In this document: in pieces, positions 1 to 64,000 of the stretch
Position numbering within the stretch: the stretch's first letter is position 1
Layout of the letters: the number at the start of each line of letters is the position of its first letter
Source: Bdellovibrio bacteriovorus
GTDB lineage: Bacteria > Bdellovibrionota > Bdellovibrionia > Bdellovibrionales > Bdellovibrionaceae
Direction of reading: 5' to 3'
Assembly (NCBI RefSeq): GCF_002208115.1
Contig: NZ_CP020946.1
Location: forward strand, 2,418,001 to 2,482,000
Length of the DNA: 64,000 nt
The notes under the pieces: model-generated
The model's input: the letters and a program-made list of their open reading frames with translations, nothing else
What the model was told of the DNA's origin: nothing
Database searches by the model: none
Position numbers and translations under genes: made by a program

Positions 1-248
1 AGTTGCACCACCGCAGTCGAGATCCCAAACAAACGGAAAAAATAAACCCCAAAAATAGAGACTACAAAACACAGGGCCAGGCAGAACACCGCAATGGACA
101 AGGCCGCCTTACGACGAATCTCTGCGGAGTGCCCCATAAAGAAGGGCCCCACCACCAAAGAACTTCCAATCGGATTGACCGGCGGAAACAGGGCCAGAAA
201 TGACAAAAAGACCAAATGAAAGAATGAATGAATCGAGATTGTTTCCAT
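1..248 (-). CDS. MarC family integral membrane protein (partial, N-terminal part only)
   Basis: This is the first 82 residues of a gene that continues past the left edge. After a short start, MET-ISIHSFF, it runs into a hydrophobic segment ending in the loop FPPVNPIGS. That loop closely matches the FPIVNPIG signature of the MarC/UPF0056 family of multi-spanning inner-membrane proteins, whose transport substrate is not settled. A second hydrophobic segment follows near residues 55-75. The ATG at 248 is preceded by only a weak purine run (AGGA). The 266 bases to the next gene are AT-rich and carry no gene, so promoters of both divergent genes probably lie there. Confidence 0.75.
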   Translation of the reverse strand, partial: METISIHSFFHLVFLSFLALFPPVNPIGSSLVVGPFFMGHSAEIRRKAALSIAVFCLALCFVVSIFGVYFFRLFGISTAVVQ

Positions 249-514
249 CGCTAAAATCCTGGTTGGGTTCCCTCTAAACTACTTTAAGGTCGCCCTTTCA
301 GACAATGACAATTGATCCGGCTGCGGGCCCACAAATAGTCTTTAAATCCCCCACAATAAGCTTGCGCTAAGCCCTCCAAAGCACTAGAAAAAGTGCCGAA
401 ACTGGTGGCATTTTTTCCGGCACGGATCTTGGAATATTTCCCACTGGATTTCCAAAAACCCGTTTTTCGGTGTCGCTATGGCACTGAAATGCGACATGAG
501 AGCAAAGGGCGCAA

Positions 515-3500
515 ATGAGAACGTTTAAAACGAACACACCACCAAGATTTTTTTCATCCCTGCTGATTTCAGCTTTGCTGTTCACCGCCTGCAGCCCGAC
601 GGCTCAAGCTCCAAAAGGGCCGATCTTCAATTCAGACTTCCTGGAAGGCCTTTACAGCAACCGCCCTACCGTTGAAGATCCGTACATCTTTATCGTCAAA
701 CTTTCCAATCCGGCTTTGCTTGAAACCGCCCAAAGAAAAGACGGTAAACTGGTCATCGACAAGAAGCTTCTCGCTGCAATTCAGGCGGAGCAGGAAGCCA
801 CCATTGAAGAACTTAAAAAAATCTCTGCCGACATCAAGGTGCTTATCCGCTACAAGCTGGTGCTGAATGGCTTTGCTGTTTGGGCACCTGCGAATGTCTA
901 TGAAAAAATCAAGTCCGTTCCCAACATCACTCTTTCTGAAAAAGCCGGCTCTTTCGCCCGTCCCATGGAAGAAGATGACATCAACCTGAAAGGTTTGGTG
1001 GGTAAAAACACATCCGTGAACTTCATCGGTTCAGAAGCCGCCTATGCCCAGAATATCCGTGGTCAGGGCATGCGCGTGGGTGTGATCGACACCGGCGTCG
1101 ACTACACTCATAAAATGCTGGGTGGCGAAGGCACGGAAGAAGCTTACAAGGCCGTGAATCCCAATGAAGCCCACCCGTCTTTCCCGAATAAAAAAGTTGT
1201 GGGCGGAATTGATATCGTGGGATCTGAGTACAACTCCGGCCACACGAATCCTCTGAAACGCATTCCAGTTCCTGATGCCAATCCTTTGGATGAAGCGACT
1301 CACGGCACCCACGTGGCTGGTACGGTGGCGGGCATTGGCGATGGGATCAACACCTACAGTGGCGTTGCTCCGGATGCCGATCTTTATGCGATCAAAGTTT
1401 TTGGCGCAAAAGGTTCCACCAGTGATGAAGTGGTCATCGCCGCTTTGGAATACGCAGCGGATCCGACGGGCGATCTGACTTTCCAGAAGCAACTTGATGT
1501 TGTGAACCTGTCTTTGGGCAGCGGTTACGGCAATCCTCATATCATGTACAACCACGCCATTAAAAATCTGGTGCGCGGCGGGACTGTTGTCGTAGCGGCG
1601 GCTGGTAACAACGGTGACCTTCCCTACATCGTGGGGGCTCCGTCCGTGTCTGATGATGCTATCTCCGTAGCCAACAGCATCGACAACATGAACCAGAACG
1701 TTCTGTTCCCGGCTGCAGAGTTCACTGTGGGTGGCGAAGCATTGATTGTTGAAGCCACCGAAGGGGCCATTTCAAAACCTTTGGCAGAAATCCCGTCCCT
1801 GAAAGAGGAGCTGGTATACATCGGCACCGCTGCAAAACCACTGGATGAAGCAACCAAAGCCCGTTTGCAGGGTAAAATTGCTTTGATCGACCGCGGTGAA
1901 GTGAACTTCTCTGTTAAAATCCAAGTGGCTCAGGAAAGTGGTGCGATCGGCGTGGTTGTTGCCAACAACGCCGAGGGCGCTGCGATTGTTATGGGTGGCG
2001 AAGGTAAATTCGACATCCCGGCAATCATGATTGACCTGGCTTCAGCAAAAAAAGTGAAAGCCGCCATGGCACAAAGCCCGGTGGTGGTTGACTTGAAAAC
2101 AACTGCCCAGATTGAAAAACCCTGGATGGCGGACACCATCTCCCCGTCTTCGTCCCGCGGTCCGCGCTCTGAAGACGGCATCATCAAGCCTGAAATCTCT
2201 GCTCCGGGCACCAACATCATCTCTGCGGCCAGCCGCGCGGGCGACAAAGGCGCCAACATGACCGGCACCAGCATGGCCAGCCCGCACATCGCAGGCGTGA
2301 TGGCATTGCTCAAACAAAAGTACAACACCCTGTCCCCGGCCGAACTGAAATCCGTTTTGCTGGCGCATGGTAAAGTGATCAATGCCGCTGATAAAAAAGT
2401 TTACTCCGTCAGCCGTCAAGGGGCTGGCCGTGTTCAGGTGGCCGAATCCCTGAACGCCAAAATTGTGACTGTGCCTGCGGCAATTTCCTTCGGCATTACA
2501 GACGTTGAAAAACAGAAGACCCTGGCTAAAGAAATCACCGTCAAAAATATCAGCGACGAGGCTGTGACTTTGTCCGCCCAATGGACGGGTTCTGAGGCGC
2601 TGCAAATCACGGCTCCGACAGTGACTCTGGCGGCAGGCGAATCCAAAACGATTCTGGTGAAGGCTAAAATCAACGGTTCTTTGATGGCCAATCAAACTGA
2701 CGAGCTGGATGGCTACCTTTCCCTGAAGTCCCAGGACAAAACTTTGGCGCAACTGCCGGCTTTGGCCGTGACTCGCAAGATTTCCAAAATTTCTGCCACG
2801 TCCTTGGTGGTTCATTCCTCTTCCAAAACAGACAGCGCTGGCAGTCTGGCGGAAGTGGTTCTGAAAAATGACAGCGTGAATCCGGGTGAAGCTTACCTGT
2901 TCAACCTTCTGGGTGCGGACGGCCGTAAGAAATCTCCGAAGCAGGATCTGGTTCACAACCGTAACTGTGACCTGCAGTCTGCGGGTTACCGTGTGATTGA
3001 ATCCGACAAAGGCCGTGTGCTGCAGGTCGCGTTGAAGCTTTATGAAGGCATGACCACTTGGCAGCGTTGTGAAGTGAATGTGCAGCTTGATTCCAACGGT
3101 GACGGTTTGGCGGACCAGGAACTGGCAGGATTGCCGGCTTCGGACCTGCCGGGCATGACCGGAGACGACTTTGTCAGCTTGCTTTTGGATGGCAATGCCG
3201 CCCGTGATATGCGCCGCCAGTATGAAAAAGACTTTGCCGCAGATCCAAGCAAGGCCAAAGAAGACTACAGCGGTGCTGTTTTGGATATGCGCGGAATGGG
3301 CGTCTTTGACAACTCCACTTTGGCTATCATCGAGGCTGATATTTCGTTGTTGTCCTTTGCAGAAACTGGCGAGATCAGCCTGAAGGTCTCTACAACCCAC
3401 GGTGACAACGGCGCGATCGAATACGACGACTATCTGGGTGAGCACAGCTCTCAGTGGGAAAAGGTCTCTGTGAATACGAATGCTCAGGCCTATACACAAA

Positions 3501-3673
3501 TCCCGGAAATCATCGAACTGGATTCCCAATCCAGCACCACCGTGAACCTGATCAAAGGTTATGGCGCAGGTGATTTGATCCTATACGCTCCTCAGAATCG
3601 CTCGGTTCGGGATGTCCTGCTTGAGGACAACCAGTCCCAGTTGATTCCAGCCACGTTCAGCGACGAAAATTAA
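515..3673 (+). CDS. Large secreted subtilisin-like serine protease (peptidase S8) lipoprotein with PA domain
   Basis: This is an exported serine endopeptidase of 1052 residues. A signal peptide ends in the lipobox LFTAC, with lipidation at Cys26, so the enzyme is probably membrane-anchored. Residues about 55-140 look like an I9-type propeptide. The catalytic triad is visible as Asp192 (VIDTGVD), His263 (THGTHVAG) and Ser586 (GTSMASPH). Between His and Ser lies an insert, about residues 400-500, that looks like a protease-associated (PA) domain (IALIDRG, then VVVANN), as in lactocepin and C5a-peptidase types. The C-terminal 400 residues resemble Ig-like or Fn3-like beta domains. AAGGG lies six bases before the ATG. 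The gene stands alone and ends at a strong terminator. A role in digesting prey or environmental protein is inference. Confidence 0.93.
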   Translation: MRTFKTNTPPRFFSSLLISALLFTACSPTAQAPKGPIFNSDFLEGLYSNRPTVEDPYIFIVKLSNPALLETAQRKDGKLVIDKKLLAAIQAEQEATIEELKKISADIKVLIRYKLVLNGFAVWAPANVYEKIKSVPNITLSEKAGSFARPMEEDDINLKGLVGKNTSVNFIGSEAAYAQNIRGQGMRVGVIDTGVDYTHKMLGGEGTEEAYKAVNPNEAHPSFPNKKVVGGIDIVGSEYNSGHTNPLKRIPVPDANPLDEATHGTHVAGTVAGIGDGINTYSGVAPDADLYAIKVFGAKGSTSDEVVIAALEYAADPTGDLTFQKQLDVVNLSLGSGYGNPHIMYNHAIKNLVRGGTVVVAAAGNNGDLPYIVGAPSVSDDAISVANSIDNMNQNVLFPAAEFTVGGEALIVEATEGAISKPLAEIPSLKEELVYIGTAAKPLDEATKARLQGKIALIDRGEVNFSVKIQVAQESGAIGVVVANNAEGAAIVMGGEGKFDIPAIMIDLASAKKVKAAMAQSPVVVDLKTTAQIEKPWMADTISPSSSRGPRSEDGIIKPEISAPGTNIISAASRAGDKGANMTGTSMASPHIAGVMALLKQKYNTLSPAELKSVLLAHGKVINAADKKVYSVSRQGAGRVQVAESLNAKIVTVPAAISFGITDVEKQKTLAKEITVKNISDEAVTLSAQWTGSEALQITAPTVTLAAGESKTILVKAKINGSLMANQTDELDGYLSLKSQDKTLAQLPALAVTRKISKISATSLVVHSSSKTDSAGSLAEVVLKNDSVNPGEAYLFNLLGADGRKKSPKQDLVHNRNCDLQSAGYRVIESDKGRVLQVALKLYEGMTTWQRCEVNVQLDSNGDGLADQELAGLPASDLPGMTGDDFVSLLLDGNAARDMRRQYEKDFAADPSKAKEDYSGAVLDMRGMGVFDNSTLAIIEADISLLSFAETGEISLKVSTTHGDNGAIEYDDYLGEHSSQWEKVSVNTNAQAYTQIPEIIELDSQSSTTVNLIKGYGAGDLILYAPQNRSVRDVLLEDNQSQLIPATFSDEN

Positions 3674-3713
3674 TTTTCGTTTGTAATTTTCGCCAACATC
3701 CATAAACTTTAAA

Positions 3714-3739
3714 GGGGGATTGCAATCCCCCTTTTTTTT
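3714..3739 (+). terminator. Rho-independent terminator after the large subtilase
   Basis: A perfect 18-base palindrome with GGGGG and CCCCC outer arms (3714-3731) is followed by eight T residues. A second perfect 18-base palindrome at 3663-3680 spans the stop codon of the upstream gene but has no T tract. Confidence 0.85.
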
Positions 3740-3758
3740 CTCTTTAAGGATGGTGGCT

Positions 3759-4271
3759 ATGAAACAACTTCTGGTATTTACGGCTTTGGCACTTCTTTCC
3801 TCTTGCGCGATGAAGGGGCAAAGTATTCGTGATGTTCCCACTATCAACTCTCAAAACATTCAGGCCCCGCTTCGTGATCTTCCCAAGAAGGAAGTGACCA
3901 TCAGCGTGGTGGATGCCCGTAAAGAGGAAGTCAAAGCCCAAAGCGATGAACTGCGCTCGGAAGTCCGCCGTGCGGTGGCCGAAGCGCTGGAACGCCAGGG
4001 GGTGGCGGTGAAAACTCCGGGGGCGAACTCACTGTTACTGACAATTGAAGATTATCAAACCGGCCAGTTCAAAGAAGGCTGTGTGAAAGTTTCTGGTGTT
4101 CTGACGATTCCAAACAAAGCCAAGGCCAAAGCCGAAGCCTCTAGTTGTTTTGAAACCAAACACCCCTTCGGCTTCAAAATGGGCACGGATATCACCAAGG
4201 CCTACGAAGAAGCCTTGAACCTGCTGTTTAAGAATCTGGATTCCGCTTTGTCTGAGGTTTATTTGCGCTAA
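3759..4271 (+). CDS. Putative lipoprotein, YajG-like
   Basis: This 170-residue exported protein has a signal peptide ending in LALLSSC, a good lipobox with Cys at about 16. The mature part has a strand-rich start (KEVTISVVDAR), a helix with many Arg and Glu residues, and two further Cys residues. The layout resembles YajG/DUF-type outer-membrane lipoproteins that bind nothing known, and that assignment is weak. The ATG at 3759 was chosen over one at 3750 because AAGGA (3746-3750) lies eight bases upstream. It follows the subtilase terminator, so it must have its own promoter or rely on read-through. Confidence 0.75.
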   Translation: MKQLLVFTALALLSSCAMKGQSIRDVPTINSQNIQAPLRDLPKKEVTISVVDARKEEVKAQSDELRSEVRRAVAEALERQGVAVKTPGANSLLLTIEDYQTGQFKEGCVKVSGVLTIPNKAKAKAEASSCFETKHPFGFKMGTDITKAYEEALNLLFKNLDSALSEVYLR

Positions 4272-4385
4272 AAACGCGGCCTTACCGGTAATTTCAAAGA
4301 TCTCAACCATTCCCTGACAATCTCCTGACAACATTAGCGGAACATTTTGGTTATAGTCCCGGTTCTAAAAACACAAGGAGATAGA

Positions 4386-4694
4386 ATGAAAGCACTTATC
4401 TTTGCTCTTACTTTGGGCCTTTCTGCTGCTGCTCAGGCCGACAACTGCGTTTCTGCTGATGGTTTGATCATCCCGAACGGCAAAACTGTTCGCATGTATT
4501 ATAGCTCCCAGCCAACAAAAGAAATCGGCCCGAACTACACATGCAACAGCACATCCCGCACTCGCACCTGCATTGATGGCGCGCTTTCTACTTCCACGAT
4601 CACTTGCAGTGAATATGATTCTGGTGGCTGTGTTGACTGGTGGATGGACCGCTTGCAAGACACGGACTTCAGCTTCGCTCAGTGCAACGACTAA
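4386..4694 (+). CDS. Small secreted cysteine-rich protein of unknown function
   Basis: This 102-residue protein has a clean signal peptide (cut probably after AAAQA) and a mature part of about 84 residues with six cysteines. Those cysteines suggest three disulphides in the periplasm or outside. A strong AAGGAG (4375-4380) lies five bases before the ATG. No family is recognised. The Cys-rich part is acidic and carries WWMDR near the end. A terminator follows at once, so this is a single-gene transcript. Confidence 0.8.
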   Translation: MKALIFALTLGLSAAAQADNCVSADGLIIPNGKTVRMYYSSQPTKEIGPNYTCNSTSRTRTCIDGALSTSTITCSEYDSGGCVDWWMDRLQDTDFSFAQCND

Positions 4695-4704
4695 TTTCCA
4701 AAAC

Positions 4705-4734
4705 AAAAAAGCCAGGGTCCTCCTGGCTTTTTTT
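4705..4734. terminator. Bidirectional Rho-independent terminator
   Basis: The stem GCCAGG/CCTGGC (4711-4716 with 4722-4727) is flanked by A6 on the left and T7 on the right. It can serve both the small secreted protein on the plus strand and the convergent gene on the minus strand. Confidence 0.8.
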
Positions 4735-5041
4735 ATTCCAGCATTTTCTTCAACTGGTCTCTTTCCGCATCCCCTGCAATCAGCCATTCCGGCGGCACAT
4801 GCTCAGTCACATAATCCCACGACTGCCGACACATCTTCTTTGCCAGGGGCTTTGCGTGCAGATCCTTCAACAAATTCAAATGGCGCAGCAGGATTGTGCG
4901 AATGGGTTTATAAAAACCCTCGGCGTCGGTGCCGGCGTTGGTGATATCTTCCGAGGCTTCCACTCGCGCAATGATGTCCTTAAAGTACTTTTCCAAACTC
5001 ATCTGAGTATTGGAGCAAACATCCCCTGCCTTGCCCATCAA
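4733..5041 (-). CDS. Hypothetical small helical protein
   Basis: This frame encodes a soluble protein of up to 102 residues, mostly helical and charged, with no signal peptide. It converges on the small secreted protein and shares the terminator there. No clear Shine-Dalgarno lies before the ATG at 5041. A second ATG at 5002 gives an 89-residue version (MSLEKYF start), which is equally possible. Codon use and the absence of any better frame on the other strand favour a real gene. No family is recognised. Confidence 0.6.
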   Translation of the reverse strand: MMGKAGDVCSNTQMSLEKYFKDIIARVEASEDITNAGTDAEGFYKPIRTILLRHLNLLKDLHAKPLAKKMCRQSWDYVTEHVPPEWLIAGDAERDQLKKMLE

Positions 5042-5292
5042 TTTCGTTGAAAATTCTCTGATTTAAAGAATCATCAACTTCATTTTTTACCAGACTTCCG
5101 TCGGCATTTTCAAACCTATCGTCCTGAAATTTTATGTTTCAGTGTGAAAGTTAACATACTTCAAAGGCCTTCTTGTATTTTGAAAGTACAGCTTTGTCTT
5201 ACACCGGTGACATGATTTTGAACACTTAACAGTTTACCCAGGCACCGTTCGCACGTTCTTCAAGCAGGAGCCCCCGACACTTTGGAGGTCTT

Positions 5293-6093
5293 TTGACGAA
5301 CCTTAAGCATCTAACGAAAGCTGTTTCTTTCGCCGCTATTGCTATTGCATTTTTACTGGCGGCAGGTTGCTCCCCTTCCTCGACATCCCTGAAAGATCTG
5401 GCCAGCACCATCGAAGATGGCAATGGCAGCGCCGGCACACCCGATACCGGTGAACAAGCCCCAACAGAGCCCACTGATCCAACAGAACCCTCGGTTCCTT
5501 CCGTCCCGGACAACAGCTATAAGATGGAGGCCCTGTCCTGGGAAACATCCGCCAATCCTGAACGCAAAAAATGGTCAGAATATCTGCACAAGATCATTCT
5601 GGAAGACTGGAACACCCTGCTGGGTGGTGCAGATGATATGAGCAAGTTCTGCCCGCGCTACAGTTCCCTGGATAATGATCAGCGCGCCAACGTGTGGGCG
5701 GCGCTCTTTTCTGCCATGGCGAAGTATGAAAGCGCTTACAGCCCGACTTCACGCATGCATGAAACAACCATGGGGACGGATCCGGTGACTGGCAACCCGG
5801 TTTATTCGGAAGGTCTGTTGCAGCTTTCTTATCAGGATGTGCAGTGGGCACGCTGGTGTGAGTTTGACTGGAGCAAAGACAAAAATCTGGCAGCAAAAGA
5901 TCCCAAGAAAACAATTCTGGATCCGTACAAGAATCTTTACTGCGGCGTCGGTATTATGGCCAAACAGATTAAAAACAAAGGTCTGATCACTGTCGGTTCC
6001 GGTGCCTATTGGGCCGTGCTAAAGAGCGGTGGCAAATATCAGAAAATCACCGAGATCTCGGGTATGGTCAAAAAATTATCCTTCTGTAAGTAA
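5293..6093 (+). CDS. Lysozyme-like (transglycosylase-fold) lipoprotein, paralogue 1
   Basis: This is a predicted peptidoglycan-cleaving lipoprotein of 266 residues. It starts at TTG (5293), four bases after GGAGG (5284-5288). The lipobox is LAAGC with Cys26. A Pro/Thr/Glu-rich tether spans about residues 40-75, and a C-terminal domain follows. That domain has a helix ending KYESAYSP, whose Glu146 sits where the lytic-transglycosylase/lysozyme general acid lies, followed by GLLQLSYQD, which matches the GLLQI motif of the SLT/GEWL fold. A near-identical domain lies at 25924-26733 and a diverged one at 28865-29626. The fold call is from motifs, and whether the substrate is prey or self wall is unknown. 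Confidence 0.78.
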   Translation: MTNLKHLTKAVSFAAIAIAFLLAAGCSPSSTSLKDLASTIEDGNGSAGTPDTGEQAPTEPTDPTEPSVPSVPDNSYKMEALSWETSANPERKKWSEYLHKIILEDWNTLLGGADDMSKFCPRYSSLDNDQRANVWAALFSAMAKYESAYSPTSRMHETTMGTDPVTGNPVYSEGLLQLSYQDVQWARWCEFDWSKDKNLAAKDPKKTILDPYKNLYCGVGIMAKQIKNKGLITVGSGAYWAVLKSGGKYQKITEISGMVKKLSFCK

Positions 6094-6094
6094 C

Positions 6095-6156
6095 AAGACG
6101 GTCGGGCGTCGCTCTGATTTCCCTCGGGGGGCGCCCGTTCCGCACCGTCTTTTTGT
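6095..6156 (+). terminator. Rho-independent terminator, long branched stem
   Basis: The outer stem AAGACGGT/ACCGTCTT (6095-6102 with 6144-6151) encloses a GGGCG/CGCCC stem and ends in T5. It starts one base after the stop codon of the lysozyme-like gene. Confidence 0.8.
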
Positions 6157-6239
6157 TTTCTAAAACATTTCCTTTAAAATCTTAGCCTTTCAAATCTTCT
6201 GCGCCGATTCTATAGACCACCACATACGTGGGAGGAATC

Positions 6240-6449
6240 ATGCAGGAGCCAATGGATCAGTCTGAAAAACACATCCAGGAACTGTGCCCCATCTGGGAAC
6301 TGGACGAGATGCAACGAGCATCCAAGCGCCATCAGCGCGAAACGGTCCCGTATCCATCACAGATGAACAGCTCGCGGGACAACTTTGAAGACTACTATCT
6401 GCACCCGCATTCGCCTCCTGCCCCAAATGAAAGGAGCTCTTATGCTTAG
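6240..6449 (+). CDS. Small hypothetical protein upstream of the DUF1328 gene
   Basis: This 69-residue, very hydrophilic frame has no signal peptide or membrane segment. GGAGGA (6231-6236) sits three bases before the ATG, which is close. Its last eight bases overlap the start of the DUF1328 gene, which suggests translational coupling. The composition (many Glu, Gln, His, Pro) is unlike a folded enzyme. It may be a real small protein or a translated leader. No homologue is recognised. Confidence 0.5.
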   Translation: MQEPMDQSEKHIQELCPIWELDEMQRASKRHQRETVPYPSQMNSSRDNFEDYYLHPHSPPAPNERSSYA

Positions 6450-6612
6450 AGCCGCAATAGCTTTCTTTATCATAGCGATTGTTGCCTACATCTTCGGTGC
6501 CAGCGGCGTAGCGGGGTTGTCGGTGGAGATCGGACGAATCTTGCTGTTCGTCTTCCTGGCTTTGGCAATCATCAGCTTTATCATCAATCTGGTCAGTGGT
6601 CGAAAGCCCTGA
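6442..6612 (+). CDS. DUF1328 (YtjA-type) small membrane protein
   Basis: This 56-residue inner-membrane peptide has two hydrophobic segments (about 3-22 and 30-50) separated by a Gly-rich turn, and ends in SGRKP. This is the size and pattern of the DUF1328/YtjA family, whose function is unknown and which is often stress-induced. AAAGGAG lies six bases before the ATG at 6442. It overlaps the preceding small frame by eight bases and is closed by a terminator ten bases after its stop. Confidence 0.85.
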   Translation: MLRAAIAFFIIAIVAYIFGASGVAGLSVEIGRILLFVFLALAIISFIINLVSGRKP

Positions 6613-6621
6613 CAGAGAAAC

Positions 6622-6651
6622 AAAAAAGGCGCTGTCACCAGCGCCTTTTTA
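6622..6651. terminator. Bidirectional Rho-independent terminator
   Basis: The stem GGCGCT/AGCGCC (6628-6633 with 6640-6645) is flanked by A6 and T5. It separates the DUF1328 gene from the convergent YeiH-type gene. Confidence 0.85.
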
Positions 6652-6652
6652 T

Positions 6653-7606
6653 TTAATGGACCCAGCCAATCAAAATGGCGCCCAGAGTGCATGAAGCCAC
6701 CACGATCCACAAACCCACTCCTTGCAGGAACGGTTTGATCCCGACGCTTTTCAGTGTCTCTTTGGTCAGGTTCGCACCAATCAGGAACAGCGTTACGACC
6801 AGGGCGCGCTTGGCCACGGTTTCAACTATGTGGCCCGCCGGGCGAAGCTCCGGAAGCCAGGTGACCAACGCTGCCGCAATTAAAAAGCCCAGAATAAACC
6901 ATGGCTTTTTTGCCTTGCCAGCGCCCCCTTCGACCTTTTGACCGCGGAAGTAAAACATACCAATCAGGAACGTCACCGGCACGATCCACAATGCGCGCGC
7001 CAGCTTCACCGTGGTTCCCACCTGCAAAGACTCAGGACCGTATTGCAAAGTCGAACCCACCACCGAACTGGTGTCGTGAATTGCCAGGGCACTCCAAAGA
7101 CCGAACTGGGTCTGAGTCAGATTCAGCAGATGTCCAATCCCGGGGAAGATCACAAGCGCACAGGCATTCAGCATGAACACTGTGCCCAGGGCGACAGACA
7201 CCTCATGAGACTTCGCACGAATGGTCGGAGCCACGGCGGCAATCGCACTGCCTCCACAAATCGCCGTCCCCACGGTGATCAAAGTCGACGTATCCCGTTC
7301 AATCTTCAACAGCCGACCGATCAGCATCCCCAGAATCATCGTGAACGAGATGCCCACTACCGTGTAGCCGATGCCTTGAAAACCCACTCGCCCGACCACC
7401 ATCAAATCCATCCCGGCACCCAGTCCGATCACGGACAGACTTAGCAAGTGGTGAGTATAGCTGCGGGTTTTATCAACATAAGGATTTCCCAAAAACACCG
7501 CCAGCACAACGCCCAGAACCAGGGCTGCCGCGGATGAAACAAAGGGAAAGAAGCACAAAAGTGCTGCTATCGGAAAAACGATTTTTGCAATACTTGTTTT
7601 GTTCAT
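6653..7606 (-). CDS. YeiH family putative sulfate/anion exporter
   Basis: This is a 317-residue inner-membrane protein with about nine to ten hydrophobic segments, of the YeiH/Cons_hypoth698 family (PF03601), proposed to export sulfate or sulfite-related anions. Recognisable family stretches are GIGYTVVGIS, TAICGGSAIAAVAP and AIHDTSSVVG. The ATG at 7606 begins just before the first membrane segment. An in-frame extension upstream would add a non-hydrophobic tail and was rejected. It is divergent from the OsmC gene, with about 120 bases between them for both promoters. Confidence 0.88.
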   Translation of the reverse strand: MNKTSIAKIVFPIAALLCFFPFVSSAAALVLGVVLAVFLGNPYVDKTRSYTHHLLSLSVIGLGAGMDLMVVGRVGFQGIGYTVVGISFTMILGMLIGRLLKIERDTSTLITVGTAICGGSAIAAVAPTIRAKSHEVSVALGTVFMLNACALVIFPGIGHLLNLTQTQFGLWSALAIHDTSSVVGSTLQYGPESLQVGTTVKLARALWIVPVTFLIGMFYFRGQKVEGGAGKAKKPWFILGFLIAAALVTWLPELRPAGHIVETVAKRALVVTLFLIGANLTKETLKSVGIKPFLQGVGLWIVVASCTLGAILIGWVH

Positions 7607-7728
7607 AGAACCACTATGCGCGCGTGAACTCTTTCTGTCACCCCACAATCGCAAAAATGCATTTTGTCGAAGCACTAGGCGAAGGACGATGGAACATCTT
7701 ATGCTTTCCTCGAACAAAGGAGGTTGCA

Positions 7729-8181
7729 ATGCAACGCAAAGGATCAGCTCACTGGCAGGGAAATCTTCAACAAGGTCGCGGCGAACTGTCTACGGAAAGC
7801 GGCGCTCTTAAAAATCTTCCCTATTCATTTTCCGACCGGTTTGAAAGCGGCACCGGAACTAATCCCGAGGAGCTGATCGGCGCAGCCCACGCCGGATGCT
7901 TTTCCATGGCCCTGTCTGGTGCCTTGGCCAAAAAAGGATTCAATGCCGAATCTTTGGATGTTTCCGCAACAGTGACCCTTGAAAAGTCAGGCGACGGATT
8001 TTCCATCACGTCCTCAAAACTAAAACTGCGTGCGCTGGTTCCGGGTATTGATCGCAAACTTTTTGAGAGCATCGCCCAGGATGCCAAGAGCAACTGCCCG
8101 GTGTCCAAGGTGCTCAATGCCGAGATCTCGCTGGAAATCGATTTCCACGAGCTTCGCTCCCCGTCCGCCACCGCACACTAG
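7729..8181 (+). CDS. OsmC family peroxiredoxin
   Basis: This 150-residue cytoplasmic thiol peroxidase reduces organic hydroperoxides. The two catalytic cysteines are Cys57 (AHAGCFSMA) and Cys123 (SNCPVSK), at the spacing of OsmC-type proteins. The motif after NPEELIGAAHA is typical of OsmC rather than Ohr. AAAGGAGG lies five bases before the ATG at 7729. It is divergent from the YeiH-type transporter and is followed by a GC-rich terminator. Confidence 0.93.
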   Translation: MQRKGSAHWQGNLQQGRGELSTESGALKNLPYSFSDRFESGTGTNPEELIGAAHAGCFSMALSGALAKKGFNAESLDVSATVTLEKSGDGFSITSSKLKLRALVPGIDRKLFESIAQDAKSNCPVSKVLNAEISLEIDFHELRSPSATAH

Positions 8182-8192
8182 TCCGCGACACG

Positions 8193-8224
8193 CCCCCGGG
8201 GGAAAACCCGGGGTTTCTGTTTTA
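8193..8224 (+). terminator. Rho-independent terminator after osmC
   Basis: The stem CCCCGGG/CCCGGGG (8194-8200 with 8207-8213), with a GGAAAA loop, is followed by TTTCTGTTTT. It reaches the stop codon of the convergent oxidoreductase gene. Confidence 0.75.
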
Positions 8225-9787
8225 AGGGTGGTGTTCACGCTCATGCTGCTGAAAGATCTCGTGGATCTTTTTTTCGTCATACTGACCGATGGCTTCTTCC
8301 ACCAAAAGACTTTCACGATCCCGGCCCAGAGTCAGCACCGCCGCCACCTTCTGATCTTCATAATAGGCCACGGCGAAATCTCTGCTGCTCAGATCCCCCA
8401 TGACATCCATGCGATCAAAACGGTCGGAATGCCCGACATACCCCAGACTCAGATCATAGTGCTGTGTCCAGAAGAATGGCACATCCTGGAATTTCACGCG
8501 ATCCCCCATCATATTCAAAGCCGCCGTCTGCCCTTGGCGTTCGGCAACCTCCCAGTGTTCGACCCGGATAGAGCGCTGACTGTGCGGGTCCGGCCATCTG
8601 GCGATATCTCCGGCGGCAAAAATTCCGGGGACACTGGTTTCAAGATATTCATTCACCAGCACGCCATTTTCCACCCAGCATCCCGCCTGCTCGGCCAACT
8701 GGGTGTTGGGGCGAATCCCCGTTCCCACAATCACAAAATCACAGTCTACACTTTGCCCGTCATCCAGCAGAACACTGCGCTGACGGATCTCTTTGATGGT
8801 GTGCCCCAAATGGAAGATCACGCCGTGTTCTTCATGCAGTTTGTGCAGCACACTGCCGACGTGAACTCCGACAACCTTCAACAGCGGCATTTCCTCTGGG
8901 GCCACCACGTGGACTTCCAGATTACGCTGTCGAAGTGCCGCTGCCACCTCAAGACCAATAAACCCGGCCCCGACAATCACAACCTTCTGCGCCCAGGAGG
9001 TGCGACCGATAATGCGCCGACAGTCCTGCAACGTGCGCAGATAGAATACGTGATCCTGCTGGACACCCGGGATCGGAGGATGAATCGGCTCGCCCCCGGT
9101 GGCCAGCAACAAGCGATCATAGCGCAGCGTCTTTCCATTCGATAAAAACACCGAGCGTCTGTGAGCATCAATTTTTTCGGCCTTGGTGGAAAGTTCAAAA
9201 TGGATCTTGTGGGTCTGATAGAATTCCTCTGTTTCCAACGGAACCCAGTCCTCAGGCAGGTTCCCGGCCAGATAGTCTTTCGACAGATTCGGACGGTCGT
9301 AAGGCAAAGACTTGTCTTCGCTGATAATGGTGATGGAGCCTATGAATCCCTGTTTGCGCAGCATGATTGCCGCCGCAGTTCCCCCGGCTCCGGAACCGAC
9401 GATGACGTATCTTTGTGATTCACTCCATTCCCGCGGCCGCACCGAGCTTTCCTTTTTTCCGGTGACATAGGCTTTCCCCTCGCGCACTTCCACATTATAT
9501 GCAGAAACGGGATTCAGTGCGGGCGCCTTTAAAGCCTCGCCGGTGCGCAGATCGAAACAGGCATGATGCCACGGGCAATGCACAGTTTCCCCCACCACAA
9601 GCCCTTCAGAAAGAGGCCCCCCATAGTGCGAGCAAGTTGCGCCGATCGCAAAGTATTCGTCATCATGGCGGACCAGAATCACAGGTTCCTCTCCGACGTA
9701 ACCCAGCAGACTTTGATTTTCACGCAGCTCCGCCAGATCGACACCTTTACTCAGATTCGGCCCGCTCAATTCAGCACTTCTTCCCAT
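8222..9787 (-). CDS. Rieske [2Fe-2S] / FAD-NAD(P)H oxidoreductase fusion (AIF-like)
   Basis: This is a 521-residue fusion. The N-terminal Rieske domain has Cys52-His54 (CSHYGG) and Cys71-His74 (CPWHH). It is followed by a pyridine-nucleotide-disulphide oxidoreductase with a first FAD site (GSGAGG, about 131-136), an NAD(P) site (VIVGAGFIGLE) and the second FAD motif FAAGDIARW. The C-terminal part is a reductase dimerisation domain. It resembles AIFL and assimilatory nitrite or ferredoxin reductases, which pass electrons from NAD(P)H to an acceptor I cannot name. GGAG lies eight bases before the ATG at 9787. It is a single gene, convergent with osmC. Confidence 0.9.
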   Translation of the reverse strand: MGRSAELSGPNLSKGVDLAELRENQSLLGYVGEEPVILVRHDDEYFAIGATCSHYGGPLSEGLVVGETVHCPWHHACFDLRTGEALKAPALNPVSAYNVEVREGKAYVTGKKESSVRPREWSESQRYVIVGSGAGGTAAAIMLRKQGFIGSITIISEDKSLPYDRPNLSKDYLAGNLPEDWVPLETEEFYQTHKIHFELSTKAEKIDAHRRSVFLSNGKTLRYDRLLLATGGEPIHPPIPGVQQDHVFYLRTLQDCRRIIGRTSWAQKVVIVGAGFIGLEVAAALRQRNLEVHVVAPEEMPLLKVVGVHVGSVLHKLHEEHGVIFHLGHTIKEIRQRSVLLDDGQSVDCDFVIVGTGIRPNTQLAEQAGCWVENGVLVNEYLETSVPGIFAAGDIARWPDPHSQRSIRVEHWEVAERQGQTAALNMMGDRVKFQDVPFFWTQHYDLSLGYVGHSDRFDRMDVMGDLSSRDFAVAYYEDQKVAAVLTLGRDRESLLVEEAIGQYDEKKIHEIFQQHEREHHP

Positions 9788-10014
9788 AAAGCAGCTCCTT
9801 TGAATGCGCCTATCATAGTAACTTTCCGCTTCAGGCTGGAGCAGGACCTCGACGAAAATGCTAAAAAGCAACACAGTTGCAACGTAAATAAAATTAAATG
9901 TTTTTTTCGGTGTTTCAGGATGAGACGGAACCGTCAAAAATTCACCGCCCCATCTTCAAACAAAGGCCAATAAGTCCGATAATAAAGTGTTGTATCCGTG
10001 GCCAGGAGGCTGAC

Positions 10015-11124
10015 TTGAAACAGTGGGTGAAAAAACTAGTTGATCAGTTTGACATGGACTGGGGCTCGAACAGTGGCACTGAAAAAGCCAAGGATGTTCC
10101 AGCCATGAGCGAAGAGCGCGCAACCCTGCTCTTTATTCTCGACGTTATGAACAAGCACCTTTTTGAAATCCAGAACCACTCGGTGCGCAAAGTGCGCAAC
10201 AAGCTGGATAACTTTTCAAAGGCTCTGGTGAAGCAGGACCATGCCGACACCGAACGCGTGCTGTTTGAAATCCGTCAGTTTATTTCCAGTTATCGCATTG
10301 ATGAATACAGCTATGTGCAAAACACCTTTGATGACTTTAAACGCATCATCTGGGAATTTGCCGATCACCTGAGCGAAGAGGTCGATGCCGAAGCTTCGGC
10401 CAGCGGCGACATCAATCAAAGTCTGGAGCAACTGCGTGAAGCGGTTGAATCCAACTCTATTGAAGACCTGCGCGCCAAGTCCCGTGAATTTATCAATTTC
10501 TATCTGAAGCATCAGAGCACGCATAATGAACGCCGTTCCAAACGCATGGAGGCGATCAAGAAGAACCTGACCACGGTCAAAAAGCAGCTTATGGAAGCTA
10601 ACACAACCATGAGAAAAGACCATTTGACCGGGGCCCACAACCGCAGAAGCTATGACGAGCAAATCCGCCGTTACCTGCAGTTGCATGAGATCGACAAAGA
10701 CCCTATGACTTTGATCATTATGGATATCGACTTCTTTAAAAAGATCAACGATTCATACGGCCACGACATTGGCGACTTTGTCCTGCAGGAATGTGTTCGC
10801 CTGATCCAGGAAAGCTTCTCCCGCGAAGAGGACTTCATTGCCCGTCTGGGCGGTGAGGAATTTGCGGTGATCCTGCCGGGCTGCGATGCCCAGGCGGCGG
10901 TGCGCATGGCGGAAGAGGCCATGAACCGCATCCGCAAAGAGGTCTTCGTTCACGAGAAGTTTGAAATCCGCTTCACCGTGTCCATGGGTATCGCCGAAGT
11001 GATGCCCGGAGAAAAAGCGGACTCTCTTTACAAGCGCGCCGACGAGGCCCTGTATGAATCCAAGCAGACAGGACGCAACAAATACACCGTGTCCAAGGGC
11101 TCCCAGATCAAACGTGTTGCCTGA
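10015..11124 (+). CDS. GGDEF diguanylate cyclase with helical N-terminal domain
   Basis: This is a predicted c-di-GMP synthase of 369 residues. AGGAGG (10004-10009) stands five bases before a TTG start at 10015. The first about 195 residues are helical and charged, with no membrane segment, PAS or FHA signature, followed by a coiled-coil linker. The GGDEF domain begins at DHLTGAHNRR. The active site reads GGEEF (279-283), and the inhibitory I-site RxxD is present (270-273, REED), so both catalysis and product feedback should work. The gene is isolated, with a palindrome and a terminator downstream. Confidence 0.92.
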   Translation: MKQWVKKLVDQFDMDWGSNSGTEKAKDVPAMSEERATLLFILDVMNKHLFEIQNHSVRKVRNKLDNFSKALVKQDHADTERVLFEIRQFISSYRIDEYSYVQNTFDDFKRIIWEFADHLSEEVDAEASASGDINQSLEQLREAVESNSIEDLRAKSREFINFYLKHQSTHNERRSKRMEAIKKNLTTVKKQLMEANTTMRKDHLTGAHNRRSYDEQIRRYLQLHEIDKDPMTLIIMDIDFFKKINDSYGHDIGDFVLQECVRLIQESFSREEDFIARLGGEEFAVILPGCDAQAAVRMAEEAMNRIRKEVFVHEKFEIRFTVSMGIAEVMPGEKADSLYKRADEALYESKQTGRNKYTVSKGSQIKRVA

Positions 11125-11126
11125 GG

Positions 11127-11149
11127 GACTGTCCAAATTTTAGACAGTC
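11127..11149. repeat. Short palindrome GACTGTC-N9-GACAGTC
   Basis: Two perfect 7-base arms separated by an AT-rich nine-base spacer lie three bases after the GGDEF stop codon. A degenerate copy with the same spacing is at 49925-49947 and a single half site at 14013-14019. No T tract follows, so it is not a simple terminator. It could be an operator. Confidence 0.5.
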
Positions 11150-11172
11150 GTCAATAGAAGTATGGTGACCAG

Positions 11173-11203
11173 AAAAGCCTGAACAATCGTTCGGGCTTTT
11201 TTT
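11173..11203 (+). terminator. Rho-independent terminator after the GGDEF gene
   Basis: The stem GCCTGAAC/GTTCGGGC (11177-11184 with 11189-11196, one G-T pair) is preceded by A4 and followed by T7. Confidence 0.85.
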
Positions 11204-11300
11204 ATGTTCAGAGATTTCTGAACACCCGCAGTGAAATTCCGGTTCAGATACATTCAACCCGTCCCCCGTGTTGGCTTCATGCTTGCTTTAGCACTTCAGC

Positions 11301-12212
11301 ATGAAAGCAATTCTGTTTTTAATCACTACAGTTCTGGGGGCCTCAATGAATTCATACTCTCAAGAGAATTCAGAAAAGGATATTGTCGTTGCGATCATCG
11401 ACACCGGCGTGGATGTGAATCATCCCCTGCTTCGCGACAATCTGTGGGTGAACCCCCGCGAAAAAGACAATATGAAAGATGATGATGGCAATGGATATGC
11501 CGATGACCTCCATGGATGGAATTTTGTTTCCAACAACAACGACCTGACCGACAACCACGGTCACGGCACACATGTGGCCGGCATCATCCAGCAGCGCACC
11601 CGTTCTTCGCGGGTGAAGTTCATGATTTTGAAATATTATGACCCGTCGATTCCGGCGAACGACAACCTGATGAATACTGTGAAGGCCATTCGTTACGCCA
11701 CAAAGATGAAAGCGGATATTATCAATTATTCCGGCGGTGGTGACGAAAGAAGCCCCATGGAAGAGGCAGCCATTCGCGACGCCCAGGAACAGGGCATTCT
11801 TTTTGTCGCTGCCGCCGGCAACGAGGGGCGCAACACCGACCTGGTGGGCTATTACCCGGCAGGATACAAACTGAACAACATCATTTCCGTGGCTGCCATG
11901 GATTCACAAAAACGCCTGCTGGCGTCCAGTAACTTCGGCACAAGTTCTGTGGATATTGCAGCTCCGGGAAAAAATGTGTTTTCAGCCCTTCCCGGCGGAA
12001 AATACGGATATATGAGCGGCACCTCCCAGGCAACGGCGTGGGTCAGTGGACTGGCGGCCTCGCTGATGCTCAACCGCCCTTGGGAAACCCTGAATCCGCA
12101 GGACATTAAAAGAGCGCTGGTTAAAAGCGGCGTCAAAGACCGCCAGCTTTCCAGGAAAATCCGTTCCCAGACTCGCATTTCAAACTTACAGGTGGGATTG
12201 AATCTGGAGTAG
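11301..12212 (+). CDS. Small secreted subtilisin-like protease (peptidase S8) without propeptide
   Basis: This is a 303-residue exported serine protease. A signal peptide of about 20 residues runs almost directly into the catalytic domain. The triad is Asp34 (IIDTGVD), His88 (HGHGTHVAG) and Ser242 (GTSQATA), with the oxyanion Asn174 (AAGNEG). There is no room for a folding propeptide, which is unusual for secreted subtilases. Asp/Asn-rich loops (KDDDGNGYADD) look like calcium sites. No clear Shine-Dalgarno precedes the ATG. It is followed after 36 bases by the nuclease gene, on the same strand. Confidence 0.9.
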   Translation: MKAILFLITTVLGASMNSYSQENSEKDIVVAIIDTGVDVNHPLLRDNLWVNPREKDNMKDDDGNGYADDLHGWNFVSNNNDLTDNHGHGTHVAGIIQQRTRSSRVKFMILKYYDPSIPANDNLMNTVKAIRYATKMKADIINYSGGGDERSPMEEAAIRDAQEQGILFVAAAGNEGRNTDLVGYYPAGYKLNNIISVAAMDSQKRLLASSNFGTSSVDIAAPGKNVFSALPGGKYGYMSGTSQATAWVSGLAASLMLNRPWETLNPQDIKRALVKSGVKDRQLSRKIRSQTRISNLQVGLNLE

Positions 12213-12248
12213 TTGCTAGCGGTCCCCAAAAGACGCTACAATATCCTT

Positions 12249-12749
12249 ATGTTGAAACCTGCATTGATTCTGCTTCTGCCCCTGATGATCACCGCCTGCT
12301 CTGAAAGTTTGCAAGCCCGGGAAGTCCCGGCGATCCAAGCCACCTGTGAACACGATGAAAAAACCTTCCGCTGCGTGGAGGTTCTGAAAAACTATGACGG
12401 TGACACCCTGACCGTGAACATTCCCAATGTCCCGGCCCTGATCGGGAAAAAGATCAGCGTGCGTGTTTTTGGCATCGACACGCCGGAAGTAAAAACGAAA
12501 AACAAGTGTGAAAAGGAAGCCGGTCGCATTGCCCGCAACCTTGTGGCCAGCACCCTTAAAAACGCCAAAAGTGTGGAGCTTCACAATGTTCAGCGTGACA
12601 AGTACTTCCGCATTCTGGCGGACGTCATGGTTGACGGCAGATCTTTGGCGGACATTCTGCTAAAGAACAACCTGGCCTATGCCTATGACGGCGGAACCAA
12701 AAGCCATCCGGACTGGTGCAAGTCTTTGCGTCAGCCTGCCAATTATTAA
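12249..12749 (+). CDS. Thermonuclease-family (SNase) lipoprotein
   Basis: This is a 166-residue predicted nuclease with a lipobox (ITAC, Cys17), so it is anchored outside the cytoplasmic membrane. Staphylococcal-nuclease active-site residues are all in place. They are Asp50/Asp52 (YDGDT), Arg72, Asp77-Thr78 and Glu80 (RVFGIDTPE), and Arg121 (RDKYFR). It should cleave DNA or RNA with calcium. It follows the small subtilase closely on the same strand, so the two may be co-transcribed. In a predator it could degrade prey nucleic acid, which is inference. Confidence 0.92.
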   Translation: MLKPALILLLPLMITACSESLQAREVPAIQATCEHDEKTFRCVEVLKNYDGDTLTVNIPNVPALIGKKISVRVFGIDTPEVKTKNKCEKEAGRIARNLVASTLKNAKSVELHNVQRDKYFRILADVMVDGRSLADILLKNNLAYAYDGGTKSHPDWCKSLRQPANY

Positions 12750-12775
12750 TTCTGCTTGTTTGCACACCGGGGCTC

Positions 12776-13138
12776 GCCACCATTGCGGGCCTCGGCACCG
12801 CCCGCCAGAATAATCCCATGGCACACGAATTTCAAAAACAGCGCATTTCGGACTGGCACCGCTCCAACCTGGGAAACCATATCACCGACAAGACCCGGGA
12901 TATTGACACGCAGGACTTCACACCATCGCAGCAAAGATCTGATCTGCACTTTCAGGTCGATGGCCTGAAAACTCTGCTGAATGAACTTGCTGGGAAAGGC
13001 ATTCAAATCGAGGACCCAGTGGTTGAAAACGACTTTGGTTCGTTTGCCTGGATTCATGACCCTCAAGGACAGCGCATCGAACTGTGGGAGCCCGCCCCCT
13101 GGCAGAACAATCTGATCAACCTGCCCGAGCCGGACTGA
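12776..13138 (+). pseudogene. Decayed VOC (glyoxalase/dioxygenase-like) gene with internal deletion
   Basis: The open frame keeps both ends of a one-domain VOC protein. The C-terminal half is well preserved (HFQVDGLKTLLNEL, then GSFAWIHDPQGQRIELWEP). The N-terminal half retains only GLG and DWHRSNLG before jumping to the TPSQQ region. The strand-loop segment normally between them, about 30-40 residues, is missing. The normal start is also lost: the frame runs upstream into the nuclease gene without an ATG before 12818. I therefore call it a remnant. A short divergent VOC protein starting at 12818 is possible but would lack half the fold. Confidence 0.6.
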
Positions 13139-13139
13139 C

Positions 13140-13883
13140 TCACTTCATGTACTTGTCGAAGATCTTTTTGGTCACGCCCTCTTTTTTCATCTTCAAAAGG
13201 GTTTTGTTAAATCGTTCCGCCAGTTGCTGATGCCCTTTGCCTGCGGCTTTGGAGAAAACCACGTAAGACGGATTTTCTGAAACCACGAAGACCTCTTCAA
13301 AAACATCCTTATACCCCATCCGCCTGATCAGGAACCAAAATGCTTCTTCCGAGGCGATCACCACATCAACACGTTTTACGTCGTTGGCACTGAGCTTTTT
13401 CACCAGCATCTCTTGGGTGGTGCTGTGATCCAAGCGCAGCTTTTTCTTGAAATCGTCAAAGGCGGGACCGTAAGAATAGCGATCATTCACGCCGACCGTC
13501 AGCCCTTTGAAGTCTTCAAAACTGTTGATCTTCAAGTTGCGCTTTTTTAGAGCGAAAGCCAGATTACGGGTCTTGCTAATGGGCTCTTCAGTGAAGTAAT
13601 AAACCTTCTGGCGGGCTTCCGTCAAAAAAGGCGGAAACAGAGCATCGACTTTCCCCAATTCTGTCATGACCTCGGCCCGCGGCCAGGGATAAGTTTCAAA
13701 AACGGGCTCCACGTTCATGCGCTTGCAGGCCTCGCGGATGATTTCCACATAAGTGCCCTTAAGCTCCCCGGCTTCGCGGTAAATCTTAGGGGGAATATCA
13801 TCATAGGAGGCAAACACTATCTTTTCAGCCTGGGCCGTAACAACGGCAAAGCAGACGCCCATAAAAATCAAAACGCGGAACAT
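13140..13883 (-). CDS. Periplasmic amino-acid-type solute-binding protein (SBP family 3)
   Basis: This is a 247-residue protein with a signal peptide ending AQA and the pattern of extracellular solute-binding family 3 (IVFASYDDIPPKIY near the mature N-terminus, KGTYVEIIREAC, DALFPPFLTEAR). It should bind an amino acid or similar small molecule in the periplasm. No ABC permease or ATPase gene is adjacent, so it may be an orphan binding protein or a sensor component. The ATG at 13883 was chosen over an in-frame upstream start because it begins the signal peptide, with AGG nine bases before. Confidence 0.85.
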   Translation of the reverse strand: MFRVLIFMGVCFAVVTAQAEKIVFASYDDIPPKIYREAGELKGTYVEIIREACKRMNVEPVFETYPWPRAEVMTELGKVDALFPPFLTEARQKVYYFTEEPISKTRNLAFALKKRNLKINSFEDFKGLTVGVNDRYSYGPAFDDFKKKLRLDHSTTQEMLVKKLSANDVKRVDVVIASEEAFWFLIRRMGYKDVFEEVFVVSENPSYVVFSKAAGKGHQQLAERFNKTLLKMKKEGVTKKIFDKYMK

Positions 13884-14158
13884 ACTCACAACCTGCACGT
13901 ACAAAAAGAGTTCGTCACAGAATGAAGTTGGATAACAAAATGTTCAACTCTTTTCCCCTGCAAACCGGTCGATATCAGGGACAAAGCTTCATCAAATTCG
14001 GCCCCTTAAGAGGACTGTCTAAATATCAATGAATCCTGTCGTTTTTACTCTGTGGCCGGGCCGGAGGTCGCCCCGCCTGCAAGGTGGCGGCTTTCCCGCT
14101 GGCAAGAAGCTTGCTTTGGCTTTACAGATTGAATGAATTTTAAACACTGGAGTGTTTC
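13884..14158. other. Intergenic region with GC-rich hairpin and a GACTGTC half site
   Basis: No gene fits these 275 bases between divergent genes. A GACTGTC half site lies at 14013-14019. A GC-rich segment (about 14055-14100) can form CCGCCT/AGGTGG and related hairpins, and a short GCAAG/CTTGC hairpin follows. The region probably contains promoters for both neighbours, but I see no confident -35/-10 pair. Confidence 0.4.
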
Positions 14159-14989
14159 GTGAAGCTGCTCTTGACCCGTCTGATTCTGGCGCTCGGCCTG
14201 CTATGCTCGTTCTTTTTGGAAATGGCTCTGGCCAAGCAGGTGGACCTGCGTCCTTTGCAAACCGAGGTCAAAGATCAAAAGCGCCGTGACACCTGTGCTT
14301 ATTTTGCCGTGTCAGCATTGATTGAATCCACCATCAAAGGCTTTACCGGTCACGATTACGACATTTCGGAAGAATACGAAATCTATCGCCACAAGGTGCA
14401 GTCCCCATGGCGTCCAGAAGTGGAATTCGGAAACACCTATCAGTTGCTTTTGAATTTCTCCAATGGCAACAGTCTGTATCTGGAAAAAGACCTGCCTTAT
14501 CAGGAAAGCAGTCTGGACTTCACCAAACCCTTCACTCCGGAACAAACCAGCTTCTTCGATCTGCGCCAGCAGAAAGTCACCCGCGTCGACTATCGCAGCC
14601 TCCGCACAAAAATCATCACCCAGATGTGGGTGCGAAAACCATGGTCCGAACTTTTCATGCAGGAGCTGGACGCGAAACGTCCGGTCGTCGTGACACTGAA
14701 AGTATCCCTGTCTCATATCAACGACCAAAAAGGCACCTTCACATTCAGCCCTCAGATCAACGCCGACTGTGACAGTGGCAAAATCAACTGCGGAGGCCAC
14801 GCAGTCCTGATTGTGGGTTATGACGACGAACAAAGAGTCTTTATGTTTAAAAACTCCTGGGGCCCTCTCTGGGGCAATCAGGGTTATGGCTATGTGACCT
14901 TCGATCATGTCGATGGTTTCTCGGATCAGCCCTTGACGGCGTATTTTGACAAACTCACCGGTCCTATGGTGAGAGTCGTTGAACCCTAG
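14159..14989 (+). CDS. Secreted papain-like cysteine protease (peptidase C1A)
   Basis: This is a 276-residue exported protease. It starts at GTG (14159) eight bases after TGGAG, and a signal peptide precedes LAKQVDLR. The papain site is complete with Gln40, Cys46 (DTCAYFAV), His214 (GGHAVLIVGYD) and Asn232 (FKNSWGPLWG). The QVDLRP start right after the signal resembles papain-like enzymes that lack an inhibitory I29 propeptide. It is followed after 15 bases by the HD-domain gene. A role in prey protein digestion is inference. Confidence 0.92.
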   Translation: MKLLLTRLILALGLLCSFFLEMALAKQVDLRPLQTEVKDQKRRDTCAYFAVSALIESTIKGFTGHDYDISEEYEIYRHKVQSPWRPEVEFGNTYQLLLNFSNGNSLYLEKDLPYQESSLDFTKPFTPEQTSFFDLRQQKVTRVDYRSLRTKIITQMWVRKPWSELFMQELDAKRPVVVTLKVSLSHINDQKGTFTFSPQINADCDSGKINCGGHAVLIVGYDDEQRVFMFKNSWGPLWGNQGYGYVTFDHVDGFSDQPLTAYFDKLTGPMVRVVEP

Positions 14990-15004
14990 CTTAAAATTGA
15001 AGCC

Positions 15005-15646
15005 ATGAGCGCATTTCAGGAAAAACACTGGTATCATCTGTTTAGCAACAAGGCTCGCGTGCTCTATCCGAGCTCGGATCCCGCGCATGATTATCTTCAT
15101 ATTATGCGCGTGGTAAGCACAGCCAAGCAGCTTTGCCAGGCTGAACATGCCCGCTGGGAAATCGTCATGCCGGCGGCCTTCTTTCACGACTATATCAATG
15201 TTCCCAAGAATGATCCGCGCAGGCCTTATGCCTCCAAGCTGTCTGCCGAAGCGGCCATTGAATACCTGAAGTCTGTGCAGTATCCGGAACAGTACTTTGA
15301 TGATATTCGCCACGCCATTGAATCACACAGCTACAGTGCCGGCATCAAACCAGAAACCCTGGAGGCCCGTATTGTTCAGGATGCCGATCGCCTGGACAGC
15401 CTGGGTGCCATCGGCATTGCCCGCTGCTTTGCCGTGACCACGCAGCTAAGCCGGCCTTTCTATGCCGAAGAAGACCCCTGGGCAGAGACGCGCGAACTGG
15501 ACGACAAAAGTTATGGCATTGATCATTTCTTTTCGAAGCTGTTCAAATTGGTGGATCACCTGAACACACCAACCGCAAAAAAAGAAGGCGAACATCGTGT
15601 CGCCTTCATCAGAACCTATCTTGACCAGATCAAAAGAGAAATCTAG
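15005..15646 (+). CDS. HD-domain phosphohydrolase (YedJ-like)
   Basis: This is a 213-residue cytoplasmic metal-dependent phosphohydrolase. The HD signature is His28 (AHDYLHIMRV), His61-Asp62 (FFHDYINVP) and Asp126/Asp128 (QDADRLDSLGAIG). The last motif and the length match the YedJ/YpgQ group of uncharacterised nucleotide-acting HD enzymes. It lies 15 bases after the papain-like gene and may be co-transcribed. Its stop codon interlocks with that of the convergent MarR gene (CTAG, 15643-15646). Confidence 0.9.
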   Translation: MSAFQEKHWYHLFSNKARVLYPSSDPAHDYLHIMRVVSTAKQLCQAEHARWEIVMPAAFFHDYINVPKNDPRRPYASKLSAEAAIEYLKSVQYPEQYFDDIRHAIESHSYSAGIKPETLEARIVQDADRLDSLGAIGIARCFAVTTQLSRPFYAEEDPWAETRELDDKSYGIDHFFSKLFKLVDHLNTPTAKKEGEHRVAFIRTYLDQIKREI

Positions 15647-16134
15647 CGTCCGCTGTCTTCACCAAACATTGGCGCAGGAACCGACTCCACAATTCCCGCC
15701 TCAATCACAAATTCGCGCATCAGTTCAGCCAGCGACGCCGTTTTTTCCGGCGGCATATTCTGAAGAGTGTCGATCATATGTTCTTGAACTGTTCGGGGGA
15801 TTTCGCTGAGTTTTTCCAGACCGGAGGGAGTGAGCGATACAACCACTTTGCGAGAATCTTCTTTGGATATCATGCGGGATACAAGGCCTTGCTCTTCAAG
15901 CTTTTTGACCACCACAGAGACGGAGCTTTGATGGGTGGTGGTCCTTAAAGCCAGGTCATTGATGGAAAGCCCTGGTTCCTCTTTGAGTTTTTTCATCACA
16001 AAAATTTGTGCGGCACTCAAACCTAGATCTTTCTCGAACTGACTGGAAGACACGCGAAGGGCTTTGAAGATATGGCGGATATAGTCCATGACTTCACCCA
16101 CCTCGGACCTGTACTCAGAATAAGTATTACTCAT
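15643..16134 (-). CDS. MarR family transcriptional regulator
   Basis: This is a 163-residue winged-helix repressor. The helix-turn-helix and wing read LSINDLALRTTTHQSSVS, then RMISKEDSRKVVVSLT, typical of MarR. N- and C-terminal helices would form the dimer interface. No ligand residue can be named. There is no clear Shine-Dalgarno before the ATG. AGTACT palindromic sequence lies just upstream (about 16146-16151) and could be part of an operator. Its targets are unknown. The nearest upstream genes are RNA-modification genes on the same strand. Confidence 0.9.
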   Translation of the reverse strand: MSNTYSEYRSEVGEVMDYIRHIFKALRVSSSQFEKDLGLSAAQIFVMKKLKEEPGLSINDLALRTTTHQSSVSVVVKKLEEQGLVSRMISKEDSRKVVVSLTPSGLEKLSEIPRTVQEHMIDTLQNMPPEKTASLAELMREFVIEAGIVESVPAPMFGEDSGR

Positions 16135-16222
16135 GCAATCAATTAAGTACTATTCGATGAGATCGTGCAAACGATTTTTATATGCACTGCCATACATGAC
16201 ATTTTGCAAAGCCACGCAAAGA

Positions 16223-16900
16223 CTAAGATGAAGAGATCTCGATGAACTCCGGCAGCCCTAGAGCTGAGGCTCCATTTGCGTTCGCAAAGTCAATTCTGTA
16301 CGAGCGAAGAGCGATGCGATTGTCAGAAAGTTCCACAGTTGATCCATAAAGTTTGTCACCCACAATCGGATAACCGTGACGACTTAAATCAAAACGCAAT
16401 TGGTGCGAACGTCCAGTGACAGGGTTCAGATCCCAGACCTGATATTCGCCCTGCATGCCTCTGAAAACCGCCACAGTAAGGCATTCCTTGCCTTGCGGGC
16501 TTTCATACGCCCGGCGTTTTCCCCGCAGCAAACGACAGCGCCACTCAAATGTGTTCCCCACTTGCGGACTGAGTGCCAGTTTATCATTGGGCACGTTCGC
16601 CGGGATATGCGCATAACTCTGCCCGGTGGTCAGAGCACGATAGGTCTTTTTCACAGTCTTGTTTTCGAACCACGCATTGGCTTTACGATGCGCCTCTGCT
16701 GTCTTGGCATAAACCACCAGACCCGAAACTTCGAAATCAAGTCGGTTCACCGGATAGATTTGAATTCCCTTTTCCTTCTGTAAAGCCGTTCCCAGGCACA
16801 GACGGGCATCATCTTCTTCAAAGCGACTGGGTGTGGAAAGCACACCTGCGGGTTTGTCACAGATGATAAAGTGAGTATTCTCAAATACGATCTGAATCAT
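16223..16900 (-). CDS. RluA-family RNA pseudouridine synthase
   Basis: This is a 225-residue enzyme that isomerises uridine in rRNA or tRNA. The catalytic Asp55 is in VNRLDFEVSG, the RluA-family HRLDxxTSG motif with two changes (Asn for His, Val for Thr). The N-terminal DKPAGVLSTPS and later NPVTGRSHQLR, GYPIVGDKLYG are also RluA landmarks. No S4 domain is present. Its ATG overlaps the stop of the rlmE-type gene by four bases, so the two are translationally coupled. The target base cannot be assigned. Confidence 0.9.
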   Translation of the reverse strand: MIQIVFENTHFIICDKPAGVLSTPSRFEEDDARLCLGTALQKEKGIQIYPVNRLDFEVSGLVVYAKTAEAHRKANAWFENKTVKKTYRALTTGQSYAHIPANVPNDKLALSPQVGNTFEWRCRLLRGKRRAYESPQGKECLTVAVFRGMQGEYQVWDLNPVTGRSHQLRFDLSRHGYPIVGDKLYGSTVELSDNRIALRSYRIDFANANGASALGLPEFIEISSS

Positions 16901-17487
16901 TTTTTACTAAGGCCTACGAGGAATATCTCTTTGGAAATCTTGCGGGTGGAATCCGGCTTCACGGCCTCCACTTTCGCGAAGGTCTTTTTCATTTCATCGC
17001 GAAGCTTGCCGAAGTCATCACTGTGGAAGAGCTTGCACACAAAGTGTCCGTCTTTTTTCAGGAAGCGACGAGCGACATCCAAAGCCAGCTCACACAACTC
17101 CATGGAACGTGCCTGATCGGTCATGCGAATGCCCGTGGTCTTGGGCGCCATGTCTGACATCACAATATCAAACGGCGGCACAAAGCCATGTTCCTTAAAG
17201 ATGTCTTCCAGATTCAGATCACGAAGATCGGCCTGAATAAATACGGCATTCTTCAGCTTCACCGTCACCGGGCTCAGGTCCACACCCAGAACACGGCCTT
17301 TTTCACCCGCCATCTTGGAAGCATACTGCGACCACGACCCCGGAGAAGCACCCAGATCCAGCACCACCTGACCGGGCTTGAACATCTTGAATTTCTGGTC
17401 GATCTCTTCAAGTTTGAAGACGGAACGAGCCGCAAAGTTTTCCTGCTTTGCTTTTCTGAAGTAGTGATCGCGAGGATTATAAGTCAT
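16897..17487 (-). CDS. rlmE: 23S rRNA 2'-O-ribose methyltransferase RlmE (FtsJ family)
   Basis: This 196-residue methyltransferase makes Um2552 in the ribosomal A loop in characterised family members. The catalytic tetrad Lys25, Asp112 (SDMAPKTTG), Lys152 (FVCKLFHSDD) and Glu187 is complete, and the SAM motif is VLDLGASPGSWSQ. Length and motif order match RlmE/FtsJ. It is the first gene of a two-gene unit with a pseudouridine synthase (ATGA overlap). No good Shine-Dalgarno precedes the ATG at 17487. Confidence 0.93.
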   Translation of the reverse strand: MTYNPRDHYFRKAKQENFAARSVFKLEEIDQKFKMFKPGQVVLDLGASPGSWSQYASKMAGEKGRVLGVDLSPVTVKLKNAVFIQADLRDLNLEDIFKEHGFVPPFDIVMSDMAPKTTGIRMTDQARSMELCELALDVARRFLKKDGHFVCKLFHSDDFGKLRDEMKKTFAKVEAVKPDSTRKISKEIFLVGLSKK

Positions 17488-17552
17488 ATCGGAGGGTTAT
17501 CCAGCGAACCCCCGATAAAGTCCACCCCTTTTTGGGGCCTCGGTAAAAAGGA

Positions 17553-18809
17553 TTAGGCGTCGCGAGGCTCTTTCACCATGGCCAGCAGAACGCCGCCAGA
17601 AACGAATAGAACGAGCAACCCCACCATCCCCCAGCGCGAGCTTCCGCTGAGCATCGCCCCGGCCGCGACCACCAATGGCCCCAGAATCGAGGCAAAGCGG
17701 CCCACGAGGTTGAACAGACCAAAGTATTCGCCACTGGCCTCTTTCGGGATCATACGGCCAAACATAGAGCGACTGAGGGACTGCACCCCACCCTGCACCA
17801 GACCGATTACGGTCGCCAGCAAATAGAAATGCGTGGCGGTTTTCATCTGGGTGGCGGCTATCACAGTCACTCCGTACACTATGATACAAACCAGAATTGG
17901 CATCTTGGCGCCCCAGCGCTTGGTCAAAGTTCCGAAGAAATAAGCACAAGGGAAACCGATGAACTGCGTGATCAGCAAAGCGGCAATCAGATCCTTGGAT
18001 TCAAAACCAATCGAAATTCCGTAATCCACCGCCATGGTCATCACGGTGTAGACCCCATCAATATAAAGCCAATAAGCCACCATGAACATAAACAGATTGC
18101 GCTCTTTCATCAGGGCCTTCAAAGTCCCTTTGAGTGTGCGCAAACTTTCCAGCGTCAAGGTCCCGATGCCTTTCACCGATCTTTCCGCATCAGGCTCTGG
18201 CACGTTCTTCATCAGTGGTAAAGAAAACGCCAGCCACCACACCGACACAATCATGAACGACAGCTTGGTCGCCACCGTAGCATCCGGAATACCAAAGCTT
18301 AACGGATAAAGGGCCATCAGCACATTCAGCAGCAGCAGGACGCCGCCGCCCAGATAGCCCAGCGAGTATCCCAACGACGAAGCAAAGTCCATGTACTTGA
18401 GCTCCGCCACGTAAGGAAGAAGCGAATCATAAAAAACACTGGCCGCATTAAAAGCCGCCAGTGTGATACCGTAGGCCCACAAAGCACTGACCCAGTCCCC
18501 TTGCGGAATGAACCCCATCCAGGCACAACCGACGACCCCAATTAAAGTAAAGACCATGCAAAAGAGCTTTTTATAGCCCTTCATGTCCGCGATAACGCCC
18601 AAAGTGGGACTTAGTAATGCAATTGCCAGACTTGAAACAGAAATGGTGACACCCAGACGGGCCGTGGTCACAACAGCGTCAGTGCCGACACTCCAATATT
18701 GCTTAAGAAAAACCGGAAAAAAGGCGGCCATGACCGTCGTGGCATAACCACTGTTGGCCCAGTCATAAAAGGCCCAGCTAAGGATTTTCTTTTTCTGATT
18801 TGGATTCAT
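17553..18809 (-). CDS. MFS transporter, UMF1 (Atg22-like) family
   Basis: This is a 418-residue inner-membrane transporter with about 12 hydrophobic segments. The opening SWAFYDWANSGYATTV is the hallmark of the UMF1/Atg22 group, in which yeast Atg22 exports amino acids from the vacuole. The bacterial substrate is unknown. The start at 18809 is preceded by GGGGGAA and lies 32 bases inside the end of potC, so it is read as the last gene of the potABC transcript. That overlap suggests a functional link to small-molecule uptake. Confidence 0.88.
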   Translation of the reverse strand: MNPNQKKKILSWAFYDWANSGYATTVMAAFFPVFLKQYWSVGTDAVVTTARLGVTISVSSLAIALLSPTLGVIADMKGYKKLFCMVFTLIGVVGCAWMGFIPQGDWVSALWAYGITLAAFNAASVFYDSLLPYVAELKYMDFASSLGYSLGYLGGGVLLLLNVLMALYPLSFGIPDATVATKLSFMIVSVWWLAFSLPLMKNVPEPDAERSVKGIGTLTLESLRTLKGTLKALMKERNLFMFMVAYWLYIDGVYTVMTMAVDYGISIGFESKDLIAALLITQFIGFPCAYFFGTLTKRWGAKMPILVCIIVYGVTVIAATQMKTATHFYLLATVIGLVQGGVQSLSRSMFGRMIPKEASGEYFGLFNLVGRFASILGPLVVAAGAMLSGSSRWGMVGLLVLFVSGGVLLAMVKEPRDA

Positions 18810-19617
18810 GCTTCCCCCGCGCTTCAAAGAAAACACGGAACGCGGAAGAACGGAAGAAGAAAATCAGCGCCAGCAAAGTCATAACAAACATCAGACTTGA
18901 AAGCGCATTGAGCTTGGGGCTGACCCCCAGTTTCATCGCCGTGTAAAGCTTGACTGGCAGCGTATCCTGCCCCACACCGTTCACGAAATAGGTGATCAGA
19001 AAATCGTCAAAGGACAGCAAGAAACTTAAAGCCCCGCCACCGATGATCGACGGCACCAACAGCGGCAACACCACCGAACGATAGGTCTGCCATTCGGTGG
19101 CGCCAAGATCACGGGCGGCATCCTCAAGGCTGCGATCCAGCGTTGCAAGCCTTGCCCCGACAGTCATCATCACATAGGAAATACTGAAGCTGACATGGGC
19201 AATCACGACGGTTGTCAGCCCCAGCTCAAACTGCAAAATAAAGAACAACGACAAAAGCGACAGCGCAAAAACAATCTCTGGAAACACCAGAGAAACCACG
19301 GACAGCCCCTCGACAGCCCAGCGCCAGCCTCCGGCAGAGCGGTACAATCCCACCGCCGCACTGGTGCCAATCACAGTCGAAAGAAGACTTGCAATCACGC
19401 CGACAAACACACTGTTTTTCAAGGCATCCATCAAAGCCTGATCATTCACGACTTCAGCAAACCAGCGCAGGGTCCAGTTCCAGGAATCCGGCGTCTTTTC
19501 AATCAACGCCCCCAGAATCATAACCAGAATCGGTGTGTGCAGCAAAAGCAGCGTCACCCACAAAACAATCTTCGCTAGTGGGGGCGCCTGAGGACGGCTT
19601 CGTTCAATTGCGGGCAC
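18778..19617 (-). CDS. potC: Spermidine/putrescine ABC transporter permease PotC
   Basis: This is a 279-residue permease with six predicted membrane segments. The cytoplasmic EAA loop that docks on the ATPase reads EDAARDLGATEWQTY and then LPLLVPSIIGG, and it is followed by SFDDFLITYF, typical of PotC. It overlaps potB by 14 bases and the MFS gene by 32. With potA, potB and the divergent potD it forms a full polyamine-type importer. Confidence 0.92.
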   Translation of the reverse strand: MPAIERSRPQAPPLAKIVLWVTLLLLHTPILVMILGALIEKTPDSWNWTLRWFAEVVNDQALMDALKNSVFVGVIASLLSTVIGTSAAVGLYRSAGGWRWAVEGLSVVSLVFPEIVFALSLLSLFFILQFELGLTTVVIAHVSFSISYVMMTVGARLATLDRSLEDAARDLGATEWQTYRSVVLPLLVPSIIGGGALSFLLSFDDFLITYFVNGVGQDTLPVKLYTAMKLGVSPKLNALSSLMFVMTLLALIFFFRSSAFRVFFEARGKHESKSEKENP

Positions 19618-20437
19618 GGCGCGCCTCCCACATTCTGAATACCAACGCCAACACCAGCAAAAGCACCATCATCAGCACAGACAAGGCAGCCCCGAAAGGC
19701 CAGTCACGGGCTTTCAAAAATTGCTCGGTGATCAGGTTTCCATAAAGCATGTTCTTGGCGCCGCCCAAAAGATCGGGAATCACGTATTCACCCAATGAAG
19801 GAATAAACACCAGCAAGGACCCCGCCCACAGAGCTTTTTTCAGATTCGGCAAAATCACCGTAAAAAGAATTTTCCAGACATCCGCCCCCAGATCCTGAGC
19901 GGCCTCCACCAAAGAAAAATCAAATTTTTCAAATGCCCCATACAGCGGCAAAACCATAAATGGCAGATAAGTTGTGATCATTCCGTAAAGCACCAGCCAC
20001 TTGTTCTGGGTCAGGGCAAATGCATCAAAGGGAATTCCCAAGAACGTCAGCCCGGCCTGAAGCGGCCCCTCGGCCCCGACAAAAAGTCGGATGGCGTAAA
20101 TACGAATCACCAGATTGGTCAGAAATGGCAGAACGATGGCCATCAGATAAAGCTGGCGCAAACGCGTGGAAGAGGTCGCCATGGCCCAGGACACAAGAAC
20201 TCCCAACACCAGGCAAAACCCCGTCGTAACAAGAGCCAGCTTGAAACTCTCGGCAAAAATCCCCAGGTAAGTCGGCGAAAAAGCCCGCACATAGTTGGCC
20301 ATGGTCCATGACCATTCGACGCCACCATAGGTTCCGCGGGTTGCAAAACTCACCACCCCGACAATAATCAGCGGCAGCAGCACAAAGACCACAAACCACA
20401 AACCCACCGGCAGAAGGAACAGATCTCTTAATTTCAC
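19604..20437 (-). CDS. potB: Spermidine/putrescine ABC transporter permease PotB
   Basis: This is a 277-residue permease with six predicted membrane segments. Its EAA loop reads VEAAQDLGADVWKILF and is followed by FIPSLGEYVIPDLLGG, the PotB/PotH signature. Its start overlaps the potA stop by four bases and its end overlaps potC by 14, so the three are one translationally coupled unit. Confidence 0.92.
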   Translation of the reverse strand: MKLRDLFLLPVGLWFVVFVLLPLIIVGVVSFATRGTYGGVEWSWTMANYVRAFSPTYLGIFAESFKLALVTTGFCLVLGVLVSWAMATSSTRLRQLYLMAIVLPFLTNLVIRIYAIRLFVGAEGPLQAGLTFLGIPFDAFALTQNKWLVLYGMITTYLPFMVLPLYGAFEKFDFSLVEAAQDLGADVWKILFTVILPNLKKALWAGSLLVFIPSLGEYVIPDLLGGAKNMLYGNLITEQFLKARDWPFGAALSVLMMVLLLVLALVFRMWEARRARN

Positions 20438-21312
20438 TTTTCACGCTCGCCAAAGACCATGGCGCGACGAACGTAGGCTTCGATGCTCATCCCCAGACGG
20501 ATCTGATCCGGCGGCACGTTGATTTTACCTTTGATAAGACTGCCATCGCCCAGACGAATGGTGGCCAGGTCCTCACTGACCTCGACAAGCTCGCCCCGCA
20601 GCAGACTGGTGGATTCCACAAACTGAGAAGCAAAGATGGTTTCCGGATTTTCGTAAATCTCGCGCGGAGAACTGACTTGCTCCAAAACTCCCCGGCTCAT
20701 GATGCCGATACGGTCTGAAAGGGCCAAAGCCTCTTCCTGATCATGAGTCACACAAATAAAGGTCAGCCCCAGTTTTTGCTGCAAGGCACGCAGCTCCTTT
20801 TGCATGTGTTCACGCATGCGGTAATCCAGCGCCGACAAAGGCTCGTCCAGCAAAAGCACGCGGGGTTCGTTCACCAGGGCGCGCGCCACGGCCACACGTT
20901 GGGACTGCCCGCCGGACAATGTTTCAGGCTTGCGGTCCCGGAACTCGCCCATGTCCACCAAGGCCAGCACTTCAGCAACCTTGGCCTCGATCTGATCTTT
21001 ACCCAAACCTTTCAGGCGCAGACCATAGGCAATGTTTTCCCCCACGCTCATGTGCGGGAAAAGAGCATAGCGCTGAAAGACCATGTTAAAGGGACGTTTT
21101 TGCGCAGGCAGATGATCCACGCGCTGACCATCCAGCAGAATCTGCCCTGAAGTGGCGCTTTCAAGACCGGCAATGATGCGAAGAAGTGTTGTCTTTCCAC
21201 ATCCACTGGGCCCCAAGAGGGAAAAAAACTCCCCTTCCCCAATGGAAAGATTGACTCCCTTCAGAGCCGTTTGACTGGAAAAACTCTTGCCGATATTCAG
21301 AAGTTCCAACAT
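20434..21312 (-). CDS. potA: Spermidine/putrescine ABC transporter ATP-binding protein PotA
   Basis: This is a 292-residue ABC ATPase with Walker A (GPSGCGKTT), signature LSGGQSQRVA, Walker B (LLLDEPLSALD) and switch His (VTHDQEEAL). A C-terminal TOBE-like domain follows. The ATG at 21312 begins MLELLNIGKSF at the usual ABC start. An upstream in-frame extension was rejected because it would enter potD. It is divergent from potD, with only 29 bases between the start codons. Confidence 0.93.
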   Translation of the reverse strand: MLELLNIGKSFSSQTALKGVNLSIGEGEFFSLLGPSGCGKTTLLRIIAGLESATSGQILLDGQRVDHLPAQKRPFNMVFQRYALFPHMSVGENIAYGLRLKGLGKDQIEAKVAEVLALVDMGEFRDRKPETLSGGQSQRVAVARALVNEPRVLLLDEPLSALDYRMREHMQKELRALQQKLGLTFICVTHDQEEALALSDRIGIMSRGVLEQVSSPREIYENPETIFASQFVESTSLLRGELVEVSEDLATIRLGDGSLIKGKINVPPDQIRLGMSIEAYVRRAMVFGEREK

Positions 21313-21341
21313 GCTTCTAACAATAAGAAGGAAATAAAAAA

Positions 21342-22388
21342 ATGTCGAGAATATTGATGGCCGGCCTGGTTCTTTGTGGGCTGCTGGCGGGATGTACAAA
21401 GAAGTCTGCTGAAGTTTCTGAAGCCAAAGAAGTGAACCTGTCTATCTGGGGCAACTATATCTCCCCGGAATTGCAGGCGCAGTTTGAGAAAGAAACCGGC
21501 ATCAAGATCAACATTTCCAACTATTCCTCGAATGAAGAATTGCTGGCCAAAGTGCAAATGGGATCGTCCGGCATCGACGTGGCCGTGCCTTCGGACTATA
21601 TGGTCGAAGTCATGTCCAAGATGAATCTGCTGGAAGCACTGAAGCCGGACCAGATTTCAAACAAAACCCTGATTGATCCTCAGTTCCTGAAGCAGAACTA
21701 CGACCCGGAAAACAAGTTCTCGCTGCCCTACATCTGGACGACAGCAGGCATCGCAGTGAACCGTGATCTTTACAAAGGCCCGATCAAAAGCTGGAAAGAC
21801 CTTCTGGAAAATCCGCAACTGAAAGGCAAGTTCGCCCTTTTGGATGACGTGCGCGAAACCCTGGGCGCCGCCCTGAAAATGAACGGCTTCAGCGTGAACA
21901 GCACCAACCCGGAAGAAATAAAAAAAGCCAAAGACACTTTGTTAAAAGCAAAGAAGAACGTAAAGATGTTTGCCTCTGACACCATCGACATCCTGAACAA
22001 CAAGGAAGTCGCTGCCGCTCAGACCTATTCCTCTGACGCCCTTCAGGCCGCCGACAAGTCCCCAGGAAAAATCGAATACATCATCCCGGAAGAAGGTGGA
22101 ACATTCGCCATCGACAACCTGGTCATCATCAAAGGCGCCAAACACCCGGAGGCCGCCCACAAGCTGATCAACTTCCTGCTAAGTGAACAAGCCGAAATCA
22201 ACCGCGTAAAGACAATCCTTGGCGGCCCCGTTCTAAAAAACACCAAAGCCTCGCTGACAAAAGAAATGCAAAACAACCGCGCCTTATTCCCGGACGAAGC
22301 CACTCTTAAAAAACTGGAACGAATCCAAGACCAAGGCGAAAAAAACAAACTCTTCGAAGACTCTTGGACAGAAATTAAAACTCACTGA
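21342..22388 (+). CDS. potD: Polyamine-binding lipoprotein PotD
   Basis: This is a 348-residue extracytoplasmic binding protein of the spermidine/putrescine type. The lipobox is LLAGC (Cys18). Family marks include LSIWGNYISPEL, VAVPSDYMVE, PYIWTTAGIAVN and EGGTFAIDNLVI. It should bind polyamines and hand them to PotBC. AAGGAA lies nine bases before the ATG. It is transcribed away from potABC, so ligand-binding protein and transporter can be set at different levels. No terminator follows. A palindromic repeat starts 33 bases downstream. Confidence 0.93.
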   Translation: MSRILMAGLVLCGLLAGCTKKSAEVSEAKEVNLSIWGNYISPELQAQFEKETGIKINISNYSSNEELLAKVQMGSSGIDVAVPSDYMVEVMSKMNLLEALKPDQISNKTLIDPQFLKQNYDPENKFSLPYIWTTAGIAVNRDLYKGPIKSWKDLLENPQLKGKFALLDDVRETLGAALKMNGFSVNSTNPEEIKKAKDTLLKAKKNVKMFASDTIDILNNKEVAAAQTYSSDALQAADKSPGKIEYIIPEEGGTFAIDNLVIIKGAKHPEAAHKLINFLLSEQAEINRVKTILGGPVLKNTKASLTKEMQNNRALFPDEATLKKLERIQDQGEKNKLFEDSWTEIKTH

Positions 22389-22421
22389 TTGTGGGTTTGT
22401 TCGTTGCCGGGTGGCGCGGGG

Positions 22422-22563
22422 TTTGGATGGGGTCTTGAGGGATCCCGCCTCCGCGGTACGCCATCCGGGCTCAATTGCCGCTCGTCCCCTTCGGGGCCGA
22501 GTTCGCGCCATCCAGGCGCCGGCAAAGACCGCTGCGTCGGGCTCCCTCAAGTCCCCATCCAAA
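22422..22563. repeat. Palindromic intergenic element A
   Basis: Arms at 22422-22442 and 22543-22563 are inverted copies matching at 20 of 21 positions. Between them lies a GC-rich interior containing a 37-base core (22458-22494). That core recurs in reverse orientation at 22783-22819 in element B, with 35 of 37 positions equal. The arms of A and B are unrelated in sequence. The element lies just after potD and could fold into a long hairpin in RNA, acting as a terminator or RNA-stability element. Confidence 0.7.
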
Positions 22564-22718
22564 TTGCTCCAGTCGGAAATATCTAATAACTATCAATGTG
22601 TTCTTAACTGCGCAGGCACGCGACAATAGGTGCCAGTACGGTAGAAATTCGAAGTGCTTTGTTTTTGAGCGTAGGTGCACGACGATGTGACATAGAACCG
22701 ACGTCTTTGTGATGGGAT
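22564..22718. other. Non-coding spacer between palindromic elements A and B
   Basis: These 155 bases contain no credible gene. With elements A and B the whole stretch 22389-22887 is gene-free, which is long for this compact window. Confidence 0.5.
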
Positions 22719-22899
22719 GTTCGGAAGTGGTTTCTTTTGCTTTATTCAACGCAGATTTGGCGGCTTGTTGCCGCAGGCTTGGCCGAAGGGGACGAACGAC
22801 AATTGAGCCCGGATGGCGTCCCCCGTAGCGCCAAGGCTGCGGCAACAAGCCGCCAAATCCCCCGCGCTAGGAAGGAAGTAAAAGGAACTACTTCCGAAC
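22719..22899. repeat. Palindromic intergenic element B, reaching into the neighbouring gene
   Basis: Arms at 22754-22783 and 22830-22859 are inverted copies with 29 of 30 positions equal. An outer pair, 22719-22742 and 22876-22899, matches at 20 of 24. The right outer arm contains the last codons and stop of the small membrane-protein gene, so part of that gene end has an inverted copy across the element. The centre carries the 37-base core shared with element A. The likely origin is a mobile or inverted-duplicated repeat. Confidence 0.7.
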
Positions 22900-23157
22900 A
22901 GCTTCCTCTGCGATGACTTCGACCTGTTCGATGGCCGCATCGTTGTGGGCCCGCGAGTCTTCGCTTTGGAGTTCGGAGTACAGACAGGCGACTCCGATGA
23001 CGGTCAGAATTAAACCCGTGCCTATATACAAGGTCACACTTCTTCTGCTTTGGTTAAAGAGGAAGTAACAAAGGCCGATCAAGATCAGGATCGGGCCCAA
23101 CACTGCTGTCGAAGCAAGCATCTGCCTGAGCGCAAATGCGCCAAGCTCCGTATTCAT
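22888..23157 (-). CDS. Small two-spanning membrane protein, unknown function
   Basis: This is an 89-residue protein with two hydrophobic segments (about 14-36 and 46-63) and an acidic C-terminal tail (EQVEVIAEEAVRK). No family is recognised. AGGTGG lies before the ATG at 23157. An upstream GTG at 23166 is possible but overlaps that site. Its last four codons fall inside the outer arm of palindromic element B, so the element may have replaced or trimmed the original C-terminus. Confidence 0.7.
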   Translation of the reverse strand: MNTELGAFALRQMLASTAVLGPILILIGLCYFLFNQSRRSVTLYIGTGLILTVIGVACLYSELQSEDSRAHNDAAIEQVEVIAEEAVRK

Positions 23158-23278
23158 AACCACCACCTACGTTCAATTATTTTGGTTATTTCGTATAACT
23201 TTTCGGCAGGACTTTAATAGAGCTAAAGGGGTTTAGAGTAAATTCCCCACCTGGGGGATAATTCGTAATGCTTGCGGC

Positions 23279-24079
23279 TCAAAGTGAAATCTGCTGCAGC
23301 CAAACATCCGGTTTCGAGACAATCGTGAGATGATTCAGGCCCTGCACCACACGGATGTTCGCTCCCGCTTCGGTGAAGAGCTGCTCCTGCCGCTGCGGGA
23401 TGATGAGTTCATCCTGTTCACCCACGACCACGTGAACCGGCGGATGAAGCTTCTGAATATCTGCCATGATCTTATCTGACGGAGTCACTGCTGCCAGATA
23501 GGCCGCACTGTAAGTCAGCTTTTCCTGACCACTGACGAACTCAACAGGCAAGTTGACCTTAAAACCACCATTGCCGTCCGGTGAAATCCATCCGCCGAAA
23601 TCGTCGTGGAAAACATGCAAACCGGGCGGCAGATACGGAGAGATCGCCAGAAATTGGGCGAACTGCCTGCGAATGTCCGACACCGCCACACGCAACACAA
23701 AACCGCCACCCAACGAGTGACCGGCCAATATCACGCGAGAAACCGCGCGAGTCATTTTGATATGAATGATTAATTCTTCAAGATCGATTTCGAATTGATG
23801 CTGTGAATGCGGATCGGCCGCTTTAAGACTGGCGCCGTGACCGCGCAGATCCGGGGTCACCACGGTACCAAGCCCGGCCTGGGCCATGGCGGTGGCCAGG
23901 ACACACATGTACCGGCTGTCGCTCCCCACCCCGTGATACAGAACAATCAGGTTGTCCGACCAAGCGGGGTAAATACGGTAAGAAAGGACATCCCCCTGGC
24001 GAGTGCGAAAAGTTTCAAGCGGGGAAAGTTTTCCCAGCGGAATTTTGAAACTTTTCAGATCCAGGGTTTTGCCGGCCAT
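23279..24079 (-). CDS. Alpha/beta hydrolase
   Basis: This is a 266-residue cytoplasmic serine hydrolase. The nucleophile is Ser122 in GHSLGGG, the acid probably Asp223 (GEQDELI) and the base His250 (LNHLTIV). The oxyanion loop reads LYHGVGSDSRY. The fold resembles monoacylglycerol-lipase or lysophospholipase types, but the substrate cannot be named. Its ATG overlaps the stop of the ABC-F gene by one base, so the two are coupled. Confidence 0.88.
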   Translation of the reverse strand: MAGKTLDLKSFKIPLGKLSPLETFRTRQGDVLSYRIYPAWSDNLIVLYHGVGSDSRYMCVLATAMAQAGLGTVVTPDLRGHGASLKAADPHSQHQFEIDLEELIIHIKMTRAVSRVILAGHSLGGGFVLRVAVSDIRRQFAQFLAISPYLPPGLHVFHDDFGGWISPDGNGGFKVNLPVEFVSGQEKLTYSAAYLAAVTPSDKIMADIQKLHPPVHVVVGEQDELIIPQRQEQLFTEAGANIRVVQGLNHLTIVSKPDVWLQQISL

Positions 24080-25710
24080 TAAGCCATCTGCTCTTGTTGT
24101 TTTTTGTGCTGATAGTACTCGTAGTCGCCGTCATAGATGCGAATCTGATTCTTGTCGACTTCGAAGACTCTGGTGGTCACTTCGCGCAGGAAGTGACGGT
24201 CGTGCGATACGATCATCACAGTGCCCGGGAAGTTCTTGATCGCATCCAGCAGCAATTCGCGGGATTTGATATCCAGGTGATTCGTCGGCTCATCCAGAAT
24301 CAGCAAATTCACCGGCTGCGCCAGGATGCAGGCCAGAACCACGCGGGACTTTTCGCCACCCGACAGGATCGAGATCTTTTTCTCGGCCTCTTCGCCCGAG
24401 AATTTGAAAGCACCCAAAAGACTTCGCACCGTGCCCATACCCGCATTCGGAATGCGCGAGTGAACCTCATCCACGATTGTCATCTTTGGATCCAGAACGT
24501 CCAAAGAATTTTGGGAGAAATACCCCAGAGTGATGGAAGCCCCCAAAGTCATTTTGCCTTCAGTGGCTTCGGCATGACCGGCAATGATTTTAAGCAGTGT
24601 GGATTTACCCGCACCGTTCACACCCACAACCGCAATACGGTCCAGACGTTTCACCAAAGCATTAGCCCCCGAGAAGACCAGTTTTTCCTTGCCGTCATCA
24701 CGTGTCCAGATCTTGGAAAGGCCTTCCAGCTTCACCACCTCGTCCCCGCCCCGGGCAGGCACCGGCCATTCAAATTTGATTTCAGCTTCTTCGTCCGGGA
24801 TTTCAATACGGTCGATCTTTTCAAGTTTCTTCACGCGGGACTGAACTTGCGCTGCGTGGGAAGCACGCGCCGCAAATCTGGCAATGAACTCTTCTTCCTT
24901 CGCCAGCATGTCCTCTTGACGTTTGGCTGCGGCAATAAGCTGTTCTTTGCGGATGTCGCGTTCTTTTTCATAGAAGTCATAGTTGCCACCATAGACCGTG
25001 ATGGTTTTGTTGGCGATCTCAACGATCTTACCCACCAGACGGTTCATGAAATCACGATCGTGGCTTGTCATCAGAATCGCGCCCTTGAAGTTCACCAGCC
25101 ACTCTTCCAGCCACACGATGGATTCAACGTCCAGGTGATTCGTCGGCTCATCCATCAACAAAACTTCCGGATTCAGCGCCAGGATTTTTGCCAAAGCGAT
25201 ACGCATTTTCCAACCGCCAGAGAAACTTTCGCAAGGACGGTGATAATCGTCCGGGCCGATACCAAGACCGGTCAGGATTTCAGCGGCACGGGATTCAAGG
25301 TCATAACCACCCAGGCGTTCAAATTCGCCCTGCAGTTCACCGTAGACTTCAAGAATCTTCATCATTTCATCCGGATCCAGATCCGGATCAGCAAGCTTGG
25401 CTTCACATTCCTGCATGCGCGCCTGCATGTCGCCGATGTTGCCAACAGCGGACTTTACTTCCTCAAGAGCGGACTTCCCTTTCATCTCTTCGATGTTCTG
25501 GGAGAAGTAACCGATCACAGTACGATCCGATTTGGAAATAGTGCCGCCGTCGATGCCCTCTTCGCCCATGATGATGCGGAAGATGGTGGTTTTACCGGCG
25601 CCGTTGGGGCCGACCAGACCGATTTTCTCTCCGGCATTGATCTGGAAAGATCCGTTGCGATAGAGGACTTTGTTACCCTGCTGCTTGGTGATGTTCGATA
25701 AATGAATCAT
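24079..25710 (-). CDS. ABC-F family ATPase (ribosome-associated type)
   Basis: This is a 543-residue protein with two ABC domains in tandem and no membrane segment. Walker A motifs are GPNGAGKTT and GVNGAGKST, and signatures are FSGGWKMRIA and LSGGEKSRVV. The linker between them (about residues 235-300) is helical and charged, as in the P-site tRNA-interaction motif of ABC-F translation factors. It fits the YbiT or Uup branch better than EttA, but I cannot settle this. AAGGA precedes the ATG. It heads a unit with the alpha/beta hydrolase. Confidence 0.92.
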   Translation of the reverse strand: MIHLSNITKQQGNKVLYRNGSFQINAGEKIGLVGPNGAGKTTIFRIIMGEEGIDGGTISKSDRTVIGYFSQNIEEMKGKSALEEVKSAVGNIGDMQARMQECEAKLADPDLDPDEMMKILEVYGELQGEFERLGGYDLESRAAEILTGLGIGPDDYHRPCESFSGGWKMRIALAKILALNPEVLLMDEPTNHLDVESIVWLEEWLVNFKGAILMTSHDRDFMNRLVGKIVEIANKTITVYGGNYDFYEKERDIRKEQLIAAAKRQEDMLAKEEEFIARFAARASHAAQVQSRVKKLEKIDRIEIPDEEAEIKFEWPVPARGGDEVVKLEGLSKIWTRDDGKEKLVFSGANALVKRLDRIAVVGVNGAGKSTLLKIIAGHAEATEGKMTLGASITLGYFSQNSLDVLDPKMTIVDEVHSRIPNAGMGTVRSLLGAFKFSGEEAEKKISILSGGEKSRVVLACILAQPVNLLILDEPTNHLDIKSRELLLDAIKNFPGTVMIVSHDRHFLREVTTRVFEVDKNQIRIYDGDYEYYQHKKQQEQMA

Positions 25711-25923
25711 AGGTCCTTCGTATAACTTTTTTTGCCTCTGAAGGCTTCAAAAAATTTCGGGAAAATCTGCCTTCTTTTTTAGCACCTCTCAGAGTGTACA
25801 CAAAAAATCATAAATTCGCGATTTTTCTGGTCCAAATCCTTAAGAGATATCAAGCACTTCGCCAAATATAGACCCACCTCACATGGTCCCGACGTTGCTC
25901 TGGTAGAGCTGCGGGGGTTACAC

Positions 25924-26733
25924 ATGATCGCAACAAAGAACCACACTGCAGTTAAAAACAATACAATCGCTGCCGCCTTGATTTCACTCGTTGTTCTGTT
26001 CACAGGTTGTGCAAATTCCAGCCAATTTCCAGTCACCAGTCTGGATGATTCCAACCAAAGTGCAGGGGCCACAGATCCCGGCAGCACCGATCCCGGTGAT
26101 GATACCAATACGGGCGTAACACCCACGCCAACGCCGACCCCAGAACCGGAACCCGGCTATAAGATGCAGGCCCTGGCCTGGGAAAGCACCAAGTACCCAG
26201 AGCGCACCGAATGGTCCAAATATCTGCAAGAGCTGATTTTGAACGAATGGAGCAGCCTGCTTCCTGGCGCTGACGATATCACCACCTTCTGCCCGAAATA
26301 CAACACCCTGGACAACAACCAGCGGGCCAATGCCTGGGCCCAGCTTTTTGTCGCCATCGCAAAATATGAGAGCGCCTACAGTCCCGTTTCACGCATGCAC
26401 GAAACCACTATGGGCACAGACCCTGTGACCGGCGGGAAGGTCTACTCTGAAGGGCTTCTGCAACTGTCCTATCAGGATGTCCAGTGGGCCCGCTACTGCA
26501 AGTTTGACTGGCAAAAGGATAAGAACCTGGCGCCTACCGACCCCAAGAAGACCATCCTGGATCCCTATATCAACCTGCACTGCGGAGTTGGCATTATGGC
26601 CGGCCAGATCAAGAGCAAAGGTCGTATTGTCGTAAGTTCAGGGGTGTATTGGGCCGTGATCAAATCCGGCGGAAAGTACCAACAAATCAATAACATCGCC
26701 GCTATCGTGAAGTCCCTTCCGTTGTGCAAATAG
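25924..26733 (+). CDS. Lysozyme-like (transglycosylase-fold) lipoprotein, paralogue 2
   Basis: This is a 269-residue lipoprotein (lipobox LFTGC, Cys29) with a Pro/Thr-rich tether (PTPTPTPEPEPG) and the same C-terminal domain as the gene at 5293-6093. The putative catalytic Glu149 is in KYESAYSP, followed by MHETTMGTDPVTG and GLLQLSYQD. The domain is nearly identical between the two copies, while the tethers differ. It should act on peptidoglycan from an anchored position. The gene is isolated, starts after a GGGGG tract, and is closed by a terminator. Confidence 0.78.
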   Translation: MIATKNHTAVKNNTIAAALISLVVLFTGCANSSQFPVTSLDDSNQSAGATDPGSTDPGDDTNTGVTPTPTPTPEPEPGYKMQALAWESTKYPERTEWSKYLQELILNEWSSLLPGADDITTFCPKYNTLDNNQRANAWAQLFVAIAKYESAYSPVSRMHETTMGTDPVTGGKVYSEGLLQLSYQDVQWARYCKFDWQKDKNLAPTDPKKTILDPYINLHCGVGIMAGQIKSKGRIVVSSGVYWAVIKSGGKYQQINNIAAIVKSLPLCK

Positions 26734-26746
26734 TTCATTATTCTGG

Positions 26747-26778
26747 GCGCCAAGATCGACTATCTTGGCGCATCTTTT
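26747..26778 (+). terminator. Rho-independent terminator
   Basis: The perfect 10-base stem GCGCCAAGAT/ATCTTGGCGC (26747-26756 with 26762-26771) has a five-base loop and a T-rich tail. Confidence 0.85.
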
Positions 26779-26872
26779 TGAAGTGGGCTTGGATCTGCCG
26801 CAAGCAGTGCGGTATCAATGCACATATGGTGTTTTTTATTTGAGACCACTTCCAATACCTGAAAGGTCTCTA

Positions 26873-28726
26873 ATGACTCCGTTAACAACCGTAGACAATT
26901 TTGAAAACTTTGGACTGAGTGCACCTGTGATGGCTGCGATGGCAGACATGGGCTTCACCACTCCAACTCCGATCCAGCGTCAGGCTTTGCCGATTCTGCT
27001 GGCTGGTGCCAATGACTTTATCGGTCTGGCTTCCACGGGTACCGGTAAAACCGCTGCCTTCGGGATTCCGCTGATTGAAAATATCGACAGCACCACCAAA
27101 GACACTCAGGCTCTTGTCCTGAGCCCAACGCGTGAGCTGGCTCTGCAAGTGGCAGAACAACTGACTTTGCTGGGTAAGAAAAAAGGCGTTCGCGTCGTCA
27201 CCATCTACGGTGGCGCTTCTTACCGCACACAAATCGACGGCGTTAAACGTGGCGCACACATCGTGGTGGCAACTCCGGGCCGTCTGGTTGACTTCCTTGA
27301 ACAGAAAATGATCAAACTTCAGAGCGTGAAAACTGTCGTTCTGGATGAAGCTGACGAAATGCTTTCCATGGGCTTTAAAGAAGCTCTGGAAACAATCCTT
27401 TCTGCAACTCAGCCGGAAGATTCAGACTCTGTTCGCGCGGCTTGCCGTACATGGTTGTTCTCTGCAACCATGTCTTCGGAAGTTCGTCGTTTGACTTCCA
27501 CTTACCTTGAAAATCCTGAAACTGTCTCTGTGAACAAAGTGGGCGGCACGGCTGACACTATTGAGCAGATCTACTACACAGTTAAGAACTCCTACAAAAC
27601 CGAAGTGATTGCCCGTCTGTTGCAAACCGCTCCGGAATTCTATGGCATCATCTTCTGCCAGACAAAAATGGAAGTCGCAGAGCTTGCTGACATTTTGACT
27701 CAGCGTGGATTCCCGGCAGACTCTCTGCACGGTGACAAATCCCAGCAGGAACGTGAAGCGACTTTGAAGAAGTTCAAACAGCGTCAGGTGAAAGTCATCG
27801 TGGCGACCGACGTTGCGGCCCGTGGTCTGGATATCAAAGATCTGACTCACGTGGTGAATCATTCTTTGCCTTGGGATACTGAATCCTATGTTCACCGTAT
27901 CGGCCGTACCGGTCGTAACGGTCAAAAAGGCACCGCGATCACTTTGGTGAACCCGGAACAATTGACCCTTCTTCGCCGTGTGATGCAAAACACGAAAGCA
28001 GTTTTGACCAAAGGTGTGGTCCCATCTGCTGATGAAGTGGCTGGCCTTAAAATCAAAGACGTTATGGATAAAGTCAGCACCATGGACTCCGAATCAGTCC
28101 CATTGCAACTGGCGATGGACCTGATCCAGGATCTGATCCAGGCTGAAGACATCAACTTCAAGGATCTTTCCAAAGAAGAGCTTCTGGCTCGATTCATCGC
28201 AGCTTACTTCCCGAACGTGTTCGTGAAGAAAGATCTGATGCTGGATTACATGGGCGACCGTGTTCCGCGTGAGCTTCTGCCACGCGATCCAAACGACAAC
28301 CGCTTCACCCGTGGTGCCCGTGGCGCCGATCGTCGCGATGACCGTGATGATTACCGTGCCCGCCGTCCATTCGGTGCCGGCCGTGGTGCCAGCGCCCCTG
28401 CGCGCGGTTTCCGCTCTGAAGGTGCTCGCGCTGAATTCAGCGGTGGCGAACAGCGTGCTGAAAGAACCGAAAGACCGGCTTTCCGCGACCGTCCGGAAAG
28501 AGCTGAACGCACAGAACGTCCTGAGCGCAGCGAACGTGCTGAACGCGCAGAGCGTTCCGAACGTTCCTTCCGCGCTTCCGCCAACAGCGACAGCCGTCCG
28601 GCCCGCGCTGAACGCAGCGAGCGCTCTGAGCGCCCACAACGCGCTGAAAACGACCGTCCTGAGCGTCGTGGTGACCATCCAGGCATCAAGCGCTTCCGCG
28701 CTCCGAAACGCCAGTACCGCGATTAA
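26873..28726 (+). CDS. DEAD-box RNA helicase with Arg/Glu-rich tail
   Basis: This is a 617-residue ATP-dependent RNA helicase. It shows the Q motif (TPTPIQRQAL), Walker A (ASTGTGKTA), VLDEADEM, SAT (LFSATMS) and HRIGRTGR. After the core comes a short helical domain (about 400-480), then roughly 120 residues built of Arg, Glu, Ser and Pro (ERSERAERAERSERS) and a basic end. The layout is CsdA/CshA-like, with a tail typical of condensate-forming helicases. AAAGG precedes the ATG at 26873. An upstream in-frame start would overlap the previous terminator. Confidence 0.92.
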   Translation: MTPLTTVDNFENFGLSAPVMAAMADMGFTTPTPIQRQALPILLAGANDFIGLASTGTGKTAAFGIPLIENIDSTTKDTQALVLSPTRELALQVAEQLTLLGKKKGVRVVTIYGGASYRTQIDGVKRGAHIVVATPGRLVDFLEQKMIKLQSVKTVVLDEADEMLSMGFKEALETILSATQPEDSDSVRAACRTWLFSATMSSEVRRLTSTYLENPETVSVNKVGGTADTIEQIYYTVKNSYKTEVIARLLQTAPEFYGIIFCQTKMEVAELADILTQRGFPADSLHGDKSQQEREATLKKFKQRQVKVIVATDVAARGLDIKDLTHVVNHSLPWDTESYVHRIGRTGRNGQKGTAITLVNPEQLTLLRRVMQNTKAVLTKGVVPSADEVAGLKIKDVMDKVSTMDSESVPLQLAMDLIQDLIQAEDINFKDLSKEELLARFIAAYFPNVFVKKDLMLDYMGDRVPRELLPRDPNDNRFTRGARGADRRDDRDDYRARRPFGAGRGASAPARGFRSEGARAEFSGGEQRAERTERPAFRDRPERAERTERPERSERAERAERSERSFRASANSDSRPARAERSERSERPQRAENDRPERRGDHPGIKRFRAPKRQYRD

Positions 28727-28785
28727 TTCATCCGTCTCATAGTGAGACAGCGCAGAATTGTCACGACAGTGTGATGATTCTGAAC

Positions 28786-28820
28786 AAGAGCAGACTCTAA
28801 GAGTCTGCTCTTTTCGTTTT
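28786..28820 (+). terminator. Rho-independent terminator after the DEAD-box gene
   Basis: A perfect 12-base stem (28786-28797 with 28801-28812) with a three-base TAA loop is followed by a T-rich tail. Confidence 0.88.
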
Positions 28821-28864
28821 AAGACTCCGGCATCATGCTTGCTTTGCAATGTTTCGGAGACATT

Positions 28865-29626
28865 ATGAGACAATTCTTAACGGCACTAATCATATTTGCG
28901 CTGGGACTGCCGACATTTGCGGAAACCCGCAAAGTGCACCGCTCTGACGGAGCCCGGGGCATTTGCCTGGGTTGCGAAGACCGTGGCGACAAGTCCGTGG
29001 ATCAGATCCGCGCCCTTCGTTCGGCGGTGGGTGGTGATCAATCCTATAAAGACATTTACAAATACAACTACAACAAACAGAAGGACCGCAAGGTCGCAGA
29101 AGTCTGCAGCAGCATGGTCACCAATACAGGCTACGGACCCTGGGGCCGGCATATTCTGAACATCCTGAATGAGCGCGAGTATCCGAACCTCTTTGACGGC
29201 ACACCGGATCTTGTCAGTCTTTGCCCGGCCTATCCCCAGTTGGGACCGGAAGAAAAGAAGGTGGTCTTTGTCGCCATTATGAATGTCATGGTCCTGGGGG
29301 AAAGCACCTGCGGAGCCGGCCCGCACACGGCCAAGGGTCCCAACGGAACCGCCGTGGGCATCTTACAGCTTCATCGTGGTAAAGAAGCCTCTTATGAAAG
29401 CGAAGGACGACATGGACACGGCCCCGAAATCGGCTGCAAAAACGGTGACGGCGAAAAGCCGGAAAGCTCTCTGAAATGCGGCTTGCATTTGCTGGATATG
29501 CAGTTTGCTGCCAAAGGCGAATTGCTCAGTCGTTCCTCCCACTGGGAGGTTCTAAGACCCCAAGGCCGCAAACAAAAACACAAGTGGACCAAAAAAATCG
29601 TCAGTGAACTTTCAATCTGTAAATAA
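28865..29626 (+). CDS. Secreted lysozyme-like protein, diverged paralogue 3
   Basis: This is a 253-residue exported protein with a signal peptide (cut near PTFA) and no lipobox, so it is probably soluble in the periplasm or secreted. The C-terminal part aligns with paralogues 1 and 2: LCPAYPQLGPEE, then Glu146 in LGEST, GILQLHRG, and the end SHWEVLR and SICK. An insert rich in Gly, His and Cys follows the GILQL motif. GGAG lies six bases before the ATG. Its last 15 bases overlap the convergent gene. Confidence 0.72.
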   Translation: MRQFLTALIIFALGLPTFAETRKVHRSDGARGICLGCEDRGDKSVDQIRALRSAVGGDQSYKDIYKYNYNKQKDRKVAEVCSSMVTNTGYGPWGRHILNILNEREYPNLFDGTPDLVSLCPAYPQLGPEEKKVVFVAIMNVMVLGESTCGAGPHTAKGPNGTAVGILQLHRGKEASYESEGRHGHGPEIGCKNGDGEKPESSLKCGLHLLDMQFAAKGELLSRSSHWEVLRPQGRKQKHKWTKKIVSELSICK

Positions 29627-30250
29627 CAAAATCTTACGCCACTGATGCCGGAACTCACGATCCTGTATCAGTTGGCTGTAGGAACGATCCGAAAACAACA
29701 CCCCGACAAACTCTCGCACTGGCAAACTGACCCTGCTCACCGACCGCGCATCAAAGTGATGATAAAGCATTTCATGCACTGTCAGCGCCGCCTGCTGATC
29801 GAGCGACAGGATATTCCACAAAGGGCGATGAATGAAAATCTGATTCTTTTTTCGCACGGCCAATTGAACCAGTTTTGCGGGATCCACCGCAGGAAGCTTT
29901 TCCAAATCCGTCGTCAGTTCAAGTTCACTGCGGGTGAACTCCCAGCGTAAATCATTCAAAGACATCATCAGCAGCAAATGCAGCTCCGGAGAAAACCGCG
30001 CGATGTCCGCCATTTTCTGCGCGATCAGCCCCACCGGAAAGTCGCTGGGAAGATTTACGCGCAGGTCCCAGTAGGTTTTTTCAGAATAAGATCCGCCAAA
30101 GAAAGGCAGCTCAACGCCCGCTTCAAAAAGATCCAGCAGCACCACTCCCCGGTCCGTCAGCACACCCTTGCCACCATTGCTTTCGCGATAGGCCTGAGCA
30201 GAACCACTTAACAGCGTCAAAGAAATGACAAGCATCATCAGTGCCTTCAC
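29612..30250 (-). CDS. Secreted protein with HExxxH motif, partner of the TIGR02147 regulator
   Basis: This is a 212-residue exported protein with a signal peptide ending AQA. It contains ALTVHEMLYHHFD, a possible metal-binding HExxxH helix, but no fold can be assigned and protease activity is only a guess. It starts at GTG (30250) right behind AAGGAGG, and that GTG shares a base with the TAG stop of the upstream regulator, so translation is coupled. Its C-terminus overlaps lysozyme-like gene 3 by 15 bases. Confidence 0.75.
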   Translation of the reverse strand: MKALMMLVISLTLLSGSAQAYRESNGGKGVLTDRGVVLLDLFEAGVELPFFGGSYSEKTYWDLRVNLPSDFPVGLIAQKMADIARFSPELHLLLMMSLNDLRWEFTRSELELTTDLEKLPAVDPAKLVQLAVRKKNQIFIHRPLWNILSLDQQAALTVHEMLYHHFDARSVSRVSLPVREFVGVLFSDRSYSQLIQDREFRHQWRKILLFTD

Positions 30251-31032
30251 TACTCCTCCTTGTTCAGTGGATACAACGACAAACTGAGCTGAAACACCTG
30301 ATCTTTGGTTTCGCTTTCAGAAAGAAAAAGCCCCAGCTTGCGCCGAAACGCCTTGATCATCTGTTTGGCCTCGTGCAGTTTGCGGGAATCCGTGGCCACC
30401 ACAATGGAGGACTGATCCCGGTGCCCCAGCGACAGATCCTGCAGCGCCTGCACAGAACGAAGCAGCACCGCTTTCTGAAAACGGCGATGGGCTTCTGTCG
30501 CAGCCACATCACTTAAGATGTCCGTCGTGAATCCCTCGGAAGTGTCGACCCACGTGCCATCACTTTCGATACGCAACAATCCCACCGCCTGCAGTCGGTC
30601 CACACATTCCTGTGCCTGATCAGAGGATATCCCCATCACCAGAGCCACCCACTGAACGTCCGGCTGAAAGCTTTTCAGCTTCAGCAGTTCCAGTATGTGA
30701 TAGTGCCGGGGATCGGAGATGATTTTAAAGGTCTCCAAAGGAATCTTCTGCAGCCTGACGACGTTGTTTTTCGCTCGGCGGGTGTGACGCCGGTATTTCT
30801 TCAATTCTGCTTTTTTGAAATTTTCAATGGCCTGATCACTCAGATGAATCTTGCGCCCGATGGCTTCCACCAGTTCAGGATGGATCGGTCGCTTGCCGAG
30901 CAGAATTTTGGACAGGCGGGAGTCATCAATCCCGATATAGCGGGCATAGGCCCTCTGGGAAAAATGACGGTCATTGGCGCGTTTTTCTTTGTAGTGATCT
31001 TTCAGGACATCGACAAAGTTTTTAGTGCTCAT
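30250..31032 (-). CDS. TIGR02147 family regulator (winged-helix type)
   Basis: This is a 260-residue soluble protein. The N-terminus resembles an HTH (SQRAYARYIGIDDSRLSKILLGKRP). A middle winged-helix-like part contains ISDPRHYHILELLKL and the C-terminal domain reads DQSSIVVATDSRKLHEAK. This order is that of the TIGR02147 family, which is expanded in Fibrobacter and Bdellovibrio and of unknown signal. It is coupled to the secreted HExxxH protein, which is the natural candidate target. Confidence 0.88.
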   Translation of the reverse strand: MSTKNFVDVLKDHYKEKRANDRHFSQRAYARYIGIDDSRLSKILLGKRPIHPELVEAIGRKIHLSDQAIENFKKAELKKYRRHTRRAKNNVVRLQKIPLETFKIISDPRHYHILELLKLKSFQPDVQWVALVMGISSDQAQECVDRLQAVGLLRIESDGTWVDTSEGFTTDILSDVAATEAHRRFQKAVLLRSVQALQDLSLGHRDQSSIVVATDSRKLHEAKQMIKAFRRKLGLFLSESETKDQVFQLSLSLYPLNKEE

Positions 31033-31123
31033 GCACCGATCAGATCAGGCACTGAACAACAAGGCAATCGCGGTGCGGCCGCGAAATCTTAAGTGTTTGC
31101 AACCCGCACCTTAAAGGCCCGCA

Positions 31124-31768
31124 CTATTCCTTGCGGCCTCCGTGAATCATGTCCGAAACCAACCCTTGATCGTGGCGATTTTCCGCGACAACAATTCCCA
31201 CAATATGCCCAACAACAAATGCGACAAAGAACCACATCATCAGTTCGTGAATTTCTTTGACGGGATTCAGGGCTTCTTTACTGATCCCCAGCTCGGTTTT
31301 GAAATAGAGCAAAAGACCGGAAGCCACCATAAAGACCGTGACCAGATAAAACAGCGCATAACCGGTTTTAACGAGTGTATAATGAACGGCATTGGCTTTC
31401 TGTCCTGCGGGAACCTTTGGCAGATTCCAGGCGCTTTGAGCCGCATGCGTGGCCGGGCATTTTTTAACGGCAAAGATCCCCACCAGAACCCGCACCAGCA
31501 GCAAGCCCCCTAACGTGAAGCCCAGCACATAGTGCCAGTCCCACATGGGAGTCCGAATACTGACTGCAATATCCTTGGCCAGCTCTGGAGTGATCGTGGT
31601 TCCGGCTTCCTGAAGTTTGTTTTCGATCAGCGCGGAATTGGTGCGCCAGCTTAAAAAGGTTTTACGCAAAAAAGCTGTTCCCAGCAGTCCCAAAATTGCC
31701 AGGGCATTCAGCCAGTGCCAGACGCGCAGACTTAGAGGTTGGTATTTTTTAAAACTGTAGTTGTTCAT
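31124..31768 (-). CDS. Di-haem cytochrome b561-type membrane protein
   Basis: This is a 214-residue inner-membrane protein with four membrane segments. Likely haem ligands are His18 (RVWHWLNAL), His79 (WDWHYVLGF), His174 (EIHELMMWF) and His188 (VGHIVGIVV), the pattern of prokaryotic cytochrome b561 or hydrogenase b-type subunits (PF01292). It would pass electrons between quinol and a periplasmic acceptor. No partner enzyme is adjacent. It is preceded by the STAS gene on the same strand, 17 bases away. Confidence 0.88.
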   Translation of the reverse strand: MNNYSFKKYQPLSLRVWHWLNALAILGLLGTAFLRKTFLSWRTNSALIENKLQEAGTTITPELAKDIAVSIRTPMWDWHYVLGFTLGGLLLVRVLVGIFAVKKCPATHAAQSAWNLPKVPAGQKANAVHYTLVKTGYALFYLVTVFMVASGLLLYFKTELGISKEALNPVKEIHELMMWFFVAFVVGHIVGIVVAENRHDQGLVSDMIHGGRKE

Positions 31769-31785
31769 GCCGCCAACTTAGCACA

Positions 31786-32151
31786 TCAACCCACGCGGCT
31801 GAAGGACAAAAGAGCGGACTTTAAGTCATCTGCAACTTCCAACCCCCGGATGACTCCCATACGCACCAGTCGTTCGCGCAGATTTTCGCGCAGAGAACAC
31901 AGGCGGATTTCCGCCGGCTTCAGACGGATCTCCCTTTGCACCTGAGCCAGCCACGGTATGGCGTCGGCACTGATGGAATCCACATCCTGAAAATACAGCA
32001 CCACACAACTGACCTCGCGCTTGGCGAGAAGTTCCTGACGGCAGGCCTCCAGGGCCGGCAACACCGGGGTGTTGATCTCGCCCGAGAAACTCACCACCAG
32101 CATTTTGTTTTTCTGGTTGAAACTATACTGAAACGACTTCTGATCTTCCAA
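31786..32151 (-). CDS. STAS-domain protein (anti-anti-sigma-like)
   Basis: This is a 121-residue single STAS domain: MLVVSFSGEINT, VVLYFQDVDSISADAIPWLAQVQREIR and the final helix. The Ser phosphorylated in SpoIIAA-like proteins would fall at DSISADA. The start was set at TTG 32151 because AGGAG (32159-32163) lies seven bases upstream. The longer ATG frame adds 46 unrelated residues. It probably takes part in partner switching. No anti-sigma kinase is near. Confidence 0.78.
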   Translation of the reverse strand: MEDQKSFQYSFNQKNKMLVVSFSGEINTPVLPALEACRQELLAKREVSCVVLYFQDVDSISADAIPWLAQVQREIRLKPAEIRLCSLRENLRERLVRMGVIRGLEVADDLKSALLSFSRVG

Positions 32152-32282
32152 CGTACAACTCCTAGAAATCGGCTTCTTTAATTTTTTACATGGTAACACA
32201 AGAAGCGCAGCATTAAAATTTCTCAAGAAAACCATATCAAGATGATCCAGCACCGTATTTCGGAGCCCGAATAACACTCCGT

Positions 32283-32311
32283 TTGACAAGGATTAGCCGT
32301 CCAAATACATC
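32283..32311 (+). promoter_or_regulatory. Predicted sigma70-type promoter for the TolC-family gene
   Basis: A perfect TTGACA (32283-32288) is followed after 17 bases by TACATC (32306-32311), a weak -10. It lies 27 bases before the start codon of the TolC-type gene. Confidence 0.45.
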
Positions 32312-32337
32312 TTTCAGGGTTTATTTCGGAGGGATTC

Positions 32338-33687
32338 ATGAAAGTATTTGCAGCACTCCTGCTTGCCGTCTTTGTCACGACTTCAACGGCCTTTGCCGCG
32401 CCAAAAACGACGCCTCAAAACAGCGCGACAGTAAGAATCAATCCCGACACTCTTCGCCGCATGTTCCTTGACCGCAATGTGGGTATTGCGATTTCCCTGA
32501 ACAACGTTCATCAGGCCAAAGAGCGCGTGAATGTGGCCCGTGGCAACCTGCTGCCTTCCGTGAATCTGGGTGGCGCTATTTCCAGTGGACCTTCCTTTGC
32601 GCTGAACACAGTTTCCTTCCTGTTGCCGTTCCTGATGCCGTCCAACTGGATGGATCTGAAAGAAAACACCTACTTGCTTAAGGCGCAGGGCATGTCCCAC
32701 TACATCGCCCAGTTGAATGGGTATTCTTCTGCGTACTCCATCTACATGACGATCCTGGGTGATATCGAACTGCGTGGTATCCTGGCCCTGCAATACGAAA
32801 ATCTGAAAGCGATCGAGGAACAACTGCGCCTGCCTGCTCAGTTGGGCATGATCCGCGAAGAGGAATACCTGCAAGCCCAGGCACAAACACAGATGGCGCT
32901 GGTTCAGTTGTCCCAGGTGGACGAATTGGTACTTCAGGAAAAAGCCGCTATTCGTGAATTGCTGGGCCTGTCTTTGACGACCGAAATCGTTTTCGAGGAC
33001 GCCGCGGTTGCGGTTTCACCGGTTGAAAACTGGTCCCCGCAATCATTGCTGACCCAGGTGCACGAAAACTCCCCGGAAAGCCGTCAGATGGCAGCCATGA
33101 TCACTTCTGCTCAATACAACAAGTGGAGCAAAGCTTTCAGCTTCCTCGGTGGACATTCCCTGGGCGCCTCCCGCATGAACGGCGCCATGGGAAGCCTTGA
33201 ACACTCTGGCTCTGTGAATTTTGGCTTTGCATATTTCCCAAATTTGAAAATCAGCAACCTGAATATCGAACAACTGAAACTGCGCAAAAAAGAACTGCAG
33301 TTGGAACAGGCGAACCTGATTGAAGTGACTTTGGGTTCCCTGATGGAAGCGCAGAAACAGTACAATGCCGCGGCCTTGGCGCACGCAAATCTGGTGAAAG
33401 TCTATGACGCTGAAGTTCTGCGCTATAAACTGGGCATGACAGACTTGCTGCACGTACTGGAGGCTTCTAACGGCCTGACCAATTCCGTGACCAACAAAAT
33501 CAAAGCCCAGACGGCCCTGAACACTTTGCGTATCAGCCTTCACCGTATCATGATTTCAGAGCAGTTCGCGAAAGTGGAGGACTGTGAAATTGAACGCCGC
33601 GGTTCGGGCGGCATCAAAGGCAAATTGGGCCGTGTCTTTAATCCGGAAAAATACCAGGTCACCCTGGACGAAGTCTGCGGCAACTAA
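32338..33687 (+). CDS. TolC-family outer-membrane channel protein
   Basis: This is a 449-residue exported protein with a signal peptide ending AFA and two internally repeated OEP halves of long helices, as in TolC/CusC trimeric outer-membrane channels. Recognisable repeats are NVHQAKERVNVARGNLLPSV and AQTQMALVQLSQVDELVLQ. No inner-membrane pump or adaptor is adjacent. CGGAGGG lies before the ATG. The stop codon interlocks by four bases with the convergent small gene. Confidence 0.85.
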   Translation: MKVFAALLLAVFVTTSTAFAAPKTTPQNSATVRINPDTLRRMFLDRNVGIAISLNNVHQAKERVNVARGNLLPSVNLGGAISSGPSFALNTVSFLLPFLMPSNWMDLKENTYLLKAQGMSHYIAQLNGYSSAYSIYMTILGDIELRGILALQYENLKAIEEQLRLPAQLGMIREEEYLQAQAQTQMALVQLSQVDELVLQEKAAIRELLGLSLTTEIVFEDAAVAVSPVENWSPQSLLTQVHENSPESRQMAAMITSAQYNKWSKAFSFLGGHSLGASRMNGAMGSLEHSGSVNFGFAYFPNLKISNLNIEQLKLRKKELQLEQANLIEVTLGSLMEAQKQYNAAALAHANLVKVYDAEVLRYKLGMTDLLHVLEASNGLTNSVTNKIKAQTALNTLRISLHRIMISEQFAKVEDCEIERRGSGGIKGKLGRVFNPEKYQVTLDEVCGN

Positions 33688-33965
33688 CGCAGAAACTGGA
33701 CATCGAAGTGGCCGTTGGAGGTTTCCTCCGGCCACACCAGAAAGATGTCACCATTCAGCTCCGCCACGTAAAGGCGTGTGAAGACCGCCTCCCCCTGCCA
33801 GTAAAAGGAACTTCCCATCCGAAAGTTCCGGCTGACCGTTTCCGACAACATTTCAAATCCGACCACTCTTAAGCGATCCCCGCGATGCAGATCATCGCCT
33901 CTCTCAGATTCCCTGATCACCAGTTCCTGGCCCACCTGCAGTGAGCATCTATCCAGTGTTTTCAC
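33684..33965 (-). CDS. Hypothetical small beta-rich protein
   Basis: This is a 93-residue soluble protein, strand-rich (RGDRLRVVGFEML, VYVAEL-like stretches) and without a signal peptide. The GTG at 33965 was chosen because GGGAGGG (33969-33975) lies just upstream. A GTG at 33986 is the alternative. No family is recognised, though the size and strand pattern recall small PilZ-like or SH3-like barrels. It converges on the TolC-type gene with a CTAA stop overlap. Confidence 0.6.
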   Translation of the reverse strand: MKTLDRCSLQVGQELVIRESERGDDLHRGDRLRVVGFEMLSETVSRNFRMGSSFYWQGEAVFTRLYVAELNGDIFLVWPEETSNGHFDVQFLR

Positions 33966-34050
33966 AAGCCCTCCCAAAAAGTTCACGTGGACTCTTGGAC
34001 TTCAGTTTAACCGCCTAAAATCCAAGAATCCCTTCACAGTCTCATTCTGA

Positions 34051-34359
34051 CTATTGCACACCACTGGAAGCAGAACGTTCAGGACGTCCCTTCCCCGGAC
34101 CACCGCCGCGGCCAAACTTAGGCGGAGCCTCAAAGCCTTTCTCTTGCAGACAGGCATCAATTTTTGAGCGGGTTTCATCATCGGGGGCCTGAGGTCTTTG
34201 CCCCGGCTCGGGCTGGGCAATGCCAAGCTCTTCATGGCAGGCACGGAACGCCTCTTTCAGGGCTTCGTGGGACTTTTCCTGAGCCCAGCTTGTGTGCGCT
34301 GAAGTCACCGTCACCAACATCAGGGTCGCGATCAATTGTTTTTGCAGAGTTTTAAACAT
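34051..34359 (-). CDS. Small secreted protein with Gly/Arg-rich C-terminus
   Basis: This is a 102-residue exported protein with a signal peptide ending SWA. The mature part has two Cys (EAFRACHEELG, KIDACLQEKGF) that may pair, flanked by helices. It ends in a low-complexity tail (FGRGGGPGKGRPERS). No family is recognised. AGGAGG (34365-34370) precedes the ATG but lies in the 3' arm of a predicted hairpin, so translation may be controlled. Confidence 0.75.
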   Translation of the reverse strand: MFKTLQKQLIATLMLVTVTSAHTSWAQEKSHEALKEAFRACHEELGIAQPEPGQRPQAPDDETRSKIDACLQEKGFEAPPKFGRGGGPGKGRPERSASSGVQ

Positions 34360-34364
34360 AAGGA

Positions 34365-34404
34365 CCTCCTCGTCCTTTTCAAGAATAGAAAAGGACTATG
34401 GAGG
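34365..34404 (-). promoter_or_regulatory. 5'-UTR hairpin that can hide the Shine-Dalgarno site
   Basis: On the minus strand an 8-base stem (34372-34379 with 34389-34396) extends through a small 2x3 internal loop into a 5-base stem (34365-34369 with 34400-34404). The inner side of that second stem is the AGGAGG ribosome-binding site of the downstream gene. Folding would block initiation. Confidence 0.5.
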
Positions 34405-34446
34405 CAGAATGGAACAGTCCCGGAACAGGACGCTTGCAAGGACCTT

Positions 34447-34893
34447 TTAACGGGCTTCGCAAACAATTCCCGGCTCTTGAGAGGTGCCGGTCAGGTTGTA
34501 GTAATGGCGGGAATCCAGATCGTTGATGAAAAGATCACCCGTGTAACGCCCCATGAAGGCGCCGTTTTTCAAAACCGGGCTGATACGGATGTGCACCATG
34601 CCCGCGGCCCCGCCGCGCAGATTCACATCATCCATGGATGATGCTGGAACAAGGACAACATCAGAACGCGTGTAAGTCTGGCCGGTGATCTTGTCGTGAA
34701 ACTTCAAAGCCGCCCCAAGATTGTAAGCACCAACAACAGGTTTTAGCGGATCAATAGTGCGGTTGAAGATGACCTCAATCACGGCGTCAGCGCGCATCGG
34801 TTCATAACCCGGCACGCACACAAGTTTGGCGACAGAAGCTCCGGCATGCAGGGACGAAAAAAGAACAACAGCGGAAATCAAAAGTTTTTTCAT
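34447..34893 (-). CDS. Secreted protein of unknown function
   Basis: This is a 148-residue exported protein with a signal peptide ending AGA or ASVA. The mature domain is beta-rich with one N-terminal and one C-terminal Cys (KLVCVPGYEP and GIVCEAR), which could form a closing disulphide. No family is recognised. There is only a weak AGAAG before the ATG. It lies among other small exported proteins on the same strand. Confidence 0.75.
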   Translation of the reverse strand: MKKLLISAVVLFSSLHAGASVAKLVCVPGYEPMRADAVIEVIFNRTIDPLKPVVGAYNLGAALKFHDKITGQTYTRSDVVLVPASSMDDVNLRGGAAGMVHIRISPVLKNGAFMGRYTGDLFINDLDSRHYYNLTGTSQEPGIVCEAR

Positions 34894-34967
34894 AAGGGGA
34901 CTTCTACCTGAAGCCCCTCCCCCTTTGCAAGGGTCATAAAAGCCAGTCTTACTTGGCTTTCAATAAG

Positions 34968-35333
34968 CTAGTTTTTGGCGTGCAAAGCCACTTTATTGCC
35001 TTCCGTGTCCTCGAAAGTGGCAATAAAACCGTACTGGCCAATGCTCTTTTTATCCGTCAGCGTCTTCCCGCCTTTGTCTTTGATCTTTTTAAGACTGTCT
35101 TCAATGCTGTTCACACTGAAGTAAAGCAAACAGCCATCATGCGACGGCTTGTAGTCAGAGCCCTGCACCAGCGCCCCGGTGGCACCCGGCTCTTTTTCCT
35201 TCATGGGAAACATCGCCATTTTGACGGGGCCCATTTCGCTCAAAGTAAAGGAAACATCGAAAGACTGCTCATAGAACTTCATGGCACGGCTCATGTCTTT
35301 GACCGGGATTTCAAACCAACCGCAGATATGCAT
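34968..35333 (-). CDS. VOC family protein (glyoxalase/bleomycin-resistance fold)
   Basis: This is a 121-residue one-domain VOC protein. It shows the paired beta-alpha-beta-beta-beta halves: GWFEIPVKDMSRAMKFYEQS at the start, then LLYFSVNSIEDSLKKIKDKG and ATFEDTEGNKVALH at the end. It resembles the lactoylglutathione-lyase-like group of unknown substrate. AAGGAG lies seven bases before the ATG at 35333. An upstream in-frame extension of 48 residues was rejected. It differs from the decayed VOC gene at 12776. Confidence 0.88.
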   Translation of the reverse strand: MHICGWFEIPVKDMSRAMKFYEQSFDVSFTLSEMGPVKMAMFPMKEKEPGATGALVQGSDYKPSHDGCLLYFSVNSIEDSLKKIKDKGGKTLTDKKSIGQYGFIATFEDTEGNKVALHAKN

Positions 35334-35872
35334 AAGAACTCCTTTGTGATGCTGGAGTTCATTGTAAAGGCAGGCTTTAAAAAAAATAATGCCCACGTGT
35401 AAAACACATGGGCACAGAGGATCTGGAGAAAAACGAATTGTTCTTATTTGAATCGAATCAGAGTCACTCAAAAGCACACTCTATTTTTTTCATCCAAGAA
35501 ACAATTATATTGTTTGAGCTCCTTTTAGTGAGGGATCAATTCAATTGATCCTATTCACGGTCCTCTTTGGACTCTTTGATGCTTCGGTTATTTCTAACTT
35601 CATTCATCCAGAGTTCATACTTCAATAGTACTCCTTCAAAAAAATAAGAAAACCGCAAACTCGCTCCCTTACTGCATCTTAAGCCCCGGCAGGACTTTGC
35701 AATCTCACTGGCGTTTGTTCACTGAACGAAGGAATTGAAAAATCTGAATCCATTCCAGATTCGCCCACGCACAAGGTCCTAAAAATTATGTCTCGGTAAC
35801 AATTTTTCCGACGAACACCCCGTGTCAGCTAGCATCTGTCGAAGAACACACAGCATCTTTCACGGAGGAACG
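35334..35872. other. Long gene-free region between divergent genes
   Basis: These 539 AT-rich bases hold no gene that I can support. They contain two palindromes: one around 35498-35514 (AAACAAT/ATTGTTT type) and a perfect 9-base one at 35533-35551. The 3' end should contain the promoter of the frameshifted L,D-transpeptidase, but no confident -35/-10 pair stands out. A small RNA is possible and cannot be shown. Confidence 0.4.
35533..35551. repeat. Perfect palindrome, possible operator
   Basis: GGATCAATT and AATTGATCC are separated by a single base. There is no T tract, so this is more like a protein-binding site than a terminator. Confidence 0.45.
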
Positions 35873-36621
35873 ATGAATTTGATCTCTAAAAAGTCCCTGG
35901 TATTGGCCGCTTTCCTTTCCATGACCGCTTGTGCGGGCCAAGACTACAGCTCCGCCGAAGTCCTTCCGGACGACACCGAAATGGAGCAGACAATTCCCGA
36001 AACAGAACCCGTCGACAAATCCACTGCCGCAGAAAATGAAACGGCATCAAACGAAGACACCACCACTGTGCTTGAAAGCGAAGCGATTCTGAAAAACTAT
36101 GATCATCTGGATCCGAAAAGACTGATCAACTCAAAAGCGCTGGCCGAAGCGGTTGTATACTTCGACAAAAACCAGTCCCGCATATCAAAAACAAAAAATA
36201 CATGTCCCTGATCGATTTCGGCAAACGTTCCACTCAAGCCCGTTTCTTTATTATTAATATGTCCACTGGTGAAGTGACAGCCATCCACACCGCCCACGGT
36301 AAGGGCTCTGATGCCAACCATGACGGCTACGCGGACAAGTTCAGCAACAAATCCGGTTCCAACGCGAGTTCTTTGGGCTATTATCTGGCGGCAGAAACTT
36401 ATACCGGCAAACACGGTTTGTCTTTGAAGCTGGATGGCCTTTCCAGCACGAACTCCAACGCACGCGCCCGCGCCGTGGTGATCCACGGAGCAAGCTATGT
36501 GAAGGAATCCAGTGTTATTCAAGGTCGCAGCTGGGGCTGCCCGGCCGTGGCAAATCACCTGCGTGACAAGGTCATCGGCATGCTTAAAGGCGGCAGTTTG
36601 ATCTACGCCTTCGCCAAGTAA
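35873..36621 (+). pseudogene. Frameshifted lipoprotein murein L,D-transpeptidase (YkuD_2-like)
   Basis: Two overlapping frames make one protein. The first (35873-36211) gives a lipoprotein signal (MTAC), an acidic linker and a helix ending VVYFDKNQSRIS. The second (in frame from before 36202 to 36621) gives the transpeptidase domain, with SLIDFGKRS, HGKGSD, SSLGYYLAAETY, VIHGASYV and the catalytic RSWGCP. One extra A in the A5 run at 36187-36191 would join them without a gap (RISKNKKYMSLID). The cause is a real mutation, slippage control or a sequencing error. GGAGG precedes the first ATG. If intact it would cross-link or trim peptidoglycan or attach proteins to it. Confidence 0.82.
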
Positions 36622-37164
36622 TTACTTGATCACAGGTTTTGTATCCGGCGGAGTTTTAATTTCTCCACAGGCGATCCGGTCTCCGGCTTCGCCTGCGGGC
36701 TGGGATTTATAATCATCCGCTTTCGCATGAATCACGATCGCGGTCCCCTCTTTGGAGACCACAGAGTTTTTTCCCGCCCGGACGGTGAGCATCGGATTGA
36801 CAACATCCACGGACGCCGTCCCGTCTTCTTTCACGACAATATTATTGAAGTCCCCCGCATGCGGGCCGCCTTTGCTTTTGTGGCCGTGCTTCTTTTTATC
36901 CGGATTAAAGTGGGCGCCGGCGGATTTGAAATCTGGAGCGGTACACAGGCCCTTTTCGTGAATATGAAAGGCTTTTTCCCCAGGGGGAAGATTCTGCAGT
37001 TCCATCTGGATGCGCATCCCGTTGGTCACATCAGTCAGCGTCGCATTCCCGACCTGTTCACCCTTGGCATTACGAATGATGATGGCTATAGGGTCTTGCT
37101 GTGCATAGACCGAACTTGCTCCCACGAGGGTCAGCACCAGGGCTTTACTAAGGGCTTTAAACAT
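36622..37164 (-). CDS. sodC: Periplasmic Cu/Zn superoxide dismutase
   Basis: This 180-residue exported enzyme converts superoxide to peroxide and oxygen. The signal peptide ends VYA. Metal ligands lie in [18 protein letters not shown] with [16 protein letters not shown] and [10 protein letters not shown], and the disulphide cysteines are in GLCTAP and RIACGE. It would protect the periplasm from host or prey oxidative stress. It abuts the convergent transpeptidase gene with no bases between the stop codons. Confidence 0.94.
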
Positions 37165-37289
37165 AAAATTCCTCCCGCGAAAATATCAAACTAAGTTAAG
37201 GCGGATTTGAGGAATCTCCAAAATAGAATACCTTGTAATTTACCAGATTTAACCTAGGCTAAGTTATACATCTATTCGAGGGGAAAATT

Positions 37290-38431
<1,142 letters not shown>

Positions 38432-38479
38432 TCAGAAGGAAACTATTTCAAGAAGAGTGCCAGATTTTTTGGCTCCAGA

Positions 38480-39019
38480 TTAAAGCGCGGACTTACCAGA
38501 AAAACACTGAACCCAGTGGAGCATGCCCTGTGAGTTGGCAGCGATCCCCACACCCATGGTGCGAAAGTTGGAACTTAGAATGTTATTGCGATGACCGGCG
38601 GAACTCATCCACCCTGCCATGACCTGAGCTGCGGTGGAATAACCGGCCGCGATGTTTTCACCCCAGTAACTTCCGGAAAGGCCAAAGCGCGCAAATCTTT
38701 GTGTGGTGGTTTCCGTAGGACTGTCGTGGGCAAAAAAGTTTCGTGCAACCATATCGTCGGCGTGGGCCTGAGCCTCGGCCACACAGGCTGGCAGGGCCAC
38801 CAAAGCGTCCAGTCCCCGGCTGGTGCGCTCGTGGTTGACCGCCATAAGGACTTCGCAGGCCATCCCTGTCATGGGATCACATTCCGCCTCGCTGCTTTCG
38901 CCATTGGACTCTTGTTCGTTGCTGCCACCGGCGCCAGGCCCTGCGCTGTCCCCGCCACCACCACCCGCACAGGCGGTCAGAGCCAGCACAAACAAGAATA
39001 AAAATGAGACACGAACCAT
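38480..39019 (-). CDS. CAP/SCP-domain lipoprotein
   Basis: This is a 179-residue lipoprotein (lipobox ALTAC, Cys17) with a Gly/Ser/Glu-rich linker and a CAP domain (cysteine-rich secretory, antigen 5, PR-1). CAP motifs include VNHERTSRGLDAL, AQAHADDM, FFAHDSP, GENIAAGYS and GWMSSAGHRNNIL. CAP proteins bind lipids or have unknown roles. AGGAGG lies seven bases before the ATG. It is a single gene. Confidence 0.92.
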   Translation of the reverse strand: MVRVSFLFLFVLALTACAGGGGGDSAGPGAGGSNEQESNGESSEAECDPMTGMACEVLMAVNHERTSRGLDALVALPACVAEAQAHADDMVARNFFAHDSPTETTTQRFARFGLSGSYWGENIAAGYSTAAQVMAGWMSSAGHRNNILSSNFRTMGVGIAANSQGMLHWVQCFSGKSAL

Positions 39020-39175
39020 ACCGTCCTCCTGCGCAAATTAAAGCAAGGACGGAGCCAATAAATCAAAACTGCTGAGGTGATTGAAATCGGGAACTTAGAA
39101 GAGCTGCGGGAGCTTTGAATTTCAGACAAAGTGTAAGCTGTCTGAAGCGTCGACAGAAAAAACAGGATTCAGAAA

Positions 39176-39208
39176 TAAAAAAAGGCGGAAATTTCTTTCC
39201 GCCTTTTT
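39176..39208. terminator. Bidirectional Rho-independent terminator
   Basis: The stem GGCGGAAA/TTTCCGCC (39184-39191 with 39196-39203) is flanked by an A8 run and T5. It closes the RRM gene on the minus strand. Confidence 0.85.
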
Positions 39209-39230
39209 CATTAAGATGAAAATCTTAAAA

Positions 39231-39578
39231 TTAGAAACGACCACCGCGGTTACCACCGCCGAAACCGCCACCACGGTTGCCGCCGCCACCGCCGCGACCA
39301 CCACCGAAGCCACCACGGTTCTCACGAGGAGCCATTGGTTTAGCTTCAGATACGTTCATTGCACGACCCATCAACTCAACGCCGTTCAATTTAGCGATTG
39401 CAGTTGCAGCTTCGTCGTCAGTAGACATTTCAACGAAAGCGAAACCTTTAGAACGACCAGTTTCACGATCGATCACGATGCGTGCAGATTCAACATTTCC
39501 GAATTCTGCGAAAGTGTCAGCCAAAGACTGATCATCCAAAGAATAAGAAAGATTTCCAACGTAGATTTTTTTACCCAT
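39231..39578 (-). CDS. RNA-binding protein with RRM domain and Gly/Arg tail
   Basis: This is a 115-residue cytoplasmic RNA-binding protein. A single RRM carries RNP2 (IYVGNL) and RNP1 (KGFAFVEM), and is followed by about 35 residues of Gly/Arg/Asn repeats (RGGFGGGRGGGGG). This layout is the cold-shock-type RRM protein found in many proteobacteria and cyanobacteria. AGGAGG lies six bases before the ATG. It may work with the DEAD-box helicases of this window, which is inference. Confidence 0.93.
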   Translation of the reverse strand: MGKKIYVGNLSYSLDDQSLADTFAEFGNVESARIVIDRETGRSKGFAFVEMSTDDEAATAIAKLNGVELMGRAMNVSEAKPMAPRENRGGFGGGRGGGGGNRGGGFGGGNRGGRF

Positions 39579-39902
39579 ATAAACCTCCTAAGATTTGCTT
39601 TTGGGAAGCTCTTAAGAGGTCTTGGGCCCTATGCCCGAAAACTCTCCAGAGACTAAATTCTTACTAGGGAATTTCTAGCGAATTTCTCGGAAAAGGGGAA
39701 GCAATTAAAATGAGAATAACCTAAATGAGCATTATTTCGCTGAAACCTGCGAACACTCAGGGATATGAAAGCGGCGCGCAAAAACAAACAAAATATTGTG
39801 AAATCAAAGACTTAAAGCCCAAAATGGGGTTTCAGCGGCAAAACCCCACCCTGTAAGAGGTCTAGACCCCCCAGGGGGCCCGGAAGCCCCGTGGCGGCCC
39901 CC
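39579..39902. other. Gene-free region between the RRM and CvfB genes
   Basis: These 324 bases contain the 5' UTR and promoter region of the RRM gene on the left and the terminator of the CvfB gene on the right. A GC-rich palindromic stretch lies at about 39860-39895. No gene is supported. Confidence 0.45.
39821..39848 (-). terminator. Weak Rho-independent terminator for the CvfB gene
   Basis: On the minus strand an 8-base stem TGGGGTTT/AAACCCCA (39841-39848 with 39825-39832) is followed by TTTT. It lies 55 bases after the stop codon. Confidence 0.55.
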
Positions 39903-40739
39903 TTAGCGGCCATCCACCAGGCGGATGCCGTCATCGTGGACCGTAATCAGGCGTTTTTTGTAAAGCCCACCCAGGGCGATTTTGTACTTCTTTTTGCTGA
40001 CTCCGAACAAATCATAAATCGCCTCAGGATCTGTTTTGTCGGTGATGGGCAGGAAGCCGCCTTTGGACTTCAACAGCTCCATGATGCGCTCACCAATATC
40101 GGCGGTGGCTTTGTGGCCGGCCTCGTTCAGACGCAGATCGATTTTTCCGTCATCACGCACCTGCTTGATAAAACCCTTCAGACGCTGACCGTATTCCAAC
40201 TGTTGAAACACCTCATTCGCATACAGCATGCCCCAGTGACGGCCATTGATGATGGCTTTGTATCCCAGATCAGTTTTCGCAGCGATCAACAGATCCACGC
40301 TTTGCCCGGCTTCGTAATTGCCGGATTCTTTGTCGATGAAACGGTCCAGACGCATGGACGAGGCAATGCGATCCGTCTTATCCAGATACAAATAGACCAG
40401 AACATTCTGACCGATTTTCAAATCACGGGTTTGTTCACTGAATGGCAGGAACAAATCCTTCGGCAATCCCCAGTCCAAAAAAGCACCCACGCGCTCAATG
40501 GATTTCACTTTCAGCAAACCGAAAGTCCCGACCATCGCAAACGGCATTTCTGTCATGGCAACAAGGCGGTCTTCCGAGTCAAAACAGACAAACACTTCCA
40601 GTTCGGCACCGACTTCGCAGTTCTCGGGCTGATAGCGTGCGGGCAACAGGATTTCCCCGTCACTTCCACCATCCAGAAAGACCCCGTATTCCATTTTTTT
40701 GACGACTTTAAGCTTGTTGATCTGACCGATTTGAACCAT
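39903..40739 (-). CDS. CvfB/YitL-like S1 RNA-binding protein
   Basis: This is a 278-residue cytoplasmic protein with three tandem S1/OB-like segments and a C-terminal winged helix (FGVSKKKYKIALGGLYKKRLI), the order of CvfB/YitL. The start at 40739 gives MVQIGQINKLKVVKKMEYGVFLDG, which aligns with the usual N-terminus. An ATG at 40766 is possible. CvfB members bind RNA and affect virulence or growth genes. Neighbours are also RNA-related (DbpA, RRM). Confidence 0.87.
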   Translation of the reverse strand: MVQIGQINKLKVVKKMEYGVFLDGGSDGEILLPARYQPENCEVGAELEVFVCFDSEDRLVAMTEMPFAMVGTFGLLKVKSIERVGAFLDWGLPKDLFLPFSEQTRDLKIGQNVLVYLYLDKTDRIASSMRLDRFIDKESGNYEAGQSVDLLIAAKTDLGYKAIINGRHWGMLYANEVFQQLEYGQRLKGFIKQVRDDGKIDLRLNEAGHKATADIGERIMELLKSKGGFLPITDKTDPEAIYDLFGVSKKKYKIALGGLYKKRLITVHDDGIRLVDGR

Positions 40740-40875
40740 GGCGAAGTGATGCCACAAAACCGCCATAGGGGGTACCTAAATCTGGAGCGGGTCATTTTTT
40801 CGTATTTTCATTCAGAACTCGACAAGAAAAGCCCCGCCTGCTACCTAAATATTTTTCATTTTCCCGAGGTGTCTT

Positions 40876-42264
40876 GTGTCGCAAAATCAATTCTCATCAC
40901 TTCCCCTGTCCCCGGAGCTGCTGGCTGTTGTTCAGGAACTGGGTTTTGAGACACTGACACCGATCCAGCAGGAAAGCATCCCGCTGCTTCTGGCAGGAAA
41001 AGACATCATCGGCCAGGCCAAAACCGGCAGCGGAAAAACCGCGGCCTTCTCACTTCCGATCCTGAACAAGATCCAGATCGACCTGCCTCAGTTGCAGGCG
41101 CTGATTTTGTGCCCGACCCGCGAGCTGGCAAGTCAGGTGGTCACTGAAATCCGCAAACTGGGCCGTCGTTTACCGGGCCTGAAGGTTCTGGCCATGACCG
41201 GGGGCCAATCCGGCCGTGAGCAGGCGGATGCTTTGGAAAACGGCGTGCAGATCGTTGTCGGCACTCCGGGCCGTCTGGCTGACTTTGTCGGTCGCAGCCG
41301 CATTGATCTTTCGGCCGTGAAAACCGTTGTGCTGGATGAGGCCGACAAAATGCTCGACATGGGTTTTGCCGATGAAATCAAAACTGTGATGCGCGATCTG
41401 CCAGGTTCGCGCCAGACCGTGCTGTTTTCCGCAACCTTCCCTGAATCCATCGAGCATCTTTCACGCAAATACCAGCGTCATGCACAGCAGGTGATCATCG
41501 AGGACGAAGAACAAAACCTGATTGAACAGTTGGTTTATGACAGCGAGGACGATGACAAAACCAACGTGCTGATGCGCATTCTGCAGCAGCATCCGTCGGA
41601 TTCCACCATCATCTTCTGCAACACCAAAAACGCCGTGGCGGAAATCGCCGAGCGCCTGAATGATCTGGGGGCTGCCAGCGGCTGCCTGCACGGAGACATG
41701 GAACAGCGTGAACGCGACCGCGTGATGGCGATGTTCCGTAACGGTTCCCACCGTATTCTGGTGGCCACCGACGTAGCCGCACGCGGTTTGGATATCGACA
41801 GTCTGGAACTGGTCATCAACTTTGACCTGCCCCTGTCACCGGAAATCTATGTTCACCGCATCGGTCGCACCGGGCGCGCAGGTAAAACCGGCGTGGCGGT
41901 CACCATCGCCCACCCCAAAGACACTTTGAAACTGGCGCAGTTTGAAGACCTGACCGGCGGCAAATTCGCACGTCCTTCGTTGGGCTTTAAGAATCAGTAC
42001 GGCTTGAATAAAACCCTGAAAGAAGCGCCGATGAAGACTCTTTCCATCTCTGGCGGTCGCAAGGACAAGCTGCGTCCCGGGGATATCCTGGGTGCTTTGA
42101 CCGGGACGGCGGGCGGTTTGACTTCCGCAGATGTCGGCAAGATCGAAATTCAGGACAAGATTTCTTTTGTAGCCGTGTCTGCCAAAGTTGCAGACGGCGC
42201 CATGCAAAAGCTGCGTGAAGGCCGCATCAAAGGCCAAAAGTTCCAGATCAAATTTGTGAAGTGA
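40876..42264 (+). CDS. dbpA: ATP-dependent RNA helicase DbpA
   Basis: This is a 462-residue DEAD-box helicase involved in 50S ribosome assembly in characterised relatives. The core motifs are present: TPIQQES, AKTGSGKTA, VLDEADKM, LFSATFP and HRIGRTGRAG. A C-terminal RNA-binding domain (about 385-460, KLRPGDILGALTGTAGGL, then VAVSAKVADGAMQKL) is the 23S-binding RRM-like domain that defines DbpA. It starts at GTG (40876), seven bases after GAGG. It abuts the convergent methyltransferase gene. Confidence 0.93.
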   Translation: MSQNQFSSLPLSPELLAVVQELGFETLTPIQQESIPLLLAGKDIIGQAKTGSGKTAAFSLPILNKIQIDLPQLQALILCPTRELASQVVTEIRKLGRRLPGLKVLAMTGGQSGREQADALENGVQIVVGTPGRLADFVGRSRIDLSAVKTVVLDEADKMLDMGFADEIKTVMRDLPGSRQTVLFSATFPESIEHLSRKYQRHAQQVIIEDEEQNLIEQLVYDSEDDDKTNVLMRILQQHPSDSTIIFCNTKNAVAEIAERLNDLGAASGCLHGDMEQRERDRVMAMFRNGSHRILVATDVAARGLDIDSLELVINFDLPLSPEIYVHRIGRTGRAGKTGVAVTIAHPKDTLKLAQFEDLTGGKFARPSLGFKNQYGLNKTLKEAPMKTLSISGGRKDKLRPGDILGALTGTAGGLTSADVGKIEIQDKISFVAVSAKVADGAMQKLREGRIKGQKFQIKFVK

Positions 42265-43365
42265 TTATTCGCGCGAACGGAACAAGGACAGATTGCCGCC
42301 GTCAAATTCCTGACCCGGCAGCCACCCTTCGCGTTCAGCGATCTCTTTCAGCCACAGGCGCGCATTCCCTTTGGTCACCACGACAATTCTTTGACGGCGC
42401 GACACTTCCACCAGTTGATTCAAAACATGCTGGTAAGTGTCCTTGCTGAAGGGATCAAACATGTAATAGACGTCGGCGTCAGGGATGCGGAAGTTTTTTT
42501 CGGAAAGATCCTGGGTGAAAAAATGAACGCGCCCTTGCAAGCCGAACTTTGCGGTGGATTCATTGGAGATATCCACGCGGTGTTTGACGTACTCGTATCC
42601 GATAAAATCAATATCCGGCCGAAGCACACCGACAACCAGCCCCACCCGCCCATAGCCTGAGCCCAGATCAATAAAGCGTGTGCCTTGCGACGCCTGCACT
42701 TCACGCAAGGCCGTCAGCAATGTTGAATAGGAGGACTGCACCCCCAGGCCGGCACCTTCATAAAGTCTTTCGGTGCCATTCACGTCCGTCTTCATCCCCA
42801 GATCGGCATCATAATTCAAACCAAAGATCTGATCCAGGCCATCAAACGTGCGGTACAAAGACAGCGCCAGGGACCGCGCCTGCGAATTTCCCTGCAGCCA
42901 CAGCGAGTTCTCGTGGGCAAAAACCTTTTCCATCAGTTGCAGGGCCCGGGTCACAAAAAGATTTTTCTGCTGCTGCCCCAGAGATTGCACATGGGACAAC
43001 AGTATTTTCTCAAGCTCTTCACAAAGCTCTGCCATTCGGCGCAGTTCTTTTTCATTCAGAGGTTGCAGAGTGTCCTGCAGATAATTCAAAGACAGAAGAT
43101 TGGAGGCAAAGGTCTGTTCGGCAAAGTGGCGATAGTTTTCAGAACTGGAGGCGGGGTCTTTTTTCAGCGTCCACTGCTCTCCCTGCAGAAAGATCAGGGC
43201 AGATCCAAGAAAGGTGACATCAATGAAAGCCTCGGCCACTTCTTCGGAGGCCAGTTGGGAAAACTGCTGCCGGAATTCCTGTAAAAAGGGCCCGCGCAGT
43301 TCTTTTTTATATGAGGCCAGACCCTTGATGACGAACTCGCGAAGCAGGCTTTGATTTATGTTCAT
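42265..43365 (-). CDS. SAM-dependent methyltransferase, Rossmann-type
   Basis: This is a 366-residue soluble protein. The N-terminal 180 residues are helical and unrecognised. The C-terminal part is a class I methyltransferase with motif I FIDLGSGYGRVGLV (about 237-250), acidic motif GYEYVKHRV, and YMFDPFSKDTYQHVL. The methyltransferase half resembles DOT1-like/uncharacterised protein or lipid methylases. The substrate is unknown. No good Shine-Dalgarno is visible. It converges on dbpA with no gap. Confidence 0.82.
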   Translation of the reverse strand: MNINQSLLREFVIKGLASYKKELRGPFLQEFRQQFSQLASEEVAEAFIDVTFLGSALIFLQGEQWTLKKDPASSSENYRHFAEQTFASNLLSLNYLQDTLQPLNEKELRRMAELCEELEKILLSHVQSLGQQQKNLFVTRALQLMEKVFAHENSLWLQGNSQARSLALSLYRTFDGLDQIFGLNYDADLGMKTDVNGTERLYEGAGLGVQSSYSTLLTALREVQASQGTRFIDLGSGYGRVGLVVGVLRPDIDFIGYEYVKHRVDISNESTAKFGLQGRVHFFTQDLSEKNFRIPDADVYYMFDPFSKDTYQHVLNQLVEVSRRQRIVVVTKGNARLWLKEIAEREGWLPGQEFDGGNLSLFRSRE

Positions 43366-43446
43366 ATATAAAGCTTAGCACGGGTTCGTGGAAATAAACG
43401 GAATTTATGAAAATAACGCCTGCCCGCCGCTGTTTCCAAAAAGAAT

Positions 43447-43475
43447 TTGACCTGAGCGGGTACTTCGCCCATAAC
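43447..43475 (+). promoter_or_regulatory. Predicted promoter for the riboswitch-controlled receptor
   Basis: TTGACC (43447-43452), 17 bases, then CATAAC (43470-43475). The predicted transcription start near 43482 fits the 5' end of the riboswitch. Confidence 0.55.
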
Positions 43476-43483
43476 GCTGACCT

Positions 43484-43563
43484 GACGCTAGGGGTGTTGG
43501 TGAACTCACCGACTGAGAATAACCCTTTGAACCTGATAGAGATAATGCTCGCGCAGGGAAGCA
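43484..43563 (+). promoter_or_regulatory. TPP (thiamin pyrophosphate) riboswitch
   Basis: The conserved THI-element segments appear in order. They are GGGGTG (43491-43496), CTGAGA (43513-43518), ACCCTTTGAACCTGAT (43522-43537), GATAATGC (43541-43548) and CAGGGAA (43554-43560), with GCT/AGC closing pairs. This is the TPP aptamer. It ends about 70 bases before the start codon of the TonB-dependent receptor, leaving room for an expression platform. High TPP should lower receptor synthesis. Confidence 0.93.
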
Positions 43564-43631
43564 AGAATAGAAAGATCCGGCTCTGTTTCCATAAGCCCCT
43601 TTCTGTCATGCCGACCTGCCAAAGGAAGGCC

Positions 43632-45728
43632 ATGAAAAAGTACTTATCAATCCTCAACGCCATGACAGTTCTGCTGACCAGTCCGGCTGTTTATGCACAA
43701 AATCTCCCGACAGAGATCAATACCATCACTGTGCAGGATGATCAGGTTCAGGAACCGCTGGAGGCCTTTGGCTTTCCCGAAATTCCGGCGCAGAATCTGC
43801 CTCTTTCGACCTCGCAGATCAGCGACCGGACTTTGCGTGAAAACCGCATTCACCGCCTGTCGGAGATTACTTTGATTGAAGCCTCGGTGACGGACAGCTA
43901 CAACGCTTCGGGATACTGGGACTATCTTTCCATCCGCGGTTTCACCCTGGATAATCGCGCAAACTTCCTGCGTGAAGGACTTCCCATCAACGCCCAGACC
44001 TCCATTCCTTTGGAAAACAAAGAACGCCTTGAAGTGCTTAAAGGTCTCAATGGCCTGCAAACCGGCGCGAGCTCTCCGGGGGGCATGGTCAACTATGTGA
44101 TCAAACGCCCGACCCCGCGCCAGCAATTCCTGCTGGAAACTGAAGTCGGCAGCTATGGCAACTGGCTGATTGCGGCAGATGCCGGTGGTCCTGTCAGGGG
44201 CCATGACCAGTTCGGTTATCGCCTGAATGTGGCGCATGAACAACTGAGCCCCGCAGTCGAAGACAGCAAAGGCGAACGAAATGTTCTGGCCCTGGCCAAC
44301 AGTTGGCGTCTTTCAGAAACTCAATTGCTTGAGTCGGACATCGAATGGTCCAAAAAATCCCAGCCGACCCAGGCGGCTTTCAGTCTGCTGGGAAGTGATC
44401 TGCCGCAGGTGACGGATCCCCGTTTGAACCTGAACAATCAAAGCTGGTCCCAACCGGTGGTTTTCACCGGCTTGACCGGCAGCCTGAAATACACTCACCG
44501 CTTCAGTCAAAACCTGATCTGGCAGACAACGGCGGGCGCGCAGGAACTGCACACCGATGACCGCCTGGCTTATCCGTTTGGCTGTTCGGCGGAAAACAAC
44601 TATGACCGCTATTGCTCTGACGGCACTTTTGACATGTATGACTTCCGAAGTGAAAATGAACGTCGCAGCACTCAGGCCATAAAAACATCCTTGCAGATGA
44701 AGGGTGTGACCGGCCCGGTTTCCCACGACATCAATGTCGGTTATCTGGGGCATGTGTCCCGAGAGCGCTATGCCAAGCAGGCTTACAATCCGGTGGGTGT
44801 CGGAAATGTGCAAGGCACCGCGAAACTCCCGGCCGACCCCGCCCTGACTGATGAAAACACCAACCGGGATTCTGAAGTGAACGAAATTTTTGCTTTTGAT
44901 TCCGCTCATTGGGGTTCCTGGGGAGCGTGGCTGGGACTTCGTTTCAGTGATGTCCATCGCAGCAGTGTTCGCACAGACGCCTCGCGCGCCACGGATTACC
45001 GCGAAAATTTCTTGCTGCCGTGGATGGCGCTTTCTTATCAATTCCCGGCATGGATGACCTATGCCAGCTATGGTGAAGGGGTTGAAACTTATGTCACCCC
45101 GAACCGCAGTGGCTATACCAACCCCGGACAGTTTGTCCCGGATGTGATCAGCAGGCAGATCGAAGTCGGCGCCCGCGGCGGCGAAACTGTGACTTGGAAC
45201 CTTGCGGCCTTCCAGATCGAACGCCCGCAGGTGGAAGATCAACGACCGGACTATAAAATTGACGGCAGCAGCCGCCATCAGGGTGTGGAGGCAGAACTTG
45301 GCGGAGAAGTCGGCCGACTGCAATGGACAGCTTCAGCGATGTGGCTGAAAGCGCGCCGTCTGGACAGCACGCTGAATCCTGCAATCAATGACCGGCGCCC
45401 GACGAATCTGCCCGAGCACACTTTGCGTGCCCATGTGAATTATCTGATCCCTGGAGTTCAGGGCCTGTCAGTGAATTCCCGGGTTTCCTATGAAGGTGAA
45501 CGTGCCGTGACGGCCGATAATTCCCTGATGCTGTCCGCGTGGACTCGCTGGGATGCAGGCGCTTCTTATGAGTTTGGGAAGAAAGATGAAAAAACGGTGG
45601 TGCGATTGGCCGTTGAAAATCTGACGGATGAAAAGTACTGGAAGGAATCCCCTACCCAATACGGGCACATCTATCTGTACCCGGGCGAAGTCCGCAGCGT
45701 CTTTTTAACACTGCAGACTGAACTTTAA
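43632..45728 (+). CDS. TonB-dependent outer-membrane receptor under TPP riboswitch control (predicted thiamin uptake)
   Basis: This is a 698-residue outer-membrane receptor. The signal peptide ends VYA, and INTITVQDD looks like a TonB box. The plug domain reads LSIRGFTLDNR, GLNGLQTGASSPGGMVNYVIKRP, and the beta-barrel ends in a Leu C-terminal strand. By sequence it falls in the siderophore-receptor class, but the TPP riboswitch upstream predicts import of thiamin or a phosphate ester. Start at 43632 follows AAGGAAGG. A longer in-frame start would run through the riboswitch and was rejected. No exbBD or thi gene is near. Confidence 0.9.
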   Translation: MKKYLSILNAMTVLLTSPAVYAQNLPTEINTITVQDDQVQEPLEAFGFPEIPAQNLPLSTSQISDRTLRENRIHRLSEITLIEASVTDSYNASGYWDYLSIRGFTLDNRANFLREGLPINAQTSIPLENKERLEVLKGLNGLQTGASSPGGMVNYVIKRPTPRQQFLLETEVGSYGNWLIAADAGGPVRGHDQFGYRLNVAHEQLSPAVEDSKGERNVLALANSWRLSETQLLESDIEWSKKSQPTQAAFSLLGSDLPQVTDPRLNLNNQSWSQPVVFTGLTGSLKYTHRFSQNLIWQTTAGAQELHTDDRLAYPFGCSAENNYDRYCSDGTFDMYDFRSENERRSTQAIKTSLQMKGVTGPVSHDINVGYLGHVSRERYAKQAYNPVGVGNVQGTAKLPADPALTDENTNRDSEVNEIFAFDSAHWGSWGAWLGLRFSDVHRSSVRTDASRATDYRENFLLPWMALSYQFPAWMTYASYGEGVETYVTPNRSGYTNPGQFVPDVISRQIEVGARGGETVTWNLAAFQIERPQVEDQRPDYKIDGSSRHQGVEAELGGEVGRLQWTASAMWLKARRLDSTLNPAINDRRPTNLPEHTLRAHVNYLIPGVQGLSVNSRVSYEGERAVTADNSLMLSAWTRWDAGASYEFGKKDEKTVVRLAVENLTDEKYWKESPTQYGHIYLYPGEVRSVFLTLQTEL

Positions 45729-45734
45729 GACGGA

Positions 45735-46586
45735 TTACTGACGCTCGGTCGTAAAGACGGGGGCGTCAGCACCCATCGCCGCGGCTTCTTCAAGAATGAA
45801 AGTCTTGAACATAGTGGCGTTCGTGTATTCACCGAAATGACGGCAGTCTGGCGCCAGATCGTGCGGTCCGCGGGTGATCCCGACAACCACAAGTCCTTTG
45901 GAAGTTTCCAGATAGGCCGGACCACCGGAATCACCAGAACATGCCCCTTTGGCATTGTTCTGATCGGTCACCAGAATGGATTCCCACAATTTAGCCAGCG
46001 GCACACGCACAAAGTTCAGACCGGTTGCTGGAGTCGGATTATCAATTTCATTCAGCAATCCATAGCCGGCAAGCAACAAAGTCTCGCCCGCTTTCAGCTC
46101 CACGGACTCATCCAAAACTGGAACTGGAACGGCGTTTTCCGGAGCATCCAACAACAACTTGATCAAACCCACGTCGTTACGTCCTGTCACCGGGAAACCG
46201 TTGTCATCATACACCAGGTGATAATCTTTATGGGTTTCGTATTCTGCCACTCGCAAAAGCTTTGTTTCATCAATCGTCGTCGGAAGAACTTCACCCATAT
46301 GAACAAAGATCTCTGCGCCCTGAAGATCCACCAGACAATGAGCCGCAGTCAGAACCAGATTCTTTGAAATCAATGTGCCCGTGCAGATAGAGTAAGGTAT
46401 TCCCTGATAGTTATAAATCAAAGACACGGTGGACGCCGTCACGGGATTCGTGGCATCGGCTTTTTCGCCGCCGATAATGGAGGTCTCTTGACCGTTCATT
46501 TCGACACTATTGGTTTTTTCATTCTTCGTACAAGCAACAAGGGACAAAAGCAGCAAAGATGACAGCAACAGCTTAGAATTCAACAC
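45735..46586 (-). CDS. Trypsin-like serine protease (peptidase S1) lipoprotein
   Basis: This is a 283-residue exported protease. GTG (46586) lies six bases after AGGGGAG, and the lipobox is SLVAC. The catalytic chain begins at IIGGEKA (about residue 37), which is the classical zymogen cleavage N-terminus. The triad is His83 (TAAHC), Asp138 (RNDVGLIKL) and Ser220 (GDSGGP). The specificity pocket cannot be read surely. Convergent with the TonB receptor, six bases apart. A prey-digesting role is inference. Confidence 0.93.
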   Translation of the reverse strand: MLNSKLLLSSLLLLSLVACTKNEKTNSVEMNGQETSIIGGEKADATNPVTASTVSLIYNYQGIPYSICTGTLISKNLVLTAAHCLVDLQGAEIFVHMGEVLPTTIDETKLLRVAEYETHKDYHLVYDDNGFPVTGRNDVGLIKLLLDAPENAVPVPVLDESVELKAGETLLLAGYGLLNEIDNPTPATGLNFVRVPLAKLWESILVTDQNNAKGACSGDSGGPAYLETSKGLVVVGITRGPHDLAPDCRHFGEYTNATMFKTFILEEAAAMGADAPVFTTERQ

Positions 46587-46702
46587 AGGGACTCCCCTTA
46601 CAACGGCGTGAATCGCCGGTGGGAAATCTATCAAAGAGTTATGAAAACTCCTAGGAATTGATCAGTGTCAAATCGATGGACAGTATTAATTTCAGTTAAT
46701 GA

Positions 46703-47476
46703 TTACAGGAACAATTGAGAGCAGCGCTGAACGAACTTTTCAGATGAGCTGACCCGCGTTTTACGGAACATCTCGAACATGTCTTTGAAATAGCTGTTAT
46801 AGAAGGGATCAAACAATCCCCCCGGCTTGGTGTTGTATTCCCACGAGCTCGGACCGATTTTGGCCGGTCGGGTGACATACATGCGAAGTTTTTTATCAGT
46901 GGAATATCCGGTAAAGCGCGAGAACCATTCTTCCAATAGCATCGGCCGTCCGGTGAAGGTATCCACGGCATACCAGCCGTTTTTGTCCTTGGCGCGAACC
47001 ACGGTGGTCACATGGAACTGCCAGTCCACGCCATTTTTCATGGGACCCACTATAAAGACTTTCTTAATGGCTTGAGCATCGACACCATGGCGAAGCAGTT
47101 CCAAATGGGCATACAAAGCGCGCCCAAAGCAGAATCCACGGATGCCATTGGGATCATACTTTGAATGAGATCGGTTGCCGGTGACGTCGTTCTGATTGGT
47201 CATTTGCACGATTTTCAGGGCCTGTTCATAGGTCACGCCTTCGGCGCGCCCGTTGGTGGAGGGCTTGTAGTTACGGATTTCTTCCATCAACTGACGATTG
47301 GATTCGTCGATGTTGTCACCACGGCGGATTTCTGAATCCCGCAGTTCATAAAGATTTGCCCGATAATCGATTTGATCCCAGGAATACTGGGCGAAGGCGG
47401 GCCAAGACAGCACCGTCAGCAGTGCGATCAACACCGCCGGAAACTTGAAATGTCCTGCCAACTTCAAATTGTTCAT
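46703..47476 (-). CDS. Secreted protein-glutaminase/transglutaminase-like cysteine enzyme
   Basis: This is a 257-residue exported protein with a signal peptide ending AFA. A Cys-His-Asp triad in the order of protein-glutaminase and transglutaminase-like folds is visible: Cys116 (GFCFGRALYAHLELL), His155 (DWQFHVTTVV) and Asp172 (YAVDTFTGR). Family members deamidate protein glutamines or cross-link proteins. Which reaction applies here is unknown. The ATG at 47476 was chosen behind AGGTGAGG. It lies upstream of the S1 protease gene on the same strand. Confidence 0.72.
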   Translation of the reverse strand: MNNLKLAGHFKFPAVLIALLTVLSWPAFAQYSWDQIDYRANLYELRDSEIRRGDNIDESNRQLMEEIRNYKPSTNGRAEGVTYEQALKIVQMTNQNDVTGNRSHSKYDPNGIRGFCFGRALYAHLELLRHGVDAQAIKKVFIVGPMKNGVDWQFHVTTVVRAKDKNGWYAVDTFTGRPMLLEEWFSRFTGYSTDKKLRMYVTRPAKIGPSSWEYNTKPGGLFDPFYNSYFKDMFEMFRKTRVSSSEKFVQRCSQLFL

Positions 47477-47590
47477 GGGCCTCACCTGTTTTTCCAGGAT
47501 TTAAGCAAATTGTTTGCCCCGTAAAACAGACGTCAGCTCAGATATAGGAATTCTGACAAGACCCGCCCTGCCCAAGAACTGAGCGTGGGC

Positions 47591-49228
47591 CTATTTTGGG
47601 CCTATCTTAGGAACGACCTGGGATTTTAAGACCGGATTGTGGACGATGCTAAAATCGACAATGTCCGGCCCCTGAAGCTCAATTTGTTCTTTCCGTCCAT
47701 AGGCGCGCAGGAACAAATGCCCCTCATCACTCAGTTGCCCATGCATCTTGAGACCTTGCAGGTATTTGATTGAACGGCCGGGGATTTTAAAGTCCACGGC
47801 TTCTGTCGTGTAAGTCGTGCGCGAGTTGTATTCATCCAGCTCTTCATAGAAGGACTTAGCCACTCGCAATTCGCCTGTGCGAGTCAGCAGGAACAGATCC
47901 TCGTAAAGCACTCCTCCGGTTCCCTGCTGCCAGCCGCGGGAATCCTGCAGCCCTTCCGGTTTTTTAAACCAGTCTGAAAGGTAGGCATCATGAGCCAAAA
48001 GCCACGCATCCCCTTCTGTACTCAGGAAAACACTGTCCCCGTATTGCGCCAGAAAATAGCTTTCAAAGGCCGGATACTTGGCGATGTCTTTGGCGGGAAT
48101 CATGTCCACCAGTTCAAACTTCATTTTGCCGGGCAAAAGTTTTGAAACCTTATAGACGCCGCCATCAGTTTTAAACGTGTGACGGGTACGATTAAATTCC
48201 CCCGGGATGGTGATTCGGGCGGCATCCCACACGGGCAGGTCCGGTCCAATCAGTTCGGGGTTGTAGTCCTTGAAACCTTCCCGGAAGGACCAACTGTATA
48301 TATGCCCTTTGTTTGAAAAAAGAATCAAACCGCTGTTGCGCGGATTAAATGCAAGACGAAGAATTTTTTCGCCGGCGGAACGCAATTTCGTTTCTACCGG
48401 AGTGAATGTTTTTGCTGTCGCATCCACCACATAAACCTGCCCTCGGCGTCCCAGCGCCATCAGCACATCGGTCTTTTGCGAGACCTCCGCAGGCAGCTCA
48501 TTAAAGCGGCTGACCAACACGGTCAAAGCCGATGACATCATGTATTCCCTGTCGGCCGGACTCAAACCTTTGCCGTAAAGAGCCAGCCCCGCTTGCAGCA
48601 GAACCTCGTAAGAATAGGCCCCGGCATCCTGCTCGGTGGTGTCAAACTTAGCATCACACCCACCCGTGGAAAATGGAATATCCCCACCGCGGCACTGAAC
48701 ATGTTTGGGAGAATAACGGACTGAGTGCCTTGCCTCATGAATCAGGGTCGAGATGGCTTCCAAAGGTTCAGAACCAAAGAAGTATCCGCCCAGATAGATG
48801 GACTGCTCTGAAGACATGTTATAAGCAATGGAGCCGGTCTGATTCAAATCCAGATTCAGCTTGCGTGAATTCTTGGCGACATAGCCCAGCAGGTCCCCCA
48901 GATCGTGCTGAAAACCGGGCAGCCAATCCGGCGGAGCCTCGATACGCAGTTGATCCATCAGCAAAAGAATCTTTCCCAGCTTTGCACGGTAAGAATCATC
49001 ACAGGCTTCCGTCCCTTCCGGAATGACCAGCGAAACTTTACGCGCCAGCTCGTGGTACTTTTCTTCTGAAGGACAGGAAAGGTTTTCAATCACATTCACA
49101 CTGTTCACAGATTCTGAAGCCTGCTCCAGACTGAATTCCGAAACCTCGGGCATCCACCGGCCGCCAGCAAAGCCCGCCACCATCGCAAATGAACACAAGC
49201 CCCAGGAAAGCCATTTAGCGCTTTTCAC
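47591..49228 (-). CDS. Exported protein with HExxH motif and beta-propeller-like C-terminal region
   Basis: This is a 545-residue protein with an N-terminal membrane or signal segment (about 6-25). A metalloprotease-like motif HEARH is at 164-168 in ISTLIHEARHSVRY, followed by Cys residues and an EQDAGAYSYE helix that could give the third ligand. The last 300 residues look like repeated beta blades (VYVVDATAKTF, LILFSNKGHIYSW). No family is assigned. It starts at GTG (49228) behind GAGGAGG, overlapping the upstream gene by 14 bases, so the two are coupled. Confidence 0.7.
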   Translation of the reverse strand: MKSAKWLSWGLCSFAMVAGFAGGRWMPEVSEFSLEQASESVNSVNVIENLSCPSEEKYHELARKVSLVIPEGTEACDDSYRAKLGKILLLMDQLRIEAPPDWLPGFQHDLGDLLGYVAKNSRKLNLDLNQTGSIAYNMSSEQSIYLGGYFFGSEPLEAISTLIHEARHSVRYSPKHVQCRGGDIPFSTGGCDAKFDTTEQDAGAYSYEVLLQAGLALYGKGLSPADREYMMSSALTVLVSRFNELPAEVSQKTDVLMALGRRGQVYVVDATAKTFTPVETKLRSAGEKILRLAFNPRNSGLILFSNKGHIYSWSFREGFKDYNPELIGPDLPVWDAARITIPGEFNRTRHTFKTDGGVYKVSKLLPGKMKFELVDMIPAKDIAKYPAFESYFLAQYGDSVFLSTEGDAWLLAHDAYLSDWFKKPEGLQDSRGWQQGTGGVLYEDLFLLTRTGELRVAKSFYEELDEYNSRTTYTTEAVDFKIPGRSIKYLQGLKMHGQLSDEGHLFLRAYGRKEQIELQGPDIVDFSIVHNPVLKSQVVPKIGPK

Positions 49229-49871
49229 GCAAGGCCTCCTCGACGATTTCAGCTTCGGATTTAACAGACAAGCCCACAACGCGGGAATCCAGCCGACGAT
49301 AGTACGCCTGTTTTTCCGAGGGACTTAAGGAGGATTTCAGGTTGCGAAAGACCTGACGTTTGATGATCCAGTTTTCTTCCGGATTTTCCAGAACCTGACG
49401 ATAGAAAGTGCGAAGCTCCGGAGCCATCACCGAACTGGGCGCCCGACGAAGAGGCGCTTGCTGCCCCAGGGCTTTTAAAATACCCAGACGCTCAACCATC
49501 ACCGCGCGATGGTATTTTTCAACCCGGGGATAAGGTTTGGCGAAAAGGCCGCTGATCTTTTGCAGATCCTGCGGATTTAATTTCTGAAAGACCTTCTTAT
49601 CAAAGAGCGCGCTAAACAGGGCGCCCCCCTTCAGGGTTTCAAGGGCGCGGGGTTGCCATTGCGTTGGCGTTGCCATCTTCACGGGTTCTGGGATAGAGGG
49701 TCCCCCCGCCACCGCTTGGCCTGGCTTTAAAGACTTAGGTTGCACCCGTCCCTGCGGCAGTTCTGCGCGCAAAGGTGGCAGAACCGACCGGCTTTTTTTT
49801 CCTGCCCAGAAACAGGCAGCAAACAACAACGTGGCAACAGTGAGATACCCCCACCAGGAACTTTTCTTCAT
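49215..49871 (-). CDS. Membrane-anchored protein of unknown function, coupled to the HExxH gene
   Basis: This is a 218-residue protein with a single N-terminal hydrophobic segment (about 7-22), a Pro/Gly linker and a helical, Arg/Leu-rich C-terminal domain (about 85-215). It probably faces the periplasm. No family is recognised. Its 3' end carries the ribosome-binding site for the downstream HExxH gene. This fixed overlap suggests the two proteins work together. Confidence 0.72.
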   Translation of the reverse strand: MKKSSWWGYLTVATLLFAACFWAGKKSRSVLPPLRAELPQGRVQPKSLKPGQAVAGGPSIPEPVKMATPTQWQPRALETLKGGALFSALFDKKVFQKLNPQDLQKISGLFAKPYPRVEKYHRAVMVERLGILKALGQQAPLRRAPSSVMAPELRTFYRQVLENPEENWIIKRQVFRNLKSSLSPSEKQAYYRRLDSRVVGLSVKSEAEIVEEALREKR

Positions 49872-49924
49872 GGGAGGCTTATCGGTATTTCAAGATCGCA
49901 ATATCACAGGCGAAGGTCCTGAAT

Positions 49925-49947
49925 GACTGTTCTTATTTAAGACAGTT
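49925..49947. repeat. Degenerate GACTGT-N9-GACAGT palindrome
   Basis: This resembles the palindrome at 11127-11149 in arms and in the nine-base AT-rich spacer, with two changed arm bases. It lies 78 bases before the halogenase gene. Confidence 0.4.
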
Positions 49948-50025
49948 CCGGTAGTTTTTTCCGGCCCAGGAACGGTCCATCTCTGAAGTTGCAAATGACT
50001 GAATTCACGGGCAGATTAGCGCCCT

Positions 50026-51627
50026 ATGAAAACACTCTCCGAACACATCGAAAATGCTTTTGACCTGTCCTATCTGAATTTCCCCAAATGTCCGCCAACG
50101 GACATCAAAACCATCGGCATTTTGGGCGGAGGCACCGCCGGCTATCTGGCGGCCCTGGCATTGGCAAAGTACCATCCGGAAGTGGAAGTCACCGTCATTG
50201 AATCCAGCAAGATCCCGGTCATTGGCGTGGGCGAATCCACCACCACTGAGATTGTACCCTTCCTGCACCGCGGACTCGAGATCGATCCGGTGGAGTTTTT
50301 CCGCGAAGTGGAACCAACCCTGAAGTTTGGTATTCACTTTGAATGGGGCTGCCCGGGTGATTACAAATTCAACTTCAGCTTCTTCGCCGGTCACCAGTAC
50401 GAATCTTACTACTACGAAAACGATATCAAAAATTCCAACTGGCCATCCGTTCTGATGAACGCCAACAAGATCCCGGTCATTCGCAACAAAAACGGTTCTT
50501 TGACGTCCTTCCTGCCAAGCATCCCGTTCTCTTACCACATCGACAACAAGAACCTGATCCGCTTCCTTAACAAAGAAGTCAAAAGCCGTGGCATCGAGAT
50601 CGTTGATGCCGAAGTTCATGAAGCCAAACTGGACGCCCAGGGCAATGTCGCTTCCCTGGAATCCAAAGAAGGTCACAGCCTTTCTTATGACTTGTACATT
50701 GACTGTTCCGGCTTCCGTTCCAAACTGCTGGGCCAGACCCTCAAGACCGAGTTCATGCCGTTCACCGACACTTTGATCACCGACCGTGCACTGACCTTCG
50801 ATTTGCCGAACAAAGACGTGGTTGATTGTTACACTTCTGTGATCACCATGAATAACGGCTGGTGCTGGAAGATTCCAATGCGCACGGAAGATCACTATGG
50901 TTATGTATTCTCGTCCAAATTCTGTGACGAAGAAACAGCCCTGGCCGAAGCCCGCGCGCGCTTCGGTCACTTTGAAAAATACAAAATGGTTGAATTCCGT
51001 TCCGGCCGACACAAGCAGGCCTGGGTGAAAAACGTGTTTTCTCTGGGGAATGCTTATGGCTTCATCGAGCCTTTGGAATCCACGGCCATTCAGACCGCCG
51101 TTCACAGCATCAATGTTCTGTGCCGTCTGATGCCAAAGTCCCTGGAAGATCAGATTTCCATCAACGGTATCAACAATGAAATTGCCGTGACCTGGGACAC
51201 CTTCCGCTGGTTCGTGGGCATGCACTACAAGTTCAACAAAAAACTGGATACACCATTCTGGAAACACTGCCGTGAAAAAACCAATATCGGCAACGCACAG
51301 ACCGTGGTGGATCTGTTTAACCAAAGACCTCCGCTGAGTGCCGGAAACTTCGGATCCAATTCCCAGTTCACCGCCACGGAAGCTTTGGTGTTTAACAGCT
51401 ACAGCTATGACACTTTGATCTTTGGGCAAAAAGAGGTTCACAAACCTCTGACCGCACCGGAAATGAGCAAAGAAGAATACTTCAGCAAGCTAAAGTCCTA
51501 TGAAGAGCTGACCAGCCGTTCACTGTCTTTGTTTGAGTTGTTCAAAGGAGATCATCTGATGGAAGATGGAATTCTGGAGCAGCTCTTCAATGACACTGAC
51601 ACCTGGATCATGGAAGCCGACGTCTAA
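50026..51627 (+). CDS. Flavin-dependent halogenase (tryptophan-halogenase family)
   Basis: This is a 533-residue FADH2-dependent halogenase-like enzyme. It has the N-terminal FAD motif GILGGGTAGY, the active-site lysine candidate Lys100 (EPTLKFGIHF), the hallmark W-x-W-x-I-P (GWCWKIP, 279-284) and the EPLESTAI stretch (Glu351) that positions the substrate. These point to chlorination or bromination of an aromatic. No flavin reductase or biosynthetic cluster is near. No Shine-Dalgarno is clear. The stop interlocks with the convergent DTW gene (CTAA). Confidence 0.9.
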   Translation: MKTLSEHIENAFDLSYLNFPKCPPTDIKTIGILGGGTAGYLAALALAKYHPEVEVTVIESSKIPVIGVGESTTTEIVPFLHRGLEIDPVEFFREVEPTLKFGIHFEWGCPGDYKFNFSFFAGHQYESYYYENDIKNSNWPSVLMNANKIPVIRNKNGSLTSFLPSIPFSYHIDNKNLIRFLNKEVKSRGIEIVDAEVHEAKLDAQGNVASLESKEGHSLSYDLYIDCSGFRSKLLGQTLKTEFMPFTDTLITDRALTFDLPNKDVVDCYTSVITMNNGWCWKIPMRTEDHYGYVFSSKFCDEETALAEARARFGHFEKYKMVEFRSGRHKQAWVKNVFSLGNAYGFIEPLESTAIQTAVHSINVLCRLMPKSLEDQISINGINNEIAVTWDTFRWFVGMHYKFNKKLDTPFWKHCREKTNIGNAQTVVDLFNQRPPLSAGNFGSNSQFTATEALVFNSYSYDTLIFGQKEVHKPLTAPEMSKEEYFSKLKSYEELTSRSLSLFELFKGDHLMEDGILEQLFNDTDTWIMEADV

Positions 51628-52238
51628 GTCGGCTTCGGCAGAACTCCCCGTCCCATCAAGGTTCTTTTTAATTTTTCCTGATACAAATCCATCAAGGCCC
51701 CACCGACCTCGGGGCCTTCCGCCACATAAAAGGCCTGCGCAATCGCCTGCAAAGTCGCCATACCTTCTTCGGTCGTTTCCGCCCGCAGGTGGTGCTGGGA
51801 CTTATTGGGCGCACTGATCATCACACGCGGAATGCCGGCAATCTCAGGATGGCGAGTGTTGACCTTACTGGCCTGGCGCCAGTTTCCATCGGGGACAATC
51901 AACTGCAAAGGCCTTGGGTCTTCGGCCATGAAGTCAGCATTCAGTTCGCGGGCGTCTTCCGACGGGAAAAACAAAACCGTGCGGTACTGCGGCACCAGCA
52001 CATCAGCAAGGCTCAAAGGCTCTTGGCTGTCCCCGCGCACCCGCATTTCACTGTTGATCAAAGACTTGATCGCCAGACGACCGGTGTTGGTGGTGCGTTT
52101 CAGTTCTTTGGCGTGAATCACCAGACACAAACGGGTGCGGGATTGCAAACGCGGTATCAAACTGCAAAGACACAAATCCCGATGCAAGAAACATTCGGGG
52201 CAAGGATCTTTGGTTTTACGTTTGCGCTGTGGGATCAT
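51624..52238 (-). CDS. DTW-domain tRNA-uridine aminocarboxypropyltransferase-like protein
   Basis: This is a 204-residue protein with a zinc-knuckle-like N-terminus (CPECFLHRDLCLC) and the DTW-domain order: LVIHAKELKRTTNTGRLA, LFFPSEDA, and DGNWRQASKV in the place of the usual DGTWxxA. Family members (TapT/TuaA types) add the acp group of SAM to tRNA uridine. The changed Thr to Asn in the DTW motif is worth noting. It converges on the halogenase. Confidence 0.87.
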   Translation of the reverse strand: MIPQRKRKTKDPCPECFLHRDLCLCSLIPRLQSRTRLCLVIHAKELKRTTNTGRLAIKSLINSEMRVRGDSQEPLSLADVLVPQYRTVLFFPSEDARELNADFMAEDPRPLQLIVPDGNWRQASKVNTRHPEIAGIPRVMISAPNKSQHHLRAETTEEGMATLQAIAQAFYVAEGPEVGGALMDLYQEKLKRTLMGRGVLPKPT

Positions 52239-52420
52239 TCCTTCACCTTATTTTTTCACACTGCCCGCAAAGGCCGCCGTGATCAACAAATTGACACACT
52301 CCTGGGGCAAAAAATCCCTGAGCCGGGCTCTAATTCCAACTGAAAGGGCTCAGCTGGTGGCATGGGCTTGGCATTTCCCTGTCATGGATGAATATTTAAG
52401 CCTCTTCCAAAGGATGAACC

Positions 52421-53044
52421 ATGAAACTGCTCGTTGTTTTCCCTGCTCTGATCACCCTGCTTTTGGCTTCCACATCCTTTGCGGAAACCCGCCTGCAACC
52501 CAGTGCCGAAGGCCACCTGATTCAGGGAAAAGCGCCGGTCTCTACCCAGATCTCGGCGATGGCTTTTTATTCCCCGGCTTTCACCTTTAATAAAAAACTG
52601 GATGCTTCTGTTTGTAAATTTGCTGAAGACCGTATGAGCCCCGCAGGACACGACCGCACCCTGGTCATAAAAGCCCAGCGCCAGGAAGACGGCAGTTATG
52701 CGGTGAAAGTTCCAACAGCCGGCCAGCGTGGCGCCTGCCCGTATGTTCTGACTTCCGTTTATCTGGATTTGAATGACACCAAGGTCAGCCAGAACTTAAG
52801 CCTGTCCACTGAAAAAGAAATCCAGCAGACACGCGATGCCCTGTCTGACGTCACTGAACTTGATCCGGTCACTCCGTTTGAACAAGTCAAAACCATTTAC
52901 TGCGAATTTGAATCGGAGTTTGAAATCGGTCTTTGCCATGTTGACGACGGTCTGCCAGAGATGAGTTACCAGATCTCTGACACGGCCACCAGCTACATTC
53001 TGGATGTGAAGGACGCATCCCAGCGTCCGCCCCGCGAATTCTAG
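52421..53044 (+). CDS. Secreted protein of unknown function
   Basis: This is a 207-residue exported protein with a signal peptide ending SFA. The mature part has four Cys (ASVCKFAED, GACPYVLTS, TIYCEFES, GLCHVDDG) and alternating strands, suggesting a disulphide-bonded beta fold. No family is recognised. AAAGGATG lies before the ATG. The stop interlocks by four bases with the convergent PLP-enzyme gene (CTAG). Confidence 0.78.
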   Translation: MKLLVVFPALITLLLASTSFAETRLQPSAEGHLIQGKAPVSTQISAMAFYSPAFTFNKKLDASVCKFAEDRMSPAGHDRTLVIKAQRQEDGSYAVKVPTAGQRGACPYVLTSVYLDLNDTKVSQNLSLSTEKEIQQTRDALSDVTELDPVTPFEQVKTIYCEFESEFEIGLCHVDDGLPEMSYQISDTATSYILDVKDASQRPPREF

Positions 53045-54321
53045 ATTTTTTTCAGGGCCTCGCTGAGGTCCTCAATAATGTCATTCACGTTTTCAAGACC
53101 GATACTAAGGCGGATCGCACGCGGATCAATACCGCTGTCGCCGCGCTTGTCATCCGGAATCGCCGAGTGGGTCATAAAGCCCGGAACCTCGATCAGGGTT
53201 TTTGTCAGACCCAAGCTGACCGCCAACGTGATCGAGTATGAATTCTTGGCGATATCATCGACAAACTTCTGACACTTTTTCATGTCACCTTTAAGCTGGA
53301 ACGAAATCATTGTACCCGGAGCAAACTGACCTTCCGGGGATTTCAGATATTTTTTGGCCAGCTTGTATTGCGCATGACTTTTCAGACCCGGATAAGTGAC
53401 GCTGGCCACTTTCGGATGAGCTTCCAGGAATTTTGCCACTGCTGTTGCTGAAGCCTGCTGCTGTTCAAAACGGATGGCTTGGGTGGAAATACCGTACACC
53501 AGAATGTGCCAGGCTGAATACGGATGGATGATCGCACCAAAATCTTTGCGGGCCACGCGCAGGATGCTTTCATGCGCTCTCGGGGCAATCACCGCCCCGC
53601 CCATCTCGGTACCGAAGCCGGAGATATTTTTGGTCAGACTCTGAATCACAAAGTCCACGTTCCATTCCACCGGACGCAGGGCCCATGGTGTCGCGAATGT
53701 GTTGTCCACCACTGTGTAAATCTGATTGTCCTTGCCACGTTTTTTATTGGCCGCTTTCACCAGGGACGTGATCTTTTCCAGATCAGCGATTTCCAAAATA
53801 GGATTGGATACAGATTCAAAGTACACCACACGCGCGGCAGGGTCCGCCAGTTGCTGCTCAAGACTTTTGAAGTCATTCACGTCCATCAAATGCGTGGAAA
53901 TATTCAGTCGCGGCAACCAGTTCGTCAAAAGACTGTAAGTGCATCCGTACAAAGTTTTATGGGCAATGACCTTTTGACCGGAAGAAAGAAGTGACATCAG
54001 CGTGGAGGCAATCGCCCCCATACCACTTCCGAAGGTAACCGCGCACTCGCCTTTTTCCAGAAGAGCCAGTTGGTCTTCCAGCATTTTGGTGGTCGGCTCT
54101 TCGAGACGGTCATAGATCCAAATCGGTTTTTCCTCGCCCTTTTGCGCGCCGAAAGTGCTAAAGCCTTCTGCCCCCCGTTGCAACGACTCCAGACGGAACG
54201 TCGTTGAAGCTGTCATCGGTGGAATCAAATGATGAGAAAACTCCCAGGATTTGGAAAGGAACTCACCGTGAATGGCCTGCGTGCGCGGTGATTTGGATTT
54301 GGCCGTCTTTTTTTTGGTCAT
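53041..54321 (-). CDS. PLP-dependent Cys/Met metabolism enzyme (methionine gamma-lyase/cystathionine lyase type)
   Basis: This is a 426-residue fold-type I PLP enzyme. The Schiff-base lysine is Lys231 (QSLTKNISGFG). The PLP-phosphate loop is FGSGMGAI, and YDRLEEPTTKMLE contains the arginine that helps bind PLP. The family (PF01053) includes methionine gamma-lyase, cystathionine gamma-lyase and O-acetylhomoserine sulfhydrylase. I cannot tell which reaction runs. A Lys-rich N-terminal extension of about 14 residues is unusual. It is a single gene preceded by a GGGGG tract. Confidence 0.9.
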   Translation of the reverse strand: MTKKKTAKSKSPRTQAIHGEFLSKSWEFSHHLIPPMTASTTFRLESLQRGAEGFSTFGAQKGEEKPIWIYDRLEEPTTKMLEDQLALLEKGECAVTFGSGMGAIASTLMSLLSSGQKVIAHKTLYGCTYSLLTNWLPRLNISTHLMDVNDFKSLEQQLADPAARVVYFESVSNPILEIADLEKITSLVKAANKKRGKDNQIYTVVDNTFATPWALRPVEWNVDFVIQSLTKNISGFGTEMGGAVIAPRAHESILRVARKDFGAIIHPYSAWHILVYGISTQAIRFEQQQASATAVAKFLEAHPKVASVTYPGLKSHAQYKLAKKYLKSPEGQFAPGTMISFQLKGDMKKCQKFVDDIAKNSYSITLAVSLGLTKTLIEVPGFMTHSAIPDDKRGDSGIDPRAIRLSIGLENVNDIIEDLSEALKKI

Positions 54322-54386
54322 GGGACCCCCACAAAATGTATGGGAATCACTAGAGCACAGGTTCTAATTGAAGGAAAGCTCTACTC

Positions 54387-55061
54387 TCAGGCCCACGACG
54401 CAGCGGTAAATGGAACGTCTGTGCCCAGGCAATCCACGCCGATACGCTTCATTTTCCGGAAGGTCGCTTCGTCATTGGCATTCCAGGCCGTGACCGTAAA
54501 TCCCGCCGCATGGCATTCAGAAACCAGTTGCTGATCAATCCAATTCACGCTTAAGGAAATCCCCTGCGCCCCGGCGCTTTTCATAATTTCCACGGGATTC
54601 AGTGGCAAACCAAAGAGCAGACAGGTTGTCCGGATCGAAGAATGATCCCGAAATTCACGCAGCCAGCGATGGTTGAAAGAAATGACGGTCAGTTTTTCAG
54701 ACAAAAAATTCTTGCTCAGCAGTTCCGCCAAAGCTTTAAAATTCCCCGGGGACTTCACCTCGATCTGCAACTGGACTGGAGCGTTTTGAAAAAGCTCCAG
54801 AACCTGCTCCAACCGCGGCAGCGGGTCGCCCTCTTTTGTGCGAACCTTTGACAGGTCCGCCCAGGTGCAGGCATCCAAACGGCCCGTGCTGGTGGTAGTG
54901 CGATCCAAAGTGTCGTCGTGATGAACCACCCAAACGCCGTCCTTGGATTCATGGATATCGAATTCCACGGCCGCGACGCCGGATTGCAAAGCAAACTCAA
55001 AAGAACGCAAAGTGTTTTCTGGCGCCCGGTCCCGAGCCCCGCGATGTCCCATCAATTTCAT
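54387..55061 (-). CDS. Glycerophosphodiester phosphodiesterase
   Basis: This 224-residue cytoplasmic-type (no signal) GDPD cleaves glycerophosphodiesters to glycerol-3-phosphate and an alcohol. Catalytic landmarks are GHRGARDRAPENTLRSF, EFDIHESKDG, VVHHDDTLDRTT and QIEVKSPG. It resembles UgpQ. Divergent from the yaeQ-type gene, 67 bases apart. Confidence 0.92.
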   Translation of the reverse strand: MKLMGHRGARDRAPENTLRSFEFALQSGVAAVEFDIHESKDGVWVVHHDDTLDRTTTSTGRLDACTWADLSKVRTKEGDPLPRLEQVLELFQNAPVQLQIEVKSPGNFKALAELLSKNFLSEKLTVISFNHRWLREFRDHSSIRTTCLLFGLPLNPVEIMKSAGAQGISLSVNWIDQQLVSECHAAGFTVTAWNANDEATFRKMKRIGVDCLGTDVPFTAASWA

Positions 55062-55128
55062 GGCGCCATTGAATCAAAAAAACCTGTATCGGGGCAATCT
55101 TTTCTCGCTTTCACTGGGGAAAACTCCT

Positions 55129-55695
55129 ATGCTACGCCCCATGGCACAACCCTCCAAACTGTACCGGTTTCGGATTGATCTTTCCGACATCGACCGCGGT
55201 ATTTATGAACAGCTTGATTTCCGTCTGGCGATGCATCCGTCGGAATCCATGCCCTATTTGCTGACGCGGGCTCTGGCTTATGCCTGCAACGTTACCGAGG
55301 GTCTGGAGTTTTCCGCACAGGGTTTGGGTGATCCCGAGTCCGCAGCCCTCAGCCACAGTGATGCCACCAGCGGCAGAACTCTTTTGTGGATAGAAATTGG
55401 AAATCCCAGTCCGAAAAAACTGCACAAGGCTTCAAAAGCCGCGCAAGCCGTCAAAGTTTACACTTACAAAGACGCCTCCCAGATACTGCGCGATTGTGAA
55501 AAAGAAAATGTGCACCAACCCGAAAAAATTGAAATCTGGCAGTTGGATGACAAATTTCTGACAGCCCTGGGGGAAGAAAGCTCGCGTGAGTTCCGCTTTG
55601 GCTTGATGGTGCAGGACGGTTCGCTGACCGTCTCCCGCGGCGAAGAAATTCTGAACAGTGAATTTAAAAGGTACTATCTGAAAGATCCCGCATGA
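55129..55695 (+). CDS. yaeQ: YaeQ family protein
   Basis: This is a 188-residue protein of the YaeQ family, which has a PD-(D/E)XK-like nuclease fold of unknown role. Recognisable stretches are KLYRFRIDLSDIDRGIYE, LRLAMHPSES-type and LLWIEIGNPSPKKLHKASK. The start at 55129 has GGGG eight bases ahead. An ATG at 55141 is equally possible. The stop overlaps the next start by four bases (ATGA), so it is coupled to the pseudouridine synthase. Confidence 0.92.
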   Translation: MLRPMAQPSKLYRFRIDLSDIDRGIYEQLDFRLAMHPSESMPYLLTRALAYACNVTEGLEFSAQGLGDPESAALSHSDATSGRTLLWIEIGNPSPKKLHKASKAAQAVKVYTYKDASQILRDCEKENVHQPEKIEIWQLDDKFLTALGEESSREFRFGLMVQDGSLTVSRGEEILNSEFKRYYLKDPA

Positions 55696-56411
55696 GCAGC
55701 GAAAGCCCTTTGAAAATCATCTATCAGGATGAAAACTTTTTTGCCATCGACAAGCCGTCAGGATTCTTTGTGCATCCGCCGGAGCTGTCTCCGTATCCCG
55801 TTCCCAAAGAACGCATTTGCCTGTGGCACTTGCGCAAGATGTTCAGAAAAGACGTCTTTCCGGTGCATCGTCTGGATGCGCCGACCAGCGGGATTGTCCT
55901 GTTTGCGATGAGCCGTCAGGATGCGCGTGAACTCAATTTTCTTTTTGCGGAACGCCGGATGCATAAAACCTATCATGCCGTGGTACGCGGTTTTGTGCCC
56001 GCGTCCGGCAGCATCGACTTGCCTCTGGAAGTCGATGAAGGACAAAGCATTGTCGAAGCCCAAACGGTGTTTCACAGTCTGGCACAAGTGGAACTTCCCT
56101 ATGCAGTAGGTAAAAAATATCCGACTTCACGCTACTCTCTGGTTCAGGCTCATCCGGTGACCGGCCGCTGGCATCAGATTCGTCGTCATTTTGACCGCAT
56201 TGCGCACCCGCTGTTGGGAGACATCGAACACGGTGATTCTCATCACAATCGCTTCTTCAGAGACACTTTAAACATCAAAGGACTGTGTTTGAAGGCAACC
56301 AAGATCGAAATGGACAGCCCGTGGAACGGAAAACCCGTCGTCATTGAGGCTCCGCCGTGTGAAAAATGGGATCAAATTCATAAGCTGTTCTCTTGGCAGC
56401 CTCCAACATGA
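55692..56411 (+). CDS. RluA-family tRNA pseudouridine synthase, TruC-like
   Basis: This is a 239-residue pseudouridine synthase without an S4 domain. The catalytic Asp62 is in VHRLDAPTSGIVLF, the family motif in full. DKPSGFFVHPPE and HPVTGRWHQIRRH follow the TruC pattern (tRNA position 65 in characterised TruC). It is translated with yaeQ. In contrast with the gene at 16223, the motif is canonical. Confidence 0.9.
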   Translation: MSSESPLKIIYQDENFFAIDKPSGFFVHPPELSPYPVPKERICLWHLRKMFRKDVFPVHRLDAPTSGIVLFAMSRQDARELNFLFAERRMHKTYHAVVRGFVPASGSIDLPLEVDEGQSIVEAQTVFHSLAQVELPYAVGKKYPTSRYSLVQAHPVTGRWHQIRRHFDRIAHPLLGDIEHGDSHHNRFFRDTLNIKGLCLKATKIEMDSPWNGKPVVIEAPPCEKWDQIHKLFSWQPPT

Positions 56412-56461
56412 AGCCGATGCAATTTGCCTAAAGAACACCGCCCTTGTAATATCACAGACAA

Positions 56462-58600
56462 ATGGCGAACAAAGCGGATCTTCCATCCATCACATCGAAC
56501 AACTCCAATTACGAATCCCTGGATTTGGCTGTTCGAAAAATTGATCTTATCTATCGCCAAAGCATCAATGGCGTGATCGTTATTTTCGCCAATGCCGCCG
56601 CCTTTCTGTATATTTCCTGGAACAATGTATCTCATGCCTTTTCCCTGACTTGGGTGGCGGTACTGCTTACTTCCGTGTTGATTCGCCTGTCCATGTTGTA
56701 TCGCTGGAAACGCGTAAAACCCACCTTGCGCCACGTGGATGAAACTCACTTCTGGCATCGCGCCATGTGCGGACTGCTGCTGGTTTCCGGGCTTTGTTGG
56801 GCGGCGGTGGGTTTGGTGGCGCCTTTTGGTTCGACCCCCCAGCAGATTCTGACCGCCCTTCTGGTGTGTTCGATGTCTGCAGGGGCCATGATCACTTATG
56901 TTTCTTCACGAGTCGCCATGATGTGTGTGGTGGCACCGGCAATGCTGGGTTGGGGAATTGGGTATGTGACATCGGGACAACCCCATCATCTGTTGGTGGG
57001 AATGCTGGTGATGGTGTACTGCGGTCTGATGATTGTCATGGGTAAAAACCTGAATCAGGCGATCATCAAACTTCTGACCATGGACACCAGGCTGCAAAAG
57101 AATGAAGAACATCTGCGCATGTCCATGGCATCTTCCGATGCTTTGACCTGGGACTGGGACATGGCGACGGACAGTCTGCACTGCGAAGGAAATGCCTCGT
57201 TGTTCCCCGATGGCACTGAACAACTGAAAGCTTTGCTGAAAGAAAATCGTCACGCCACTCTGGAGCTTGATACAGAGGCGATCTTGACCGACACCTTTGG
57301 CTCCGCCCGCCACGTGGCTTTGAAGGGGCGCTTCTATCGCAACCCCGACAATGTTCCTTACCGTGCCACTGGGATTGCCTGGGACATCACCACGAAACGC
57401 AATGAAGAGCTTTTGCGCCGTGAACGCGATCTGCACGAAGCGGCCAACAATGCAAAATCCGTTTTGCTTGCCAACGCCAGCCACGAAATTCGCACTCCGC
57501 TGGCGGCCATTCTGGGATTTGCCGACACCCTTTTGCGCAATCCGCATCTGGATGAACAAAGCCGCCGGGATGTTCAGTCCATCCACCGCCAGGGGAACTT
57601 TATGGCCTCTTTGGTGAATGATCTGCTGGATCTTTCAAAAATTGAAACCAACCGCCTGTACATCCAAAAAGCCCCGATGAATCCCGCGCGGGAACTGGAA
57701 GACTCTTTAAGTGTCATTCGGTCGGCTCTGGAAGATCAAAAACATGACATCCAGATTTACTATGAATCCCAGATCCCTGAAATCATCGAATCGGATTCGG
57801 TGCGCTTCCGTCAGGTGCTGATCAACCTTTTATCCAATGCCGTGAAGTTCACCCATGAAGGAGCGATCACCGTGCGCGTGGCTTTCTATTCAGACATGAA
57901 CAACAGCGGGCATCTGACAATTTCTGTGACAGACACCGGGATGGGCATGGATGAGGCCACTCAAAAAAACCTGTTCCAGCCTTTTGTGCGCGGGGAAAGT
58001 GCCGAGGTTCAGCGCGTGCAGGGCTCGGGTTTGGGGTTGGCCCTTTCAGAACGTCTGGCGCGCATGATGAACGGCCGTCTGCGCCTGGTGAATTCGGAAC
58101 TGGGCAAAGGCAGCACCTTTGAACTTTCCCTGAATGTCGGACCGGTGCAAAATCTGAAACTTGTGGCCCCTTCCAAACACAAGATCCAGGCTTTGGACCG
58201 CGTGAAGATCGCAAAGGAAACCGGCTTCCTGAAAGACCGCCGGGTCCTGGTGGTGGACGATTCTGAAGATTTGCGTGTGCTGATGAACCGCTATCTGAAA
58301 AAGCAAGGTGCCGACGTCGACACCGCTGAAAACGGAGAGGAAGCCGTCAACAAAGCCATGGCCAACCCTTTTGATGTTATTCTGATGGATATCAAAATGC
58401 CGGTCATGGATGGCTATAAGGCCACCACCCAGCTTCGCACCAAGGGTTACACCCGTCCGATTGTGGCCCTGACCGCGCAAGCCAGCGTGGAAGGTCAGAA
58501 AAAATCGATGGAGTACGGATTCGACGGATACTTAAGCAAACCCGTCGACATGAACCTGCTGAACGATATTCTGACCCGGGTACAAGGGCCACTGAATTAA
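56462..58600 (+). CDS. Membrane hybrid sensor histidine kinase
   Basis: This is a 712-residue sensor with about six hydrophobic segments in the N-terminal 200 residues (integral membrane sensor), a PAS-like segment (about 215-310), HisKA with phospho-accepting His341 (ASHEIRTPL), HATPase (GSGLGLALSERLA) and a C-terminal receiver domain with phospho-acceptor Asp643 (LMDIKMPVMDG). No response regulator lies next to it, so it may relay to a phosphotransfer protein elsewhere. Its stop interlocks with that of the next, convergent kinase. Confidence 0.93.
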   Translation: MANKADLPSITSNNSNYESLDLAVRKIDLIYRQSINGVIVIFANAAAFLYISWNNVSHAFSLTWVAVLLTSVLIRLSMLYRWKRVKPTLRHVDETHFWHRAMCGLLLVSGLCWAAVGLVAPFGSTPQQILTALLVCSMSAGAMITYVSSRVAMMCVVAPAMLGWGIGYVTSGQPHHLLVGMLVMVYCGLMIVMGKNLNQAIIKLLTMDTRLQKNEEHLRMSMASSDALTWDWDMATDSLHCEGNASLFPDGTEQLKALLKENRHATLELDTEAILTDTFGSARHVALKGRFYRNPDNVPYRATGIAWDITTKRNEELLRRERDLHEAANNAKSVLLANASHEIRTPLAAILGFADTLLRNPHLDEQSRRDVQSIHRQGNFMASLVNDLLDLSKIETNRLYIQKAPMNPARELEDSLSVIRSALEDQKHDIQIYYESQIPEIIESDSVRFRQVLINLLSNAVKFTHEGAITVRVAFYSDMNNSGHLTISVTDTGMGMDEATQKNLFQPFVRGESAEVQRVQGSGLGLALSERLARMMNGRLRLVNSELGKGSTFELSLNVGPVQNLKLVAPSKHKIQALDRVKIAKETGFLKDRRVLVVDDSEDLRVLMNRYLKKQGADVDTAENGEEAVNKAMANPFDVILMDIKMPVMDGYKATTQLRTKGYTRPIVALTAQASVEGQKKSMEYGFDGYLSKPVDMNLLNDILTRVQGPLN

Positions 58601-61191
58601 AGTTCCGCATCACGCGAAGACTGTTGTTTTGAAAAATCCAGACTGAGCACACGTTTTAACTCGGCCCGATCCAGGGGTTTTTGCAGATACCCGTCAAACC
58701 CCGCAGCCAGACATTTTTCCCGATCCCCCTTCATCGCATGGGCTGTCAAAGCCACAATGGGTCCACGATATCCTTGTGTGCGCAGTTTTTTAAGCGCCTG
58801 GAAGCCATCCATCTCGGGCATCTGAATGTCCATCAGAATCAGACTGAAGGGTTTCTCCAGCGCCTTGCGCACAGCTTCGGCCCCGTTGGCAGCCGTCTGG
58901 ATGCGGTTTTCCGGAATCCCTGCGCGGATGATAAATCTTTTAAAAAGTTCCCGACTATCCATGGCATCGTCCACCACAAGAACGGTTTCCACCTTGCGGG
59001 AAGATGCCGGGATGGAGTCGGTGGAGGTCTTTGGCACATACACACGTTGAGTCCCTGTGACCTCTTTGCCTAAAATGGAAATCAGGAAGCTGCTGCCGAT
59101 CCCCGCGGAACTGGTGTTCAAAATCACATCCCCGCCCAGCAGACGCGCAAGTTTTCTGGACAGAAACAGCCCCAGTCCCGTTCCCCCAAAACGCCGCGTG
59201 GTAGAACTGTCGGCCTGGGAAAATGGTTGAAATAAATTGTTTCGCTGTTCAGCGGAAATCCCGATGCCCGTATCAGTGACCAGGAATTCGATGCGTTGAT
59301 GTCCACCGCGGCGCCTGCCGTTGCGTGAGCGGGCCTCCATTTCGACGTACCCGGAATCGGTGAACTTGATGGCATTTCCGATCACATTAATCAGAATCTG
59401 GCGCAGCCGGGTGGGATCTGACTGAATCTTTTGCGGCAAGGACCCCAGACGCAGTCGCAGCTCAATTCCCTTTTCCTCGGCCCGGCCACGCAGCAGATGG
59501 ATCACATCATGCAAAAGATCCGGCAGATCAAAGACAATGCTTTCGATCTGAATGCGCTCGGATTCCACTTTCGAAATATCCAAAATCTCATCCACGATAT
59601 GCAGCAGTTGCTGCCCGTTGCGCAGCACTGTCTCGACAGCTTCTTTCTGTTCTTCGCGCAAACTTTCATCTTCTTTCAGAATTTCAGCAAACCCCAGCAT
59701 CGCCCCCAGCGGGGTGCGAATCTCGTGACTGACATTGGCCAGGAACGCCGTCTTGGCCCGGCTGGCCTCCTGCGCCCGATAATATAGCCGGGAATTTTCA
59801 ATCAACACCGCCAGCCGCCGGCCAATTTCTTCGGCCATACTTTGATCAATCGGAGAAAAGTGCCGGCCGGGCGTGGTCGAAATCAGGCTGATAACCCCCA
59901 GTGGTTTTTCATCCCGCAACAGGATCGGCACTGTCATAAAGGCTTCCGCATGAATCGGGCGTTCCGTCAGGGCGGCCTCGGGACCGAAAGCGGACTTCAA
60001 AAACTGGTCCAAATCCACCCCGTTGATGATTTCTGTTTTGCGCGATCGAATCACACTGGCCGCCCCATAAGTGCCGTCCCAGCGCATCGGAAACTTTTCC
60101 CGCCAGCTCTGAATAAATTCGCTGTCTTCGGAATTCTTGGCGGCGATCTGGGTGTGGGAAATCTCAAGCCCCTCTTCATCCATTAGATCCACTATGCAAA
60201 TGTCCGCCAAAGTCGGAATCGATTTTTCAGTGAAGGCTTTTAAAATATTATCCAGATCAAATGACTGGGTCATGGCGAAGGTCAGATCCGACAAAAAACC
60301 CATCTGCTGGGCACGAAGTTCAGCCGCACTGCGAGCGATTTGCTCTTTCACCAGAATGGCGCGCTGTCTTTCCGCTTTTTTCAGTTCAGTGATGTCCTCG
60401 GAAGCACCCAGCAAGTACTGAGGCCGTCCTTCTTTGTCAAAGACCGGAATCTTGCGCGTGTGCAGATAACGTACGCCGTGGGTGGTATTGATTTCCTCTT
60501 CGGGAATGTCGACAATTTTTGATTCCTTTAAAACATCACGGTCTTTCGCAGTAAAAAAATCAGCCTGTTCCTTGGGAAACAAATCATAGTCATTTTTCCC
60601 AATCAGCTCAGACCGGGGAATACCGATCAGATCCTCACCCGCCTTGTTGAAACGGACGAAACGCAGATCCCGGGCATCCTTGACAAATATCATGTTCGGC
60701 ATGTTTTCAAAAATCGCCGACAGAAAAGACTCTGATTCCACCAATTGCCGGGTGCGTTCAGCCACGCGCTCTTCCAACAGAACTTTGGCCTCCTCAAGCT
60801 TTCTTTCGCTTTCTTTTTGTTCCGTAATGTCCTGAACCAGAGTGATCACAGTGCCGTCTTCAAACATCGTCAGACCCAGGCGCACCGCCACCAGATGTCC
60901 GTCTTTATGAATATACTCCTTTTCAAAAACCGGAACAGAACGCTGGGTTTTCAGAAGCTCTGCGACCTTCAGGCTCTGCTCCAGATACTTGGGATGGGTC
61001 AGGGTTTTCCAATTCAGCCTCCCCGCCTTCAGGTCTTCACGGGTATAGCCGACCATTTCCAAAAAATAGTCGTTCGCATCCAGGATCTGACCGTTCATGT
61101 TCGTGGAAAGGATGCCCACCATTTTTGAATCAAAAATGGTCTGATAGCGACGTAACAGTTGATTGTTCTGTTCCTGTTCTGCTGGCATCAA
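58597..61191 (-). CDS. Cytoplasmic hybrid sensor histidine kinase with PAS and GAF domains
   Basis: This is an 864-residue protein with no membrane segment. It has two PAS domains (about 12-125 and 148-265), a coiled linker, a GAF domain (about 300-465), HisKA with His489 (NVSHEIRTPLGAML), HATPase (GTGLGLFLSRKLA) and a receiver with Asp788 (LMDIQMPEMDGF). It should sense a soluble signal or redox state. AGGGAG lies before the ATG. The receiver resembles that of the convergent kinase. Confidence 0.93.
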   Translation of the reverse strand: MMPAEQEQNNQLLRRYQTIFDSKMVGILSTNMNGQILDANDYFLEMVGYTREDLKAGRLNWKTLTHPKYLEQSLKVAELLKTQRSVPVFEKEYIHKDGHLVAVRLGLTMFEDGTVITLVQDITEQKESERKLEEAKVLLEERVAERTRQLVESESFLSAIFENMPNMIFVKDARDLRFVRFNKAGEDLIGIPRSELIGKNDYDLFPKEQADFFTAKDRDVLKESKIVDIPEEEINTTHGVRYLHTRKIPVFDKEGRPQYLLGASEDITELKKAERQRAILVKEQIARSAAELRAQQMGFLSDLTFAMTQSFDLDNILKAFTEKSIPTLADICIVDLMDEEGLEISHTQIAAKNSEDSEFIQSWREKFPMRWDGTYGAASVIRSRKTEIINGVDLDQFLKSAFGPEAALTERPIHAEAFMTVPILLRDEKPLGVISLISTTPGRHFSPIDQSMAEEIGRRLAVLIENSRLYYRAQEASRAKTAFLANVSHEIRTPLGAMLGFAEILKEDESLREEQKEAVETVLRNGQQLLHIVDEILDISKVESERIQIESIVFDLPDLLHDVIHLLRGRAEEKGIELRLRLGSLPQKIQSDPTRLRQILINVIGNAIKFTDSGYVEMEARSRNGRRRGGHQRIEFLVTDTGIGISAEQRNNLFQPFSQADSSTTRRFGGTGLGLFLSRKLARLLGGDVILNTSSAGIGSSFLISILGKEVTGTQRVYVPKTSTDSIPASSRKVETVLVVDDAMDSRELFKRFIIRAGIPENRIQTAANGAEAVRKALEKPFSLILMDIQMPEMDGFQALKKLRTQGYRGPIVALTAHAMKGDREKCLAAGFDGYLQKPLDRAELKRVLSLDFSKQQSSRDAEL

Positions 61192-61258
61192 AGCTCCCTA
61201 CCCTATGGTAAAAGAGCTTCCCGCAACCGTCATCGCCCCCTCAAAAGGCTGTCAACAA

Positions 61259-62188
61259 TCACGGTCCATCCAGAAAGGACTGCAGATGTTTCGCGTAAAA
61301 ATCTTTTGATTCCGGGCCCACCCAGCGCAAAGCCTCTTGGGCGCTTTTGCGTGCGGCGGAGAACTGCCCCACAGCGGCCTGTGCCATTGTCAAATTATAC
61401 CAGGCCACGGCAGATTCCGGTTGCAGGGATGTGGCTTTCTGCAAATGACTGATGGCTTCTGAATACTGTTTTCGCGAATAATGAATGTTTCCCAGCCCCA
61501 CATAAGCCGCCAAACTTTGCGGCCAGCGTGCCAGAATACTTTGATAGGACTTTTCAGCTTCGGCACTTTTTCCGACTGATTCCAACGCCGCCGCCGCCGT
61601 AACGTGCGCTCGTTCAGACGCCGTGACCGACAACTTGCCCGGAGGCAGCACCACCAACCCCCAATAATCCCCAAGCTTCCAGGAGCGCTCAAATTTACGA
61701 ATGTCCCAGCGTTTTCCCGCTTCCGGTCCGGAGTGCATGATCACTTCTTCGCTGCCGGGATCAAAGCCGTAGACGATGGCATAATGCCATTGGGGAAGCC
61801 AGCTTAACGCCAGATTTTCAAAAACAATCACCGGATGCCCCGCCCGCACTTCGCGCATCAGATTCTGCACACCCGTCACCGGCAAGGCCATCATGCCCTG
61901 ACGACGGGCGCCGCTTATCATGTCTGTTTGCAAACTGCCTTTCATTCCCGGCGTGTAGACCTGGGAGGTCACCGTCGACACAGACACACGGCTTCCCGCC
62001 CACTGCAAAGCCATGGTGAGTGTCGCCGGGCCACAATGGCCTGCGCTTTGTTCAACAAACGGCACACCGGCTATTTCTGTTTTTTGCGGAACCAACGAAT
62101 GCAGATTCAACGAATCCACCTGCGGAGTTGTGCTGGCACAACCCGCAGTCAGCAGCAAAATTCCTGTTATCTGCCAGATGAATTTCAT
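61259..62188 (-). CDS. PA2778-type C39-like cysteine peptidase lipoprotein with TPR repeats
   Basis: This is a 309-residue lipoprotein (lipobox LTAGC, Cys17). A C39-like peptidase domain spans residues 35-195: Cys52 (AGHCGPATLTMAL) and His135 (QWHYAIVYGF). TPR repeats follow (about 205-300). This matches the PA2778 family of Pseudomonas, always found beside a PA2779-type gene. The pair is here as well. Function is unknown. Cleavage of leader or cell-wall peptides is possible. Confidence 0.9.
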   Translation of the reverse strand: MKFIWQITGILLLTAGCASTTPQVDSLNLHSLVPQKTEIAGVPFVEQSAGHCGPATLTMALQWAGSRVSVSTVTSQVYTPGMKGSLQTDMISGARRQGMMALPVTGVQNLMREVRAGHPVIVFENLALSWLPQWHYAIVYGFDPGSEEVIMHSGPEAGKRWDIRKFERSWKLGDYWGLVVLPPGKLSVTASERAHVTAAAALESVGKSAEAEKSYQSILARWPQSLAAYVGLGNIHYSRKQYSEAISHLQKATSLQPESAVAWYNLTMAQAAVGQFSAARKSAQEALRWVGPESKDFYAKHLQSFLDGP

Positions 62189-62189
62189 C

Positions 62190-62552
62190 TTAGATTCGCT
62201 TAATCAGGAAGATGATCAAGACCACAATGAGGATGGTCACCAGAATGTCGCCTCCGGCCTTGGCTTCCTGCACCTGTTTTGAAAGGTCATTCAGCTCGGC
62301 CACGGACAAGCTGGCCAAACGCTCAGACGCTTCGGCAGGCGAAAGGCCGCGTTGAATCAGGGCTGCCTGAACATCCTCGCGGCTCAGGAAATCCTGCACC
62401 TGAGCTGTGGCCTCCTCCCGGTTCAGCTCTTCAATCAGCGTCGTGGTGGGAATCATGCGGTTGACCTCGGCGAAGGCCACGGCGGGCGCCTGGGAAATGA
62501 ATGCCGCCATGGAAAGCGCACAAACTGATTTAAAAGGTTTAGAAAACAACAT
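62190..62552 (-). CDS. PA2779-type small membrane protein
   Basis: This is a 120-residue protein with an N-terminal signal or membrane segment (AVAFA), a helical middle (QVQDFLSREDVQAALIQRGLSP cut at Pro) and a C-terminal membrane segment (ILVTILIVVLIIFLIKRI). This is the PA2779 family, the usual partner of the PA2778-type peptidase. AAGGAGG lies before the ATG. It ends one base before the partner start. Confidence 0.88.
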   Translation of the reverse strand: MLFSKPFKSVCALSMAAFISQAPAVAFAEVNRMIPTTTLIEELNREEATAQVQDFLSREDVQAALIQRGLSPAEASERLASLSVAELNDLSKQVQEAKAGGDILVTILIVVLIIFLIKRI

Positions 62553-62726
62553 AGAGCAACCTCCTTGTTCAGTCCTATTATACTAAATTCCCCTGCAAAG
62601 AGCGGCAAAGATCCCCGCAGTAATTTGCGAAGTGGCAATAAGTCGTTTTTCAGAGGGGAATCGTCAAAAGAATCGACAAAAAACGGAAATCAGTTTCTCT
62701 GTCAGAGACGTGCTATTCTTAAGTCC

Positions 62727-63581
62727 ATGATCAAGGAACTATGGCATTCATTCCCACGTTTATTGGAACAAAAGATCAATGCCCTGCTGGACGAGGCGGA
62801 ACCCACTCCGGCCAAAGCCTTTCAGCTATATAAAACCTGCCAGAATGAAGGTCTGTGGAACGAGTCCTTTGAAAAGTTCTCGGACCGTCTGGAAGATTTT
62901 TTTGCCATCGCCCGCAGCGAACGCCGCAAATCCCATATGGATCAACTGCTCGACCGCCCGATGAGCATGGCCGTGTATGAAGGTTTTCATCTGAATTTCC
63001 GCAGCGGTCTGGTGAACAGTCATTCAGTCATGAACATTGTCAGTTGGGCCCATAATCTGATGCGTCTGGGACATAAAACGGACAGCGCGGTGATTTCCAA
63101 GGATGTCCTTGGCAAGACCCTGCACTATATCACTCACCCGCCGTTTTTTGAAAAAGCCGAAAACATTGATTTCGATGATTTTTGCGCAGCCTGGAAAAAA
63201 ACCGTCTTCAGCCTGTTCGGAAAAAAGCACGACGCTGAATTTAATGCCATCGTAAACGAACTGCGCTGGCTGAACACTCAGCTAAAAAGTGAAGAGCAGG
63301 CGATCAAAAAGACCGGCTTTGTGCCGACCATCTATCTGACTCAGACAGAAATCGACTGGACCGAAGCCGTCGAAAAAGCCGTGACCCTGAACCGCGAAAT
63401 CCCAAAATTCCCGCTCTCACGAGGGCCGGAAAAACAAAGGCTGATAGATCTGGTCCGAACTATCAGCCTTTATAAAATCGTGCAAACAAGCAAGCATCCG
63501 GAGTTTTCAGAGCAGCGGGATAAAATCCGCGCCACCATCCTGGATCGCTGTGCCTCGCTGTTGCGGGAATGTGCCCGTTAA
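62727..63581 (+). CDS. Hypothetical helical protein
   Basis: This is a 284-residue soluble, helical protein with no signal peptide and no recognised family. Stretches such as GFHLNFRSGLVNSHSVMNIVSWAHNL are its most hydrophobic part. The ATG at 62727 has no Shine-Dalgarno, and TATTCT lies seven bases upstream, so a leaderless transcript is possible. The stop interlocks with the convergent repeat-protein gene (TTAA). I propose no function. Confidence 0.75.
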   Translation: MIKELWHSFPRLLEQKINALLDEAEPTPAKAFQLYKTCQNEGLWNESFEKFSDRLEDFFAIARSERRKSHMDQLLDRPMSMAVYEGFHLNFRSGLVNSHSVMNIVSWAHNLMRLGHKTDSAVISKDVLGKTLHYITHPPFFEKAENIDFDDFCAAWKKTVFSLFGKKHDAEFNAIVNELRWLNTQLKSEEQAIKKTGFVPTIYLTQTEIDWTEAVEKAVTLNREIPKFPLSRGPEKQRLIDLVRTISLYKIVQTSKHPEFSEQRDKIRATILDRCASLLRECAR

Positions 63582-64000
63582 AGACCGGCCGGAGAAATGC
63601 GATAAACCGCGTCTCCGGTGATCTGATTGTCGGTGGTGGCAACCACACAGGCAAAGACCACTTCATTCTTTTCGTTGATATCGATATCCCCGGCAAATCC
63701 CGGGAAGTCTTTTCTTTGCAGAATCTGTCCCGGCCCCAGATCCGTCGGGATGCTGTCGCCCTCGCCGATCAGGCGTTTGATACCGTCCTTGGAGGCCACA
63801 TAGATGCCGCGCAAGCCTTTTTCATTTTTCGCACGGAAGGCCACCACCCCGTTGGAATTCACTTTCGGAGAGAACAGCTCAAGTTCTGAGATTCCGTTTT
63901 GGCCTTCGCTAACCAGTGCCGTCTGGCTGCCATTTTCCCAAAGGATCAGTGACTTGGCGTTGTTCTTGTCATACCCCACGAAAGCCACCAGGCCGTTTTG
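63578..64000 (-). CDS. Beta-repeat protein, DUF7453-like (partial, C-terminal part only)
   Basis: The last 140 residues lie in the window and the start is past the right edge. Repeated motifs of the form NGxVAFxxxN (NGLVAFVGYDKN, NSNGVVAFRAKN, NEKNEVVFACVV) mark beta-propeller-like repeats of the kind in DUF7453 proteins. The full length and location are unknown. The stop interlocks with the upstream plus-strand gene. Confidence 0.72.
   Translation of the reverse strand, partial: QNGLVAFVGYDKNNAKSLILWENGSQTALVSEGQNGISELELFSPKVNSNGVVAFRAKNEKGLRGIYVASKDGIKRLIGEGDSIPTDLGPGQILQRKDFPGFAGDIDINEKNEVVFACVVATTDNQITGDAVYRISPAGL

Follow-up and report, generated by a model that had tools for sequence, protein, structure and literature searches.

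A predicted TPP riboswitch in front of a TonB-dependent receptor points to probable vitamin B1 import in Bdellovibrio

Thiamin receptors and TPP riboswitches described so far

Comparative genomics led to the proposal that some TonB-dependent receptors take up thiamin (Rodionov 2002, cited in PMC2771747 and PMC3400609). The sections of PMC2771747 used here describe the assignment as still to be proven and distribute the predicted receptors over three distinct regions of sequence, the thiamin-receptor label thus sitting on more than one lineage; in excerpts of PMC10881298, omr1 genes lie near TPP riboswitches in SAR86 and Flavobacteriales. The receptors of these studies (PMC2771747, PMC3400609, and PMC10881298) were predicted from a TPP riboswitch or from a PnuT neighbourhood, and the riboswitch is what they have in common with the Bdellovibrio receptor described below, a genus that the excerpts leave unnamed. 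The proposal gained genetic backing from OMthi (BT2390) of Bacteroides thetaiotaomicron, where deletion in a biosynthesis-minus background led to an approximately tenfold higher thiamin requirement (PMC5613172). By that description OMthi resembles our receptor in being a TonB-dependent outer-membrane receptor under a TPP riboswitch, whereas its partner is PnuT, which is not found in the Bdellovibrio class, and its host is a thiamin prototroph. A TonB-dependent receptor-like protein in a TPP-riboswitch operon of Variovorax, a predicted thiamin transporter (PMC10409787), is likewise a TonB receptor under TPP control and comes from the Comamonadaceae. That gene lies in a biosynthetic operon, in contrast to the Variovorax receptor of our own searches (L111), which lies beside tRNA genes behind an aptamer of its own, and the two may therefore be different genes. 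No TPP-regulated transporters were found in the Burkholderia and Ralstonia sets of PMC3766115.

The TPP riboswitches of E. coli (thiC, thiM, and tbpA) share their aptamer core with Bdellovibrio and make translational control the expected mode (tbpA, in excerpts of PMC11487190); unlike them, about half of the Bdellovibrio loci apparently use the 3' strand of the aptamer as Shine-Dalgarno sequence, the rest having a separate leader. As for B. bacteriovorus itself, the sections of PMC7529429 used here report an incomplete thiamin pathway and name no dedicated B1 uptake route. We found no report of a Bdellovibrio TPP riboswitch in the open-licence literature, an earlier report elsewhere being possible, and TPP goes unmentioned in the main text of an RNA-seq paper on Bdellovibrio (PMC3627812). 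An earlier note on this DNA had held that TonB receptors under TPP riboswitches are known in other groups, and BT2390, omr1, and the comparative-genomics predictions bear this out; what appears to be new is their wider reach and an apparent transfer between phyla.

Aptamer, leader, and receptor gene in the window

In the window (the whole 64,000-nt stretch of DNA analysed), RF00059, the TPP riboswitch, was the sole Rfam family above threshold. The covariance search that the earlier note had proposed matched positions 43480–43576 of the + strand over the full length of the model (64.8 bits; E 1.9e-10; Rfam gathering cut-off 54.3 bits), and when the same model was run on the entire 3.77 Mb genome, the copy before the receptor was the single TPP riboswitch. 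The motifs CTAGGGG (43488), CTGAGA (43513), GAACCTGA (43529), and GCAGGGAAGC (43553) were located, in agreement with the earlier reading that all conserved TPP aptamer segments are present at 43484–43563; the optional P3a stem is absent. Among related loci the P3 helix showed changes on both sides at three pairs, i.e., compensatory changes, while P2, P4, and P5 are nearly invariant and their covariation is thus uninformative. By its score and by P3 covariation, the predicted aptamer belongs to RF00059.

Just upstream lies a predicted sigma-70-type promoter (43447–43475, + strand) with a -35 element TTGACC (43447–43452), a 17-base spacer, and a -10 element CATAAC (43470–43475). A consensus promoter scan of the window did not report it because the -10 element lacks the final T. 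The pattern TTGACN-17/18-NATAAN stands at the equivalent place in 14 of 19 orthologous Bdellovibrio loci (shuffles: 0.1%), indicating that the well-spaced promoter claimed previously is present in sequence and conserved in position.

The leader and presumed expression platform extends from the aptamer to the start codon (43577–43631, + strand). Our site scan reported no terminator-like site on the + strand of this interval, and folding predicted a hairpin that sequesters the Shine-Dalgarno region (AAAGGAAGG; 43621–43629, + strand) and the AUG by pairing. A 12-base leader element, GCCGACCTGCCA (43610–43621, + strand), which alignment showed to be common to Burkholderiales receptors, occurs once in the window (0.01 expected), and its CCTGC is antisense to GCAGG in the 3' strand of aptamer P4. 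Leaders of the genus follow two arrangements: a separate leader of 40–80 bases (10 of 19 loci, including the window), or an AUG close to the aptamer (9 of 19), where GGGAAG or a variant in the aptamer 3' strand ends up ~3–5 bases 5' of the AUG and is therefore the likely Shine-Dalgarno sequence. This latter placement fits direct translational control in the nine loci. We also folded leaders from both phyla (that of Bdellovibrio and that of the Burkholderiales; see below) with the aptamer free or locked. In 16 of 19 leaders, opening the ribosome-binding region with the aptamer locked was more difficult than in 85% or more of the shuffled leaders, and the free-to-locked difference exceeded shuffles in five (L012, L016, L018, L103, and L111; L106 was borderline). 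In L018 and L019, stretches of 9 bases are antisense to the 3' strand of the aptamer. The leader in the window, compared in the same way with free and locked aptamer against shuffles, gave no TPP-dependent switch. By analogy and from the nine loci with the direct arrangement, translational repression by TPP is the best reading of the window leader, and TPP would probably repress the receptor by hiding its ribosome-binding site.

The receptor gene (43632–45728, + strand) encodes a TonB-dependent outer-membrane receptor of 698 aa, for which we propose import of thiamin or thiamin phosphates. It starts 55 bases past the Rfam match and 68 bases past the aptamer end given previously, close to the ~70 bases stated there. 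A longer in-frame ORF from 43407 is an unlikely gene start and was set aside because translation would cross the aptamer. The protein scored 264.7 bits (cut-off 223.5) against TIGR01783 "TonB-dependent siderophore receptor," a subfamily of sequence and not of tested substrate, and matched Pfam Plug PF07715; an AlphaFold model from 16 sequences is a beta-barrel (mean pLDDT 78; pTM 0.80). The Plug match and the predicted barrel place it in the TonB-dependent transporter family. Using the model as query, Foldseek returned FemA (TM 0.80), BauA, FoxA, and FhuA at TM ~0.8 and 18–22% identity, and comparison with PDB entries by sequence likewise led to siderophore receptors. As the earlier note foresaw, homology alone would thus yield a siderophore-receptor label, since TIGR01783, PDB, and Foldseek neighbours are all of that type; such structural neighbours are expected from the fold and uninformative on substrate. 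Reading the sequence, we noticed a candidate TonB box, EINTITVQ (residues 28–35; 43713–43736, + strand), with a similar stretch in the receptor alignment. By eye, we also noticed an ORF for a trypsin-like serine protease convergent to the receptor (45735–46634, - strand) and, farther along the window, one resembling a flavin-dependent tryptophan halogenase (50026–51627).

Linkage of riboswitch and receptor in two phyla

TPP riboswitch matches were present in 35 of 144 genomes of the class, one per genome. The window's genus accounts for 19 of these matches among its 24 genomes, and in all 19 the next gene was a receptor of the window's type, with several different gene neighbourhoods on the upstream side of the pair. 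Full-length relatives of the receptor were found in 20 genomes of the class, all belonging to the Bdellovibrio genus, and the riboswitch lies in front in 19 of them; the exception, G021, has the receptor directly behind another gene, with no aptamer. That this linkage persists across differing neighbourhoods argues for an association that is old and kept, and not incidental. Riboswitch and promoter are both missing at the exceptional locus (L070; sequence same as L098), where control seems to have been lost naturally.

Among the remaining families of the class, TPP riboswitches are mostly followed by B1 genes, namely ThiM-ThiE, ThiC, ThiB-P(-Q), or YkoE-ABC. A few loci depart from this: in G072 the riboswitch lies before a different TonB receptor (L122:2090-4123) with no meaningful similarity to that of the window (BLASTP E 0.018), apparently a second, independent recruitment in the same order; in G070 (56.7 bits) it precedes a protein of 139 aa that looks secreted and matches nothing in Pfam (L123:1607-2023); and in G140 it precedes a sodium/solute symporter (L124:3147-4598; TIGR00813 below cut-off), a candidate transporter of B1 or a precursor. 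In G054 (L119) and G045 (L030), a YkoE-type transporter operon behind the riboswitch is divergent from a short TPK-like gene. A partial receptor relative (49%) lies at the end of a Bacteriovoracaceae MAG contig (L110).

Starting from the receptor alignment, we then looked for relatives across bacterial and archaeal genomes by two conserved peptide patterns, a basis on which further relatives may exist. Burkholderiales-type relatives with 40–51% identity came from Roseateles, Mitsuaria, Variovorax, Xenophilus, a Ramlibacter MAG, and others, joined by one "Methylotenera" MAG. A TPP aptamer lies just upstream in 12 of 12: nine score above the Rfam cut-off, two with long P5 insertions fall below it (41.5 and 35.6 bits), and at the Variovorax locus the conserved aptamer blocks were recognised by eye. 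On the 3' side, 11 of the 12 loci have a tRNA gene shortly after the receptor; in Xenophilus the distance is ~2 kb. By this TPP riboswitch in front of it, conserved across species, the receptor fits the thiamin TonB receptors of the OMthi or omr1 kind.

The 3' half of the window aptamer is identical to Burkholderiales aptamers at 29 of 32 positions, vs. 18–26 of 32 for comparable other TPP aptamers of the Bdellovibrionia, and the leader element GCCGACCTGCC(A), just 5' of the start codon, is common to the window, the two loci closest to it, and almost all Burkholderiales loci. The outgroup-rooted receptor tree gave Bdellovibrio as one clade (99/100) within a Burkholderiales grade, the branches that nest it there being weak (88/67 and 93/90). 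The best matches in a plasmid search for the receptor were all below 30% identity. Since aptamer details and the 12-base leader element are common to both phyla, riboswitch and receptor are likely to have moved horizontally as a pair, and the comparison suggests that the pair originated in the Burkholderiales. In the same tree the receptor of the "Methylotenera" MAG (L112) falls inside the Roseateles branch; this MAG contig is probably mis-binned.

Thiamin metabolism and the imported substrate

The gene absences reported here rest on family searches for ThiC, ThiE, ThiK, ThiM, TPK, PnuC/PnuT, and YkoE. In this genome, these searches gave no match for ThiC, TPK, ThiM, PnuC/PnuT, or YkoE, and PnuT was not found in the class; we therefore rejected PnuT and YkoE as inner-membrane partners of the receptor. 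The ThiE-like matches, in a frame of 355 aa, were weak and did not reach the cut-off; they were not accepted as a true ThiE, nor were the ThiE-like matches across the genus (mostly ~20–25 bits, in frames of 330–400 aa). Matches to ThiK, weak APH-type ones among them, were far below cut-off. The search for missing biosynthesis genes that the earlier note had advised thus left ThiC, ThiE, ThiM, and TPK undetected in the genome. ThiL is present (264 bits; cut-off 184).

An inner-membrane transporter is encoded in the gene order endonuclease III - DoxX - ThiB - ThiP - ThiQ (L114). Against the subfamily of thiamine substrate-binding proteins (cut-off 93.4), ThiB scored 211 bits, though it stayed below the stricter thiB equivalog cut-off. 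Among solved structures it is closest by far to 2qry, the thiamine-binding protein of E. coli (E 1.3e-51; next match 4.9e-9); ThiP and ThiQ score under their own cut-offs. A ThiB-subfamily gene above cut-off was found in 24 of 24 genomes of the genus. By these matches, the partner B1 transporter in the inner membrane would be this ThiBPQ-type operon. Two genomes of another family in the same order (G136 and G127) have the orthologous DoxX-ThiB-ThiP-ThiQ operon with a TPP riboswitch between DoxX and ThiB (identity of G136 to the window genome: ThiB 39%, ThiP 33%, DoxX 48%). The DoxX-ThiB junction of the window genome has no riboswitch, the single genomic TPP switch being on the receptor, so the previous suggestion of a transporter under the same riboswitch did not hold: ThiBPQ is present but without it. 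Tentatively, a riboswitch-receptor cassette may have moved between the Burkholderiales and the ancestor of Bdellovibrio, ThiBPQ then being without a riboswitch, with the B1 supply regulated solely at the outer membrane and ready-made TMP or TPP coming from prey.

The covariance match, the linkage in two phyla, the undetected ThiC, ThiE, ThiM, and TPK, and the presence of ThiB-P-Q and ThiL fit a B1 importer in a B1 auxotroph, and we put at roughly 85% the probability that the receptor brings vitamin B1 (thiamin and/or its mono- or diphosphate) across the outer membrane under repression by TPP. What the receptor carries, in which direction and at which level (translation) TPP acts and, reasonably, that the B1 comes from prey are our inferences. 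At low TPP in the predator the aptamer would be unbound, the ribosome-binding site of the leader open, and the receptor made; TonB-driven uptake through the receptor would deliver B1 to ThiB in the periplasm and on to ThiP/ThiQ in the inner membrane, and ThiL would convert TMP to TPP after uptake. At high TPP the folded aptamer would leave the ribosome-binding site paired and receptor synthesis off. Such a receptor would tie predator and prey together nutritionally in a concrete and testable way, and the aptamer and leader are a candidate for a native Bdellovibrio control element that can be tuned by thiamin.

Taken at its family name, the protein would instead be a siderophore or heme receptor, with the TPP riboswitch playing an indirect or accidental role, as its score above the TIGR01783 cut-off and its closest structures (FemA, BauA, FoxA, and FhuA) would have it. 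We consider this improbable: aptamer and receptor remain together across two phyla and differing gene neighbourhoods, TIGR01783 is defined by sequence and not by tested substrate, and a scan of the window for the E. coli-type Fur box, allowing up to 3 mismatches, gave no match, although the Fur site of the genus may differ. The "siderophore receptors" of Bdellovibrio, Roseateles, Variovorax, Xenophilus, and relatives would be relabelled probable B1 importers. TPP riboswitches elsewhere control precursor transporters (PMC3766115), but import of HMP or thiazole for salvage is very unlikely here, in a genome without ThiE to join both halves and without ThiM.

Within B1 import, a narrower form deserves more weight, though we would give it somewhat less than an even chance: the receptor may mainly take phosphorylated B1 (TMP or TPP) that dying prey release, rather than free thiamin, with ThiBPQ passing it on and ThiL finishing TMP. 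With no TPK found, TMP and TPP are the B1 forms usable by the detected enzymes, ThiL being present and TPK, ThiE, ThiM, and ThiK giving nothing above cut-off; moreover, the NCBIfam name of the E. coli-type ThiP is thiamine/thiamine pyrophosphate permease. Receptor and ThiL also co-occur in the genus (19 genomes with both, 3 with neither, 1 with the receptor only [G007], and 1 with ThiL only; Fisher p 0.008, uncorrected for relatedness). Conversely, an unrecognised thiamin kinase, e.g., one of the weak APH-type matches, would make free thiamin usable, and free thiamin may serve the Burkholderiales hosts. The earlier proposal of a likely thiamin importer thus stands as regards B1 import, which linkage and gene content support; the receptor may import TMP or TPP and not free thiamin, given that ThiL is present and that no TPK, ThiE, or clear ThiK was found. 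In three genomes of the same genus (G014, G017, and G025), where riboswitch, receptor, and ThiL are all absent, the ThiB-subfamily gene is retained.
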